A stretch of 64,000 nt of DNA, taken from contig CAITNF010000001.1 of assembly GCA_903893745.1 (NCBI GenBank), forward strand, positions 124,001 through 188,000. Direction: 5' to 3'. This document shows, piece by piece, positions 1-64,000 of the stretch. Below the pieces are notes generated by a model. The model was not told the origin of the DNA and did no database searches. It saw only the letters and a list, made by a program, of their open reading frames with translations. Position 1 is the first letter of the stretch. Each line of letters opens with the position of its first letter. The position numbers and the translations under genes are program-made. This DNA comes from an uncultured Actinomycetes bacterium (GTDB lineage: Bacteria; Actinomycetota; Acidimicrobiia; Acidimicrobiales; RAAP-2).

Positions 1-424
1 TTGCGAAGCTCACCGTGGTAAAGATTCGTATTCCGTGGTCAATCGGCCGGTCGCTGCGTAACGCCCCCACCACGGCCAGTGGCACACCGATCAGCAGCGC
101 CACCAACGTGCCAAAGAGAATCAGCATCACGCTGGGCAACAGACGCTGGGAAATGAGTGAACCTATTCCCTGACTAAAGGTGAAGGACTGACCGAAGTTT
201 CCGGTCAGCAGATGGCCAAGAAATCCCAAGAACTGGTTAATGAGGGGGCGCGTCAGGCCAAGGGCCTCACTCACCTGGTGCACCTGCTGGGGCGAAGCTC
301 GTCCACCCAGCATGGTGCGAACCGGATTGCCGGGAACGAGATGAATCAACGTGAACGAGAGCAGGGCCAAACCTAGTAACTGAATCACGCTCGACCCGAC
401 TCGCCGCGCCAAGTAGTTCAGCAT
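1..424 (-). CDS. ABC transporter permease, DppB/oligopeptide type (truncated at window edge)
   Basis: Open minus-strand frame from the window edge with start ATG at 424; hydrophobic membrane protein next to a family-5 substrate-binding protein. Confidence 0.75.
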   Translation of the reverse strand, partial: MLNYLARRVGSSVIQLLGLALLSFTLIHLVPGNPVRTMLGGRASPQQVHQVSEALGLTRPLINQFLGFLGHLLTGNFGQSFTFSQGIGSLISQRLLPSVMLILFGTLVALLIGVPLAVVGALRSDRPIDHGIRIFTTVSFA

Positions 425-490
425 TTAGTTACCCTGCTCCCGTCACCACGTAGATTGCACTAGCCCCGTAAGGCGACTCGGCTGAACTCC

Positions 491-2131
491 CTACTTAGCG
501 ATCCAGGTGTACTGCAGCGAATCGGCTCCGAGTGGGTTCAGGTAGGTCCCACACACGTTGGACTTGTGCGCGTTCACGAATGGCAGGTCCAAAATGTTAA
601 TGAAGGGCGTCTGGTCAAACATTGCCTTTTGGATTTTGGGCCACTGTACGGCACGCGTTGCGTCACTCGCGGTGTGAGTAAAGGTGGTCACCATCTTCGC
701 GATTGTGGGGTTATTCCACCACGAGTAGAAGCTGTAACCCCCACCGGCGTACGTCGTCACAAAGGGCGCGTACTCGTCAGGTACCGTCACGTCACTCGTG
801 AACTCAGCGTACGGGAACGTCATGTCATACTTACCGCTGGTGTAGTCCTGCGTCTCCGTTGCCTGGTCCATGCTCTGCAACTTCACTTTGATACCCAGCG
901 CAGCCCACTCGGCCTGCAAGACGAGCACCAAGTTGGTGTAGGCCGCGTAGCCGCTCGGGTACTGCAAGGTCACCGAGAATCCCTTCGGGAACTTTGACTT
1001 TGCCATCAGCTGCTTGGCCTTAGCCAGATCAAAGTTGTAGGGCTTGATCACGCTGTTGGGTGCATCAAACCTCAGCTGGGGCAGGACGCTATTGGGATTA
1101 GTTCCCAGGCCGGCGTAGATCTGCGAATTGATGAGTGGGCGATTGATGGCGTATTCCATCGCGAGTCGAACGTTCAGGTCCTGGAAGGGCTTGCGCTGGT
1201 GGTTTAGCCACAGGCCAACCCAGTACGGAACTTTGGCGCTCTGTACTGAGATAGTGCTGTTCGCCTTCAGCGACTTAATTTGCGCGAATGGGATTCCATC
1301 GGCGATTTGTGCCTGCCCGTTTTGTAGATCAAGTAACCGCGTGTTGTCATTAGCCGCGTACAGGTAGGTCACCTTGTTCAAGTAGGGCAGACCCGACTCC
1401 CAGTAGTAAGGGTTACGAACAAAGGTTATTGACGAGCCACGGATCCAACTCGAGAGCTTGAACGGACCAGTACCAACCGGGTTGTCCCAGAACTTCTTTC
1501 CCTCTTTTTGTACCAGCGCCTTGGGCACAATGAACGCGTCAAAAATGCTCATGTTGTACAAGATCCCCGGGGTTGGCGTAGTGAGGTTCATCTGCACGGT
1601 TGATGCGTTGACTACGACCGAGTTCTTATAGCCCGACGAGAGCACTGCGGTCTCGTCCAGTTTTGGATTGGCGAAGTAATTAAGTGAGAACACTACGTCT
1701 GCCGCGGTCACTGGTTGTCCGTTAGAGAACTTGATACCCGGACGAAGGTGGAACGTGTAGCTAAGTCCGTCTTTCGATTCAGTCCAACTGCTCGCGACCG
1801 CCGGTACGACGTTCTGAGTCGCACCCTTGGGGTCGGGCATGATGAGCCCCTGGTACAAGAGCGTGTCAGCGAAGATGTCGCCGTTACCGTTCGTAGGGAA
1901 GAACGTATTGAGTGTGAGCGGACCAGTTTGGCGCGCGTACACCAACGACCCACCCTTCACGGGCGTACCCTGGCAGGCCGTTGACGTGTTCACCCCTGAT
2001 GATGAGGAAGAACTCGAACCCGCCGGTATCGAGAACAGCGAGACGGCGAGTGAACTCGCCGCAATACCGGCCACCACTTTCAGTGATCGTTGACCGATTC
2101 CTCGATGACTATTTCGTAGACGCTCGAACAT
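491..2131 (-). CDS. ABC transporter substrate-binding protein, family 5 (peptide/nickel type)
   Basis: ORF 491-2194; signal peptide, LYQGL..TFHLRPGIKFSNGQPVTAADVVFS motif; likely start ATG at 2131 after GGGGGG. Confidence 0.9.
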   Translation of the reverse strand: MFERLRNSHRGIGQRSLKVVAGIAASSLAVSLFSIPAGSSSSSSSGVNTSTACQGTPVKGGSLVYARQTGPLTLNTFFPTNGNGDIFADTLLYQGLIMPDPKGATQNVVPAVASSWTESKDGLSYTFHLRPGIKFSNGQPVTAADVVFSLNYFANPKLDETAVLSSGYKNSVVVNASTVQMNLTTPTPGILYNMSIFDAFIVPKALVQKEGKKFWDNPVGTGPFKLSSWIRGSSITFVRNPYYWESGLPYLNKVTYLYAANDNTRLLDLQNGQAQIADGIPFAQIKSLKANSTISVQSAKVPYWVGLWLNHQRKPFQDLNVRLAMEYAINRPLINSQIYAGLGTNPNSVLPQLRFDAPNSVIKPYNFDLAKAKQLMAKSKFPKGFSVTLQYPSGYAAYTNLVLVLQAEWAALGIKVKLQSMDQATETQDYTSGKYDMTFPYAEFTSDVTVPDEYAPFVTTYAGGGYSFYSWWNNPTIAKMVTTFTHTASDATRAVQWPKIQKAMFDQTPFINILDLPFVNAHKSNVCGTYLNPLGADSLQYTWIAK

Positions 2132-2284
2132 TGTTTCCCCCCCGGTTAGCCGTTCCAGAGAAGAGGCCCTTAGGCCGCCCCCCAAAAACAACATTGTTAG
2201 TTAACTTTGCTGCTCGGGCGAGCATACGTCGTCACGACCTCCAGCGCAAGCCGAGCGTCCGATTAAAAATAATGCCCGCTGACC

Positions 2285-3241
2285 TTATTTGAGGGCCAGT
2301 GCATTTGCTGGTGAACCAATGCCCCCACGAACATAAAGCGGGGCGCTTACTACTAAGAACTCGTAGTTTTGGTCTTGGGAGCAGTCCGCGGCCAGGGCCT
2401 CGAGGTCCCAGAGTTCGCCAATCGCCATGCCGAGTCGACCTATAAGAACTCGGTGCAAGAACCCGAAAGGCTTCGCCTCCTCGGACCAGTCGGGCGGCCA
2501 GACCTCAGTCGAAAAGCTGTCCGAAATAACGGCGCTGATTCCGCTATCCCAGAGATAGCGGGCCATCGCTTCGGTGTGTTCAATACCCGGAGCGTGAAGA
2601 TCACTACTTAGTGAAGTACGAACCGACTGATTTTGCTCGCGATACCAAGCGAGAAATCCCGTGCGAATAAGCATCATGCAGCCCGGACTGTACTCAACCC
2701 CCGCACGCACGCGAGCTCGCTCGAGATCATCGACGCTCAAGGCCACTGAGCCGTGCGAGGTGTCGTTGGCCCCTTCGAGCGAACGGTGCACGTCGAGCAG
2801 TACTCCACGACCGACAATGCCCCGTCGAGCCCAGTGGTCAATCGTGTTCACACCGCGCTCGAGTACATCTTGTTCCGAAGCACCGTTATAAAAGACACCG
2901 GGATTCGCCGCGATATGGGCGAGTGAGTCCCACTGACTCGCAATCTGGGGAAAGTAGTCATCGAGGACATCATCAAAATCCTCCACACCCGCCTCACCGC
3001 CGCCACGTAGCACCCGATGACGGGTACGTGCGCGCGTTTCATCGAGCGGGGGGTCAAACTCGTCAACGGCGACATTGAGAGAAAAGACTGCGCCCTTGGT
3101 CGCCAACTGGAGCGCGCCACGGACCTGGTCGGCTCCGAGCAAACTAAGCCGACCGATGACATCGTGCTCGTCGCTCAGACCCCAGGCGCTTCGTCCTCCT
3201 CCAGGTGCGGCGGGTAACTCGTCGTAGTGGGGAAACGTCAC
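2285..3241 (-). CDS. Cyclase family protein (kynurenine-formamidase-like metal-dependent hydrolase)
   Basis: Full-length ORF; cyclase-like motifs (HWARRGIVGRGVLLDV, GCMMLIRTGF, HRVLIGRLGMAIGELWDLEALA). Confidence 0.8.
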   Translation of the reverse strand: MTFPHYDELPAAPGGGRSAWGLSDEHDVIGRLSLLGADQVRGALQLATKGAVFSLNVAVDEFDPPLDETRARTRHRVLRGGGEAGVEDFDDVLDDYFPQIASQWDSLAHIAANPGVFYNGASEQDVLERGVNTIDHWARRGIVGRGVLLDVHRSLEGANDTSHGSVALSVDDLERARVRAGVEYSPGCMMLIRTGFLAWYREQNQSVRTSLSSDLHAPGIEHTEAMARYLWDSGISAVISDSFSTEVWPPDWSEEAKPFGFLHRVLIGRLGMAIGELWDLEALAADCSQDQNYEFLVVSAPLYVRGGIGSPANALALK

Positions 3242-4518
3242 GCGGAGTGAGGAGGCGCGATCCCCGCTTCGCGTAATTCCCCGAAGGCCGAGTTAGTCCC
3301 CGACAGCGCGAGAGCGAGGTCCGCTTCCGTCAGGGCCGCCGAGACAAACCAGTTATGGCGAGGGTGCAGGTAAACCCCGTGTCGCAGCGCGGCGGCGGCG
3401 AAGAGACTCCCCACGGCCCGATCATCGTCTCCTACAAAACTCAAGTACGGCATCTGCACCGGACCCGTCTGGCGAATTTCGTAACCCCACGTCTGTGCCT
3501 GGGATTCGATTCCTTCACGAAGTTTGGTTCCCATCGACACCATATTGTTCATGGCGTCGCCCCGCTCCAATACATCAAGGGTCGCCAGACTCGCGGCCAT
3601 GGCCACCGACGTGTACCAAAACGAACCCGTGGTGAAGAGCGATTGCGCGGGGACTCGAAAACGGTCATTGCCCAGCACGGCGGCCAAGGCGTAGCCGTTC
3701 GCGATGGCCTTACTCCACGCAGAAAGATCGGGCTCGACCTTGATTGACTGCCAGCTGTGTCCGAAATCAAGACGGAACCCACAGCGCACATCGTCCAATA
3801 TCAGCGCGGCCCCAGTTTCGTCACAGAGTTGTCGTAGTCCGCGTGCGAAGTCAGGGTCAACCAGTTCTTGGTCGTAGCCGGCGTCGTGGCGAAAGGGCGA
3901 GACCAGTATTGCCGCGAGGTCACCCGAAACACTCTGCGCGGCGGCCCGAACACTTTCGAGGTCGTTGTACTCGTAGCGCACGAGGTTGCTACGGTCCTCA
4001 ACGGTGGTCCCCGCCTCCACTGGCGTGCACCAAGGCGCCGCACCGTGATACGCCCCGCGAGCGACCAGAATCTTTTTCCGGCCGGTTGCCGCACGGGCAA
4101 TAGTGCAGCAGAGTGTGGTGGCGTCCGTCCCATTTTTTTCAAACATCGCCCAATCAGCGTGTGACACAATCGAAACCAAACGCTCAGCGAGTTCTACCAT
4201 CCGCTCCGACGGCCCATTGAGGCAATCACCTAGTGCGGCCTGTCGCGCGGCCGCTTCTTCAACTTCTGGGTGACGGTGACCGAGGATGACGGGACCCCAA
4301 CTATTCATCAAGTCGACGAATTCACGACCGTCAACATCAACCACGCGGGCACCTTGGCCACTCGCAAAGAACTGTGGGTAGTCCGCGGGCATCAATCGCA
4401 TGTTGAGGTGACCGTACATACCACCCGGGATTACCGCCTGCGCTCGAGCCCGCAGTGACTGATCGTGCGGCCCCGAGACCCCACCGGTCAAACTCGTCGA
4501 ATTAGTTGTACTGACCAT
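3238..4518 (-). CDS. Class-III aminotransferase (glutamate-1-semialdehyde aminomutase-like)
   Basis: VDVDGREFVDLMNSWGPVILGHRHPEV, LILDDVRCGFR, SKAIANGY motifs; 4-nt overlap with the next gene. Confidence 0.88.
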   Translation of the reverse strand: MVSTTNSTSLTGGVSGPHDQSLRARAQAVIPGGMYGHLNMRLMPADYPQFFASGQGARVVDVDGREFVDLMNSWGPVILGHRHPEVEEAAARQAALGDCLNGPSERMVELAERLVSIVSHADWAMFEKNGTDATTLCCTIARAATGRKKILVARGAYHGAAPWCTPVEAGTTVEDRSNLVRYEYNDLESVRAAAQSVSGDLAAILVSPFRHDAGYDQELVDPDFARGLRQLCDETGAALILDDVRCGFRLDFGHSWQSIKVEPDLSAWSKAIANGYALAAVLGNDRFRVPAQSLFTTGSFWYTSVAMAASLATLDVLERGDAMNNMVSMGTKLREGIESQAQTWGYEIRQTGPVQMPYLSFVGDDDRAVGSLFAAAALRHGVYLHPRHNWFVSAALTEADLALALSGTNSAFGELREAGIAPPHSA

Positions 4519-4534
4519 CGCCTTCTCCTCTAAC

Positions 4535-5536
4535 TTATTTTTCCTCGTTGTTACTCAACCGACGTGCGGCCGATTGTGCCGACTCGTCAGCCGACATCCC
4601 CGCTACTAAACCGCGAACTTGTTCAAGGTCAACAATGCCCGCGTCGGAACCGAGCCCGGTCGCGACCAGGCCACCACAGACCGTGCCGATCCATGCCGCT
4701 TCGTGGGGCGACGCTCCGACCAGCAACCCAAGAATGAAACCGGCATCAAATCCATCACCGCACCCGGTGGTATCGACCACGTTGACCTTCATCGCCGGCA
4801 CCGCCAGAACCTGGACTCCGTCATCAATAAGTGAGCCCTGCTCACCCAGCGTCACGGCGACTCCGCTCACGCCCAGGCTTCGGATTTTTGTCATGGCCAC
4901 TTCGAGGTCGCTCTCACCCGTCAAGGTTCGGAGTTGGTCATCGTTCGGCAAGAACCAATCAATTACCGCGAGCAGTGGAGCGAGACGAGCCAATTCATCG
5001 GGCCCCCCAGTGCGTAGTACATCCATAGTGATAATGGTTGATGGCCCCTTAGCGGAAGTGAGAAAGTCTGCCAACTCGCCAGGATCAAGGGCGCTGAGTG
5101 CGTCGGGGCCACCCACGTGAATAACTTTGGCTTTCGACAGAGCGGTGCCATGATCAGCGTGGAGATCACCGCGAGTGAACTCACCGCTCGCGCCCGGTGC
5201 GTGGAGCGCTGGACGTTCGCCATTTGGACGAATTGGCAAGATCGTCGCAGAAGTTCGTTGCCCAACTTTGCGTGTCAAGAGTGAGGTATCGACGCCGTGG
5301 CGCTCCAGCAGTGTCACCACCAAGTCACCGAGCACGTCGTCACCGACTGCCCCCATGTTGGTGACTGTCACACCCAACTTGGCGAGGTCGACACTCGGTC
5401 CAGCGGCCGTACCGGCAGCCGTCGCTCGAATCTCATCCAGTAGAACTGATTGTTGGCCGGGCGGAATCACCGTGACGGGGCGACCCAAGACGTCCAAAAT
5501 GTGCACACCCAGGCACACCACTGGCCCTCGCGTCAC
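4535..5536 (-). CDS. PfkB-family carbohydrate kinase
   Basis: VDTTGCGDGFDAGFILGLL ribokinase signature. Confidence 0.9.
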   Translation of the reverse strand: MTRGPVVCLGVHILDVLGRPVTVIPPGQQSVLLDEIRATAAGTAAGPSVDLAKLGVTVTNMGAVGDDVLGDLVVTLLERHGVDTSLLTRKVGQRTSATILPIRPNGERPALHAPGASGEFTRGDLHADHGTALSKAKVIHVGGPDALSALDPGELADFLTSAKGPSTIITMDVLRTGGPDELARLAPLLAVIDWFLPNDDQLRTLTGESDLEVAMTKIRSLGVSGVAVTLGEQGSLIDDGVQVLAVPAMKVNVVDTTGCGDGFDAGFILGLLVGASPHEAAWIGTVCGGLVATGLGSDAGIVDLEQVRGLVAGMSADESAQSAARRLSNNEEK

Positions 5537-6220
5537 GGCGCCGGCTCCGTATTCGCGGCTGGGCCACCGTATCGACGACGCTGCACTTCGGCGGCGACTT
5601 CGGCCATTTCCTCAATGCTCAATATCCTGGGACTGCCGTAAGTGAGAGAAAGCCGGTAAACCTGAGCGAGCCATTCGAGTAACTGAGCTCGCTCGTACGC
5701 TTGCACAATTGTTTCGCCGTACGTCACCGCCCCATGGTTTTGCAATATTGCGGCGGAGTGTTGCGCCAACACGTCAACCGCCCCTTGGGCGAGTCCATCA
5801 GAACCAAATCGGGTGTAGCCCACTACCGGTACTGGCCCACCAAGACTGTGAATGGCGTAATGAATTGAGGGCAGCACGTCGCGGCTCACTGACAGGGCAA
5901 CTACTTCTGGAGAGTGCGTGTGCACAATTGCCTTAGCACTCGTCGTACGGTAAATACCCGAATGCATTGGCCACTCCGACGAGACTTTGGCTCGTCCATC
6001 AATCTGCTCGCCCTCGAGCGTCAAGATGCAAATGTCTTCAACTTCAATTTGGGCGTACGGGATACTGCTCGGGGTGATGGCGATCAGATCACCAACTCGA
6101 ATACTTAGGTTGCCCGCCGTACCGATGGCGAGTCCCTCCGCCAACATTCTGCGCCCCACCGCAACCAACTCGTGACGTGCGTGGTCCACGGCACCCGAAG
6201 ATAAATCAGTCGTAGCCATT
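5533..6220 (-). CDS. Class II aldolase/adducin family protein
   Basis: GNLSIRVGDLIAITPSSIPYAQ; VHTHSPEVVALS metal-binding motif; likely start at MATTDLSSG (about 6220). Confidence 0.88.
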
Positions 6221-6374
6221 TCGCCCCCATACCGCCATTGGAAAACCCAATAACCCACTGGAGGCGGATGTTACACGGATGACCGAAAAAAATCAAGGGG
6301 GGCGAGATGTCCGGAGCACTGACGCAGCGCAGCGACTAAACCCGTACCAGGAGAGTGTGGGAAAGCGGGGGGTC

Positions 6375-6968
6375 GTGCCGAAGATTGTTGACTGGGATGC
6401 TCGGCGCGATGAGATTCTTGACGCCACGTGGCGCGTTATCGCTCGAGACGGTCTCGTCAACACCACCGTTCGCGCCATTGCCCGTGAAGCCGGTTGCTCC
6501 CAAGGAATTCTGTCGCACTATTTCAATGATAAGCACGACATTCTTGCCGCGGCGCTGCTCATGTCGCATCGACGCGTCCGTGAACGTACCGAAAAAAAAG
6601 TTGAAGGTCTTAAGGGAATTGCGGCGCTACGAATCGCCATGCTTGAGGCCCTCCCGCTCGACGCCGAACGTGACCTCGAAGCACGAATCGAAGTGAGTTT
6701 TTGGGGACGGATTGTCTCCGATCAAGAACTGGGTGAGCTCGGCCGCAACGAGGTCAATCAATTGTGGGCCCGACTAGGTAGCCACCTACTCGAAGCTCGC
6801 GAACTAGGTGAACTTGACGACGACCTCGATATTGAGCTCGCCACCCACGAGTTGGTGATGCTCATTGATGGTCTCAGTGTTGAACGAGTGCACGTCCCGC
6901 ACATCGCTAATCCCGAGCGCCAATTACTCCTCCTCGAACGGCTATTAGCTAGATTCACTAAATCGTAA
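6375..6968 (+). CDS. TetR-family transcriptional regulator
   Basis: ILDATWRVIARDGLVNTTVRAIAREAGCSQGILSHYFNDKHDIL helix-turn-helix; GTG start proposed at 6375 inside ORF 6279-6968. Confidence 0.88.
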   Translation: MPKIVDWDARRDEILDATWRVIARDGLVNTTVRAIAREAGCSQGILSHYFNDKHDILAAALLMSHRRVRERTEKKVEGLKGIAALRIAMLEALPLDAERDLEARIEVSFWGRIVSDQELGELGRNEVNQLWARLGSHLLEARELGELDDDLDIELATHELVMLIDGLSVERVHVPHIANPERQLLLLERLLARFTKS

Positions 6969-7023
6969 GTGGGCTCGTAAGTACTGCGCGGTGAAACCCA
7001 CCGCGCAGTCGTAACGAAAAGGT

Positions 7024-8367
7024 CTAGGCCTTGCCCCAGGGAGTATTGAGATTCGACTGGGACTCGCGCAGGGCAGTTAGTTCACCGCCCGCCGAGAAGT
7101 ACCGCTTGCCGGCAACGAGCAACTCTTCAGCGGGGAACTTCGTAATGACTTCGCAGCCCGTAGCAGTTACGACAACTTCTTCCTCGATGCGCGCCGCCGA
7201 CCAACCATCCTTCGCCGGCCAGTAGGTCTCGAGGGCGAAGACCATGCCCTCTTCGAGTACTTCGGGGTGATCGAGCGAGATCATACGGCTGAATATTGGA
7301 CGCTCCCAGATCGAGAGTCCAATCCCGTGTCCGTACTGGAGACCAAAGGCGGCCTCCTCACTCGGGAAACCGAACTCTTCGGCCTTGGGCCAAATCGACA
7401 CCACATCAGCGGTCGTCGTTCCTGGCTTGACCATCGCAATCGCGGTGTCGATCAATTCTCGACACTTCGTGTACGCGTCACGTTGGGCCACCGACGCACT
7501 GCCCACCGCAAACGTCCGGTAGTAACACGTGCGATACCCGTTAAAGCTGTGCAAGATGTCAAAGAACGCCGGATCGCCAGGACGAATGAGTCGGTCCGAG
7601 TAGACGTGGGGGTGTGGTGAGCAGCGCTCCCCCGATATGGCGTTGACGCCCTCAACGTGTTCCGAGCCCAAGTCGTAGAGGGTCTTATTAACGAGACCCA
7701 CGCACTCGTTCTCCTTTACGCCGGGGCGAAGAAATGAGTAGAGCTCTTCGTAGGCGGCGTCCACCATGGATGCCGCCTGGGTGAGCAGGCCGATTTCATC
7801 CATCGTTTTGATTCGTCGCGCTTCGAGAAAGACCTGTTGGCCGTCGACCAGCGTGATGCCCTCCTTCGCAAACGCAGCGAGAACGGGCATTTCAATGACG
7901 TCGACCCCCACCGCTTCATTTTGCAGACCGAACTGCTGGAGGACTTCTTTAATTTTGGTCGCTACCGTTCCCGCGCGGTCCGCTCCGGGTGGAATTGCTC
8001 CGCGCAACGTGGAGATACCGGCGCGCGCACCTTCGTAGGGAATTTCGGTCCCGTCCGGACCAATTTGCACTCCACTCAACCACGGGTTGTAGAGCTGGTG
8101 GTGACGAGCGGCCGAACCAAAGTCCCAAACAATGGGCTTGCCGCCTCGCGGCAACAGGGCGAATCGAATCAGCTTGTCCATGGCCCAGGTGCCAATGTGG
8201 GTACCCGTCATGTAGCGAATGTTGTGGAAGTCAAAGGTCAGCAGGGCACCCAGATCCGAGCGCTCGAGTTCGGCTTGCAGTTTGGCCAAGCGCTCCTCAC
8301 GCAAGCGTGGCATGTCAATACGGCTCTCCCAGTCAACCGAGTTCGTTCCGTTGGTATGAATTCCCAT
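7024..8367 (-). CDS. M24-family peptidase (Xaa-Pro aminopeptidase/creatinase-like)
   Basis: FDFHNIRYMTGTHIG; GHGIGLSIWERP; pita-bread fold signatures. Confidence 0.9.
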   Translation of the reverse strand: MGIHTNGTNSVDWESRIDMPRLREERLAKLQAELERSDLGALLTFDFHNIRYMTGTHIGTWAMDKLIRFALLPRGGKPIVWDFGSAARHHQLYNPWLSGVQIGPDGTEIPYEGARAGISTLRGAIPPGADRAGTVATKIKEVLQQFGLQNEAVGVDVIEMPVLAAFAKEGITLVDGQQVFLEARRIKTMDEIGLLTQAASMVDAAYEELYSFLRPGVKENECVGLVNKTLYDLGSEHVEGVNAISGERCSPHPHVYSDRLIRPGDPAFFDILHSFNGYRTCYYRTFAVGSASVAQRDAYTKCRELIDTAIAMVKPGTTTADVVSIWPKAEEFGFPSEEAAFGLQYGHGIGLSIWERPIFSRMISLDHPEVLEEGMVFALETYWPAKDGWSAARIEEEVVVTATGCEVITKFPAEELLVAGKRYFSAGGELTALRESQSNLNTPWGKA

Positions 8368-8400
8368 GATTCCTCCTGGTGGTCGGGTGAGCTGTACGAA

Positions 8401-9417
8401 CTAGCGGCGTCGCGAGCGAGCCCACGCGTCTAGACCGACCGCGATGAGCAAGATCAGTCCGAGGACAATCTGCTGATAGAGCGGGTCAACGCCGAGCAGG
8501 TTAAAGCCGTTGCCGATGAGCGCGATAAAGAGAACTCCAATGGCCGTGCGCCACACTGATCCTTCACCACCAGCGATTGACGTTCCACCGACCACAATGC
8601 CCGCCAACACCGTGAAGGCGAGGGCCGTGCCGCCACCCGAAGCCTGGGCGCTCAGCAATCGTGAGATATCGATGACCCCACCGAGCCCGGCGGCTCCACC
8701 ACTCAAGACAAAAGCAATTACTCGAATGCGGTTAACGCGAACTCCCGCGAGGCGAGCCGCCTCGGCGTTGCCACCCGAGGCCACCATGTAGCGACCAACC
8801 GTGGTGCGTGAGAGCAAGAGTCCAAGTACCACCACAAAAAGCAGCGTGACCCACACGGGACTGGGTACCGAGAGAAATGATGACGTGGCGAATTTGGCAA
8901 ATCCGCCGTCACCCGACAGAACAATGAGATTGCCCGCGGCAACCTTGAGGGCAATACCACCAATAACGAACGACATAGCCAACGTCGTAATCAGGGCGTT
9001 GATTCTGAAGACGGTAACGATGATGCCGTTGATCAAGCCCACCAGCAGCCCCACCGCGATGGAGGCTCCCATGGCGAGCAGCGCCGAGTGGTGCAGACCT
9101 ATCTCTCCCGAGACCACCGTGGCGAGTCCGTAGGTGGCCCCCACCGAAAGGTCAATACCCCCCGCGACGAGTACCAGGGTTCCCGCGGCTGCGATACAGA
9201 GGGTGGCCGCCTGCTGGTCGAGGATATTGATCAGGTTCGACGTGTGGAGAAACGGTTGACTGGCGGCCGAGAGCGTGATGAAGAGGATGATGAAGGGGAT
9301 TGCAATTCCGGCAGTGCGCCACGACCCCAGTAACCGAAGGGACCCTAGACGGAGCCCTTGGTGTCCATCTAGATCATCAACGAGTTCGTTGTTTGGGGTG
9401 GCTAGATCATTCGTCAT
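8401..9417 (-). CDS. Ribose/sugar-type ABC transporter permease (RbsC-like)
   Basis: LVLVAGGIDLSVGATYGLATV, GGTSIAGGEGSVW motifs. Confidence 0.9.
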   Translation of the reverse strand: MTNDLATPNNELVDDLDGHQGLRLGSLRLLGSWRTAGIAIPFIILFITLSAASQPFLHTSNLINILDQQAATLCIAAAGTLVLVAGGIDLSVGATYGLATVVSGEIGLHHSALLAMGASIAVGLLVGLINGIIVTVFRINALITTLAMSFVIGGIALKVAAGNLIVLSGDGGFAKFATSSFLSVPSPVWVTLLFVVVLGLLLSRTTVGRYMVASGGNAEAARLAGVRVNRIRVIAFVLSGGAAGLGGVIDISRLLSAQASGGGTALAFTVLAGIVVGGTSIAGGEGSVWRTAIGVLFIALIGNGFNLLGVDPLYQQIVLGLILLIAVGLDAWARSRRR

Positions 9418-9426
9418 CTGGTCTCC

Positions 9427-10971
9427 TCAGTTGGCAATGGTTTCATCAAAGGCCGCCGCGAGCACGGCCTGCTCGTTCATGTCCGAACCAGTTAGGTCCG
9501 CCGTAAAGCGTCCATTTCGCATCACGAGCACTCGGTGGGCGAGTCCCAACACTTCGTCGAGTTCTGACGAGATCACAATGATACCCATACCATCATCGGC
9601 CATCTGAGCGAGTAGGTCGTAGATTGCCCGCTTCGAACCAACGTCGACTCCTCGAGTTGGCTCATCGGCAATAAGTACTGACGGCGTTTTCATCATCGAG
9701 CGCGCGAACAGAAGTTTTTGTTGATTACCACCCGAGAGCATCATCGCGGGTAGCGCCATGCTGGCCGCCTTTACGGTGGTCTGTTCCATTACCCGTGCCA
9801 CTTCGCGTCGTTCGCGGATACCGGCAATCCAACTAAATCGGCTCAGGAGGTCGAGGCGAGAGAGCGAAATATTCTCTCGTACCGAACGGCTCATCATGAG
9901 ACCCATTGATTTACGCGACTCGGGAATTAGTACCAGTCCACGGTGAATGGAGCGGTGAGGACTGTGTCCCGCGAGTTCGGTGCCGTCGAGACGCACAGTG
10001 CCCTGGGAGACTTTCGCGTCGCGAAAAATTGCTCGAGCGAGCTCTGAGCGGCCTGCGCCAACCAGCCCCGCGATCCCGAGAATCTCTCCGCGCCGCAGGA
10101 CGAACGAGCAGTCGTCGACACCGGGTGCGCGCAACTGATCAACTTCCAAGACAATTGGTGCGTCGGAGCCAGCCAACTTTTTATCGGGGAAAGCTGATGA
10201 CAAGGTTCGGCCCAGCATGCCTTCAATGAGTGACTCGGTCGTGGCGTCCTTGGCCTCCACGGTGCGCACGAGGTGTCCGTCACGCAAGGTGGTGATGGTG
10301 TCCGCGAGCGAAAGAACTTCAGAAAGAAAGTGTGAGATAAGAATGACCGCGCTACCACGGCGGGCCAGAGAGCGGATAATTTCGTGCAGTGCTGCGGCCT
10401 CGTTGCCCGAAAGGGCCGCCGTTGGTTCATCCATAACCACGATCGAGGCGTTACGCGACAGCGCTCGCAAAATTTCGACCTTCTGCTGATCAGCAGTGGA
10501 CAGCGAACCAGCGAGCACGTCGGGTGAGAGATCAAAGCCAGCTCGGTGAGCAAGCTCTCGAAATCGCCGTCGAACTTCGCGTCGCCGAACGAAACCGGCC
10601 GTCGCGAATTCAGAACCAAGATAGACATTTTCCGCCACAGAGAGCCCGGGTACGATAGCGAGTTCTTGGGCAATCGTGATGATGCCGTGTCCAATTGCTT
10701 CGCGCGGTGATCGCAGTACCAGGGGTGTGCCACCCATTGTTAAGGTGCCCGAATCGGGCTCGAGTACCCCAGAAATGATTTTTCCGAGGGTCGACTTTCC
10801 CGCGCCGTTTTCACCAATAAGCGCATGGACCTTTCCCGGCTCAATCGTGAGCGATACATCGCTCAGCGCCGGGACACCACCAAAACGCTTCGAAACCCCG
10901 GCGACGACCAAGTCGCCGCCGGGGTTATCAAAGCTTGAAACAGATTGTTCGTCAAAAGTCCGAGTTGGCAT
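9427..10971 (-). CDS. Sugar ABC transporter ATP-binding protein with two ABC domains (RbsA-like)
   Basis: GENGAGKSTLGKIISG; second LSGGNQQK signature; start at MPTRTFDEQ proposed. Confidence 0.92.
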   Translation of the reverse strand: MPTRTFDEQSVSSFDNPGGDLVVAGVSKRFGGVPALSDVSLTIEPGKVHALIGENGAGKSTLGKIISGVLEPDSGTLTMGGTPLVLRSPREAIGHGIITIAQELAIVPGLSVAENVYLGSEFATAGFVRRREVRRRFRELAHRAGFDLSPDVLAGSLSTADQQKVEILRALSRNASIVVMDEPTAALSGNEAAALHEIIRSLARRGSAVILISHFLSEVLSLADTITTLRDGHLVRTVEAKDATTESLIEGMLGRTLSSAFPDKKLAGSDAPIVLEVDQLRAPGVDDCSFVLRRGEILGIAGLVGAGRSELARAIFRDAKVSQGTVRLDGTELAGHSPHRSIHRGLVLIPESRKSMGLMMSRSVRENISLSRLDLLSRFSWIAGIRERREVARVMEQTTVKAASMALPAMMLSGGNQQKLLFARSMMKTPSVLIADEPTRGVDVGSKRAIYDLLAQMADDGMGIIVISSELDEVLGLAHRVLVMRNGRFTADLTGSDMNEQAVLAAAFDETIAN

Positions 10972-11026
10972 AGTTATTAAGAACCTATTTCTTAGTACGG
11001 ACTCTTGCCTTCTTACTTGACGCGGA

Positions 11027-12040
11027 TCAACCTGGCCATTCACCAGTGAAGCTGCGTGCGTTGCTCGCGTTAAGGATGCCGTGGTTCGGCAGGCCGGCCA
11101 CTGGGTTCTTCGAACCCTGCGACTTACCAGTCTTCATTGCCTTGATGAGCATGCTCATTCCGAGCTGGCCCTCAGTGGCGGGCATCTGCAGTACGTCAGC
11201 AAACCATGGCGTGTTCGCCACGAGCAACTGACCCTGGCCAGTTGCGCTACCGCCGTAGCAAACCAACTTCACTGTGGTGTTGTGGGCTGCGGTCAACGCC
11301 GACTGGGCGCCTTCACAGTCCTGGTCAGCACCGACGATTACGTTGATGTCCGGGTGAGCGGTGAGCATGTCTTGAACCTTGGGCTGGGCAACACCCTTGT
11401 CGTAGAAGCCATCGGCTTCAGCAACAATGGATAGAGCCGAGTGCTTCGCCACTTCCGCCTGGAACGCCACGGTAATCGCGCCGTCTGGCTCGTAACCCGT
11501 GAAGTTGTGGACGAGACCAATCTTGCACGGTGAAGCAGTGCCACAGGCCGAATTAGCCAACTGACCCAACTGCGTACCAATCCTCGAGGGGAAGAACACG
11601 ACGTTGCCGGCGAGTCCCTTCACCTGAATCTGGTCCGTGGTGTACGAAGTACCAAGAATCTGGTCAATGTTGACGACTTTGATGTGCTTCTTGATCGCCA
11701 CTTTGACTTCAGCAATCATCGCCGCACCGTAGACCGGCTGGAGAATGATGCCCTGGTACTGGCCCGAGTTCACGACGTCTTGCAACTGCGACACCTGCGT
11801 GGTGTACGAAGTGCCCGAGTCAAACACGACCACCTTGACACCGTTCGCGCCAGCAACTGCCTTAGCCGCCGCCAACATTGGAGCGTCATAGCTGTTACCA
11901 ACACCGTACGATAGGTACGCCACTTTGTACGTCTTGTGCTTCGTGGCAGCCTGAGCAACACCCAGGCCAACGAGCGCCGACGACATGAGCGTGGCGCCGG
12001 CGGCTACGCCAACGAACCAACGCATCTTGTTTTTCATCAT
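11027..12040 (-). CDS. Sugar ABC transporter substrate-binding protein (periplasmic binding protein type 1)
   Basis: Signal peptide; VNSGQYQGIILQPVYGAA; precedes RbsA/RbsC homologues. Confidence 0.85.
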   Translation of the reverse strand: MMKNKMRWFVGVAAGATLMSSALVGLGVAQAATKHKTYKVAYLSYGVGNSYDAPMLAAAKAVAGANGVKVVVFDSGTSYTTQVSQLQDVVNSGQYQGIILQPVYGAAMIAEVKVAIKKHIKVVNIDQILGTSYTTDQIQVKGLAGNVVFFPSRIGTQLGQLANSACGTASPCKIGLVHNFTGYEPDGAITVAFQAEVAKHSALSIVAEADGFYDKGVAQPKVQDMLTAHPDINVIVGADQDCEGAQSALTAAHNTTVKLVCYGGSATGQGQLLVANTPWFADVLQMPATEGQLGMSMLIKAMKTGKSQGSKNPVAGLPNHGILNASNARSFTGEWPG

Positions 12041-12132
12041 CTATTTCCCCTTTTAGATTTCGAACGCTATCCGCGCACGACTGATACAAACCGCCGTCCC
12101 GACCAAGGGACTACTGCACGGCTGACTTGAGA

Positions 12133-12161
12133 ACCCTAGCGACCCGACCATCGATAGTCAA
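12133..12161 (-). promoter_or_regulatory. Candidate promoter for the rbs-type ABC operon
   Basis: Minus strand TTGACT (12156-12161) - 17 nt - TAGGGT (12133-12138). Confidence 0.4.
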
Positions 12162-12236
12162 TCCACCCTGAAAATTATTCAGTGGATTACCCCTACGACC
12201 AAGTACCCGATGGGTCAATTTGGACTGATGGGCGCC

Positions 12237-13676
12237 CTATTTGTTGTAGTGATAGGGGTTATCAATTTCGTGCTTGGGCGGTAACTCTGGGTGCATACCT
12301 GAGTCCCACGCCGCCTCGCCCAAGGTATCGGCCAAGAAGCCCACGGTTGACTCAACCGCGCTCTTTGCCTTGGCGAGGTCGATCCCGATCAAACGGTGCT
12401 CGTGCTTCACGATATTGCCGTCAATCACCACAGTGTGCACGTCGGCGCGTTGCGCCTGCATCGCTACGTGGCCGTAGGGGTTGACAATGGGGAACATCAC
12501 TGGCGACTCGTCATTCTTCAAGAGCACGATGTCGGCACGTTTGCCAACTTCAATACTCCCAATCTTGTCGTCGAGTCCGAGGGCTTTACTGCCACCTCGC
12601 GTCGCCCAGTCAATGACCTCTTCACAGCGCAGGTCGAGCTGGGTGACCGTCTCACCCTTCAAGTGCGCTTCGAAGTGCTGGCGCGAACGGTCCGCACCCA
12701 GCGTCGTGCGCATGGCGGTGAACAGGTCGGCGCTCCACCACACTGAGGTGTCGTGCGAGAGGGTTATCGGAATATCGAACTGACGCAACTTCCACGACGA
12801 CGGGTAGCCCTGCCCGGCACTCTGCTCACTCTCCGTCGATACGGATACCGCGCTGCCCGACGCCGCAATTCGCTGGTACGAGTCGTCCGACAAAGTCGCA
12901 CAGTGCACCAACACCGTGTCGGGCGTCATAAATCCATTTTCGTGCATCAAACGGACACTGTCATCGCCATTCGCCCCCAGCACACCCGCGTGCGTGTTGA
13001 CCGATACGCCAAGGTCCCGAGCGACTTCGAAGGCGGCGCGCTCGGGGAACTCTGGTCCCGCCACGACGTCAAAGGCCAGTTGAAAGCCAAGCATGTCGCC
13101 CTTACCGTCCATGCGGCGGCTGTAGAAGTCCTGGAACTGCTTTTCTGCGGTCCACTCCCATGGTGCTCGCTGAATGTTGCCGTAGGCGAGCACGAAGCGC
13201 GCCGGCACCAACTCGAGCGCGTCAACGGCCGCGTCCGCGTGATCGATTGTCTGGAGTCCGTGCGACCAGTCCACTGACGTCGTCACTCCGGCGTCCACTG
13301 CCTCAATCGCGGAGAGCAGGTTGCCAGCAAAGACATCCTGGGGTCGGAAGTTCTTACCGTGCTCGAGGTAGTACCAGACAAAGTACTGCGACAAGGTCCA
13401 GTCCGCACCGTAGGCACGCATTGCGGTCTGCCACATGTGGCGGTGGGTGTCGATCATGCCGGGCATGATGATGCCGCCCTGGGCGTCAATGGTGAGCGCA
13501 TCGTCGGGAGCCTTAAGATTCGGCCCAACCTCTTTGATTACTCCGCCCACCACGAGTACGTCGCAGTTCTTCAAGAGCCGGTGCGCGTTGTCCATCGTGA
13601 GAACAATGCCGTTGCGAAAAATAATGGACCGGCCGTGCTCGAGCGACTCACCGGTTGTGCTGACGGGCTTGTTCAT
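12237..13676 (-). CDS. Amidohydrolase family protein (triazine hydrolase / 8-oxoguanine deaminase-like)
   Basis: GGIIMPGMIDTHRHMWQTAMR, VNTHAG, LSHDTSVWW, IEVGKRADIVLL motifs. Confidence 0.88.
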   Translation of the reverse strand: MNKPVSTTGESLEHGRSIIFRNGIVLTMDNAHRLLKNCDVLVVGGVIKEVGPNLKAPDDALTIDAQGGIIMPGMIDTHRHMWQTAMRAYGADWTLSQYFVWYYLEHGKNFRPQDVFAGNLLSAIEAVDAGVTTSVDWSHGLQTIDHADAAVDALELVPARFVLAYGNIQRAPWEWTAEKQFQDFYSRRMDGKGDMLGFQLAFDVVAGPEFPERAAFEVARDLGVSVNTHAGVLGANGDDSVRLMHENGFMTPDTVLVHCATLSDDSYQRIAASGSAVSVSTESEQSAGQGYPSSWKLRQFDIPITLSHDTSVWWSADLFTAMRTTLGADRSRQHFEAHLKGETVTQLDLRCEEVIDWATRGGSKALGLDDKIGSIEVGKRADIVLLKNDESPVMFPIVNPYGHVAMQAQRADVHTVVIDGNIVKHEHRLIGIDLAKAKSAVESTVGFLADTLGEAAWDSGMHPELPPKHEIDNPYHYNK

Positions 13677-13828
13677 GCCACTCCTTTATTCCTAGATTCC
13701 TTCAGATGGAGAATGAGCGTATCACCGTGTTCGACGGTGTCAAGAGGGAATGTACCTCTCGCAGTACTTGGTCACTGCTGACCCGCTTCGGGTAGGTTGG
13801 GGCACACCTAACAGAGCGAGGGGGCCAC

Positions 13829-14542
13829 GTGCCAGAGTCGAAATCAAGTGCCGCCGGACGAACATCAGTCGTCATCGGGGGAACCCAAGGTATTGGTAAA
13901 GAGATAGTCAAGACACTCGCCGCGAAGGGTTCGACCGTCTACGTTTCGGGTCGAACCACTGAGTCGGCGGAGCGCGCTGCACAAGAAATTGGCCACGGAA
14001 CTATTGGTATTGCCGTCGACCTCGCCGAACCTGACACGATTGCCAAGGCACTCGCTTCAGTACCAAACGTGCACAACCTCATCATTCCGGCTATTGAGCG
14101 TGACGCCAACACGATTGCCGACTACAACGTGGCGCGAGCAATTCGTTTAGTGACGCTAAAACTCGTTGGCTACGCCGAAGTGATTCATGCGTTACGCGAC
14201 CGATTCAGTCCCGACGCTTCCATTGTGTTGTTCGGTGGTCTCGCCATGCAGCGCCCCTACCCCGGATCGACCACTGTTTCAACCGTTAATGGTGGCGTCG
14301 TCGGTCTCGTCAACAGTTTGACGACGGAGCTCGCCCCTGTACGCATCAACGCAATCCACCCCGGGATTATTGGAGACAGTCCCTTTTGGGAAAACAAGGA
14401 CAACAGTCACATCATCGCGCGCACTCCGTTGGGGCGTCTCGTGACCATGGATGAGATTGTGGGCTCCGTTGAGTTCCTCCTCGATAACACCGGGGTCAAT
14501 GGTGTCAACCTCGCCATGGACGGTGGCTGGTTACTCAAGTAA
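13829..14542 (+). CDS. SDR-family oxidoreductase
   Basis: VVIGGTQGIGKEIVKTLAAKG; C-terminal NGVNLAMDGGW. Confidence 0.9.
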   Translation: MPESKSSAAGRTSVVIGGTQGIGKEIVKTLAAKGSTVYVSGRTTESAERAAQEIGHGTIGIAVDLAEPDTIAKALASVPNVHNLIIPAIERDANTIADYNVARAIRLVTLKLVGYAEVIHALRDRFSPDASIVLFGGLAMQRPYPGSTTVSTVNGGVVGLVNSLTTELAPVRINAIHPGIIGDSPFWENKDNSHIIARTPLGRLVTMDEIVGSVEFLLDNTGVNGVNLAMDGGWLLK

Positions 14543-14589
14543 CGCGACTGTCGTTGTCAGACACCAACGACATCTAGGTAGGAGAAGCG

Positions 14590-15495
14590 ATGTATTACGC
14601 AACGAAGCTCGACGAACAAACTGCCGTGCTGCCACCCAGCTACGAGGGACACTCCACGGGCTATCGCCGTCAGGTCCTCGTCTCGCAAGAAACTGGTTCG
14701 CCGCACATGACCTTGTCGGTTGGTCACTTGGCCAACGGCGGACGGGTGGACCCGGTCTTGCACTCGTTCGAAATAAGCATCTACGTCCTCTCGGGTCGTC
14801 TCGCCGTCACGACACTGGGCCAGACCACCTTGCTCGAAACCGATAACTGCCTGTGCTTGCCCCTCGCGACGACCTACTCACTCGAGTCAGTAGAGGGTCC
14901 CGTCAGTTGGTTGCAGATGGCCTCACCCGCCGAAATTACTGACGGACGCCGCCGCGATACGTTCTTCACTGGAGAAGCGTTGGTTGGGTCCGCCCACGTT
15001 GTACCCGACATGCGCGACCCGCGTAATCGCAACGCGGCTCGTTTCGACGCCGACGCCATGGACCTGCGCCGACTCGCGGGCGGATCAGACGTGAACGCGC
15101 CGAGCGTGTCGCCCAGCATGTCCACGGCCCTGCTGGCCTACAGTGGCATTGGCGTAAAAATGCTGATTGATCAGCAGGTTGGAGCACTGCTGCACACCAT
15201 GTTTATGGTTGCCTACCAACCAACGGCCATTGCCCATCCCCATGATCACCCCTTTGAGGAGGCCTACGTCTTTGTCGAGGGCGAGACCCACGCTCTCATT
15301 GGCGGCGAACTCATGATCTTTCACCCCGGCGATGTTCTATGGGCCAGTGTCGGCGAGGACCACGGCTTCGAAAATCGCGGGACGGGATTGGTGCGCTGGA
15401 TTGAAGTGCAAGCTCCCCAACCACCCTCACGCCACTCCTACCGCTTTAGTCGTGAGTGGGAGCACCTGGCGGCAAAATTGGGACACCAGCACTAA
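14590..15495 (+). CDS. Bicupin protein ((S)-ureidoglycine aminohydrolase-like)
   Basis: Two cupin domains; HPHDHPFEEAYVFVEGETHALIGGE; SD GGAGAA before ATG. Confidence 0.75.
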   Translation: MYYATKLDEQTAVLPPSYEGHSTGYRRQVLVSQETGSPHMTLSVGHLANGGRVDPVLHSFEISIYVLSGRLAVTTLGQTTLLETDNCLCLPLATTYSLESVEGPVSWLQMASPAEITDGRRRDTFFTGEALVGSAHVVPDMRDPRNRNAARFDADAMDLRRLAGGSDVNAPSVSPSMSTALLAYSGIGVKMLIDQQVGALLHTMFMVAYQPTAIAHPHDHPFEEAYVFVEGETHALIGGELMIFHPGDVLWASVGEDHGFENRGTGLVRWIEVQAPQPPSRHSYRFSREWEHLAAKLGHQH

Positions 15496-15547
15496 TCACC
15501 TCGGCAAGTACCACTGGTCAGTCGTGACCGTGATCCAACAACGCGGC

Positions 15548-16645
15548 TCAGTGATTATCCGTATCGGCGCCTAACGTACCGGCACGTTTCATTCGTACCA
15601 ACGCGCCTAATGGGCGAGCGAGCAACGTCAGCTCGCGCGACCTGGTGAGACCCTTGGGGAAGATAATGAGAACGAGGAGCATCACGACGGCGAGACCAAC
15701 CGGCTGAATACCAACGGGTCCCTTAATGTTGACCCCACCAACTAGCACACCGTCTTGAATTTTGATCAAAATCTCCGAGAACGTTGAGATAGCAATACTG
15801 CCCACTACCGCGCCCGACAGACTCGTCATACCGCCCACAATCAACATGATGAGAATCATCGTGGTGGCACTGATGTAGAGCGTCTCGGGAACGAGCGCCC
15901 CGAGTAACTGCACGTACAGCGCCCCCGCAATCCCCATGAAGAGTGCTGACAATAAGAAAGCAATACGTCGGTCGGTATTTATCGAGAGCCCGAGCGCGCG
16001 CGCGGCAACTTCGTCCTCACGCGATGCTCGAAGACGCCGCCCCCACCGCGACTGTTGGAAGAACAGGGCCACAGCAATGACGGCTAACGCCACCAGCCAG
16101 AGTTCAGTCACGTTGGGCAGGAGTGGAATCCCGGTAATACCAAGCTCTCCGTTGGTGACGTTGGCCCAGTTCGCTGCGACGACGTACACAATCTGCAAGA
16201 TCGCCAGTGACGTCAACGACGCAGTGAGTCCGGACAACTTAATCAGGGGAATTGAGACCACCAGGGCGACCACTGCGGCCGCGAGACCAGCAATCAAACA
16301 GGCGACGAAGGGGTCGAGGTGGGCTACCGCGAGAAAGTGAGGCAGGTTGGGCTGATTGAGTTTCTTATTAGCCGGCGAGATCATGAGAAGCGAGCCGACG
16401 TACGCGCCAATCGCCATGAAGGCAATATGGCCAAAGGAGAAGATCCCCGAGTTACCAACAAAGATGTAGAGCGCCACCGTCGCAATCAGCATGGTGAGTC
16501 CCTGCGCGATGACTGGCTGAATGGGAACTGCGACCCAGTTCCACATGAGCGCGACCAGCGACACGATAGCGCCGAGGGCCACAAAAGTCGCGAGCGACTC
16601 AATTCGAGGGTTACGCGTCATACGCGCGTCCGTGGTGAGCGCCAC
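15548..16645 (-). CDS. Branched-chain amino acid-type ABC transporter permease LivM
   Basis: GNSGIFSFGHIAFMAIGAYVG motif; Liv operon context. Confidence 0.9.
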   Translation of the reverse strand: MALTTDARMTRNPRIESLATFVALGAIVSLVALMWNWVAVPIQPVIAQGLTMLIATVALYIFVGNSGIFSFGHIAFMAIGAYVGSLLMISPANKKLNQPNLPHFLAVAHLDPFVACLIAGLAAAVVALVVSIPLIKLSGLTASLTSLAILQIVYVVAANWANVTNGELGITGIPLLPNVTELWLVALAVIAVALFFQQSRWGRRLRASREDEVAARALGLSINTDRRIAFLLSALFMGIAGALYVQLLGALVPETLYISATTMILIMLIVGGMTSLSGAVVGSIAISTFSEILIKIQDGVLVGGVNIKGPVGIQPVGLAVVMLLVLIIFPKGLTRSRELTLLARPLGALVRMKRAGTLGADTDNH

Positions 16646-17502
16646 GTCAAGAGACCCTGGGGCCGGTAGACGAGGATGGCAATCACGATGGCGTACGTAA
16701 AGGCCTGCGTGAAGCTTGAGAGGCTTCTCGGAAAGTACGCACCGATGAATACCGTGATTATCCCCAAGAGGTAGCCCCCAAAGACGGCGCCCGAGAGACT
16801 GCCCAGTCCTCCAATGGTCGTGGCGACAAACGCGACGAGCAACAGGTTGACGCCCATCGTCGGGTAGACCTGACCACTTTGGGCCACCGTCAGGTACGCC
16901 GTCACACCCGTGAGCAGACCACTAATCGCAAAGGCAATCGCGATAATCCGATTGGCGCGCACGCCCATTAGGCGTGCGGTCGTGAAGTCTTCGGCGGCGG
17001 CACGCATGTAGACACCGGTGCGGGTCTTGGCGAGGAACCAGGTCAACGTCGTGAGGAGAAACGCCGTCGCGCCAATGGTGGCCACGTCCAGCCAGGGCAC
17101 CAAGAGACCCGCGACGTGAAAGGGGTGGCCCAGGGCGGGCGCGAGACTGACGCCACGCGGCGTCGACGTGAGGAAGAGCAGCACCAAACTCTGTAGTAAG
17201 TAGCTCACCGCAAATGAAGTGACGAGCAGAGTGGAGTCACTCGCGCCGCGGACTGGGCGAAAGGCAATCCGCTCAATTACTAAGGCAAACACCACGGGCA
17301 CAACGAGAGTTATCACGAGAGTCAAAATCCACGGAGCGTGCGTCGCGAAGGCCGACCCGTAGGCGCCAACCATTACCAGGTCACCCTGGGCAAAATTCAC
17401 CAGGCGCATGATGCCAAAGACCAGGGCGATTGATAGCCCCATCACCGCGTAAAGACTCCCGAGTGAGATTGAATCAATTAAGTGTTGGAAGAACGCGTGC
17501 AT
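16618..17502 (-). CDS. Branched-chain amino acid-type ABC transporter permease LivH
   Basis: GSLYAVMGLSIALVFGIMRLVNFAQGDLVMVGAY. Confidence 0.92.
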   Translation of the reverse strand: MHAFFQHLIDSISLGSLYAVMGLSIALVFGIMRLVNFAQGDLVMVGAYGSAFATHAPWILTLVITLVVPVVFALVIERIAFRPVRGASDSTLLVTSFAVSYLLQSLVLLFLTSTPRGVSLAPALGHPFHVAGLLVPWLDVATIGATAFLLTTLTWFLAKTRTGVYMRAAAEDFTTARLMGVRANRIIAIAFAISGLLTGVTAYLTVAQSGQVYPTMGVNLLLVAFVATTIGGLGSLSGAVFGGYLLGIITVFIGAYFPRSLSSFTQAFTYAIVIAILVYRPQGLLTWRSPRTRV

Positions 17503-18206
17503 CAGACCTTCTTGCCCAGGTAGGTCTCGAGCATGTCCTCGCGCGATAACAGCTCGGCGCTGGTTCCCTGCGCACGAATATGTCCAGCTCCCAGCACGTA
17601 GGTTCGATCGGCGGTGGCGACGGTGCGTGACGCATTTTGTTCCACGAGGAGAATCGTTACTCCATCACGTTGCAACGAAACCAACACTTCAAAGACTGAA
17701 TCAACCATGAGAGGCGCCAGCCCGAGTGACGGCTCATCAAGAATAAGAAGTCTCGGACGCGCCAGTAAAGCTCGGGCAATGGCCAGCTGCTGCTGTTCGC
17801 CGCCCGAGAGTCCGGCCGCACTGTCGCGGTAGTACCGACGAAGTATCGGGAATCGATCGAGCACCGCGTCGTGAGTGCTTGCGTCAAAGCCCCGACCGCT
17901 GGCGTAACCGAGAGAGAGATTCTCCTCCACACTTAACGTTTGAAAAATATGCCGGCCTTCGGGTACGAAGCCAACACCGAGTCGCACAATGTCTTCGGTG
18001 GCCTTGCCGAGCAGACTGTTTCCATCAAAAACTATCGAACCTGACGTGGCCTTTACGAGCCCCGCAATGGTCTTGACCAGCGTTGACTTGCCCGCTCCAT
18101 TGGGGCCAATGAGACCAACCAACTGGCCCTCACCAACCTCCAACGTGACCTCGCTAAGCGCGGGGACCTTGCGGTAGGCCACTGACAGTCCTTCTACTCG
18201 CAGCAC
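17502..18206 (-). CDS. Branched-chain amino acid-type ABC transporter ATP-binding protein LivF
   Basis: GPNGAGKSTLVKTIAGL; LSGGEQQQLAIARAL. Confidence 0.92.
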   Translation of the reverse strand: MLRVEGLSVAYRKVPALSEVTLEVGEGQLVGLIGPNGAGKSTLVKTIAGLVKATSGSIVFDGNSLLGKATEDIVRLGVGFVPEGRHIFQTLSVEENLSLGYASGRGFDASTHDAVLDRFPILRRYYRDSAAGLSGGEQQQLAIARALLARPRLLILDEPSLGLAPLMVDSVFEVLVSLQRDGVTILLVEQNASRTVATADRTYVLGAGHIRAQGTSAELLSREDMLETYLGKKV

Positions 18207-18208
18207 GA

Positions 18209-18949
18209 CTACGCCACCCCGAGGTAGGCCTCGATGACCCGAGGGTCACGCTGCACTTCACTCGCCGTTCCGCGCGCAATAATCGCGCCCGAGTCCAGCA
18301 CATCAATTCGTTCACAGAGACTCATGATGAGACGCATATCGTGTTCGATAACACAAATTCCACAGCCGTACGCATCGCGAACCCTGGCGAGTATCCGACC
18401 CAGTTCATCACTCTCCGCTTCGTTCAAACCGGCCGCCGGTTCGTCGAGTAGTAAAAAACGAGGCAGCGCCGCCAGGGCCCGACCAATCCCGACGAGACGC
18501 TCAAGTCCGTGCGACAGCGACGACGCGTCACTTTCGAGTGAGTCGTGCAGGTCCAAGACTTGAGCCACTTCCTTGGCGCGAGCCGTCGCCGTCGCCACAC
18601 TGGTGCGTGCGCGCCCGAGTCCGCTCGCAATGAGATTCTCAAAGACCGAAAGCCCGGAAAACAGTCGGACCGATTGAAACGTTCGTACCAAACCAACCTG
18701 TGCTCGACGATGACTCAGTTTTGCGGTGATGTCGACACCGTCGAGCCACACCAAACCTTCAGTGGGCTTTTGGAACCCTGACAGTACATTGACCAAAGTC
18801 GACTTACCGGCTCCGTTGGGACCAATGAGTCCCATAATCTCGCCTTCGCGCAATTCAAAGTCGACGTGGTCAAGCGCACGAACCCCACCAAAGACCATCG
18901 TGATGCCCGCGCCGGCGAGTCCCGTATTCGTCATGGAGCCACTCATCAT
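18209..18949 (-). CDS. Branched-chain amino acid-type ABC transporter ATP-binding protein LivG
   Basis: GPNGAGKSTLVNVLSGF; LLDEPAAGLNEAE. Confidence 0.92.
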   Translation of the reverse strand: MMSGSMTNTGLAGAGITMVFGGVRALDHVDFELREGEIMGLIGPNGAGKSTLVNVLSGFQKPTEGLVWLDGVDITAKLSHRRAQVGLVRTFQSVRLFSGLSVFENLIASGLGRARTSVATATARAKEVAQVLDLHDSLESDASSLSHGLERLVGIGRALAALPRFLLLDEPAAGLNEAESDELGRILARVRDAYGCGICVIEHDMRLIMSLCERIDVLDSGAIIARGTASEVQRDPRVIEAYLGVA

Positions 18950-18972
18950 TTCATTCTCGACAACTTAAAAGG

Positions 18973-19002
18973 CGATGGGCCCGTGTTACCACGGGCCCAT
19001 CG
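18973..19002 (-). terminator. Hairpin between LivK-like and LivG-like genes (terminator or partial attenuator)
   Basis: Perfect 13-bp inverted repeat CGATGGGCCCGTG-TTAC-CACGGGCCCATCG; on the minus strand followed by CCTTTTAAG. Confidence 0.7.
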
Positions 19003-19021
19003 ACTTCCAACTTAAATGGGT

Positions 19022-20221
19022 CTAGCCGCAGGATCCGGCGGGAATGTGCTTCGGCTTAATGGTGGCCACGTACCGTTCGGTGCCATTCGCGAAGTCCGCG
19101 ATGATCATCGGGTTCCCCACACGCGAGTGGCAGTTCTTGGTCCACGTGGTTGGCCCAATGGCCAAAGCGTGATTCTTGAACTTCTCAAAGTAGGGACGAA
19201 TCTTGTTCGCACTGATACTGCCCGTCGCCGTCACGGCCTCGGCAATAGCCTGCAGAGCGCTGTACGCCTCGAGGTATCCGAGCGAGAGCTGCACGGGGCG
19301 CTTGGCCTGCTTGAGCGCTGCCGCAATACTGCCGGCACTCTGGCCTCGAGTCGCGACACCGTAACTCACGGCGTAGCTGTTCGAAAGGTCCGAAACCCCA
19401 GACTCCCAGAAGTTACCGTCAAAGGCGTCGGTCAGCATGACGGGCGTCTTGATGCCGTCGTCACGAATTCCCTTCAGCACCGAAGCACCCGATGGTGGGT
19501 AGCCACAGAGCATGATGACGTTGTAGGACGACGAAGCGGCCTGCGCAGCACTTACGGCCGCGGTCTGCGCGGCGGTTGTGCCGTCGTAGGTACCGTTACC
19601 AGCGATGGTCCCGCCGAGCGTTGTAAAGGCCGAAGTGAAGCCCTTGCAGTTCGCCGACATTGCCGCCAGTGTGGTGTCCTCGATGACGTACGCCTTCGTG
19701 GCCTTCAAGGTGTCGTAGGCGTACTGGGCCAAGACTGAACCCGCGTTGCCACCCGACGTGTCGAAGTTGAAGACATTGTTACCGATGCTCTTACCCATTC
19801 GCGGGTCGTCGGCAGCGGAGATCGTGATCAGGTTGTGTTGCTGAGCAACGCCCGCCGCCACGCCACCAAAGTTGTAGTCAACGGTGGGCAAGATGAACTT
19901 GGCGCCCTTGGCGATGACCTGCTGTGCGGCCGGTCCACCCTGGGGGATGCTCGAGGCGGTGTCCGCCGTGACAATCTTCACCTTGTGCCCGAGAATGCCG
20001 CCCTTAGCGTTCAGCAAGGCAGCTTCCGTCTGGGCACCGAGCAGCACCTGGCTGTCGTAGAAGTTAATGAAGCTGGTGAGGCCAATGGGTAGACCAATAA
20101 CAATTGGACCCTTGGGGATCGACGTCGACGCTGCCCCAGAACTCTGGCTCACCCCAACCGCGATCAATGACGTCACCATCAGTACTGATGATGCCGCAAT
20201 GGATATTTTCTTCAGTCTCAC
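19022..20221 (-). CDS. Branched-chain amino acid-type ABC transporter substrate-binding protein (LivK-like)
   Basis: Signal peptide VRLKKISIAASSVLMV; GTG start at 20221 preceded by AAGGAG; long ORF 19022-20593 overlaps the upstream gene and is over-extended. Confidence 0.88.
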   Translation of the reverse strand: MRLKKISIAASSVLMVTSLIAVGVSQSSGAASTSIPKGPIVIGLPIGLTSFINFYDSQVLLGAQTEAALLNAKGGILGHKVKIVTADTASSIPQGGPAAQQVIAKGAKFILPTVDYNFGGVAAGVAQQHNLITISAADDPRMGKSIGNNVFNFDTSGGNAGSVLAQYAYDTLKATKAYVIEDTTLAAMSANCKGFTSAFTTLGGTIAGNGTYDGTTAAQTAAVSAAQAASSSYNVIMLCGYPPSGASVLKGIRDDGIKTPVMLTDAFDGNFWESGVSDLSNSYAVSYGVATRGQSAGSIAAALKQAKRPVQLSLGYLEAYSALQAIAEAVTATGSISANKIRPYFEKFKNHALAIGPTTWTKNCHSRVGNPMIIADFANGTERYVATIKPKHIPAGSCG

Positions 20222-20291
20222 AGAACCTTCTCCTTGATTGATAAACGATGTACGACAACGCAGCCCCAATGACCTGACGCCACTACAGCAA

Positions 20292-22046
20292 CTAATTAAT
20301 GACTCTAACCGAAATTGTTGAGGAATTTTCACCAGTCTGCAGCAAACATGCTGGCGGCAAATGAAAGTCTCGCAGTGGCTCAAGCGAGGCGGGGATGCCG
20401 AGTGATCCCGGTTGCGAATCACCGAGCGGCGCATTTCTCGAGTGAGCCAGCGCACGTGCGAGCTCGAGCTGCTGACGTAACGACAAGCCAACTGGTGCTT
20501 CAAACTCGCGGTTCTGGCTAACGCGCCAGCTTTCAAGGTCACCCAGAAAAAGAGTGGCCGGTGGAGCAGGAGTCTTATTCCACCAAACCCCACTTAAGGG
20601 ATTGAAATAGTAGTCCTCCAAAAATCGCTCGCCGAAGTCGGCCACGAAGTTGACGGCATCAATCAGATAGTCACGAACCTCATCGTCAACGAAGTAGTTG
20701 AAATTGATTCGGACCCATCCGGGCTTGAGACCTTCCCAACCTTGGCAGATCACCTCTTCGTACGAGTGTGCGTGCTCGCGGTCAATGCCCAGCAATCGCA
20801 TTCCGTAGGGGCCGGCACACGAACAACCACCGCGCGCCTGAATGCCCAACAGATCGTTCAAGAGTGCGACCACAAAGTTGTGGTGGAGGTACCGCTCGCC
20901 ACAACGGATACGCAGCGAGATTATGGAGAGTCGTTTCGCGTCAATACTGCCCAGCACCTCAATACGAGGGTTGGCCGCAAAGCGCTCAAGCGCCGTACTG
21001 AGGAGCGCATGTTCACGCCGTTCAATCTCCTGTGGACCCACCGCCCGCTTCAGTTGAAAGGCAAGGCCCGCACGGATGGACCCAATGATGTCGGGTGTAC
21101 CAGCTTCTTCACGTCGTACGGGGTCGTCGGAATAGATTCGACCCTCTTCGCTCACGAAGCTCACAGTCCCACCACCGGGCGCAGTGGGTACGGCGTCGCT
21201 GAACAGCTCGCGTCGCAGAGCCAACACGCCAGGCGAGCCTGGACCACCCACGAACTTATGTGGCGAAAGAAAGAGACCATCCTTGTAGGCGAGGGGGTCA
21301 GACGAAACCATGTCGATCTTTACGTAGGGTCCCGCGGCCGCGTAATCCCAAAAGGCCAAAGCGCCGTGCTCATGCAGCAGTCGCGAGACCGCATCCGTAT
21401 CAGTGATGATCCCGGTGACGTTGCTGGCGGCGGAGAACGAACCAATCTTTAGCGGTCGATCGTTATAGAGCACTAACGCGTCGGCGAGAGCCGCGAGATC
21501 GATGTGACCGTCACGATCCTCAGGAATACGTATTAAGTCAGCCACCGACTCACGCCACGGCAGGTCGTTGGAGTGATGCTCGAAGGGACCAATGAAAACG
21601 ACCGGCCGCTCGGCGGCGGGGATGTGCTCGCTGAGTTGGTACCGGGCGTTCAACTTCGTTGGTAAGGCAATGCCCAGAATTGCGACGAGACGATTGACCG
21701 CACCGGTGGCCCCCGAACCCACGAAGATCACGACCGTACTGTCGTCACCACCAAGTCCTTCGCACACGGCCTGGCGCGCCTGTTCACGAAAGGCCGTCGT
21801 CTGCAGCCCCGTGCCACTTGATTCACTATGCGTATTGGCGTACCAGGGGAGCACCATCTGGCGAATGGCCTCTTCAATAAACGTCAGCGAACGTCCCGAG
21901 GCGGTGTAGTCGGCGTAGACCACTCGCCGTGGACCATAGGGCCCTTCGAGTACCAAATCGTCGCCAATCACTCCTTCGCGAATCATCGCGATGATGGTGT
22001 CGGCGTCGCGCACGTCGGCACCTGGTGGCGTTACTACGTTCTTCAT
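20292..22046 (-). CDS. Class-V aminotransferase (cysteine desulfurase-like fold), about 584 aa
   Basis: YADYTASGRSL; SPHKFVGGPGSPGVLAL PLP-lysine region; RGGCSCAGPYG. Confidence 0.85.
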   Translation of the reverse strand: MKNVVTPPGADVRDADTIIAMIREGVIGDDLVLEGPYGPRRVVYADYTASGRSLTFIEEAIRQMVLPWYANTHSESSGTGLQTTAFREQARQAVCEGLGGDDSTVVIFVGSGATGAVNRLVAILGIALPTKLNARYQLSEHIPAAERPVVFIGPFEHHSNDLPWRESVADLIRIPEDRDGHIDLAALADALVLYNDRPLKIGSFSAASNVTGIITDTDAVSRLLHEHGALAFWDYAAAGPYVKIDMVSSDPLAYKDGLFLSPHKFVGGPGSPGVLALRRELFSDAVPTAPGGGTVSFVSEEGRIYSDDPVRREEAGTPDIIGSIRAGLAFQLKRAVGPQEIERREHALLSTALERFAANPRIEVLGSIDAKRLSIISLRIRCGERYLHHNFVVALLNDLLGIQARGGCSCAGPYGMRLLGIDREHAHSYEEVICQGWEGLKPGWVRINFNYFVDDEVRDYLIDAVNFVADFGERFLEDYYFNPLSGVWWNKTPAPPATLFLGDLESWRVSQNREFEAPVGLSLRQQLELARALAHSRNAPLGDSQPGSLGIPASLEPLRDFHLPPACLLQTGENSSTISVRVIN

Positions 22047-22071
22047 ACCGAACCAATCTGGTGTGAGATGG

Positions 22072-22890
22072 TCACGACGCTCTCATGAAATCGCGCAGTG
22101 ACTGGTTGTACTTCTCGGGCCCTTCCCAGAACATCGCGTGACCGCCACCCTCATCGGCTTCGAAGATGACAAACTGCGAACCGGGTAGGGCTTCGTGCAT
22201 CTTGCGCGCGATGTCCAGCGGAACTTTAGAGACTCGTCCCCCAATCACCAGCGAGGGCACCTTGACGAGCGAGAACGCGTCCCACCAGTCGCCAAAGGCC
22301 GCCCAACGAAACAGCTTGGCCATGAGCGGTCGAGGCAGCTTCAGTCCCTCGGTGTAAAAGGCGTCCTTCGCCTCTTGCGGTGCGTCATCGGTTAAGAACT
22401 GATCGCTGAATCCCTTAGAGAAGGCAATTGCGTCCGGACCTTCAAAGGTCGCAATCGCCGTGAGGGCCTGCTCAGCGCTGAAGATGCCGTCGCGCAGGTG
22501 ACACGGGGAGTCGTCCGAAAACACAATGGCGCGCAGCCGCTCTCCCCCATAGATCTCTAAGTAGGTAAGGATAATCTTGCAGCCACCCGAGTGACCAAGA
22601 ATGGTCACGTCGCGTAGATCTAACGCTCGCAGAAACGCGTCGAGGTCCTTGGCCAGCGTGTGGTAGTTGTAGCCAGTGGCGGGCTTGTCTGATTCGCCGT
22701 GACCGCGTGGATCTAAGGCCATGACGTGAAACTCGTCACCCAGACCTTCGAGCTGATACTTGTAGAGCGACGCGGCATGACCCAAGCCCGGCAGCATCAC
22801 TAGCGGTCGGCCCTCGCCGGACTCCCAGTAGCGCAAGGTGACGCCGGGTGCAACCTCAACACCTTTTAATGTGGCCTGCAGCTCCATCAC
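22072..22890 (-). CDS. Alpha/beta-fold hydrolase
   Basis: MALDPRGHGESDKP; VTILGHSGGCKI nucleophile elbow. Confidence 0.88.
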   Translation of the reverse strand: MMELQATLKGVEVAPGVTLRYWESGEGRPLVMLPGLGHAASLYKYQLEGLGDEFHVMALDPRGHGESDKPATGYNYHTLAKDLDAFLRALDLRDVTILGHSGGCKIILTYLEIYGGERLRAIVFSDDSPCHLRDGIFSAEQALTAIATFEGPDAIAFSKGFSDQFLTDDAPQEAKDAFYTEGLKLPRPLMAKLFRWAAFGDWWDAFSLVKVPSLVIGGRVSKVPLDIARKMHEALPGSQFVIFEADEGGGHAMFWEGPEKYNQSLRDFMRAS

Positions 22891-22902
22891 TGAACCCTTT
22901 CT

Positions 22903-24645
22903 TTACCGAGCACTAGCGAGAGAGCGACGTTCGGCGCGCAGCGCCTTGGTCGCCTCTTCATCAACCAAATCATTACTAATAACTACGGCGTAGTCGCGTT
23001 TGGCGCCTTCGACCGTTACCTTCTCGTCTCGGAAGTCCTCCAAGACCAGTGACACGTCACGATCAAGGGGATCGCCGTAGCCACCACCCGACGCCGTTAC
23101 GTGACGGTGTCGATCACCCGCGACCACCATAATGTCGGGCTTGGTTGGGAGCAACGTCTCGTTATCACTTCCCCGATTCAAAATATTCGCCGATCCCGAA
23201 CCCTTGTGACCACCGCGCAACCCGTAGGGCGGAAAGTCGCGACGGTCCGAGCGTCCCCGCAAGGTCGCCTCGCTGTAGAGCAGGGTCATGTCGCGAAAGG
23301 TCGCAAGGCCCCCACGGAACTCTCCGGGGCCACCGGTATCAGCGAGGTAGCCGTAGCCATCGATTCGAACGAGTCCGGCCCGTTCCATCTCTTCGATTGG
23401 TGTATTGGCCAAGTTGGCCCCGAGTGAACTGGCACCATCAAGTCCATCTTTGCTCGGTCGAGCTCCCCACGCACCACAGAGAATGTCCCAGATCACGACC
23501 GAACGACCATCTTCATCGGTGATGCCAACGGCCACCGTGTTCGGACTACCGTCACCACCGGCGGGCACCGTGTCGGGAAAGGCCGACGCGAGCGCTCCGA
23601 GCACCAGGTCAATAGTGCGCAGCCCGGTTAGTCCCCGCGCACCTCGGGCAGCTGGTCGGATCGGATTAAGAATGGTGCCCTTAGGAATCGTGAACGTAAT
23701 CGGACGATAGAAACCGGCGTTCGCGGGAATCTCTTGGCCCACGGCCCCCTGGAGCGCGGCGTAGGCGGCCGACTTGGTGAATGACGCCGTGGCGTTGAGC
23801 GCCGACGCGACTTGGGGCGAGCTCCCGGTGAAGTCAAAGTGTGCGCTCGTCGCGTCGATCGTCACGGTGACCTTTATCGGAATTGGACCCGAGCCCAAGC
23901 CATCGTTATCGAGCGAATCCTCAAAGATGTACACGCCGGCTGGCACGCGCGCGAGTACCGCGAGCAGCAGTGTCTCGGAGTAGTCCAAGAGGTTTGAGCA
24001 CAGGTCGGCAAAACCCTCATTGCCGTAGCGTGCCGCCAGATCACGGATGCCGTTCGCTCCGGCGTGACAGGCCGAGAGCTGCGACTCGAGGTCTCCCTGA
24101 AAAAGTTCCGGCTCACGGCAGTTGCGCATAATGACTCTCAGTAACGTGTCGTTCAACACGCCCCCATCGACGAGTCGTGAGGGTGGAATCTGAATACCTT
24201 CCGCGAAAATACTGGTCGACTGGACCGCCATTGATCCAGCGGCCCAACCACCGACGTCGGCATGGTTCGCAATGGCCACGGCAAAACCTAAGAGGTGGCT
24301 GCCAACGTGGATTGGTTCAATCACGAACAGGTCGGGCAAGTGCATGCCACCTTGGTCTGGATCGTTCAGAAGGTAGACGTCGCCGGGTTGAATCGAATCA
24401 CCAAAGTTCTCAAAGATTGCGGCCATTGCTTCAGGCGTTGAACCAAGGTGCACGGGAATCGTGTTGGCTTGGGCAATCAACTGTCCCTTCGCGTCACAGA
24501 GCGCCGCGGAGAAGTCCATGCTCTCAGCCACAATCTGTGAGTGCGCGGTGCGCAAAATGGTGATGGCCATTTGGTCAGCGAGCCCAGAAATCGCGTTACG
24601 AAAAACTTCAAACGTCGCGGGGTCTCGAACAGTACGAGTGCTCAC
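22903..24645 (-). CDS. Hydantoinase B/oxoprolinase family protein
   Basis: HyuB-type motifs (DVYLLNDPDQGGMHLPDLFVIEPI; GGHKGS; VTASGGGYGDPLDRD). Confidence 0.92.
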   Translation of the reverse strand: MSTRTVRDPATFEVFRNAISGLADQMAITILRTAHSQIVAESMDFSAALCDAKGQLIAQANTIPVHLGSTPEAMAAIFENFGDSIQPGDVYLLNDPDQGGMHLPDLFVIEPIHVGSHLLGFAVAIANHADVGGWAAGSMAVQSTSIFAEGIQIPPSRLVDGGVLNDTLLRVIMRNCREPELFQGDLESQLSACHAGANGIRDLAARYGNEGFADLCSNLLDYSETLLLAVLARVPAGVYIFEDSLDNDGLGSGPIPIKVTVTIDATSAHFDFTGSSPQVASALNATASFTKSAAYAALQGAVGQEIPANAGFYRPITFTIPKGTILNPIRPAARGARGLTGLRTIDLVLGALASAFPDTVPAGGDGSPNTVAVGITDEDGRSVVIWDILCGAWGARPSKDGLDGASSLGANLANTPIEEMERAGLVRIDGYGYLADTGGPGEFRGGLATFRDMTLLYSEATLRGRSDRRDFPPYGLRGGHKGSGSANILNRGSDNETLLPTKPDIMVVAGDRHRHVTASGGGYGDPLDRDVSLVLEDFRDEKVTVEGAKRDYAVVISNDLVDEEATKALRAERRSLASAR

Positions 24646-26750
24646 GAGCGACTCCCTTCACTCCAGGCAATGACGATGTTCGCGAACTCGTCAAGCCGAG
24701 CATTCGCCCCGGGCGGCACCAACGTGGTTGCGTCCATATCCTCAATCACCAACGGACCAGCGACTGGCTTGGTTCCTAGTGCCGCACGTGACAGCACGGG
24801 TGTCTCCAGCACTTCATCGAATCGACAGCTTCGAGACGAACGTACGACTTCCCCAGCGGCTCGGCGGGCGAGAACTGACTCGACGGTGACTCGGTTAACA
24901 ATGCGGCCGCGCAGACGCAGATTCACGAACTCCACTAATTCATCGGGACCCGATCGTCCGTAGGTCTTTTGATGCTCCGCGTGAAATTCCTGGCGCGCGA
25001 ACGCCAGCGAACCTTCGTTGAGTTGGCCATCGGGCAACGTGACGCGCAATTCAAAGCGCTGACCGCGATAGCGCGCGTCGAGTAATCGGTCAAACACGAT
25101 TGCCTCGTCACCACCACCTTGAGCGCGAAGATCATCAGTCACACTCTGGGCCAACTCGTCGTACGCTGCGCCCAATGCCGCTGGATCGACGTGGGCGTCG
25201 CGGAAGGGGGCAACTTTCTGTCGTTCCACGTCAGCCACCAAGAGACCGAGACTGCTGAACAGTCCGGGGAAGGGAGGCACAATGACCGTCGTTATACCGA
25301 GTTCCTTGGCGAGATACGCACCGTAGAGCGGACCGGCACCACCGAAGGCCACCATGGTTGACTCACGCGGGTCGCGTCCACGTTCGCTGGTGACCGACTT
25401 CACAGCCTTGGTCATGTTGCTCACCGCTACTTCGTACGCACCACGAGCAATGGTGCCGGCGTCGACGCCAAACTCTTGCGCCAACGTCGTAAGGACCTGC
25501 TCCGCGAGTGACGGCTCAACCTTGACGTTCCCGCCCGCCAGTGAGATGGGATTCAGATAACCAAGTACCACGTTGGCGTCGGTCAGCGTGGGTCGATCGC
25601 CACCTTGGGCGTAGCAAGCGGGTCCGGGTCGCGCGCTGGCGCTCTCGGGCCCAACGTGCAGCGAGCCAGCTAGGTCGCGATTAATTATGCTGCCGCCGCC
25701 GGAACCAACTTCGGCAATGTCAATTGACGGGACTCGCACGAGGTAGCCGTCACCCTTGCTCAACCCTCTCGAGGCGCTCATGCCACCGCCGACTTCGTAG
25801 TCAATCGCGACGAAGGGCACTCCGTTCTCGATGAGCGAGGCCTTGGCTGTGGTACCGCCCATATCAAAGGCCACCACGTTGGTCAACCCCATTGCGTTCG
25901 CCAGTTTTTGGACGGCGGTCACTCCGGCCGCCGGTCCCGATTCAATGATCTGCACGGGAGCCGTGGCAACCGCGGCGGCGGGTAACAGACCGCCACTCGA
26001 CTGCATGATGAGGAATGGTGACGATATGCCGTACTCGCTGAGTCGCTTGCCGAGGTCAAAGACGTAGCGTTCCACAATTGGCCCCACGTAAGCGTTGACG
26101 ACAGCAGTACTTGTTCGCTCGTACTCCTGCAGGGCGGGTGAGATATCAACCGACGCCGTCACAAACACGTCGGGCAGTAGCACTCGAAGTTGCTCGGCCA
26201 CGCGACGCTCTTCTTCGGGGCTCGCGTAGGAATTCAACAGACAGATAGCGACGGCACCGACTCCTTCGGCGCGCATCGCGTCAGCGATCTGAACCACTTC
26301 ATCATGATGAACCGGCTTTTCGACCGAACCATCGGCCAGGAGTCGATGGTCCAATTCGTAGCGATGACGACGGCGCACCAGGGGTGCGGGCTTCGACCAG
26401 CCCAGATCGTAGAGCGTCGGTCGGCGAAGGCGACCTAGTTCGAGTACGTCTCGAAAACCTTTGGTAGTCACGAGCGCGGTAGTCGCACCCGTCATCTCCA
26501 AAATGGCATTCGTCGCCACGGTCGTTCCGTGCAACACTCGCGAAATCGCCGGCGCGTCGATCCGTGCGTCGCTCACCACTCGATCAACTGCGGTCAATAC
26601 TGCCGTGGCAAAGTCTGGCGGGCTCGAGAGCACCTTGTCAGTGACCACTTCGCCCGACGGGCCAATCAAGATGATGTCGGTAAATGTTCCGCCGATGTCA
26701 ACGCCAACTAACCATTCACCATAGCTTTCTGATTTGGATTCCTTCGTCAC
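24642..26750 (-). CDS. Hydantoinase/oxoprolinase family protein (HyuA)
   Basis: VGVDIGGTFTDIILIGPSG; VVAFDMGGTTAKASLIENG; GTG start at 26750; 4-nt overlap with hyuB-like gene. Confidence 0.92.
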   Translation of the reverse strand: MTKESKSESYGEWLVGVDIGGTFTDIILIGPSGEVVTDKVLSSPPDFATAVLTAVDRVVSDARIDAPAISRVLHGTTVATNAILEMTGATTALVTTKGFRDVLELGRLRRPTLYDLGWSKPAPLVRRRHRYELDHRLLADGSVEKPVHHDEVVQIADAMRAEGVGAVAICLLNSYASPEEERRVAEQLRVLLPDVFVTASVDISPALQEYERTSTAVVNAYVGPIVERYVFDLGKRLSEYGISSPFLIMQSSGGLLPAAAVATAPVQIIESGPAAGVTAVQKLANAMGLTNVVAFDMGGTTAKASLIENGVPFVAIDYEVGGGMSASRGLSKGDGYLVRVPSIDIAEVGSGGGSIINRDLAGSLHVGPESASARPGPACYAQGGDRPTLTDANVVLGYLNPISLAGGNVKVEPSLAEQVLTTLAQEFGVDAGTIARGAYEVAVSNMTKAVKSVTSERGRDPRESTMVAFGGAGPLYGAYLAKELGITTVIVPPFPGLFSSLGLLVADVERQKVAPFRDAHVDPAALGAAYDELAQSVTDDLRAQGGGDEAIVFDRLLDARYRGQRFELRVTLPDGQLNEGSLAFARQEFHAEHQKTYGRSGPDELVEFVNLRLRGRIVNRVTVESVLARRAAGEVVRSSRSCRFDEVLETPVLSRAALGTKPVAGPLVIEDMDATTLVPPGANARLDEFANIVIAWSEGSRS

Positions 26751-26751
26751 G

Positions 26752-27933
26752 TCATCCACCCTTCGTCGAATCGCCAACCAATAATCGGAGCCCCTCAATA
26801 ACCCGAGCAACGTCTTCGGTTAAGCCGCCAAACATGATTCGTGCGTGCGTATTGGGACCCATAAAACCGTCGCCCGCCACCGCCGCAATCCCGCGCGCCA
26901 GCAGCCCCGCTTCAAGCTCTCGGCCACGAAGCGCGATCGACGAGAAGTTCACTAGCGCGAAGGGCCCACCTCGTGGACGAACCGCACTCAGGCCGATCTT
27001 TGCGAGGCCATCCATGAGTTGATCACGATTGGGCTGATACGTCGCCAAAACTTTCTCAAGCCATTCTTGAGGGCCATCAATAACTGCGCGAGCTGCGGCT
27101 TGGGGCACGGGACCCACGTCGAGGGCGTCCCACTCAAATTGAAGATGGATTCGTGACAAGAGTGGTTCAGGTGCGTGCACGTAGCCAACTCGCCAATTAG
27201 AGAATCCGTAGTTCTTGCTAAGGCTGGTCACGGTGACTAGACCCTCGTAGTCGTTTCGAAATTTCATCTGCGGCGTGTAGACATCGCCATCAAAGACGAA
27301 CCGTGCGTAGGCCTCGTCGGCGACGACCAGCAGCTCTTTGGACGCGGCCCAGTGCACTACGGCTTGCACCAAGTCGCGCGAAGGCACGCTGGCGGTGGGG
27401 TTATTGGGGTTGCACAACATCAAGGCACGAGTGCGCGGAGTGACTTTGGCCGCGATTCGCTCGAGGTCCCATTGCCACTCGTCGGCTTCCAGAAGGTCCA
27501 CGTAGACCGGAATCGCTCCAGTGGACCGAATTGATTCGTCAAAGAAGAACGTGGGTGCTGGAACAATTACTTCATCACCTGGTTCAAAAAGTGCCCGAAA
27601 TGTCACACTCAAACCGTGCATTGCGCCGTGGGTAATAAGGAGTTCTCGCTCCGGATCAGCCACTACGTCATAGGTCTGCGCCAAATACTGGCTAATGGTG
27701 TCGCGCAGGGCGCGAGCACCGCGAGTATCTCGATCGTGCACCCGACCGGCAGCCTCAATGATGGCTGTTTGCACGTGTTCGGCCATAACGAGCGTGGGGG
27801 AGCCAAATGTCGGGATAATCGCCGCACCGTTCAAGGCAGCATTGCGAGCATCCTCCGCAATCTTCATGGCCGGCAGCCTCGTAATCATCGCTCTACTCTC
27901 CATCGCGGACGTCGGGTCAATGTGGTCAGCCAC
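26752..27933 (-). CDS. Class I/II pyridoxal-phosphate aminotransferase
   Basis: LCNPNNPTASVPSRDLV; VVADEAYARFVFDG; SLSKNYGFSNWRVGYV. Confidence 0.9.
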   Translation of the reverse strand: MADHIDPTSAMESRAMITRLPAMKIAEDARNAALNGAAIIPTFGSPTLVMAEHVQTAIIEAAGRVHDRDTRGARALRDTISQYLAQTYDVVADPERELLITHGAMHGLSVTFRALFEPGDEVIVPAPTFFFDESIRSTGAIPVYVDLLEADEWQWDLERIAAKVTPRTRALMLCNPNNPTASVPSRDLVQAVVHWAASKELLVVADEAYARFVFDGDVYTPQMKFRNDYEGLVTVTSLSKNYGFSNWRVGYVHAPEPLLSRIHLQFEWDALDVGPVPQAAARAVIDGPQEWLEKVLATYQPNRDQLMDGLAKIGLSAVRPRGGPFALVNFSSIALRGRELEAGLLARGIAAVAGDGFMGPNTHARIMFGGLTEDVARVIEGLRLLVGDSTKGG

Positions 27934-28028
27934 TTACGACGGCAAACTAACCCGAGTTACTAATTCACGGTAGCAGAGGACTACCCAACTTCACTGGTGA
28001 ACGTGCGGCGTCACGACGTTTCGCACGC

Positions 28029-28187
28029 AAAAAAAGTGAGTGGGAACTTCTGCGCACTCCGCAAACGCTCTAGACGGCTCTGCGGGTGCGCTGAAGTCAG
28101 TTCGCGAACCACCAGTTGAGTTCAACTACTCGCAAGTTGTGATGAAAACATCAACACGGCCACTCACTTTCACAGGCCAACCACAAT
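28029..28187 (-). ncRNA. Candidate structured non-coding RNA or leader (no family recognised)
   Basis: Closing stem AAAGTGAGTGG (28033-28043) / CCACTCACTTT (28160-28170); internal stems 28052-28063/28081-28091, 28100-28109, 28140-28144/28149-28153 and AGTTG/CAACT options; minus-strand U7 at 28035-28029; no supported ORF. Confidence 0.5.
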
Positions 28188-28193
28188 GCCTAC

Positions 28194-28222
28194 TTATGAA
28201 AGTTAATTAGTAGTTTTGTCGA
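28194..28222 (-). promoter_or_regulatory. Candidate sigma70-like promoter of the structured RNA
   Basis: Minus strand TCGACA (28217-28222) - 17 nt - TCATAA (28194-28199). Confidence 0.4.
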
Positions 28223-28257
28223 CTTTTCTAGGTCGCGACCACTGCGACACGGCGTCC

Positions 28258-31200
28258 TTACGTCGCGGACGACTCCGTGGTGGCGTACTCAACGAAGGCA
28301 CTCAGCGTCGAAATCAAGCGCATCTCTTCAACACTGCGTGCTCGAGCGTTTAAGAGTTCTTCGGTACACACCAAATAGGCGAGACAACGGGCCCGGCTTA
28401 TTGCCACATTGAGTCGATTACGACTAAAGAGAAACTCTGGGCCCCGTGGCATATCCTCACCCGTCGATGTGGTCATGGTGAAAAACACCACTGGTGCCTC
28501 GCGACCCTGAAACTTATCTACTGTCCCGACCTGAACCCCCGCGAGTCGACTATCGCCTTCAAAGTGTTGTTGTAACAGACGCACCTGATCGTTGTAGGGG
28601 GCTACGACCATAAAGTCGCGCGGTTCGAGACGAAACTGATCGCCGTGTTGGTTGACCCAAGGTGAACCCAGCATCGTGCCAATCTGTTCGGCCACCATTG
28701 TTACTTCTTCGGGCGATTCAGTTGAGCGGGCCTCGTGGTGCGCCTCGAGCCAGCGAAGTCCGGTACCAAACTCCGTTGTCTGTTGCGCGCAACTCTCGTG
28801 ACTCGTGAGTCGACCCTCGTAGATCTGGTTCGAGATGAAACGACAGATATCGGGATGCATTCGACGAGTCATCGCAATGAAAACGCCGTCGGTGTCGGGC
28901 ACGGTGGAATGGCCACCGAGCACGTGTTCCAAGACGCTCGCCCCCGAACCACCCGGGTGTTCGGCCTGCGCCACCTGGGCCAATTGCAACGGATCGCCGA
29001 GTAACACCAGATTGTGTGCGGCGTTCGCCGAGGCCAGCGCGTCAGCGAGTGCCAACTGGCCCGCTTCGTCAATCAACAGCACGTCGACGGGATAGGGGCG
29101 CATACTCGGTCGAGCGAAGAGCCACGTGGTGCCCGCGACCAAGTTGTACGCCAGACTTTCGCAGTCTTCATTCGAGCCATATTTCACACCCTCAAGTGCC
29201 CCAACTTTTGGTTTGGTACTGCGACGAACCGCCTTTAGCAAACTCAGTTCACCCTTTTCTTTGAACACTTCGTAGGTCGCGAGGAGCAGGTTATCGATTG
29301 CGTTGTGGCTCATGGCGGTGATACCAACGCGCTGCCCACTGCGAATAAGGGTGTAGATAATGTGAGCGCCCGAATAAGTCTTGCCCGTTCCCGGAGGTCC
29401 TTGAATTGCAACGTAGGAATTGTCAAGCCGCGTCACCCACTCCAGCATCTCGTCCAGCGAGTCGCGAAAGCGTCCCGACGCGGGACCGCGACCCTCAACA
29501 AACCGCGGGCGATTGGCCGCGAGTAACTCCATCGAGACCGGACTAACTGGATCGTCCGGTGAGGGATTTAGTAGCTGCTGCGCCAAGTGAAAGAGGACGC
29601 CCGGCTTTTCGCGCGGGGTTACGTAGTCATCAATCGTCATAGTCGCCGGGAGCCCCCCGGCATCTTCTTGGAACTGATTCCAGTTCATCGTGACCCGACG
29701 TTGCTCGCGATCCAACTCTGAGACGTAGCCGTAACCGTGTTCTACTCCCGGGCCGGTGTAGAGCACGCTGATTTGACGACGCCACTTCTGATCAAGCAAC
29801 TGTTCGGGGTACGTGAACACTGCCACCTTCTTCGTGGTGTCACCGCGTCCCGCCACTGTTTCAAAGCCAAGGAACTGCAGGTTGGCGAGATAGTCACGAT
29901 TGCCGTAGAGCGTGGTGAAATCTGATTGTGCCTCGGCGAATTTTGGTGAGGTATTGGCGGAGCGCTCTCGGCGCCAGTAGTTCAAGAGATCGGCCAAAAG
30001 AAACTCCGGTGACGTGTCGCCGCGCAGTTTGAGCGCCGCGACCAATTCATCGGTATCGATGCCGTACTCATCAAGGGCAAAGACCGGGTCACGCCACGGT
30101 GTGGACTCGGGTCGCTGCGCAAGCAGCCAATCTCGTAACGCCTTCGTCGCTTCCACGTCATCGGCGTTGTACTTGGCGATGTCCACCAGCAGTTGCGGAT
30201 TGCCCGAACCCATCCACGACTCGTACTCAACTACCGCGCCCGCACCCTGCTCAATACCGGCGCGGCGATGAAAGTCAGTCAGTTTCTCCATATGTTTCAA
30301 GCCGTAGGACTCAGTGCCCACCATGAGGGCGTTACGCACTACCGGAAAGAGGTCGACGAAGAGGCCACTTTGTACCAAGTTGGAAAAGAGTTGCTCGGAC
30401 TCGGTTCCTCGAACGAGACGCTCCATCACGGTGCGTTCGGTGTGGTTGTAGTGATACACGTGCATGCCGGGATAACGCTGTCGTCGCTCATCGAAGAGCA
30501 GAACGAGTTGACGGATCATTTCGTGTTGATGTTCGAGGTCGTGCGCCCAAATCTCTTGATAGCCCCACGCACCTTCTTCTACTTCTAGGTGTAGTCCAGC
30601 TAAGAACATCAGTTCACATTCGGGACTCCAAAAGGGGTGTCCCTCAAAATCAAAAAATACGTCACCGACTGCGGGCTCGGGCAACTCCTCGAAACCGTGA
30701 CCGTAGACGGGGTCATCGCCGGCTTCAACTAACGAGAACTGAGGCTTCTCGTCGGGAGTAGCGCGTGAGGCAACCTGCAACGCGGCCTGACGTTGAAGTC
30801 GTTGCCGATTTTCTTGGTGCAAGTCGTGAACGTCATCCTCGTGGTGAGCCAGTTGCACTACCGTGCGCACGCCAGCCGCTTCGAGGGCGAGACGATCCGG
30901 TTGACGAATATTCGCGACGTACACGAGCGAATCATTCGCGCGCCACTCACGTTCGCAGGTCATCTGGAAATCACAGGTCTCACAGTGCGAACACGGCTGC
31001 GGCTGCGTGTCAATTATCTCAGCTGACTGTTCGAGCAGTACTTCTAGTTGGCGCCGCAAACGACGCCAGTAGGGACGAAACTGTTCCACGAGGAGTGTCT
31101 CGAGGTCACCCGAGCCAAGCCACAGATGCATTGACCTAGATGGGGCGCCGGTCAGGGTCTCGATGGCGTCAGCGTAAAAACAGAGTTGCAGCACGTGTCC

Positions 31201-31629
31201 CGGCTTGCCTTCACTTCGTGTCAACTTGGCGTCAATTGGTTCGTACGTCGCGTAGCCATCGTGAGGTTCATCTACTTTGATGAGAAAATCGGCAATACCA
31301 CGAATACCTTCGTGCACGAATGGCATCTGGTAGATCACGTCGTAGCCCTGCTCGAGAGGATTACCAATTCGCGTTACCCACGCGGCGAAGTTCTCATCAG
31401 GATTTCGTCCTGGTACGTGATAGACGAAGAGGCCCCGATCTTCAAAGTCTTGGAGGCAACGACGTTCGTGGCTGAGGCCCTTATCGGCCAACAGCTCGGC
31501 CAGCGGGTTCATCGGAGTAATGGTGAAATCGCGCAGTCCGGCATCGACCTGATTTCGAAGATTGAGCGAGTGGGCACATTCGAGCCACGCGCTGATCTTG
31601 GATGGGGTTAGTAGTCGTTCGGTAGCCAA
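28258..31629 (-). CDS. TM0106-type RecB-like nuclease fused to an SF1 (DNA2/NAM7-like) helicase
   Basis: C-S-H-C-x-x-C-x5-C cluster (CSHCETCDFQMTC); VFFDFEGHPFW RNase-H-like motif; GPPGTGKTYSGAHII Walker A; LLIDEAGQL; GTVDKFQGREAPVVFFTM. Confidence 0.85.
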   Translation of the reverse strand: MATERLLTPSKISAWLECAHSLNLRNQVDAGLRDFTITPMNPLAELLADKGLSHERRCLQDFEDRGLFVYHVPGRNPDENFAAWVTRIGNPLEQGYDVIYQMPFVHEGIRGIADFLIKVDEPHDGYATYEPIDAKLTRSEGKPGHVLQLCFYADAIETLTGAPSRSMHLWLGSGDLETLLVEQFRPYWRRLRRQLEVLLEQSAEIIDTQPQPCSHCETCDFQMTCEREWRANDSLVYVANIRQPDRLALEAAGVRTVVQLAHHEDDVHDLHQENRQRLQRQAALQVASRATPDEKPQFSLVEAGDDPVYGHGFEELPEPAVGDVFFDFEGHPFWSPECELMFLAGLHLEVEEGAWGYQEIWAHDLEHQHEMIRQLVLLFDERRQRYPGMHVYHYNHTERTVMERLVRGTESEQLFSNLVQSGLFVDLFPVVRNALMVGTESYGLKHMEKLTDFHRRAGIEQGAGAVVEYESWMGSGNPQLLVDIAKYNADDVEATKALRDWLLAQRPESTPWRDPVFALDEYGIDTDELVAALKLRGDTSPEFLLADLLNYWRRERSANTSPKFAEAQSDFTTLYGNRDYLANLQFLGFETVAGRGDTTKKVAVFTYPEQLLDQKWRRQISVLYTGPGVEHGYGYVSELDREQRRVTMNWNQFQEDAGGLPATMTIDDYVTPREKPGVLFHLAQQLLNPSPDDPVSPVSMELLAANRPRFVEGRGPASGRFRDSLDEMLEWVTRLDNSYVAIQGPPGTGKTYSGAHIIYTLIRSGQRVGITAMSHNAIDNLLLATYEVFKEKGELSLLKAVRRSTKPKVGALEGVKYGSNEDCESLAYNLVAGTTWLFARPSMRPYPVDVLLIDEAGQLALADALASANAAHNLVLLGDPLQLAQVAQAEHPGGSGASVLEHVLGGHSTVPDTDGVFIAMTRRMHPDICRFISNQIYEGRLTSHESCAQQTTEFGTGLRWLEAHHEARSTESPEEVTMVAEQIGTMLGSPWVNQHGDQFRLEPRDFMVVAPYNDQVRLLQQHFEGDSRLAGVQVGTVDKFQGREAPVVFFTMTTSTGEDMPRGPEFLFSRNRLNVAISRARCLAYLVCTEELLNARARSVEEMRLISTLSAFVEYATTESSAT

Positions 31630-31656
31630 GCGCTCATACTCTCACAGCGGCGTGAC

Positions 31657-31686
31657 ACGCCAGCGAGCTAATCGGCGCGCTGGCGT
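31657..31686 (-). terminator. Candidate transcription terminator hairpin
   Basis: Perfect 9-bp inverted repeat ACGCCAGCG-N12-CGCTGGCGT just downstream of the 31694-32203 gene; no clear T tract. Confidence 0.4.
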
Positions 31687-31693
31687 CTAGGTA

Positions 31694-32203
31694 TCAGCCC
31701 GCGCCGGCCAGCGGCTGACCATTCGGTGCAATCACCTTTTGAATAGCGTTATAGAGCCGAGGGAGGTTAAAGCCCCCCAGAGTAGGTGTCTGTCGCTTTC
31801 CACCTAGATAGACCGTGGCGCTGGGACAACCCGCTAACTCAAAATCAATCCGAAAAAATGACGCGTGCGCCGACGAGGTCGAAAATCTCACCGTGAAGGG
31901 CTCCAAGTAATTCAGTGGGCAGATCTGGTTCTTTGGATACGTTGATACGCCAATATTGTTCACCATCGTGCGAACACGCTTGATGGTGGCGGCATTAGTA
32001 ATTTTCATCGTCGCCAACTTCGCTCCCGTGCCCAGTGGCATCGAGTAGGTCCAGTAGAGCGCGGTGGCGCCAGCCGGTACTACGAGTCGTGTCGGTTTCA
32101 TCTTTGTTGCACTCGACCCGGGGGTGCTCAGCGCGAGCGACGACGTCGCACCCAGCGCGAGCACCAGTAGCCAACGACGGTGCAAGGCCAACACTGATTT
32201 CAT
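31694..32203 (-). CDS. Hypothetical secreted protein
   Basis: N-terminal signal peptide; no domain recognised. Confidence 0.65.
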   Translation of the reverse strand: MKSVLALHRRWLLVLALGATSSLALSTPGSSATKMKPTRLVVPAGATALYWTYSMPLGTGAKLATMKITNAATIKRVRTMVNNIGVSTYPKNQICPLNYLEPFTVRFSTSSAHASFFRIDFELAGCPSATVYLGGKRQTPTLGGFNLPRLYNAIQKVIAPNGQPLAGAG

Positions 32204-32311
32204 CTCTCTACCCTATTGCGGGCGGAGCAGTTTTTTACGTCGGGGCCAACTGGTCTCGTTAGTCAGCTTCCTCCGGCCTAGTCTGAGAACAACGTTCGAA
32301 GGAGAGCCCCA

Positions 32312-32983
32312 TTGTTGGCTATCGCTACCGCGATTAATCAAGTTGGCGAACCCACGATGTTGGCCATCATGACGGCCGGGGCCTTCTTCTTTGGACTGAG
32401 CGGTGGACTCTCCGGAGCCGAAGCCAAACTTGATCCTTTCGGCGTCATTGCCCTCGGTGCCGCAGTGGGACTCTCCGGTGGCATTATCCGCGACACAATG
32501 CTGGGCATTCCCGGTGTGACCATTTTGGACTGGCGCGTCATACTCGCGGTCGTAGTAGCTGGCGTGATCGCGTACTTCGCGAGTCATTTCTTATTGCATA
32601 TTCACAACTCGATTCTCTATATCGAAGCTCTCGGTATTTCACTCTTCTGCGTCATCGGTACCGGTATCTCGATTCAGCACCACGCGGGACTGGTGGGCTC
32701 GGCCATCTTGGGCACCCTCACTGCCGTTGGCGGTGGCATTGTGCGCGACATTGTCTTACGACGAATTCCGGTGCTCTTTCGAGAGGGATTCTACGGCACC
32801 CCGACTTTGATTGGTTCGATTGTGGTGGTCATTGGCCACGAAATTCACCAGGACACCCTGTGGTGGTACGCGCTGGCCGCAACAATCTGCTTCATTGCAC
32901 GAATCCTCGGGATGCGCTACGAAGTCAATCTTCCCGCGGCACGCTTTCCCGTTTCGCGCGACGAAAGCGGCACTCTGCCGTAG
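32312..32983 (+). CDS. TRIC/UPF0126-family membrane protein
   Basis: Two internal repeats with GLSGGIIRDTMLG and AVGGGIVRDIVL. Confidence 0.9.
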   Translation: MLAIATAINQVGEPTMLAIMTAGAFFFGLSGGLSGAEAKLDPFGVIALGAAVGLSGGIIRDTMLGIPGVTILDWRVILAVVVAGVIAYFASHFLLHIHNSILYIEALGISLFCVIGTGISIQHHAGLVGSAILGTLTAVGGGIVRDIVLRRIPVLFREGFYGTPTLIGSIVVVIGHEIHQDTLWWYALAATICFIARILGMRYEVNLPAARFPVSRDESGTLP

Positions 32984-33023
32984 CCACGAGGCGCGGTAGT
33001 GAGCCAGTGAGTACATTACCCAC

Positions 33024-33995
33024 ATGGACTACATCAATCTTGGCCCGACGGGTCTGAAGGTCTCACGAATCTGTCTCGGCTGCATGAGCTACGGCGAACC
33101 TACGCGCGGCAACCAACCGTGGTCACTCGATCGTGACGCCGCGGTTCCTTATTTCCGCCAGGCGCTCGACCTCGGTATCAACTTTTTTGATACCGCCAAC
33201 GTGTACTCGGCCGGCAGTAGTGAAGAGATCACTGGTGCCACGTTGCTCTCAATGGTCCCGCGCGACGAAGTCGTGATCGCCACCAAAGTGCACGGTCGAA
33301 TGCGGCCCGGACCCAACGGCGAAGGGCTTTCGCGCAAGGCCATCATGGCCGAGGTCGACGAAAGTCTGCGTCGACTCGGTACCGACTACATCGACCTGTA
33401 CCAGATCCACCGATGGGACTACGAGACGCCGATTGAAGAGACGCTCGAGGCACTGCACGACGTCGTGAAGGCTGGGAAAGTTCGCTACCTAGGCGCATCG
33501 TCAATGCACGCGTGGCAGTTTGCCAAAGCACTGAGTATTTCGCAACAACACGGCTGGACCCGCTTCATCAGTATGCAGAACTACTACAACCTGATCTACC
33601 GCGAAGAGGAGCGCGAGATGTTGCCACTCTGCGCGGACCAAGGTATCGGGGTCATTCCCTGGAGCCCACTGGCTCGCGGACGACTCACTCGGCCCTGGGA
33701 CGAGCAGACTGCTCGGAGTCAATCTGACGAATTTGGCCGCTCACTCGCCTCCGACAGGGATCAACCAATAGTCGAAACCGTGCTGCAAATTGCCCAGCAA
33801 CGCGGTGTTGCTCCCGCGCGAGTAGCCCTGGCGTGGGTTCTGCGTAGTCCCGTCGTGACCAGTCCCATCATTGGTGCGACCAAACCGCATCACCTCGACG
33901 ACGCCGTCGCCGCACTCGAGCTCGCCTTGAGTGATGATGAAGTCAACGCACTCGAGTCGGGCTATCGCCCGCGAAAAACTCAGGGCTTCCGCTAA
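33024..33995 (+). CDS. Aldo/keto reductase
   Basis: GLKVSRICLGCMSYG; GINFFDTANVYSAGSSEE; YIDLYQIHRWD. Confidence 0.95.
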   Translation: MDYINLGPTGLKVSRICLGCMSYGEPTRGNQPWSLDRDAAVPYFRQALDLGINFFDTANVYSAGSSEEITGATLLSMVPRDEVVIATKVHGRMRPGPNGEGLSRKAIMAEVDESLRRLGTDYIDLYQIHRWDYETPIEETLEALHDVVKAGKVRYLGASSMHAWQFAKALSISQQHGWTRFISMQNYYNLIYREEEREMLPLCADQGIGVIPWSPLARGRLTRPWDEQTARSQSDEFGRSLASDRDQPIVETVLQIAQQRGVAPARVALAWVLRSPVVTSPIIGATKPHHLDDAVAALELALSDDEVNALESGYRPRKTQGFR

Positions 33996-33996
33996 A

Positions 33997-34530
33997 TCAA
34001 TTCACTTGCTCGTACACACCAACGAGCAGGGCGCGAGCGATTGCTCGACTGAAGAGATTAAATCCAAGATTGGCCGGTGTGGCGTTCGGCGCCAACTCCA
34101 GACGTTCGACGTCGAGCGCGTGCACGGCAAAGTAATAGTGATGCAATCCGTGTCCGGGTGGAGGGGCGGCGCCGACGTAGCGAGCGAGTCCCGCGTCGGT
34201 GGTTAATTGGACCGCGCCTTTGGGTAGTCCAGTACCGGCATCATCACCGGCGCCTGCGGCCAGCGAGGTGACCGAAGCTGGAATATTGGCTACCGCCCAA
34301 TGCCAAAAGCCCGACCCGGTGGGGGCGTCGGGGTCATAGACGCTGAGTGCGAAGCTCTTCGTCGTGTCGGGAAAGCCCGACCACGAAAGTTGGGGCGACG
34401 TATCAGAACCGCCCGCCCCCATAAGACCACTGCGCTGTGCGACGGGGAGTGATGCACCATCAACAAAGTCGTCAGAGACGACTCGAAATGTTGGTAGTAC
34501 GGGAAGTGACTCGTAGGGATTTTTTGACAT
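33997..34530 (-). CDS. YbhB/YbcL (PEBP/RKIP-like) family protein
   Basis: [39 protein letters not shown]. Confidence 0.93.
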
Positions 34531-34641
34531 TGCTTCCCCTCTGCGTGTATTCGGCGGTGACGACAGTCACTACTCTCTCAAACTCTAGGCACCTCGCGGT
34601 GCACTTGTGAGTTCTGACCGCGAGCCCTACACTCAACAGCC

Positions 34642-35037
34642 GTGCGTCGTCTTATCCCCTACGTGATTATCGGATCAATGACGTTGGCGAGTTTGCTCGT
34701 CGCCATGCTGTCTGCCCACCAGCCCGCAGTGACGTACGGAGTGGGCCTCGAGAACTGTGCTCGGAACTCGCAGCACGAGCCCGCGACCGTAATCCTCTTC
34801 TGCGCTGACGGCAACGCGCTGGTTGGTGACCTGCACTGGTCCGACTGGGGAAGTTCACGCGCAACCGCGACTGGCGTCGCCCAATGGAATACGTGTGTGC
34901 CGAGCTGCACCAGTGGCGTCTGGAAGAACGCCAAGGTGACGGTCCACGTCTTTAGAATTGAGCGCGGGCTCTACACCCGCATCACCGGTACGAATGACAC
35001 GCTGTTCGCGAAGGGTCCACTAACTCTCCCTTCGTAG
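34642..35037 (+). CDS. Hypothetical small secreted protein
   Basis: N-terminal hydrophobic segment; four cysteines; GTG start. Confidence 0.6.
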   Translation: MRRLIPYVIIGSMTLASLLVAMLSAHQPAVTYGVGLENCARNSQHEPATVILFCADGNALVGDLHWSDWGSSRATATGVAQWNTCVPSCTSGVWKNAKVTVHVFRIERGLYTRITGTNDTLFAKGPLTLPS

Positions 35038-35147
35038 CCCTAGCGATTGTGCAACCAACTGGGCGTGCTCGTTGCCGAGCGACCGGAACCTCATCCGCAC
35101 GCTTCTTATACTGGGAGACACTGCATTCTCGCAACGTGGGAGCCCCA

Positions 35148-36590
35148 ATGAAGTACACACGTATGGTCGTTGTTGCCACCGCGCTGATGGTGCTCGGCCC
35201 GTGCACCTACGCGAGTGCGGCAGGTGCGCCAACGTGGCGCACTGCGCAGAAGGTCGTGCTTCCTTCTGGAGGAATCGGGCTACCCCAGGGCTACCTGCCC
35301 GCTCTGTCGTGCGCCACGCCCGGCAACTGCACCGCGGCCGGGGCTTACAGTGACAACAACGGCAACACCCACGGACTAACGCTGCGCGAAGTTGGCGGAG
35401 TTTGGCGTCCCGCCACTGCCATCGCGCCACCCGCGGGCGCAACGTCCATCGGACTCACGCCCTACGCGGTTTCGTGCGCCACCCCGGGCAACTGTTCGGT
35501 GGTCGGGGCCTACCGAATTTCGGTCACGAACGTACAGCCCTTTGCGTTGATCGAACGAAGTGGAATTTGGAAACCCACCAGCAAGATCGTGTTGCCCAAA
35601 GGCGCACTCGTGGCTGGTCAAAGTGCGGCCCTGCGGGCCGTTGCCTGTTCGTCGTCCACGAGTTGTGTTGGGGTGGGCATCTTCACCGCGGGTTCCGCCT
35701 CGGCTCCACGTCGTGAGGCCTTTGTGGCTCGTGAAGTTGCCGGGGTGTGGCGAGCAGCCACGCTGATTGCGGTCCCCACCAACGCCAACTTGAATCCTTA
35801 CGTATCGCTCAGTCAACTCGCCTGCCCCACGGTGACTTCGTGCGTCGCGGCCGGTACGTATATTGACGCGAACAACGTGACGCGTGGTCTATTACTAACG
35901 ACGACGGGTCCAACATGGTCGGCTCACGTCATAACGCCACCAGTCAACGCGAGTATCTACGCAACGATGTCAGTTGGTGGTCTCAGTTGTGCCAGTGCCG
36001 GCAACTGCACGGTCCTAGGTACGTACGTCACCGCACAAGGTGCGACCCAAGCCTTTATCGAGAGTGAGTCAAATGGTCGCTGGGCTCGAGCGCTGCCACT
36101 CACGATGCCCAACGGTGCGGCACCGAATCCCCACGTTTTTCTTTATAACTTCACGGATATCTCATGTCGCTCCGTTGGCAACTGCAGTGCGGGCGGACAG
36201 TACCGCGACAGTGCCGGGAACTACCAGGGTTTCTTGGTGAACCAGCGCAGCGGTACCTGGCAGAGTGCGACCACGTTGGCGCTCCCTAGTGGCGCCGTAT
36301 CGACGGGTAAAAACGGTGGGGTCGTCAGTGTCTCGTGCTCGAGTGCGGGCGAGTGCAGTGCGGGGGCGGCCTACCTCGATAGTGCCGGGAACTACCAAGC
36401 GCTAGTGGTGAACGCATCTGGCTCGACCTGGCGCAGTGGCGTGAAGATTGGACTTCCCAAATCGGCCCTGACGGTGGGCGTCGATGGCGGGGTGTACAGC
36501 CTTGTCTGTCACGTCGGGGGCTGCAGCGGGGTGGGAAGTTACCTAAGTTCTCCAACCCTTTACGCGGGTTTCACCCTGGCTGCGAACTAA
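35148..36590 (+). CDS. Secreted Cys-containing repeat protein (probable beta-propeller)
   Basis: About eight repeats of roughly 47 aa with core (S/A)C(A/S)xxGxCxxxGxY...W...LPxGA; signal peptide MKYTRMVVVATALMVLG; start moved to 35148. Confidence 0.75.
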   Translation: MKYTRMVVVATALMVLGPCTYASAAGAPTWRTAQKVVLPSGGIGLPQGYLPALSCATPGNCTAAGAYSDNNGNTHGLTLREVGGVWRPATAIAPPAGATSIGLTPYAVSCATPGNCSVVGAYRISVTNVQPFALIERSGIWKPTSKIVLPKGALVAGQSAALRAVACSSSTSCVGVGIFTAGSASAPRREAFVAREVAGVWRAATLIAVPTNANLNPYVSLSQLACPTVTSCVAAGTYIDANNVTRGLLLTTTGPTWSAHVITPPVNASIYATMSVGGLSCASAGNCTVLGTYVTAQGATQAFIESESNGRWARALPLTMPNGAAPNPHVFLYNFTDISCRSVGNCSAGGQYRDSAGNYQGFLVNQRSGTWQSATTLALPSGAVSTGKNGGVVSVSCSSAGECSAGAAYLDSAGNYQALVVNASGSTWRSGVKIGLPKSALTVGVDGGVYSLVCHVGGCSGVGSYLSSPTLYAGFTLAAN

Positions 36591-36620
36591 TCGCACGCCT
36601 CGAACCAAGCCAAAGGTTTC

Positions 36621-36700
36621 ATCTCTTTGCCACCAGACGGTAGCGCGGGTTTCACCTGCCGATAACCCGACCTCCCTACGGTTACCAGGTGGCCAGTCGT
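36621..36700 (+). promoter_or_regulatory. Candidate structured 5' leader upstream of the response regulator gene
   Basis: Nested pairings GCCACC (36629-36634)/GGTGGC (36688-36693), GTAG/CTAC (36640-36643/36676-36679), CGGGTT (36646-36651)/AACCCG (36664-36669). Confidence 0.35.
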
Positions 36701-36776
36701 CGTCTTATTCCCCTCCAGGCTTGTCGATTGGCCGCACCTCGATGCAGTACCCGCGCCACAGTTCCCCCCGGTCACC

Positions 36777-37469
36777 ATGGTTGATCCCGAGGGTCGAAGT
36801 GTCGTGCTCGTCGTTGAGGACGAGGAGAGTTACCAAGATGCCCTTAATGTTGGGCTGACCCTCGAGGGTTTTGTGGTCGTGGCCGCCACGACTATTGGTG
36901 AAGCTCGAAAACTGCTCGAAAAAACCAAGCCCGACCTCATCTTGCTCGACGTCATGCTGCCCGATGGATCCGGCATCGACTTCTGTCGCGAGATCTACGA
37001 CACCTCCGCCGCCCCCGTCATCATGGTGTCCGCGCGGGCCAGTGAAGTCGATATTGTGCTGGGCCTCGAGATCGGTGCCACTGACTACGTCACGAAGCCC
37101 TACCGGCTTCGTGAGCTGGTGGCGCGCATGCGAGCGGTGCTGCGCCGACCGGCCGAAGTGGGTAGTTCCGACGAAATTATCTTTGGGCCCTTCCGAATCA
37201 ATTTTGGACGACGTTCGTTCAACCGCGGCGAGCAGGTCATCGAGCTCAGCCGCAAGGAGTTCGAACTACTCTCCCTCCTCGCGACAAATCTCGGCAACGT
37301 GGTTACCCGTGAGGTCTGTCTCGACACCGTGTGGTGGGGCCTAGAACTTTCCGACACCCGAACACTCGACACCCATATCAAGCGCCTGCGGCAAAAAATT
37401 GAGCTCGATCCGGCCAACCCCCGGCACCTCATTACCATCCGAGGAGTGGGCTATCGACTCGACGCCTAG
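36777..37469 (+). CDS. Response regulator, OmpR/PhoB family
   Basis: Receiver domain DLILLDVMLPDGSGIDFCREI plus winged helix LDTHIKRLRQKIELDP; no adjacent histidine kinase. Confidence 0.93.
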   Translation: MVDPEGRSVVLVVEDEESYQDALNVGLTLEGFVVVAATTIGEARKLLEKTKPDLILLDVMLPDGSGIDFCREIYDTSAAPVIMVSARASEVDIVLGLEIGATDYVTKPYRLRELVARMRAVLRRPAEVGSSDEIIFGPFRINFGRRSFNRGEQVIELSRKEFELLSLLATNLGNVVTREVCLDTVWWGLELSDTRTLDTHIKRLRQKIELDPANPRHLITIRGVGYRLDA

Positions 37470-37478
37470 TCTGCAACT

Positions 37479-37934
37479 ATGCAACCAGGTGACCTCGCCC
37501 CCGACTTTGAACTCGTCGACCAAGATGGTGTGAGCCGACGTCTTTCGACGATGCTCGCTGACGGACCAGTCGTGCTTTTCTTCTACCCCGCGGCCATGAC
37601 GGCCGGCTGCACCAAGGAGTCGTGCCACTTTCGCGACTTGGCTAGCGAGTTCCAGGAGCTGGGGGCTCAACGCGTAGGTATTTCAATGGACGACGTCGCG
37701 CGTCAAGCCACCTTTACTGCGAAAAATTCACTCGACTACCCCCTGCTCGCGGACGTTGGTGGTGAAGTGGCGCGTCAGTTCAACGTCAAGCGGGCACTGG
37801 GATTCTTGAAAGTGAAGCGAGCCACCTTCGTTATCAATCGTGATCGACGAGTCGCCGCAGTAATCACTAGTGAGCTCAACATGGCCGTACACGCTGATCG
37901 AGCTCTCGAAGCTCTTCGACTTCTGCGCGCCTAA
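37479..37934 (+). CDS. Peroxiredoxin (Bcp/AhpC-TSA type)
   Basis: VLFFYPAAMTAGCTKESCHFRDL. Confidence 0.92.
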   Translation: MQPGDLAPDFELVDQDGVSRRLSTMLADGPVVLFFYPAAMTAGCTKESCHFRDLASEFQELGAQRVGISMDDVARQATFTAKNSLDYPLLADVGGEVARQFNVKRALGFLKVKRATFVINRDRRVAAVITSELNMAVHADRALEALRLLRA

Positions 37935-37979
37935 TTTCGTAAGTTTGCACTTACCCAGTCGTGCGAGGAGTGACGCTCA

Positions 37980-39023
37980 CTAAATCACTTGAAGCGGAAT
38001 CGAGCGTCGTTTGGGGTTCGTTACTTGGGCCAGCTGGCCACAGGCCGCGTCGATCGAGCGACCTCGAGTACGTCGAACGGTCACCGTCACTCCCAGCGCC
38101 TCGAGACCTTCTCGAAATTCGCGAACGCGCTGGGAGGAAGATCCCCTCACGAGGTAGCCCGGGGTGGGATTGAGTGGAATTAAGTTCACGTGCGCGCGCA
38201 GTGAGCCGGCGTACTCGGCCAACTCACGAATTGCTTGATCGGTATCGTTCACTTCGTCAATTAACGCCCACTCGAAACTCAACCGACGGGTAGTGGTCGC
38301 AATCCAGTCCACGCACGCCGCGTGCAGTCGATCGAGCGGATAACGACGATTGAGCGGAACGAGCTGGTTACGCGTTTCATCGTTCGCCGCGTGCAGACTC
38401 ACCGCCAACGTCAACGGGAGTCCCTCTCGAGCCAGTCGTTCAATCGCGGGAGCGACCCCCACCGTCGACACGGTGAGGTGACGCGCGCTCAACCCACGAA
38501 AGTCATGTAGTCGGCGAAGAACGTCAACCGTGACGGCGTAGTTGGCTAGTGGCTCACCCATGCCCATGAAGACCACGTTGGACAGTCGTCGAGGCGCGGC
38601 GGCACGAGCAGCGACCATCACCTGTTCAATCACTTCGCCCACCGTGAGGTGACGGGTGAAGCCGGCTTGGCCAGTCGCACAAAATGTGCAGCCCATGGCA
38701 CAACCGGCCTGACTCGATACGCAGACAGTCGCACGGTCCTCGTAGATCATCAGCACCGTTTCAATCGTGGCGCCTCCGGCGAGTTGAAATACCCATTTTC
38801 GAGTCGATCCGTGATCACTCTCCACGTCGTGCACGGCGCGAAGCGCGGGGGCGAACTCCTCAGCCAAGCGCGCTCGCAGGGCTTTAGGTACGGTCGTGAT
38901 GTCGCCCACTTCTTGGGCCTCACTCCACAGGCCGTGCCAGAGCTGGTCGACTCGATAGCGAGGTTCCCCCGAAACTGCTTGCGCGAGCTCATCTTTGGAG
39001 AACTCGTAAATAGAGGGCATCAT
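37980..39023 (-). CDS. rlmN: 23S rRNA (adenine2503-C2)-methyltransferase RlmN
   Basis: Radical SAM motif CAMGCTFCATGQAGFTRHL; VVFMGMGEPLANY. Confidence 0.95.
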   Translation of the reverse strand: MMPSIYEFSKDELAQAVSGEPRYRVDQLWHGLWSEAQEVGDITTVPKALRARLAEEFAPALRAVHDVESDHGSTRKWVFQLAGGATIETVLMIYEDRATVCVSSQAGCAMGCTFCATGQAGFTRHLTVGEVIEQVMVAARAAAPRRLSNVVFMGMGEPLANYAVTVDVLRRLHDFRGLSARHLTVSTVGVAPAIERLAREGLPLTLAVSLHAANDETRNQLVPLNRRYPLDRLHAACVDWIATTTRRLSFEWALIDEVNDTDQAIRELAEYAGSLRAHVNLIPLNPTPGYLVRGSSSQRVREFREGLEALGVTVTVRRTRGRSIDAACGQLAQVTNPKRRSIPLQVI

Positions 39024-39155
39024 CCAAGGTTAGGGGGCCCGTCCACCCCCCTTGGAATCTCTGCGACAACCCCGGCCTGCGTCACGGCCCATCGTTTCTC
39101 TGCTTGACTCGGTAGCGGTTGGAACCCCAATGACCAACCGAGAGACAGGAGCAAC

Positions 39156-39932
39156 ATGGAACTCAAGCACACGTCAGCCGTCGTCACCGGAGGTGCCTCG
39201 GGGCTTGGAGAAGCCACGGCTCGAGCACTCAGTGCGCGAGGCGTCAAGGTAGTACTCGCTGATTTAAATCAAGAACGCGGTAGCGCGATCGCCAAGGAGA
39301 TTGGTGGTGTCTACGCACACTGCGACGTGACCAACACCGAGCAGGTCATTGCGGCAATCGAAGCCGCCAAGGAGCTCGGACCACTCTGGAGTGCGGTGAA
39401 CTGTGCGGGTATTGGTTGGGCGACGCGGACCGTTGGCAAAGATGGTGAGTACAGTTCGGCGCACGATCTCGAGCTCTATCGAAAAGTTATCGAGATCAAT
39501 CTCATTGGCACCTTTAACGTCTGTCGCCTCGCCGCAACGGCAATGAGTCACAACACGCCCGACGTCGACGGACTGCGCGGCGCGATTGTGAATACTGCGT
39601 CGGTCGCGGCCGAGGATGGGCAGATCGGTCAGGTTGCCTACTCTTCGTCCAAGGGCGGCATCGTCGGGCTGACCTTGCCACTCGCACGCGACCTCGCCGC
39701 GATTGGTGTGCGGGCCAACTGCATTCTCCCGGGTCTGATTGACACACCCATTTACGGCACCGGCGCGGCATCAGATGAGTTCAAGGCTCGCCTCGGTGCG
39801 GGCGTGCTCTTTCCCAAGCGTCTGGGTTACTCCGAGGAGTTCGCGTCACTGTGTGTCGAACTCTTGTCGAATAGTTACATGAATGCCGAATCGATTCGTA
39901 TCGACGCCGGTATCCGGATGCAGCCAAAATAG
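39156..39932 (+). CDS. SDR-family oxidoreductase (3-hydroxyacyl-CoA dehydrogenase type-2-like)
   Basis: AVVTGGASGLGEATARAL; YSSSKGGIVGLTLPLARDLA. Confidence 0.92.
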   Translation: MELKHTSAVVTGGASGLGEATARALSARGVKVVLADLNQERGSAIAKEIGGVYAHCDVTNTEQVIAAIEAAKELGPLWSAVNCAGIGWATRTVGKDGEYSSAHDLELYRKVIEINLIGTFNVCRLAATAMSHNTPDVDGLRGAIVNTASVAAEDGQIGQVAYSSSKGGIVGLTLPLARDLAAIGVRANCILPGLIDTPIYGTGAASDEFKARLGAGVLFPKRLGYSEEFASLCVELLSNSYMNAESIRIDAGIRMQPK

Positions 39933-39982
39933 TCAGTACCGTCCAACGTCGAGTGTGCGTACTCGGCGTTGGACGTGACGTT

Positions 39983-41479
39983 CTACTTCGACGTGGGGAA
40001 CGAGAACGACGCGTCTGACGTAGCGGAACGCTCGGGCCACCGCGAAGTAACCACCTTGGCGCGGGTGTAGAACGAAACACCTTCGGGACCGTGTACGTGG
40101 TGATCACCAAAGAGTGAATCCTTCCAACCACCGAACGAGAAGTACGCCATCGGTACTGGAATCGGCACGTTGATGCCAATCATGCCCACCTTCACCTCGC
40201 GGTGAAAGCGGCGGGCCGACTCGCCGCTGGACGTGAAGATGGCCGTTCCGTTGCCGTAGGGGTTGGCGTTGATGGTGGCAATGGCTTCGTCCACACTCTG
40301 CGCGCGAACAAAGGAGAGCACCGGGCCAAAAATCTCTTCGCGGTAGACGTCCATTTCAGTGGTGACGTGATCGAGCAAAGTTGGCCCCACAAAGAATCCC
40401 TCTTCGAATCCGGGCACTGTGATTATTCGACCGTCGACGGCGACTCGCGCGCCCTGGCGTTCGCCACCCGTGATGAGTTCGACAATACGGTCACGAGCGG
40501 CACTCGTTACCACCGGACCCATCTCGTTCGTCGCGTCGCGACCCGAACCAACCTTGATGGCGTTCGCTAATTCGGCGACGCGCTCGAGGAGTGGTTCGGC
40601 AATGGCACCTACGGGTACGGCCGCGGATATCGCCATGCAGCGCTCGCCCGCTGAGCCAAAGGCGGCCGCCACAAGATGTTTCGCCGCGAAGTCAACGTCC
40701 GCGTCGGGCAAGATGATTGAGTGGTTCTTCGCGCCACCCAGTGCCTGGACGCGCTTGCCATTTGCCGTCGCTCGTTCATGAATCGTTCGAGCAATTGGAG
40801 TTGAACCAACGAAGGAGACTGCTGCCACGTCCGGGTGATCGAGTAACGCGTTCACCGCGGTCACGTCGCCTTGCACGACATTAAAGACGCCGTCCGGTAG
40901 ACCCGCGTCTCGCCACAGTTCAGCCATGAGTAGTGACGCACTGGGGTCACGCTCGGAGGGCTTCAGGATAAAGGCGTTCCCACACGCAATCGCGATTGGG
41001 TACATCCACATCGGAACCATCGCGGGAAAATTGAAGGGCGTAATACCCACGACGACACCAAGCGGCTGGCGATACGAAAACAGGTCGACGCCGCTGGATA
41101 CTTGATCGGAGTATTCCCCCTTCAATAGCTGGGGGATGCCGCACGCGAACTCCACCACCTCTAGCCCACGTTGCACTTCGCCACGAGCGTCGCTGGTCAC
41201 CTTGCCATGTTCGTCAGTAATCGCCACGGCGAGTTCATCGGCTCGACGGTTCATCAATTCTCGAAAGGCGAAGAGGATCTTCGTGCGCTCGCTCAGCGAC
41301 GAGTCGGACCACGTCGCGAAGGCCCTCGATGCACTGGCGACCGCGTCGTGGACGTCCTCGACTGACGCCAGCGCCACGTTGGCCTGCACCTGTCCCGTGG
41401 CGGGGTTGAAGACTGACTGTTGTCGATCTGAACGTCCCGAGGTCTCACGACCGTCAATCCAGTGGCCAATGGTTCGCAT
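39983..41479 (-). CDS. mmsA: CoA-acylating methylmalonate-semialdehyde dehydrogenase
   Basis: ALGGAKNHSIILPDADVDFA; GSAGERCMAIS active-site Cys. Confidence 0.93.
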   Translation of the reverse strand: MRTIGHWIDGRETSGRSDRQQSVFNPATGQVQANVALASVEDVHDAVASASRAFATWSDSSLSERTKILFAFRELMNRRADELAVAITDEHGKVTSDARGEVQRGLEVVEFACGIPQLLKGEYSDQVSSGVDLFSYRQPLGVVVGITPFNFPAMVPMWMYPIAIACGNAFILKPSERDPSASLLMAELWRDAGLPDGVFNVVQGDVTAVNALLDHPDVAAVSFVGSTPIARTIHERATANGKRVQALGGAKNHSIILPDADVDFAAKHLVAAAFGSAGERCMAISAAVPVGAIAEPLLERVAELANAIKVGSGRDATNEMGPVVTSAARDRIVELITGGERQGARVAVDGRIITVPGFEEGFFVGPTLLDHVTTEMDVYREEIFGPVLSFVRAQSVDEAIATINANPYGNGTAIFTSSGESARRFHREVKVGMIGINVPIPVPMAYFSFGGWKDSLFGDHHVHGPEGVSFYTRAKVVTSRWPERSATSDASFSFPTSK

Positions 41480-41544
41480 GGTGACCCTTCTTCCCGGCGC
41501 CCCGCTACTCGGCGTGTTCGGCGGGGGCCACTTAGCGCTCGCGA

Positions 41545-42912
41545 CTAGAGATCGCGCGCATCAGCCACGTTATCGAATCGGGCGAACTCCCCACGCCAGG
41601 TCAGGTGCGCACTGCGCGTGGGGCCGTTACGGTTCTTGCCCACGATGATTTCGGCATCAGCCTTCATGTCATTAGCGACTTCACCGTACTGTTCAGGACG
41701 GAAAAGAAAGAGCACTACGTCAGCGTCCTGTTCGAGCGAACCCGATTCTCGCAAGTCCGACATAATTGGACGCTTGTCGGCTCGATCCTCAAGCTTTCGT
41801 GAGAGCTGCGAAAGGGCAATGACCGGCGTCTCGAGCTCACGGGCCAAGATCTTTAGGGCTCGGCTCATCTCAGAGACTTCAACTTGTCGGTTCTCTGCTC
41901 GGCCCCGCGAACTCATTAGTTGCAGGTAGTCGACGATCACGACGCCGAGGTCACCGTTTTGTTGTTTAATTCGCCGGGCCCGCGCACGCACGTCCATCAC
42001 CGTCAAACTTGGGTTGTCGTCAATAAAAATCTTTGCCGACTGCAAGAAACCGAAGGCGTCGTGGGCACGGTTCCAGTCGGCGTCGCTCAGGTCGCCGGTT
42101 CGCAATTTGCCCGAATCAATTCGCGCCGTCGAAGCCAAAATGCGCTCGGCTAATTCCTGGCGACTCATTTCCAGCGAGAAGTAGAGCGCCGGTCGCTTCA
42201 CGACGGCCCCAACGTGCACGAGTAGACCAAGAGCAAACGCCGTCTTACCGGTACCCGGACGCGCGCCGATAATCGTCATACTGCTGGGCTGTAGACCCTG
42301 AAGCACCAGGTCCAGTGATTTGTAACCAGTCTCGAGGCCATTGAACTGTCCGCGCGTTTCACCACGCTCTTCAAGAATGTCCGCCTCGGTCAGCAAGAGT
42401 TGCTGAAGTGGGGAGACTGAATCGAATTTTCGGTTATCACCAATCTGGTTGATCTTTCGTTCCGCTTCATCAATCAGCGCAATCACATCATCAGTTGGGG
42501 CGTACGCATCATCAACAATTGAGCCCGCTACCGCAATCAATCGGCGTTGCTGCGCTTTGTCACGAACAATATCGGCGTAGTGCTGCGCGTTCGCCGCCGA
42601 TGGAGTGTTCATCTGTAGTGACGAAAGGACTGCGAGCTCGATCACCATCGAACCTTGTTCTTGTAACTTTGCCTGCACCGTTACGTAGTCAACGGGCTCG
42701 CTCGCGTTGGCGAGGGCAATGATTGAAGTGAAAATCTGCCCGTGCAAGGGTCGATAGAAATCTTCAGCCTGTACCGTCTCGTACGCAATACTGACGGCCT
42801 CCGACGACAGCAACATTGCACCGATGAGCGACTCCTCCGCTTCGAAGGCACTTGGTGGTACTCGACCACCAGAGGGGGCGGTACGGGAACGGTCTGATTC
42901 GAGTTGTGTCAT
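41545..42912 (-). CDS. dnaB: Replicative DNA helicase DnaB
   Basis: IIGARPGTGKTAFALGLL; VVIVDYLQLMSSRGR; no intein. Confidence 0.97.
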   Translation of the reverse strand: MTQLESDRSRTAPSGGRVPPSAFEAEESLIGAMLLSSEAVSIAYETVQAEDFYRPLHGQIFTSIIALANASEPVDYVTVQAKLQEQGSMVIELAVLSSLQMNTPSAANAQHYADIVRDKAQQRRLIAVAGSIVDDAYAPTDDVIALIDEAERKINQIGDNRKFDSVSPLQQLLLTEADILEERGETRGQFNGLETGYKSLDLVLQGLQPSSMTIIGARPGTGKTAFALGLLVHVGAVVKRPALYFSLEMSRQELAERILASTARIDSGKLRTGDLSDADWNRAHDAFGFLQSAKIFIDDNPSLTVMDVRARARRIKQQNGDLGVVIVDYLQLMSSRGRAENRQVEVSEMSRALKILARELETPVIALSQLSRKLEDRADKRPIMSDLRESGSLEQDADVVLFLFRPEQYGEVANDMKADAEIIVGKNRNGPTRSAHLTWRGEFARFDNVADARDL

Positions 42913-43021
42913 AAGACCTCAACGGTTGCTCATAGGGGCTGTTTGGAACAAGAACAACAACATGGGGATATCTCTGTGTCTAACTTCACCATCCAGAGTG
43001 CCCCGAGGGTGTGACAGCAGC

Positions 43022-43054
43022 AACGATGCCGGGGCCAAAGACCCCGGCATCGTT
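43022..43054 (-). terminator. Terminator-like hairpin downstream of rplI
   Basis: Perfect 13-bp stem AACGATGCCGGGG-CCAAAGA-CCCCGGCATCGTT between rplI and dnaB. Confidence 0.75.
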
Positions 43055-43076
43055 AAATTTCTAGGGTTATCGACGA

Positions 43077-43523
43077 TTACTTAGCGACAACCTCGAGTTT
43101 GATTGTTGCCACCACGTCACCAAAAATTGTGGCGCTCGCGGTCGCGGGTCCCACCTGCTTGAGGTGCTCCGTCATGTGGATGGCGTGGCGATCCAGGGAG
43201 ATTCCCGTGGCGCTGCGCAGAGCGTTGACGACGTCGGCCTCGGTGACCGATCCGTAGAGGTGACCGTTCGCTCCGGCCCGAGCCAACACCGTCACGGTGG
43301 CCTGCTCAATCAGGGTTCGCTGCGCTTCGGCCGATTCACGGCTCTTGGCGTCACGTAGATCACGAGCTTTACGCATCGAGGTCGCCTGCAGTTCAGTTGC
43401 GGCACCGGCCTTCACTGCTGCGCCCGTAGGCAGAAGGAAGTTGCGTACGTAGCCGGACTTCACTTCGACAATGTCACCACGACGTCCAACTCCACGCACA
43501 TCAGTTCGTAAAAGAACTTTCAT
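43077..43523 (-). CDS. rplI: 50S ribosomal protein L9
   Basis: [36 protein letters not shown]. Confidence 0.97.
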
Positions 43524-43999
43524 TCGCTGACCTCCTCGGCACTCGCACTCTCAAAGACTTCAGCAGCCACGCTCGCGTCATCGAAGTCGGCGACGTCAAC
43601 GACCACGTCGGACTCAACTGCGACACTCTCGCTCGAGGATTCGCCACCGTCTCGGCTCGGGCGTGGAGTGCGCGGGCCGCGATCGTCGCGTCCGTCTCGT
43701 CCACCACCACGACCACCGCGTCGCTCGGTCACGGTGCGCTGGGTGTAGGGCAGCAGCGCCAACTCACGAGCCGTCTTGATGGCATCGGTCACGTCACGCT
43801 GATGTTGCTGACAGTTACCCGAAACTCGACGTCCACGAATCTTGCCGCGGTCCGAGATGTACTTGCGCAGCTGGGCCAGATCCTTGTAGTCAACAGTGTG
43901 CACGCCGTGCTGGCAGAACGAGCAGGGCTTCTTCTTGATCCGACGATTGTCGATCTTCGGGGCACGCTTTGGCGGTTTTGGATTATTAATACGGGGCAT
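43520..43999 (-). CDS. rpsR: 30S ribosomal protein S18 with long C-terminal extension
   Basis: S18 core KKKPCSFC...[33 protein letters not shown]; followed by about 70 aa RG-rich then acidic tail; ATGA overlap with rplI. Confidence 0.95.
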
Positions 44000-44454
44000 T
44001 AGAAGGGCTCCTCATCAAAGGCGTAGGTAGTTGGTTCATTGGCACGTGGTGCCGCCGCGGGGCGGTCATCCGAACGGAAGTTTCCGCCTTCGGCTCGGGG
44101 GGTCTTGGTGACGACTGCGGTCGCGTAACGCAACGACGGGGCAATCTCGTCGGCATTAATTTCAACGATCGAACGCTTATCGCCGTTCTCGGTCTCCCAG
44201 CTTCGCTGCTCGAGTCGACCACTCACGACAACGCGAGTCCCCTTCGTGATTGAGTTCGCCGTGTTCTCGGCTGTCGCCCCATAGGCGACCACCTCGAAAT
44301 ACGAAACGCGCTCTTCCCACTCTTGGGTCTGGCGATTCTGCCAGCGGCGATTAACCGCCACCGAGACGCGAACCGCCGCTTGGCCGCTATTAAGAAACTT
44401 CAATTCGGGGTCACGGGTTACGTTGCCCACAACGGTGATGCTGTTATCAGCCAT
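43999..44454 (-). CDS. ssb: Single-stranded DNA-binding protein
   Basis: [33 protein letters not shown]; acidic DEEPF tail. Confidence 0.96.
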
Positions 44455-44484
44455 TATTTTCTCCTTTGGTCGCTGCGCCCGAAC

Positions 44485-44805
44485 CTACGCCTGCGCCGCA
44501 ACACGGCTGGGCTTAGTTCGCTCATTGCGTCGGAGAATCTTGAAGCGGAGTACTTCGTCTGACAGAGTCAAAATTCGGTCGAGCTCAACCACCGTGATCG
44601 ACTCGCCGCTGAACTCCACTAGTACGTAGTACCCCTCTTTGCGCTTCAGAATTTCGTACGCTAGGGGACGCTTGCCCCAACGGTCGATGGCGCCGGGGTT
44701 TCCGCCATTTGATCTAATTGTTTCAAGTGCTCGGTCGAGCGCTACTTGAATGGTCTGCGCGTCGACGTTCGTGTCGAACACAATCATGGTCTCGTAAGGC
44801 CTCAT
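44485..44805 (-). CDS. rpsF: 30S ribosomal protein S6
   Basis: MRPYETMIVFDTNVDAQTIQ; WGKRPLAYEI. Confidence 0.96.
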   Translation of the reverse strand: MRPYETMIVFDTNVDAQTIQVALDRALETIRSNGGNPGAIDRWGKRPLAYEILKRKEGYYVLVEFSGESITVVELDRILTLSDEVLRFKILRRNERTKPSRVAAQA

Positions 44806-44820
44806 GGCCGGTTTCCTTTC

Positions 44821-44860
44821 CCTCTGGTCCGGCTAGGCCGGGCTCTGTGGAAAACAGAGC
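44821..44860 (-). promoter_or_regulatory. Structured 5' leader of rpsF (possible S6:S18 autoregulatory element)
   Basis: GCTCTGT (44842-44848)/ACAGAGC (44854-44860) hairpin plus CCGGCCTAGCCGG and an alternative CCTCTG (44821-44826) partner. Confidence 0.35.
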
Positions 44861-44927
44861 AGGGTTCATTTGGTACTTCCCCATGTCTATGGGAAGGACA
44901 ATGCTAGTCCAGATGGACGATTTCTGG

Positions 44928-45749
44928 CTAGTTGACCATGCCCTCGGGGTTGGGATAGGTCTCGGCGGCACTGGGAAACTCCCCACTTCGCACGTCCTGG
45001 GCGTAGTGGGCAATGGCTTCGGTGATCATTACGCCAATTTCGGCGTAGCGACGGACAAAGGTCGGCGACTTGCGATTGCTGAGACCCAGGAGGTCGTGCA
45101 GGACCAAAATTTGGCCATCGGTGTCGGGTCCGGCTCCAATGCCAATGGTCGGAATTTCCAGCGCGTCCGTGATTCGTGAACCAACGATGCTCGGGACCGC
45201 CTCAATAACTACTGCGTAAATCCCCTCGGCTTCGAGCGCGAGCGCGTCGGCGATAAGCACCTCCACCGCTTCGTTCGTCTTACCCTGCACCTTAAAACCA
45301 CCGAATGCCAACACACTCTGCGGAGTAAGTCCGAGGTGCCCCATAACCGGAATTTCCGCATCGAGCAGCGCCCGCACCGCGGGAAGTCGCACTACGCCAC
45401 CTTCTAGCTTCACGCTGTGCGCTCCCGCACGAATAAGCGATGCGGCATTACGGACGCTGTCGGCAGTGTCAACGTGATAACTCAGCCACGGCATATCCGC
45501 AACGAGGTGAGCCTTCGGATGTGCGGCGGCGGCGGCACGAACGTGATGACACATCTGTTCGACGGTGACATGGTGTGTTGAGTCCTGACCGAGCACGACG
45601 TTGGCGAGCGAGTCGCCTACCAGAATGATGTCAACGCCAGCAGCATCAGCCAAACGAGTAGTGGGCTCGTCGTACGCCGTTACCACCACCAGGGGTTCGC
45701 TGCCGTGGCGTCGCTTCCGACCTCGAATGGTTGGTGCGCTCAAACTCAT
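44928..45749 (-). CDS. panB: 3-methyl-2-oxobutanoate hydroxymethyltransferase
   Basis: VVTAYDEPTTRLADAAGVDIILVGDSLANVVLG; start MSLSAPT at 45749. Confidence 0.95.
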   Translation of the reverse strand: MSLSAPTIRGRKRRHGSEPLVVVTAYDEPTTRLADAAGVDIILVGDSLANVVLGQDSTHHVTVEQMCHHVRAAAAAHPKAHLVADMPWLSYHVDTADSVRNAASLIRAGAHSVKLEGGVVRLPAVRALLDAEIPVMGHLGLTPQSVLAFGGFKVQGKTNEAVEVLIADALALEAEGIYAVVIEAVPSIVGSRITDALEIPTIGIGAGPDTDGQILVLHDLLGLSNRKSPTFVRRYAEIGVMITEAIAHYAQDVRSGEFPSAAETYPNPEGMVN

Positions 45750-46174
45750 CGTCCCGCCTTCTTTTGCTGAGCCGGTTGTGTCTTTCGCGCACGTCGCCCC
45801 CCAGCGGACCATTTACGAACGAGGTGGTGAAATGAACAAGTGGTACAGACTTCGACCGCGTAGCACTGCACGGGCTCTTCACGACGTTCCAGTTTGAGCA
45901 GATCAGTACGCGTAGCGGGGCATGTGCCACCCGCGGGTAGGCGAGCCCCAAAGACGTACGTCACCTCAACAAGCTCGCTGTCGTGACAGACCGGACAGGT
46001 CTCACCAGTTGATCGGCCCAGGTTCTTTGCCGCGCGCAAGAGTTCGGGGTGCGCGTCACAGATATCCTCGTGTCGCAGTGCACCGGAGGCCAACTTCGCC
46101 AGTAGGGCGTGACGAACCAGCCCGAACTCGACGACGGCGCCGTCGGCAGTACTGGTTCGGAAGCTCATTTCCAT
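45746..46174 (-). CDS. DUF5318-like conserved actinobacterial protein with Cys-pair (zinc-ribbon-like) motifs
   Basis: CPVCHDSELVEVTYVFG...CTTCSFHHLV; 4-nt overlap with panB. Confidence 0.75.
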   Translation of the reverse strand: MEMSFRTSTADGAVVEFGLVRHALLAKLASGALRHEDICDAHPELLRAAKNLGRSTGETCPVCHDSELVEVTYVFGARLPAGGTCPATRTDLLKLERREEPVQCYAVEVCTTCSFHHLVRKWSAGGRRARKTQPAQQKKAGR

Positions 46175-46232
46175 TAAGGGTGAGACTACCGCCCCCCAGA
46201 ATCAATGAACTTTCAGCCAGCATCGTGTCGAT

Positions 46233-46247
46233 ATATCGAAGTGATAT
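46233..46247. promoter_or_regulatory. Candidate PadR operator (inverted repeat) overlapping the padR start codon
   Basis: ATATC-GAAGT-GATAT perfect inverted repeat; ATG at 46246. Confidence 0.4.
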
Positions 46248-46869
46248 GATGATTCGCGTGTTGGACATCGCCATATTGGGCCTTCTCATGGACCGTGATC
46301 ATCATGGTTACGAAATTCGTACCCAACTGCGCGACCGCCTTTGCATTTGGGGGAACGTCTCGTTCGGCTCCATTTATCCCGCCCTCAACCGCCTCGAGCG
46401 TCACGGACTGGTCGAAGCAGTTGCTCCGTCTGATTCACGGCTCGGCATCTTGTCCACTGGATCACTTTCGGGAGAACGTGCGTCGCTTCGCTCGTTGCGA
46501 AGCTCACCCGGTATAGGTCGTCGGGCCCGCAAGGTCTATCGGATCAGTGAGCGCGGCCGCGAGGAGTTCACCACCATGCTCGCCAATCCGGCCACGATCG
46601 ACGACGGCAAAAACTTCTCCTTGCGTATGGCGCTCGCCAAGTATCTAACCCCCGGACTTCGGGTGGGTCTACTAGAGCGCCGACGCGGTGACCTAATTGA
46701 GCGACTGGCCGAGGTCCGGGCCGGAGCTCGCAACGATCAACTCGACACCTACGCGCGTGGCGTTATGGAACACGCCGCTCGGGGCGTTGAGTTGGACCTC
46801 GAGTGGATTGACGCATTGTTATCTGCTGAACGCAATAACCAACAAACCTTCGCGCGAGACGCGAAATAG
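46246..46869 (+). CDS. PadR-family transcriptional regulator
   Basis: VLDIAILGLLMDRDHHGYEIRTQL...FGSIYPALNRLERHGLVEAV; ORF start at 45922 over-extended. Confidence 0.9.
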   Translation: MMIRVLDIAILGLLMDRDHHGYEIRTQLRDRLCIWGNVSFGSIYPALNRLERHGLVEAVAPSDSRLGILSTGSLSGERASLRSLRSSPGIGRRARKVYRISERGREEFTTMLANPATIDDGKNFSLRMALAKYLTPGLRVGLLERRRGDLIERLAEVRAGARNDQLDTYARGVMEHAARGVELDLEWIDALLSAERNNQQTFARDAK

Positions 46870-46881
46870 GAAAGGTAACTC

Positions 46882-47976
46882 ATGGAGAAGATTCGAGTAG
46901 CAATCGCCGGTGTCGGCAACTGTGCCAGTTCACTGATTCAAGGCGTCACGTACTACAAAGACGCCAAGCCGGGTGATGATGTTCCGGGGCTGATGCACGT
47001 CGTACTGGGTGGCTATCACGTAAGTGATCTCGAGTTCGTTGCCGCCTTCGACGTCGACGCCTCGAAAGTCGGCAACGACCTCGGCAAGGCCATCGATGGT
47101 GGCGCCAACAACACCATCAAGTTCGCCGTAGTTCCCTCACTCGGAGTCACCGTGCAGCGCGGTCCGACCATGGATGGCTTAAACAAGTACTACCTCGCCG
47201 CGATCGAGGAGTCCCCCATCGAGCCCGTTGACGTCGTGCAGGTGTTGCGTGACTCTAAGGCCGAGGTGCTCGTCTCGTACCTTCCAGTCGGATCGGAGGA
47301 CGCCCAGCGCTTCTACGCTCAAGCCGCACTCGACGCCGGCGTGGCATTCGTAAACGCCATCCCCGTGTTCATTGCGTCAGACCCCGTTTGGGCCAAGAAG
47401 TTTGCCGATGCCGGCGTGCCAATTATTGGTGATGACATCAAGAGCCAGGTCGGAGCGACCATCGTGCACCGCGTGCTCGCTCGTCTCTTCGAGGACCGCG
47501 GGCTTTCACTCGACCACACCTACCAACTCAACGTTGGTGGCAACATGGACTTTAAAAACATGCTGGAGCGCGAACGTCTTGAATCGAAGAAAATCTCGAA
47601 GACCCAAGCCGTCACCTCCCAGTTGGAGATCAGCCATCTTTCGGCCGATGACGTGCACATTGGACCGAGCGACCACGTACCGTGGCTGCTCGACCGCAAG
47701 TGGGCCTACATCCGCATGGAAGGCCGCAACTTCGGGGACGTGCCGCTTAACTTGGAACTCAAGCTCGAGGTTTGGGATTCACCGAACTCAGCCGGTGTCA
47801 TTATTGACGCCGTCCGCTGCGCGAAGGTGGCGCTCGATCGAGGTATCGGTGGACCAATTCTTGGTCCGTCGGCCTACTTCATGAAGTCACCACCCGTGCA
47901 GTTCCACGACGACGTGGCGCACGACATGATTGAGGCCTTCGCCGACCGGGGTGAGCCAAACCCCGTCTGGCCATAA
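46882..47976 (+). CDS. ino1: Inositol-3-phosphate synthase
   Basis: [44 protein letters not shown] upstream. Confidence 0.96.
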
Positions 47977-47991
47977 CAGAACCAATCGCTC

Positions 47992-48025
47992 ACAACCCCC
48001 GCCCGGTGGCGGGGGTTGTTTGTTT
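47992..48025 (+). terminator. Rho-independent terminator after ino1
   Basis: ACAACCCCCGCC-CGGT-GGCGGGGGTTGT followed by TTGTTT. Confidence 0.9.
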
Positions 48026-49469
48026 ACTGGGACTGCTGGGACCACCACTCACGCACAAGTTGCTCGGCCTCATCAACCGCAATCTCACCGCGTTGGTCGC
48101 GGATCTCCATTAGAAAACTCAACGCGCGTCCAATCACGGGCCCGGGAGTGAGCCCCAATAACTTCATGACCGCGTCACCATCGAGTGCGGGACGCTGTCG
48201 GTCTAGGTCTTCGCGAGCTCGCAACTCCAGAATTCGTACTTCGAGTTCATCCATCCGGGCGGCCAGAACGGCCGCCTTTCGAGCATTACGGGTCGTACAG
48301 TCGCAGCGGGTGAGCTCGTTCAGGTCCTCGAGTAATGGACCAGCGTCACGAACGTACCGACGAACGGCACTATCACTCCAACCCATCTTGTACGTGTGAA
48401 AACGCAGGTGCAGTTCAACGAGGGTGCTGACGTCGTCAATCATCTCGTTGGAGTACTTGAGCGCACTCATCCGCTTTCGTGTCATCTTGGCCCCGACGAC
48501 TTCATGAAATCGAAAAGTTACGCCTTCGTCGGTAATGGCGCGCGTGTTGGGCTTACCAATGTCGTGAAATAACGCCGCCAATCGGAGTCGTAGTCGTGCT
48601 GAGGTCTTATCAACCACCGCCCACGTATGCGCCAACACATCTTTGTGCTGATGAATTGGATCCTGTTCAAGTTGCAGTTTGGCCAACTCGGGGAAGAAGT
48701 GCTCGGACAGACCCGTACGTACGATGAAGTCCAGACCCAGTGACGGTTGGGACGTTTCGAGCAGCAGATCGAGCTCTTTTTGAATGCGTTCGGGCGAGAC
48801 CTTCGTCAGCGCGGGGGCCTTCGCCACCGCCGCCGCTTCGACCGACGGATCAATCGCGAGTTGAAATCGCGCAGCAAACCGAGCAGCTCGGAGCATTCGC
48901 AGTGGATCATCACTAAAGAGCGTTTCGGCATCGGTCGGCGTTCGCAACACTCGATCGTTCAAATCGCGGTAGCCCTCAAAGAAGTCCGACAGGGTGGCCG
49001 TGAAATCAACCAAGGTGAGTTCGCCCGGGAGCTTCGCCGCCAACGTAACCACGTCAAGCGCGAGCGCATTGATCGTAAAGTCTCGGCGGCTGAGGTCTAC
49101 TTCGAGTGAGTCGCCCCACTCCACCGCCGGTTTACGCGAGTGGTCAACGTACGCTTCCGAGCGAAACGTGGTCACCTCCGCCTTCACGCCACTCGACCGC
49201 AGCATTCCACCAATGGTGCCAAAGGCTCGACCTTGCTCCCATAGTGCTCCACACAGCGGTTCCATCAGACGAGCAATGTCATCGGGTCGCGCATTCGTCG
49301 TGAAGTCGATCTCAAAATCTTCAGTTCGCTCAAGCCCCAGCAGCGCGTCACGAACTGAGCCTCCAACGGCGTAGAGGGAGAAGCCCGCTCCGGCAAATGC
49401 CCCGGCCAGTCCACTGGAAAGTTGGGCAATTTCGCTGAGTCGAGCGTGAACCTGTTCAAATGAAGTCAC
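48024..49469 (-). CDS. pcnA: CCA tRNA nucleotidyltransferase / poly(A) polymerase family protein
   Basis: YAVGGSVRDALLGLERTEDFEIDFTT; HD domain FHDIGKP; GTG start at VTSFEQVH. Confidence 0.92.
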   Translation of the reverse strand: MTSFEQVHARLSEIAQLSSGLAGAFAGAGFSLYAVGGSVRDALLGLERTEDFEIDFTTNARPDDIARLMEPLCGALWEQGRAFGTIGGMLRSSGVKAEVTTFRSEAYVDHSRKPAVEWGDSLEVDLSRRDFTINALALDVVTLAAKLPGELTLVDFTATLSDFFEGYRDLNDRVLRTPTDAETLFSDDPLRMLRAARFAARFQLAIDPSVEAAAVAKAPALTKVSPERIQKELDLLLETSQPSLGLDFIVRTGLSEHFFPELAKLQLEQDPIHQHKDVLAHTWAVVDKTSARLRLRLAALFHDIGKPNTRAITDEGVTFRFHEVVGAKMTRKRMSALKYSNEMIDDVSTLVELHLRFHTYKMGWSDSAVRRYVRDAGPLLEDLNELTRCDCTTRNARKAAVLAARMDELEVRILELRAREDLDRQRPALDGDAVMKLLGLTPGPVIGRALSFLMEIRDQRGEIAVDEAEQLVREWWSQQSQ

Positions 49470-49529
49470 TGCGAATGAAGGGTAGTAGGCGGCGAACGGG
49501 GGTTCTTGCCGCCAGTAGCCTAGTAATGC

Positions 49530-51476
49530 ATGTTCCACCGATTTTCGACCTGGTGGCGGGCGCTCAGCGTCGTACTCCTCAGCCTCGCAACGGTGACGTG
49601 GCCATCGGCCGCGCAGGGCGCGGCGACGCCCGCCTTTCTCCTGATGCACCAGGATTCAGTGGTCCGGTTGCTGAGCGGGTCTGGCCAATTCGCGGTCACG
49701 CTGGAACTTCCCGCGAAGGACCTCCACGCTCGAGCGAATGTCGCACTCTTTGCCCGGGTCGATACTCGATCGGCGCTGGCACCAATTCTGAGTGGATCTG
49801 GTCTCACCACCCCATCGATCTCGTCCACCGGTTCCTTCGCCCTCAGCTGTCATGCTCACCAACTCACCAACTTTTACGTTGGGGTCTACATTGCGGCGAG
49901 TCGTCCTGGTTCAGGACCGTGCGGGAGCCATCCACGACTACACCTGGCCTGTCCCTCGCTCAACTGCGGTGGCGTCTACCCGATTCGCTACACCGTCACC
50001 AGTAATCACGTCACCCACCGCGAGTGGTCACTATTGGTTGTCCAATCAAGCCGCGTACTTCGACCACTGCAGCTCAACTGGATCGAAACCGTGGGCTCTC
50101 GCACTACTTCCGCGCAATCTGCGCAGGCCCTTTTGGCGCTAGGCAAATTTCCCTCGTCGGCGCTGACCTTGGGCGTTGACTACCGCGCCCTTAGTTACGC
50201 GATGAACGCAACTGGTAGTGCGGCGGTCGCGTGGCGTGGCGCATTGAACCACGCGTTGGCGAGTCCCTTACATCGACTTAATGCGTTACCACCCGAGTCA
50301 ATTGACTTTGCCGGACTGGCCGCAAATGGATTTGCGTCGCAGGTGACGAACCAGTTTTCGCTAACCAGTGATCTGGCGCGAACCTTCAACGGTCGTTACC
50401 TTGATGGTCCGGCGATTCTCTCTTCGACCCCCACCGCCGCCGACCTGCAGGCCCTAGCGGCGAGCGGCGTCAGCAACGTCGTACTACCCGAGTCTGCACT
50501 CAGTGCTGCTCCCTCGACCTCTCTCTCGTGGGGCACACCCTTTCACGTCCCCGGGGCGGGATCACTCAGCGCACTGAGTACCGACGGCCCTCTCGAACAG
50601 TTAGTGACTGATAGCGCGATTGTCCCGGGTCTTCGCGCCACCCTGACCGCGGGCACACTCGCGATGCTGTATTTCGAGGCACCAAATGCGCGCAGCCCAC
50701 GTTCGGTGGTCATCACCGCTCCGCTCGAAAGAACCTCCGGTGCCTTTCTTAACTCCTTCTTTCGCGAAATAGCGAACGATCCGTTTATTCGAGCGGCCAA
50801 CCTCGTCCCGTCATTTAACTCCAGTCTTATCGGGGCTAATGGTTCACCACAGACCCGTACGCTCACCCCCACCACCGCATCAACCTGGTCGCCAACCAAC
50901 GTTGACTCACTCATGACGGTGGCCAGCGCCGTTAACTCCTTCACGAAGAGTCTGCGAGCACCCCTCGTGAGTGAGACCCTGCGCGTCGCACTCGCCCAGA
51001 GTGAAATCGTTGGCTCTCCTCAAGAACGTGAAGCCGCCATCGTGAACGTCAGTGGCGCACTCAATACACAACTCCAACTCTTTTCGGTTGATCCAAGTTC
51101 AATCACCCTCACGGGTACTGGCTCCGCTCTACCGATCACCCTGCTCAGCCGCGCGAACTATCCAATGCGAGTTCTAGTGCACCTCGTCACCGACCGCTTA
51201 AAGTTTCCGGGCGGTCAGTACTTTGAGACGACGCTGAACTCACCCACCAAAGCGATCCGCGTCGTGACCGAGGGTCACGGGGTCGGTAGTTTCACCTTGC
51301 AAGTCGTTGTGACCACCCAGGACAGCGGGATTACCCTTGCTCGAGCCGCTATCCAAGTTCGAAGTACGGGGACCTCAATCGTGGGCTATCTATTGACGGG
51401 TGGATCGCTCGCGGTACTCGCGTTGTGGTGGTGGCGCACACTGCGACGTCGAACGAAAGGTCGTCACGCCCGATGA
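49530..51476 (+). CDS. DUF6049-like secreted/membrane protein upstream of murJ
   Basis: Signal peptide, C-terminal TM segment; position pcnA/murJ as in other actinobacteria. Confidence 0.7.
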   Translation: MFHRFSTWWRALSVVLLSLATVTWPSAAQGAATPAFLLMHQDSVVRLLSGSGQFAVTLELPAKDLHARANVALFARVDTRSALAPILSGSGLTTPSISSTGSFALSCHAHQLTNFYVGVYIAASRPGSGPCGSHPRLHLACPSLNCGGVYPIRYTVTSNHVTHREWSLLVVQSSRVLRPLQLNWIETVGSRTTSAQSAQALLALGKFPSSALTLGVDYRALSYAMNATGSAAVAWRGALNHALASPLHRLNALPPESIDFAGLAANGFASQVTNQFSLTSDLARTFNGRYLDGPAILSSTPTAADLQALAASGVSNVVLPESALSAAPSTSLSWGTPFHVPGAGSLSALSTDGPLEQLVTDSAIVPGLRATLTAGTLAMLYFEAPNARSPRSVVITAPLERTSGAFLNSFFREIANDPFIRAANLVPSFNSSLIGANGSPQTRTLTPTTASTWSPTNVDSLMTVASAVNSFTKSLRAPLVSETLRVALAQSEIVGSPQEREAAIVNVSGALNTQLQLFSVDPSSITLTGTGSALPITLLSRANYPMRVLVHLVTDRLKFPGGQYFETTLNSPTKAIRVVTEGHGVGSFTLQVVVTTQDSGITLARAAIQVRSTGTSIVGYLLTGGSLAVLALWWWRTLRRRTKGRHAR

Positions 51477-53077
51477 GTGAACACGCCACACACCGCTCTC
51501 GGGTGCTCTCGATGGTTGGTGGCACCATGGCCTCACGCGTCACCGGACTCTTTCGAGTACTGGTGCTGGCGTGGGTGCTCGGCTTTACTCCGCTCGCCGA
51601 CGCCTTCAACCTGGCCAACACCGTGCCAAACATGTTGTTCGATCTCGTCCTCGGTGGGGTGGCGACCGCTACGTTTATCCCCGTCTTTGTTGAGCGACTC
51701 GCTCTGGACGGTGAGCGGCGAGCCTGGAAATCAATCTCTACCGTGCTGAGCGCATCACTAGTGGTGCTCTTCGTTGCCTCCCTGGCGTCGTGGGTGGCCG
51801 CGCCGTGGATTGTTGACGGCTTTACCGCCCTCAGTCACGCCAAGAGCACCAACTCACTCGCCACGTTGCAGCAACAACGCGAGGTTGCGACGTCGTTACT
51901 GCGGTGGTTTGTCCCCCAAGTCTTTTTTTACGGAGTCATTGGCATTGCCACTGCCCTACTGAATATTCGTCACCGTTTCGGCATTGGCTCGTGGGTTCCA
52001 GTTGCTAACAACGTCATTTGCATTGGCGTACTCGTATGGTTCCACCTCGTTGATCCATCTCCAACATTGGCCAACGTCGCGGGCACCTCACACCTGCTTT
52101 GGCTCGGACTCGGCACCACGTTCGGCGTGGTGGTGCAGTTTCTCTGTCTGTTGCCGTCGCTCGCTCGAAGCAATCTCTGGCGCCTCTCGCTGCGCTTTGA
52201 TCGCCACGACCCCGCCCTCAAGGCCGTGGGGCGACTGGGCAGCTGGACGTTACTCGTCGTCGTGGCCAATCAACTCTCGCTCTACGTCATCTTGGCTTTC
52301 GCCTTCGGCGTCGGAGGAAATGGACCGGTCAGTGCCTACACCTACGGCTGGTCGTTCATGCAGATGCCCTACGCCGTACTCGTCGTATCAGTGCTGAACG
52401 CTCTCACCCCTCAACTCGCCAGTCTCGCCACGAACAACGACTTAAGTGGGCTGAGCGAACGACTCCGCTTTGGTCTGCGCCAGTCACTCGTAGTCATTGT
52501 GCCCTGCTCGCTTCTTCTAATTATCTTGGCCCAGCCCATTGTCGCGATTCTCTTACACCGCGCCGACGGCACCCACGTGCTCGCCGCCGGCACGGTGCTG
52601 GCGGTACTCGCGGCCGGGCTGCCGGGATTCACCGTCTTCCAGATCTGCGTGCGTGGTCTCCAATCAATGCAGCACGCTCGCGACGTCTTCTACCTCTACG
52701 CCGGCCAGAACGCGCTCACCATCGTGCTCGCCATGGTCGTGGGGCGACACTCACTCGGCGGACTCACCGCCGGCGTCGCCCTGGCCTACAGCGTCGCCGC
52801 GGTCTTCGCCCTCTGGGCACTTTCGCGCCGTGGAGTGCACATCGCTGCCACCATTTGGTCTCGCTACGTGCTGCGAAGTATGGGTGCATCACTCGCCGCA
52901 GCCGTCGTGACCGTACTCGCGTACGCCACCTCCTCGGCCTCCCACGGAGTCGGTCTCGTCGTTCGCTTAAGTGGTGCAGTGCTCTTGGGGCTACTGGCTT
53001 ATCTCACGACGGTGGTTGTCCGCGAAGGTCGAAGTGCCCGCCAGCAGAAAAAAGGTGCAAGGCTAAGAGGGTTCTAG
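51473..53077 (+). CDS. murJ: Lipid II flippase MurJ (MviN)
   Basis: ASRVTGLFRVLVLAWVLGFTPLADAFNLANTVPNMLFDLVLGGVATATFIPVF; ATGA overlap with previous gene. Confidence 0.94.
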   Translation: MSEHATHRSRVLSMVGGTMASRVTGLFRVLVLAWVLGFTPLADAFNLANTVPNMLFDLVLGGVATATFIPVFVERLALDGERRAWKSISTVLSASLVVLFVASLASWVAAPWIVDGFTALSHAKSTNSLATLQQQREVATSLLRWFVPQVFFYGVIGIATALLNIRHRFGIGSWVPVANNVICIGVLVWFHLVDPSPTLANVAGTSHLLWLGLGTTFGVVVQFLCLLPSLARSNLWRLSLRFDRHDPALKAVGRLGSWTLLVVVANQLSLYVILAFAFGVGGNGPVSAYTYGWSFMQMPYAVLVVSVLNALTPQLASLATNNDLSGLSERLRFGLRQSLVVIVPCSLLLIILAQPIVAILLHRADGTHVLAAGTVLAVLAAGLPGFTVFQICVRGLQSMQHARDVFYLYAGQNALTIVLAMVVGRHSLGGLTAGVALAYSVAAVFALWALSRRGVHIAATIWSRYVLRSMGASLAAAVVTVLAYATSSASHGVGLVVRLSGAVLLGLLAYLTTVVVREGRSARQQKKGARLRGF

Positions 53078-53086
53078 GGAGGACCC

Positions 53087-53926
53087 GTGGCTCGAATTCG
53101 TGTACTGACTGACAGTGCCAGTGATATTCCAGAATCGATAGTTCGTGAACTCGACATCGCCGTGGTCTCACTAAGTATCCGCTTTGGTGAAGAAGAGTTC
53201 ACCGAGCGCAACCAACTCTCCCCAGCTGAATTTTGGGCGAAGTGCAAAAAATCCAAGGTACTACCCGAGACCGCAGCGCCCTCGCCCGGCTCCTTTCAAG
53301 CGGCATTTCAGCAAGCGGCCAATGACGGCTGTGATGGTGTCCTCGTGCTCACTTTGTCCGCGGTACTTTCGGCCACCAACCAAGCCGCCACCCTCGCGGC
53401 GGAGGCGATGCACGACATCATTCCCGTTCGAGTGATCGATACGCAGGCCGTGTCAATGGCACTCGGTCTACTCGTCATTGAGATTGCCGAGATGGCTCGA
53501 ACTGGCGCTGATCTTGATGTGCTGGCCACCAAAGCGCTGTCGCTCATCGACCACGTTGGTGTCTGTGCCACGCTCGACACCCTCGAACACCTCGTCAAGG
53601 GTGGTCGAGTGGGTGGAGCGCGGGCACTGTTAGGTCAAGTGCTTTCGATCAAACCTCTTTTGGAATTGAAAGACGGCGTCGTTGCCGAGGCCGGACGGCA
53701 GCGCACTCGTGCGAAGGCGCTCGCCGCAATTGCCGAGGTTGCCCGGTCCCACGCCCCACTTCGCCGCCTCGCGGTGGTGCACGGTGACGCTAACGACGTG
53801 AAGGCGTTGACGGACTTAGTGGCCGACATTCCAAGTGAGTTTCCACTCATCGTGACCGACATTGGACCAGTGGTGGGCACGCACGGTGGTCCGGGAATTA
53901 TTGGTCTCTGCTGGGTTGAGGCGTAG
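53087..53926 (+). CDS. DegV-family protein
   Basis: RVLTDSASDIPESIVRELDIAVV; HGGPGIIGLCW. Confidence 0.93.
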   Translation: MARIRVLTDSASDIPESIVRELDIAVVSLSIRFGEEEFTERNQLSPAEFWAKCKKSKVLPETAAPSPGSFQAAFQQAANDGCDGVLVLTLSAVLSATNQAATLAAEAMHDIIPVRVIDTQAVSMALGLLVIEIAEMARTGADLDVLATKALSLIDHVGVCATLDTLEHLVKGGRVGGARALLGQVLSIKPLLELKDGVVAEAGRQRTRAKALAAIAEVARSHAPLRRLAVVHGDANDVKALTDLVADIPSEFPLIVTDIGPVVGTHGGPGIIGLCWVEA

Positions 53927-53952
53927 GTCGGCCACGCCACTAAGTTCTAGGT

Positions 53953-54264
53953 GTGAGTGAAGAGCGCGAACCCGACGTTGTCGACCGGGCACTGCACGGT
54001 TTCGACCACCTCTTAGACGTCGTCCACGACAAAATTCTTCGGCCCATCTTGTTGGTGGGACGCACGATTGCTTTTAGCTTCATCTTGTTGCTCATGGCGA
54101 TTGTGCTCGTCACGACCTTGGTGATCGGGCTAATCCGACTCCTTAACGTGTACGCCTTTGCCGGACGTGAGTGGCTGACTTTTGGTGTCGTGGGGATACT
54201 CGCGCTCGCAGTCGGACTATGGATCTGGCGACGTCGCCGGCCAGTGGCCTTAAGGAAAAAATGA
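53953..54264 (+). CDS. Small two-TM membrane protein, hypothetical
   Basis: Two hydrophobic segments; overlaps trxB start by 4 nt. Confidence 0.7.
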
Positions 54265-55214
54265 CCGAACACACCAGTGTGCTGATTATTGGCTCGGGTC
54301 CCGCCGGACTCACGGCCGCGATTTACACAGCTCGGGCCCAACTGAACCCCATCGTGATCGAAGGCGAACCTTCGTCAACGACCGACCAGCCCGGTGGCCA
54401 GTTGATGTTGACTACGGACATCGAGAACTACCCGGGATTTCCCGAATCAATTACTGGTCCCGAACTTATGGCGAACTTTCGCGCGCAGGCCCTACGTTTC
54501 GGCGCTGATCTACGAACGACCAAGGTGCAGCGACTCGATACTACGACTCGCCCATTTCGCGCGTGGTTAACCGGAGACGACGAGCCGAGCATTAGCGCCG
54601 ATGCGGTCATTCTCGCCACTGGGGCCCAGTCGATGATGCTCAAAGTACCTGGTGAGGATCGCCTCTTAAGTCACGGTCTCTCGACCTGTGCCACCTGCGA
54701 TGGGTTTTTCTTTCGAGGTCACGACATTGCGGTCATTGGTGGTGGCGACTCGGCAATCGAAGAGGCCACGTTTCTTACTCGCTTCGCTTCGAGCGTCACC
54801 ATTGTCCACCGACGTGATTCACTGCGGGCGTCAAAAATCATGCAAGAGCGCGCGTTCGCCAACGAGAAGATTCGCTTTGTGTGGAACACCCAAGTCACCG
54901 AAGTCCTCGGGGCCGAAAAGGTCGAAGGATTGGCGGTGCGCAACCTCGTGACGGGAGAGCAAAGTGTGCTCAACGTCACCGGGGTATTTATTGCGATTGG
55001 CCACATTCCTAATACCACCCTCGTAACCGACCAGGTCGACCTAGAAGACAACGGCTACGTACGAACCGGCCTCGGCTCATACACGTCGATTGATGGTCTC
55101 TTCGCCGCCGGCGACGTCCAAGATCACGTCTATCGACAGGCCATAACTTCGGCGGGCTCTGGCTGCGTCGCGGCCATTGACGCCGAACGCTGGCTCGAGG
55201 CGCAAGCCGACTAG
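54261..55214 (+). CDS. trxB: Thioredoxin-disulfide reductase
   Basis: [29 protein letters not shown] redox CxxC. Confidence 0.96.
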
Positions 55215-55261
55215 GCCTTGGTCGCTAAGGTGGATAGTGCGACGTTCGACTTGAACGTCCT

Positions 55262-55600
55262 TTGGAGGTAGGTATGAGTAACAACATCACCACACTGACT
55301 GATGCGACCTTTGACGAAGTCATCGGATCCTCGGAAAAGCCGATACTTATTGACTTTTGGGCCGAATGGTGTGGCCCGTGCAAGATGATCGCACCAATTT
55401 TAGAAGAGCTGGCGACTGAGCAGTCGGACAAATTTGTGATTGGCAAGCTTGACGTTGACGTGAACGTGGCGACTGCCACCAAGTACTCAGTTATGAGCAT
55501 CCCCACCCTTTTGCTCTTTAAGAATGGTGAGGTCGTCGCCCGTCTAGTTGGCGCCAAACCCAAGGGTGCGCTGTTGCAAGAAATCACTGCGAATCTCTAG
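55262..55600 (+). CDS. trxA: Thioredoxin
   Basis: [24 protein letters not shown]; start preceded by GGAGG (MSNNITT at about 55274 is the likely start). Confidence 0.96.
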
Positions 55601-55606
55601 GTTCCG

Positions 55607-56545
55607 CTGACCATCGAACTGCTGCACTACGGCGCCACTGGCTCGCGGGTCCGCGAACTGCACGAGCGCCTCGCCGGGGTGGGCCTGGTGACCACCGATG
55701 AACCAGGTCAGTTTGGTGACGGGACCGTCGCGGTGGTGGAGGCCTTCCAGCGAACCCGCGGGCTCGCCATCACTGGGCAAGCCGACCCCACGACGTGGGC
55801 CCGACTTATCGAAGCCGGTTGGCACCTTGGATCACGGCTGCTCTTTCAGACGACGCCGATGCTGCGCGGTGACGACGTGGCTGAACTCCAGGTTCGCTTG
55901 GCTCAACTCGGTTTTAATCCGGGACGAATCGACGGAATCTTCGGGAACATCCTCGACCAGACACTGCGCGATTTCCAACAAAACGTTGGATTAGTGACTG
56001 ATGGAACCTTGACTCGGCGAACACTGAATGAGGTTCTTCGCCTCAGTGGTTCCGCCTCAGCGCGCCAACTGGTCAATGACGCTCGGGACCGAGCCGGCTT
56101 TGATGAGATTGGCTCGGGCCCGGTCATTGTCTGGGGTGACGGGGAACTCGCCCACGAACTCGCTCGCGGCCTACCCGAAATACTTGATGGTCGTCACCTC
56201 GTGAAAGGTTCAAGTGAAGAGACCGCCCGATTCGCGAACACCCTGGGAGCGGCGTGCGTGCTTTCGACCGAACCGGTCGATGAACTTGAGGGTCTGCGTC
56301 TTCACTATTGGATGAGTTATCGTTCACACTCGCGGCGTGGTGAGCAGTTAAGTAACGACCTCGTAGCGGCGTTACGGCGAGAACTCCCCCTCCTTCACGT
56401 GGAGAGTTCGGGAATGGCCCTGCCAATCTTGCGAGAGACCAAGATGACGACCTTGCATCTGCAACATGGTGACTTGACCGGTTCGTCGGCCAGCGACGTC
56501 GCCCGAGTCATTTCGGCGGTCCTGGGTCAAGTTTTCCACAGGTAG
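55607..56545 (+). CDS. CwlM-like peptidoglycan-binding protein with degenerate amidase domain
   Basis: Two PG_binding_1-like repeats; position trxA-cwlM-parB as in mycobacteria. First repeat (LTIELLHYGATGSRVRELHERLAGVGL) lies before the first GTG at 55679; non-canonical CTG start at 55607 proposed. Confidence 0.7.
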   Translation: MTIELLHYGATGSRVRELHERLAGVGLVTTDEPGQFGDGTVAVVEAFQRTRGLAITGQADPTTWARLIEAGWHLGSRLLFQTTPMLRGDDVAELQVRLAQLGFNPGRIDGIFGNILDQTLRDFQQNVGLVTDGTLTRRTLNEVLRLSGSASARQLVNDARDRAGFDEIGSGPVIVWGDGELAHELARGLPEILDGRHLVKGSSEETARFANTLGAACVLSTEPVDELEGLRLHYWMSYRSHSRRGEQLSNDLVAALRRELPLLHVESSGMALPILRETKMTTLHLQHGDLTGSSASDVARVISAVLGQVFHR

Positions 56546-56634
56546 CGACGAGCTACTTCGTGCCGAAACTTGGTAGTAGTCCCCTTAATTAGCCTAAAAC
56601 GTCGGGGATTAACAGTAACCCACAAGTTCATCCA

Positions 56635-56687
56635 CAACTTGGGGATAACTTCAACTTGAGGGTTAAGTTCAACCTTGAGGGTTACTT
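56635..56687. repeat. Three tandem imperfect 17-18 bp repeats
   Basis: CAACTTGGGGATAACTT / CAACTTGAGGGTTAAGTT / CAACCTTGAGGGTTACTT. Confidence 0.75.
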
Positions 56688-57600
56688 CGCCTGCGAAATT
56701 GCAATGTAGAGGCGCTCGAGGTCATCGAGATCGGCAAAATCAATGATGATGCGACCATTTCGGCCCTTTAGATCAACGTGGACTCGAGTATCGAGGTAGT
56801 CCTCAAGTAGCTGCTCTAATTCAGCAACGCTGGCATCGGGCACCGGCCGAAGTCGAGGCTTACCCCCGACGTCGGGCTTGGTCGGGGTCTCACCCGGCGC
56901 CACCGGTTTAGGTTCAAGAAAGATCTTGACGATCTCTTCGGTGGCGCGAACTGAGAGTTCACCCTTGATCACACGGGCAACCATGGTCGCCTGTGACTCC
57001 GCTGAGGTGATCGCGAGGAGGGATCGAGCGTGACCGGCGCTGATTTGCGAGTTCGCCAGGGCCGCCTGGGCGACCTCACCGAGTTGCAAGAGTCGTAACG
57101 TGTTCGTAATATTTGCTCGGCTCTTGCCTACTCGTTGGGCGACCTGCTCGTGTGTGAGATCGAACTCATCGATGAGCTGCTGGTAGGCCGCCGCCTCTTC
57201 GAGAGCATGGAGATCAACCCGGTGAAGGTTTTCTACCACGGCCTGCTCGAGAGAGAGCCGGTCGTTTACTTCGTCTTGGACCAAGACCGGGATAGTCTCG
57301 AGACCGGCCAAACTCGCCGCTCGCCAGCGACGTTCGCCAGCAATGAGTTCGAAGCGGTCCAACTCCCCCTCAACCGGCCGCACGATGAGCGGCTGAAGAA
57401 CGCCGAGCTCTCGCACCGAAGCCGCCAGAGCCTTCAGGCTCTCGTTGTCGAAGGCCTTGCGGGGCTGGAAGGGGTTCGGGCGAATTGACGCGACGAGCAC
57501 GGTACGCAGTGGACTCTTGGGGGCGGGGGCGGTTTCTGTGACCGACCTTGGTGCGCTCTCGGGAATGAGCGCTCCAAGCCCCTTGCCAAGACCAGGTTTC

Positions 57601-57608
<8 letters not shown>
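56682..57608 (-). CDS. parB: Chromosome partitioning protein ParB
   Basis: RKPGLGKGLGALIP; IAGERRWRAASLAGLETIPVLV. Confidence 0.97.
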
Positions 57609-58374
<766 letters not shown>

Positions 58375-58458
58375 AGCCTCTTCCCGGTTTCGAGTGTCCA
58401 CTGGTTGCGTGAGCTCCCTGCCATTCAACACGCTTTTTGTGGCTTCGTCAAGTCTCGA

Positions 58459-58474
58459 TGTTTCACGTGAAACA
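58459..58474. promoter_or_regulatory. parS site 1
   Basis: TGTTTCACGTGAAACA, perfect parS palindrome. Confidence 0.98.
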
Positions 58475-58535
58475 TTCTTGGATACCGGTAACTACTTCCA
58501 CGTTTAGAACTAGGTGTTATCTACTGGACTTCCAG

Positions 58536-58551
58536 TGTTTCACGTGAAACA
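58536..58551. promoter_or_regulatory. parS site 2
   Basis: TGTTTCACGTGAAACA, perfect parS palindrome. Confidence 0.98.
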
Positions 58552-58582
58552 TTCCTGAGCGACCTATAACGACCTAGTCGGA

Positions 58583-58598
58583 TGTTTCACGTGAAACA
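58583..58598. promoter_or_regulatory. parS site 3 (abuts rsmG stop codon)
   Basis: TGTTTCACGTGAAACA, perfect parS palindrome. Confidence 0.98.
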
Positions 58599-59222
58599 TT
58601 AAAACAGTGGGCGCTTCGCTGGCGTTCCAATTGAACGGGGGTAGTCCGCTGGTGTAGGCGTCTCTTTGCGAATTATCTGAAAATTAGCGCCGTGGCGGAC
58701 CCTTGCTTGTAGGGACAGTCCCATAAGGGCAAGTCCGGGGACGCTCCATCGGCTTGCGTCACCCTCAGTGGGAGGCTCCGAAACTACGAGGATTCCGCCG
58801 ATTTTCAGAAGCCGGGCCGCGCACTCGGCGGTGGCTGATGGTGGACCAAAGGAGCGGGCTGTGACCAGGTCAAAGGTTCCATCAAACTCTGGCCACCGGG
58901 CGACCTCTTCAGCCCGTCCGAGCACCACCTCGCCGCCCGTCGGTGCTCCAGGCCAAGCCAGTACTTCACGGAGGTACTCGATTCGCTTGGCCATGGAATC
59001 GTTGAGGACCCCACGTTTTTCCCACCGAGCTAACAGCACCAAGCCGGGGAGTCCGCCCCCGCTCCCCAAATCGAGGAAGCTATCTGGAGGAGCATCGGTA
59101 TCTTGTTCCCAGGCCAAAGCAAATCCCTCGGCGTGCAGAATCTGTGGCTCGATCGCCCCAGGACCTAAAAAACCCCGCGCCCTTGATTCCTCAAGGGCGC
59201 GGGGTAACCATGAAGAAGTCAT
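58599..59222 (-). CDS. rsmG: 16S rRNA (guanine527-N7)-methyltransferase RsmG (GidB)
   Basis: SFLDLGSGGGLPGLVL; position between parA and jag. Confidence 0.93.
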   Translation of the reverse strand: MTSSWLPRALEESRARGFLGPGAIEPQILHAEGFALAWEQDTDAPPDSFLDLGSGGGLPGLVLLARWEKRGVLNDSMAKRIEYLREVLAWPGAPTGGEVVLGRAEEVARWPEFDGTFDLVTARSFGPPSATAECAARLLKIGGILVVSEPPTEGDASRWSVPGLALMGLSLQARVRHGANFQIIRKETPTPADYPRSIGTPAKRPLF

Positions 59223-59230
59223 GGCAGTAA

Positions 59231-60100
59231 TTATGCCGGAGCGACCACCACAAAGCGGCGAGGGTCGTCCCCTTCTGAGCGAGTTACTACGGTCGCACTA
59301 CCCGTCAGGGCGTCGTGTACGGCCTTTCGGTCGGCGGCGGACATTGGCTCTAAGGCTCGCTCTTCACCAGTCGCAGTGACCTCTTGCGCCACCTGCTCGG
59401 CAAATCGTCCAAGTGCCGCGACGCGACGCTCTCGGTACTGAGCCACGTCAACGAGGATTCGGTCAGTGCGTCCAGGGCTCTTCGCCTGCACCACGGTCCG
59501 TGTCACCTCTTGAAGGGCCTGGAGGGTTGTCCCCCGGGGGCCAACCAAAACACCCAATTCAGTGGGGGGATTAGCGTTTACGGAGATCTCAACGGTCTCT
59601 TCGTCAATTTCCCTCACCGCAACATCTGCCGTAATATTCATCGATTGCAGCAGTCCAATCAGGAACTCCTTCGCAATCGAACCCTGCTCGGCGAGAGTGA
59701 TTCCTTCTGCCATGGTGTCCTCCTTTATTGGACTCTTTTCAGAACGTGGGGGGCGACTCTCGCCACCCTGTTTTGGCCGTGCTGCACTACTGGGGCCTTT
59801 AGGCGCTCGCTCACGACGGGGTTCGGCCTCAGTGGACCGCGGTGTTCGGGCTTTATCACCACGTGCACCACCCTGTCGGGACCGACTTTCGCTACCCGAG
59901 CGCCTTGATCGCTTGGGACGAGGGCCTGAAGGCCGAACTCGAGCTCGAACTCGTGCTTCACCACGAACTCGACCAAAGAGCCCGGCTTTGGGCTCTTCAA
60001 TTACTTCCACGTCGGCATCGTCACGGTGCACTCCGAGGTGTGCCAGAGCCCGATCGGTGGCCTCGTCAATTGATTTTCCTGTTGTTTCTACCCAATCCAT
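59231..60100 (-). CDS. jag: Jag/KhpB-family RNA-binding protein (Jag-N, KH, R3H)
   Basis: TTGKSIDEATDRALAHLGVHRDDADVEVIEEPKAGLFGRVRGEARVRARV; GPRGTTLQALQEVTR; low-complexity linker. Confidence 0.93.
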   Translation of the reverse strand: MDWVETTGKSIDEATDRALAHLGVHRDDADVEVIEEPKAGLFGRVRGEARVRARVRPSGPRPKRSRRSGSESRSRQGGARGDKARTPRSTEAEPRRERAPKGPSSAARPKQGGESRPPRSEKSPIKEDTMAEGITLAEQGSIAKEFLIGLLQSMNITADVAVREIDEETVEISVNANPPTELGVLVGPRGTTLQALQEVTRTVVQAKSPGRTDRILVDVAQYRERRVAALGRFAEQVAQEVTATGEERALEPMSAADRKAVHDALTGSATVVTRSEGDDPRRFVVVAPA

Positions 60101-60103
60101 GGG

Positions 60104-61006
60104 TTACCGCGCCTTTCTTTTCCGTTTGGTCTTTGACCGTGATTGAGGGTTGAGGGTTGAGGGTTTTACCTCTTCCACCACCGCTTCCTTGGCTGCGGCT
60201 GGCAGTACACGCTCGCCACCCTTGTGGGGGTTAGAGACTCCAGCTCGGAACATCAAGTCTTGAGTAATAATGCGAATAACTGTTGAAACAATCATGTACA
60301 ACACGACAGCTGCTGGAATCACCATGTAGAAATATGCAAAAATGATGGGCATAAAGCGCTGCATAGCCAGTTGCTGAGCGGGCATTGCCTGTCCAGTTTT
60401 TTTATTACGGTTATTCATCTGCGCCATCTGGAAGTACTGCAAAATCACGGCGATGATCACGAAGATCCAAAACGGGATCGAACGGACAAACGATCCGTGG
60501 CTGCTGAAGACCTTGAGGTTCAAGTCCATGCCAAAGACCTTGATCTCGCCACCCGAAGCCACCAGATTGTGGTACATCTTTGACGTCGTGGGGATATAGC
60601 GGGGGGTCACCACGCCAGCCGCGGTGACATTGGATAGACCCTTAATAACACTGTAAAGAATGAAGAGAAACGGGGCCTGTAGCAGGACGGGGAGGCAGCC
60701 ACCAACCGGGTTCGCACCCTCTTCGCGATAGAGCTTCATGAGCTCTTCGTTCAGAACTTGACGGTTTTCAGCCCCCTTGTACTTTTGCTGCAGTTTTTTG
60801 ATCTCGGGCTGCAACTTCTGCATCGCCATCATTGATTTGGTGCTCTTGACCGTAAAAGGGGTCAGCGCACCCATAATGACGACCGTCAACAAGATGATGG
60901 CGACGGCGTAATTAGGAATAAGCCCGTAGAAGAAGGCGAGTAGCCAACCAAACAGGTGGAAGATTGGTTGGAATATCGATCCAATGCTGTGGGTAATGGA
61001 AGCCAT
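60104..61006 (-). CDS. yidC: Membrane protein insertase YidC
   Basis: YAVAIILLTVVIMGALTPFTVKSTKSMMAMQKLQPEIKKLQQKYK; start MASITHS at 61006. Confidence 0.95.
   Translation of the reverse strand: MASITHSIGSIFQPIFHLFGWLLAFFYGLIPNYAVAIILLTVVIMGALTPFTVKSTKSMMAMQKLQPEIKKLQQKYKGAENRQVLNEELMKLYREEGANPVGGCLPVLLQAPFLFILYSVIKGLSNVTAAGVVTPRYIPTTSKMYHNLVASGGEIKVFGMDLNLKVFSSHGSFVRSIPFWIFVIIAVILQYFQMAQMNNRNKKTGQAMPAQQLAMQRFMPIIFAYFYMVIPAAVVLYMIVSTVIRIITQDLMFRAGVSNPHKGGERVLPAAAKEAVVEEVKPSTLNPQSRSKTKRKRKAR
60143..60165. repeat. Heptameric tandem repeat (TTGAGGG)3 in the yidC 3' end
   Basis: ttgagggttgagggttgagggtt. Confidence 0.9.
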
Positions 61007-61310
61007 TAGCGAAAACTCCTTATTTTCTTGGGCTCGGGGACGAGATCCACACCGTGTGGGCCTAGGGGGCGACAACGACTCAGTCGACGCAGTGCGAGTG
61101 CGCCACCGCGCACCGCGCCGTGAACCTGCACAGCCTCGAGTGCGTACTGGGAGCACGAGGGGTAGAAACGACAGGGGGCGACTCGTCCTGCGCGTAAACG
61201 CTGGTACGTAACGAGAATTGCGGTGAGTCCTCGGGTGGAACGTGAAGTTCTACGAGTGGTGAGAACCTCGCCCGAGTGCTCGGATGAGATGGTGCTGGAG
61301 TTCATCATAT
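61006..61310 (-). CDS. yidD: Membrane protein insertion efficiency factor YidD (start uncertain)
   Basis: RLRAGRVAPCRFYPSCSQYALEAVQVHGAVRGGALALRRLSRCRPLGPHGVDLVP; ORF 61006-61335, true start ambiguous and overlapping rnpA. Confidence 0.9.
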
Positions 61311-61582
61311 GAAAGATTTCCTGTCTCAAAACCACATCTGATCAGGTATAAACCAGATTCTGGTTGAGGGTTAAGGTCATCGAAAATTGCTCGGAGTCGG
61401 CGCCGAATTCGGTTACGAATAACGGCGTTTCCCACCTTCCGGCTAATCGCGTACGCCACCTCCACTGAGGGGTTTTCACTGGCCTGAGCTACGAAACTAA
61501 TCCGCAGTGGCCCGCTTTGACCCCGTCTCGTTGGAGAGGCGAAGAGCGCGAACTGCCGGCGGGTTCGGACCCGTCCGGGCAT
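61250..61582 (-). CDS. rnpA: Ribonuclease P protein component
   Basis: VAYAISRKVGNAVIRNRIRRRLRAIF. Confidence 0.95.
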   Translation of the reverse strand: MPGRVRTRRQFALFASPTRRGQSGPLRISFVAQASENPSVEVAYAISRKVGNAVIRNRIRRRLRAIFDDLNPQPESGLYLIRCGFETGNLSYDELQHHLIRALGRGSHHS

Positions 61583-61587
61583 GTTCC

Positions 61588-61722
61588 TTAGACCGTCAGT
61601 TGGTGGCGACCCTTATTGCGTCGGGCCTTCAGGACTGCTCGCCCAGCACGGGTTCGCATACGGGCGCGAAAACCGTGGGTTTTTGCCCTTTTCCTCTTAT
61701 TTGGTTGATACGTACGCTTCAC
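61588..61722 (-). CDS. rpmH: 50S ribosomal protein L34
   Basis: Manual translation from GTG at 61722: [44 protein letters not shown]; absent from the ORF track because of its size. Confidence 0.97.
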
Positions 61723-61898
61723 AGAGACCTCTTCTCAAATTCTTTTCTTTGCGCTTCGCGGTACCCCCGGGGGGTCGCTGGCGCGCTCGTGGGAACAATC
61801 CTACCCCACTCAACCAACCCCCTGAGCGGAGGTGTTCAAAGCCGAGTATGGTGGCACTCCCTGGGGGCACCTCTGGTCGGAAGGTGTGCCGCTCTGGT

Positions 61899-61907
61899 TG
61901 TGGATAA
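61899..61907 (-). promoter_or_regulatory. Perfect DnaA box upstream of dnaA
   Basis: TGTGGATAA (= TTATCCACA on the minus strand). Confidence 0.85.
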
Positions 61908-61935
61908 TGTCAGATGCGGTCTGTGGAGGATACTT

Positions 61936-63297
61936 ATGCAAAGTGGCGAAGAGATTTGGTCGGTCCTTCGTGACTCCTTGCGAGGTAACGCTTCTGAGGC
62001 TGTTTGGTCCGCTGGTCTTAACACTTTGCGCCTTGTGGATTACCACGACAACCACCTCATTATCGGTGCGCCCAATCAAATCCAACTTCTTCGCGTACAA
62101 CAGCGCTACTTGCCCTTTATTACCGAGCAGGCTCGTGAACTAATCGGGCTCGATGTCGAGGTCTCACTGACGTTGAGCGAGGCCGACACCACTATTGATG
62201 ATGCACCCCTAGACCTGGTGACTGAATCAACCCCCGAGACAATCACCTTTGTGTCGAGCGTGGACCGACCGGCTCGGCTCGACCCCCGGATGACCTTTGA
62301 CTCCTTTGTGCCGGGATCGTCAAACCGCCTGGCCTTCGCTGCGGCCCAATCAGTGGCGGAGACCCCGGGGCGTGCCTATAACCCCCTGATGATTTACGGA
62401 AACTCGGGTTTGGGCAAAACCCACCTCTTGCACGCTATTGGGAACTACGTGCAGTTGAACTACCCCGGGCGAAAGGTCTTGTACGTCTCGACGGAGACCT
62501 TTTTGAATGACTTCATTCGAGCAATCCAGACCCGGACCCAGTTGGCCCTTCACGAGCGTTATCGCGAGAATGACGTCTTATTGATTGACGACATTCAGTT
62601 CATGGAGACCCGTGGTGAAACCTTCCATGAGGAGATCTTTCACACCTACAACGCACTCCATGGTGAAGGCAAGCAGATTGTTCTCACGTCGGACCGTTCA
62701 CCACGCGACCTGGCTGGACTCCAAGAACGCTTCCGGAGCCGCCTACTTCAGGGTTTGGTCACCGAAATCGACCAGCCAGACCTGGAGACCCGCATTGCAA
62801 TCCTTCGAGCAAAGTCAGAGGGGGAGGGCGTTGAGCTCCCTAGTGATGTCGCTGAGTGGATTGCCCACCGGGTTCGCGACAACATTCGAGAACTTGAGGG
62901 TTCGGTAACGATGTTGCGAGCATTTGCCAATCTCCGCCAAGAACCCATTTCTTTAGAGTTGGCCAAAAATCACCTCACCAATTTGGGCCAGGAACAGATT
63001 GTCTTGAAACCAGAGACGATTTTGAGTGTGGTGGCTGATTTTTATGGACTTTCGGTGGAGGATGTCCGTGGATCCAAGCGTTTACGTCCATTGGTGCACG
63101 CCCGACACGTCGCGATGTATTTGGTGCGTGATCTCTTGAATAACTACTCTTACCCAATGATTGCTCGAATCTTTGATGGCCGAAACCACACGACCGTTAT
63201 TAGTGGTGTTGAGAAAATTAAAGAGCAGTTGGCGGTCAATGGCGACACTTTGGCTCAGGTGAACCAGTTGAAGCGGCGTTTACAAGGGGAGAGTTGA
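61936..63297 (+). CDS. dnaA: Chromosomal replication initiator DnaA
   Basis: YNPLMIYGNSGLGKTHLLHAIGNYV; domain IV FDGRNHTTVISGVEKI; ATG at 61936 with GGAGG. Confidence 0.98.
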   Translation: MQSGEEIWSVLRDSLRGNASEAVWSAGLNTLRLVDYHDNHLIIGAPNQIQLLRVQQRYLPFITEQARELIGLDVEVSLTLSEADTTIDDAPLDLVTESTPETITFVSSVDRPARLDPRMTFDSFVPGSSNRLAFAAAQSVAETPGRAYNPLMIYGNSGLGKTHLLHAIGNYVQLNYPGRKVLYVSTETFLNDFIRAIQTRTQLALHERYRENDVLLIDDIQFMETRGETFHEEIFHTYNALHGEGKQIVLTSDRSPRDLAGLQERFRSRLLQGLVTEIDQPDLETRIAILRAKSEGEGVELPSDVAEWIAHRVRDNIRELEGSVTMLRAFANLRQEPISLELAKNHLTNLGQEQIVLKPETILSVVADFYGLSVEDVRGSKRLRPLVHARHVAMYLVRDLLNNYSYPMIARIFDGRNHTTVISGVEKIKEQLAVNGDTLAQVNQLKRRLQGES

Positions 63298-63555
63298 GAT
63301 TGGGCTGTGGGCAACCATTGGATGTGGTTGTTGAATACCGGTGGAAGATAGTGAGTTCTTCCACAGAACTTGAAGGTTGAATCGGAAGGGTTGAAAGAGT
63401 TAGCCACAGTGGTGTGGGAAGTAGGGTGTTTGATTAATCGTTCTTTACCAGGGTTTTTAAGGAGTAATCCACAAAACCACAGACCTACTACTACTAAACA
63501 CCTTTTCAACCATGATGAACACACGTATTCTCAGTAGTTAACGAAAGGCAGTTCC
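63298..63555. other. Probable oriC (dnaA-dnaN intergenic)
   Basis: DnaA-box-like 9-mers: 63306-63314 (-) TTGCCCACA, 63357-63365 TCTTCCACA, 63400-63408 TTAGCCACA, 63413-63421 (-) CTTCCCACA, 63465-63473 TAATCCACA; DnaA-trio-like TACTACTACTAAA 63486-63498. Confidence 0.85.
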
Positions 63556-64000
63556 ATGAAGTTCAAATCAGAGCGCGACATCCTCGTTGAGGCGTTGAGT
63601 GCTGCGAGTCGGGTGGTTGCTACTCGACTCATTGGAGCCTCGTCGGGAATCCTTCTCTCATTAACTGGTAATCAACTAACCGTGACTGGTACCGATCTTG
63701 ATATCACCGTGCGCACCACTGTTGACGTTATTGGTCTAGAAGATGGTTCCGTAGTGGTACCAGCCCGACTTGTGGTTGACGCAGTCCGATCACTTGAAGC
63801 TGGAGCCGTCACCATCGCTGGTAACGACGAAAATGTGGAAGTCTCACTTGGCCGGGCCAAATTCTCCCTACGAACCTTCCAGGTGATGGATTACCCCAAA
63901 CTGCCACCCGTAACCGGTGCGGTTACTTCAATTCCCGCCCTCGATTTAGTACAAGGTTTAAATCAAGTGGTTCGCGCGGCCGCGAATGACGATGCGCGGC
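63556..64000 (+). CDS. dnaN: DNA polymerase III beta subunit (truncated at window edge)
   Basis: ATG at 63556: MKFKSERDILVEALSAASRVVATRLIGASSGILLSLTGNQLTVTGTDLDITV. Confidence 0.96.
   Translation, partial: MKFKSERDILVEALSAASRVVATRLIGASSGILLSLTGNQLTVTGTDLDITVRTTVDVIGLEDGSVVVPARLVVDAVRSLEAGAVTIAGNDENVEVSLGRAKFSLRTFQVMDYPKLPPVTGAVTSIPALDLVQGLNQVVRAAANDDAR

Follow-up and report, generated by a model that had tools for sequence, protein, structure and literature searches.

Results

An element on the minus strand of the window (the whole 64-kb stretch of DNA that was analysed) is, in a reading that we hold with moderate confidence, a compact three-hairpin intrinsic terminator that would end leftward transcription and leave either a lineage-specific small RNA or a stable 3′ untranslated region (UTR). 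The element (28170-28033) has a perfect 11-bp stem (AAAGTGAGTGG/CCACTCACTTT) around 116 nt with three hairpins, which gives a length of 138 nt including the arms of the closing stem. An earlier note on this DNA had put about 158 nt inside the stem; the enclosure was confirmed, and the length has to be corrected to the values given here. The window comes from a metagenome-assembled genome (MAG) of the Acidimicrobiaceae (1.66 Mb, 18 contigs, 96% complete), an assignment made because the named relatives of the nuclease encoded next to the element are mostly Acidimicrobiaceae MAGs.

Genetic setting and predicted fold

The element lies within a 324-bp gap separating a nuclease gene from an aminotransferase gene, both of which have the minus strand, the strand of the element, as their coding strand. 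The nuclease stop codon is followed 88 nt later by the start of the element, whose U-run is the sole run of at least 6 U between two codirectional genes. The aminotransferase ORF was called at 26752-27933, and the ATG at 27888, behind GGAGAG, is the likely start. In agreement with the earlier note, which had seen no supported ORF, none longer than 56 aa was found inside the element. The features of the region, all on the minus strand, are as follows.

28258..31629, minus strand: upstream gene, helicase-nuclease with domains AAA_11/12, RNase_H_2 and PD-(D/E)XK, kept across the genus
28195..28223, minus strand: promoter-like TCGACA-N17-TCATAA, seen in the sequence and uncalled by the consensus scan
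28160..28170, minus strand: closing stem, 5′ arm AAAGTGAGTGG, from sequence and fold (pair probability ~1 for most pairs)
28136..28157, minus strand: hairpin 1, TGATG-TTTT-CATCA plus two weak outer pairs, from the predicted fold
28102..28135, minus strand: hairpin 2, containing AGTTG-AACT-CAACT, from the predicted fold
28045..28098, minus strand: hairpin 3, long stem GACTTC-A-GCGCAC-CCGCA / TGCGG-A-GTGCGC-A-GAAGTT, from the predicted fold
28033..28043, minus strand: closing stem, 3′ arm CCACTCACTTT, from sequence and the stem/U-run search
28029..28035, minus strand: U7 tract, an intrinsic-terminator-like 3′ end, from the stem/U-run search
27967..27976, minus strand: extended −10-like CTGCTACCGT downstream of the terminator, candidate promoter of the aminotransferase/HyuAB operon
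26752..27888, minus strand: downstream gene, class I/II aminotransferase, followed by HyuA and HyuB

All of the stems coexist in the minimum-energy fold of the minus strand, which reaches −63.6 kcal/mol over 144 nt with 27 G-C, 21 A-U and 5 G-U pairs. Pair probabilities were ~0.98-1.0 over 9 of the 11 closing-stem pairs and 0.83-1.0 in hairpin 2, and hairpin 1 was the weakest of the three, at no more than ~0.77. The sequence elements named in the earlier note (the promoter-like sequence, the 11-bp stem, the hairpins, the palindrome GTTCGCGAAC and the bulged long stem) are all present. The 3′ arm does run into seven U, as described there, with the correction that three of the seven U are already paired, in the final A-U pairs of the closing stem, and that four U lie past the 11-bp arm.

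The element shares with intrinsic (Rho-independent) terminators a GC-containing stem that leads into a U-tract after a codirectional gene, here an 11-bp stem and U7. Such terminators have a short loop, whereas the element encloses the 116-nt three-hairpin structure in place of a local hairpin with a loop of 3-8 nt, and a consensus terminator scan, which covered loops of 3-8 nt only, did not call it. Such a long-range stem, with 116 nt inside it, is not usual in intrinsic terminators; two other strong hairpins of the window are local 15-bp stems. One alternative is that the nuclease mRNA simply ends at the element, a terminator whose inner hairpins are by-products and that has no separate RNA function. 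The weak promoter upstream, the presence of the sole U-run after the nuclease and the nil conservation (see below) all fit this explanation; however, a terminator does not require an interior of 116 nt that is almost completely paired, and local perfect hairpins exist elsewhere in the window. We regard the plain mRNA end as a possibility to be taken seriously, if a doubtful one.

Stability compared with shuffled sequences

The predicted structure is unlikely to be a product of chance. The z-score for the wider 181 nt was −3.98, with 1 of 200 shuffles equally stable, and when the whole window was scanned in 6-nt steps on both strands, the element ranked as the third most over-stable locus among the 21,286 windows of the 64 kb. 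Among 60 shuffled 64-kb windows, none contained a ≥10-bp stem within 200 nt that continued into ≥6 T. Lastly, the minus strand folded better than the plus strand (−65.3 versus −55.9 kcal/mol), as is expected if the RNA is read from the minus strand. The z of about −4, the third rank, the 0 of 60 shuffles and the fold advantage of the minus strand were counted for the terminator, together with the sole U-run and the rRNA-P1-like extended −10 before the next gene.

The two loci ranked above the element hold simple 15-bp hairpins, both perfect and on the minus strand, one at 59172-59205 with a T6 tail and the other at ~10825-10860. The former lies inside the called start of ORF 58599-59222, so that the true start of this ORF is probably further downstream than called. 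Three copies of the parS-like palindrome TGTTTCACGTGAAACA were seen at 58451-58600, beside ParA/ParB-like genes (named by eye).

Promoter-like sequences on either side of the element

The earlier note had assigned the RNA its own promoter, TCGACA-N17-TCATAA. The −35 part of this proposal stands, with matches at 5 of 6 positions; the −10 part does not, with matches at 2 of 6, and a consensus promoter scan of the region called no promoter, so that the site is weak. TAAGTAGGCAT, which overlaps it, is similar to the P2 region upstream of the rRNA in congeners (TAAGGTAGGCAT), and TAAG.?TAGGCAT has its one occurrence in the window at this site; as a hint of a promoter, the P2 likeness is suggestive but post hoc. 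On the other side, TGCTACCGT (at 27976) is an extended −10 between the terminator and the aminotransferase start. CTGCTACCGT is of the same type as the P1 promoter-like CCTGCTACACT of the genome's own rRNA, and there are only two TGCTANNNT sites in 64 kb. The words upstream of the rRNA are putative promoters, judged by their conservation and position.

In many congeners, the nuclease gene is directly 5′ of the rRNA operon, and a pair of conserved promoter-like elements, CTGCTANNNTG and TAAGGTAGGCATCCC, occurs there; congener contigs frequently end at this nuclease/rRNA operon junction (loci L003-L031). The P2-like TAAGTAGGCAT and a P1-like CTGCTAC are both present in the region of the element, as they might be in a remnant of an rRNA promoter region; their order is reversed, and a simple remnant was therefore rejected.

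The extended −10 also bears on the suggestion of the earlier note that the element is a terminator-controlled leader (riboswitch-like or an attenuator), in which a ligand or protein would block the closing stem and allow read-through into aminotransferase-HyuAB. The element is indeed upstream of the catabolic operon and codirectional with it, and AGTTG of hairpin 2 could pair instead with an upstream CAACT copy, which gives it alternative pairings with two CAACT copies. These alternatives are improbable, however, with hairpin 2 pairing at 0.83-1.0. Moreover, the promoter-like extended −10 stands separately between the terminator and the aminotransferase, and two aminotransferase relatives (L149, and L144 on a Rhodococcus plasmid, with HyuAB nearby) have neither an upstream U-run nor such an element; together, the intervening extended −10 and these two relatives favor separate units. 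No conserved aptamer was seen among the relatives, which are few and distant and make a weak test, and literature searches found no hydantoinase riboswitch. We consider a leader unlikely.

Searches for relatives and known families

Rfam searches at gathering and lax thresholds gave no match save a chance one to Xoo5 at E 4.7. The earlier note's description of a minus-strand RNA that is structured, has a 3′ end of the intrinsic type and fits no known family is supported by the fold, the stem/U-run search and Rfam. In BLASTN searches of 60 relatives, phages and plasmids, the element matched itself alone. A covariance model found no relative among 98 congeners, ~395 class genomes and 397 phylum genomes (these sets overlap; ~800 genomes in all); built from one sequence and its fold, it is a weak probe, and strict filters applied above 40 genomes. 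Besides the element, it picked up one 36-nt match at E 0.097 and, from the opposite strand, the element's own hairpin. When the same model was run over the nuclease loci that had been fetched and over the Rhodococcus cluster, all matches were at chance level. The closing-stem pattern was not found in viral contigs. A weaker long-range stem with U6 after the nuclease in G017 (L006) was rejected, its alignment being no better than shuffles.

Since no homolog was found, covariation lends no support, and this was counted against the terminator and small RNA explanation. The congeners are distant, however (the nuclease is at best 70% identical), so that a fast-evolving small RNA could have been missed. 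Conservation in relatives, whose lack would by the earlier note speak against the element, was not found in the genomes searched; the nearest of these are distant, so that this counts only weakly against an RNA confined to the lineage.

The same searches bear on a divergent 6S RNA, which the earlier note had left open, and on Ms1 RNA. A size near 160 nt is shared with the shortest 6S RNAs, and RF00013 has no match elsewhere in the genome (whole genome, E≤10). On the other hand, the element forms a three-hairpin junction, not one rod with a central bubble, it has no relative in the 98 congeners although such RNAs are widely kept, and Rfam was negative. Ms1 is found in the context of a HAD hydrolase gene and an oxidoreductase or glycosidase gene (PMC9130861), whereas the neighbors here are the nuclease and the aminotransferase. 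The 6S-like proposal is therefore unsupported, and we give a 6S or Ms1 identity almost no credence.

Gene order at the junction

Most congeners fetched with enough sequence have the rRNA operon after the nuclease, and others have an ABC transporter or EAL-type gene there (gene names by eye); none carries the element after the nuclease. The rRNA operon of the window's genome is on a different contig, where an argH-like gene precedes it. No relative of the aminotransferase was found at E≤1e-70 in the ~395 class genomes, while the Rhodococcus plasmid (L144) has one, 49% identical, beside HyuAB; the catabolic cluster behind the nuclease is for this reason foreign to the genus. The cluster (15548-27933 in the window) comprises HyuA, HyuB, an alpha/beta hydrolase, two aminotransferases and a branched-chain-type ABC permease, and was probably acquired horizontally, its first aminotransferase having no close relative in the class. 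The element is located at this lineage-specific junction of nuclease and catabolic cluster, and the rearranged gene order after the nuclease explains the missing same-place counterpart in congeners.

A rearranged locus might also be left by a mobile or reverse-transcribed element, either a retron-like noncoding RNA with a1/a2 ends or a MITE whose terminal inverted repeats measure 11 bp. In the msr-msd RNA of retrons, inverted ends enclose one long hairpin together with short ones, an arrangement that the element resembles. However, no reverse transcriptase (PF00078) was found anywhere in the genome, which argues that the element is not a working retron, and its single copy argues that it is not an active MITE. 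No target duplication was seen at the locus, and the element was absent from the phages, plasmids and viral contigs searched. A mobile remnant is highly improbable.

Discussion

In the terminator reading that we favor, RNA polymerase would read leftward, arriving from the nuclease gene or starting at a weak promoter near 28200, and would make hairpins 1-3. Judging from the anatomy, the closing stem AAAGUGAGUGG/CCACUCACUUU would form during synthesis of the U-tract and bring about transcript release. The product would be a compact RNA of ~140-165 nt whose ends are paired and which would be a small RNA on its own or else serve the nuclease mRNA as its protected 3′ UTR; the RNA may start near the promoter-like sequence at 28195..28223, or it may be the mere 3′ end of the nuclease mRNA. 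The downstream catabolic operon probably starts separately, from TGCTACCGT at 27976. We infer transcription, termination and a separate downstream promoter; that the RNA has a trans-acting regulatory role is a guess.

With bacterial small RNAs that have paired 5′ and 3′ ends, the element shares a length of ~140-165 nt, an intergenic position, a structured interior and a terminator-like 3′ end; it differs from them in having no relatives and a weak promoter. It is very unlikely to be the first-seen member of a new RNA class, a small RNA or a metabolite sensor serving the HyuAB pathway, in which the terminator stem closes an aptamer-like three-hairpin domain, so that folding and termination are one event. 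At present the element is not evidence of a new RNA class, and it is probably a local small RNA or an elaborate gene-end signal, not a widespread new class.

The element is currently a candidate from a single genome, with no backing from comparison with others. Should it be transcribed, an uncultured Acidimicrobiaceae lineage would have a candidate small RNA in it; it would also exemplify intrinsic terminators whose interior holds several hairpins, a form that loop-limited terminator finders miss.
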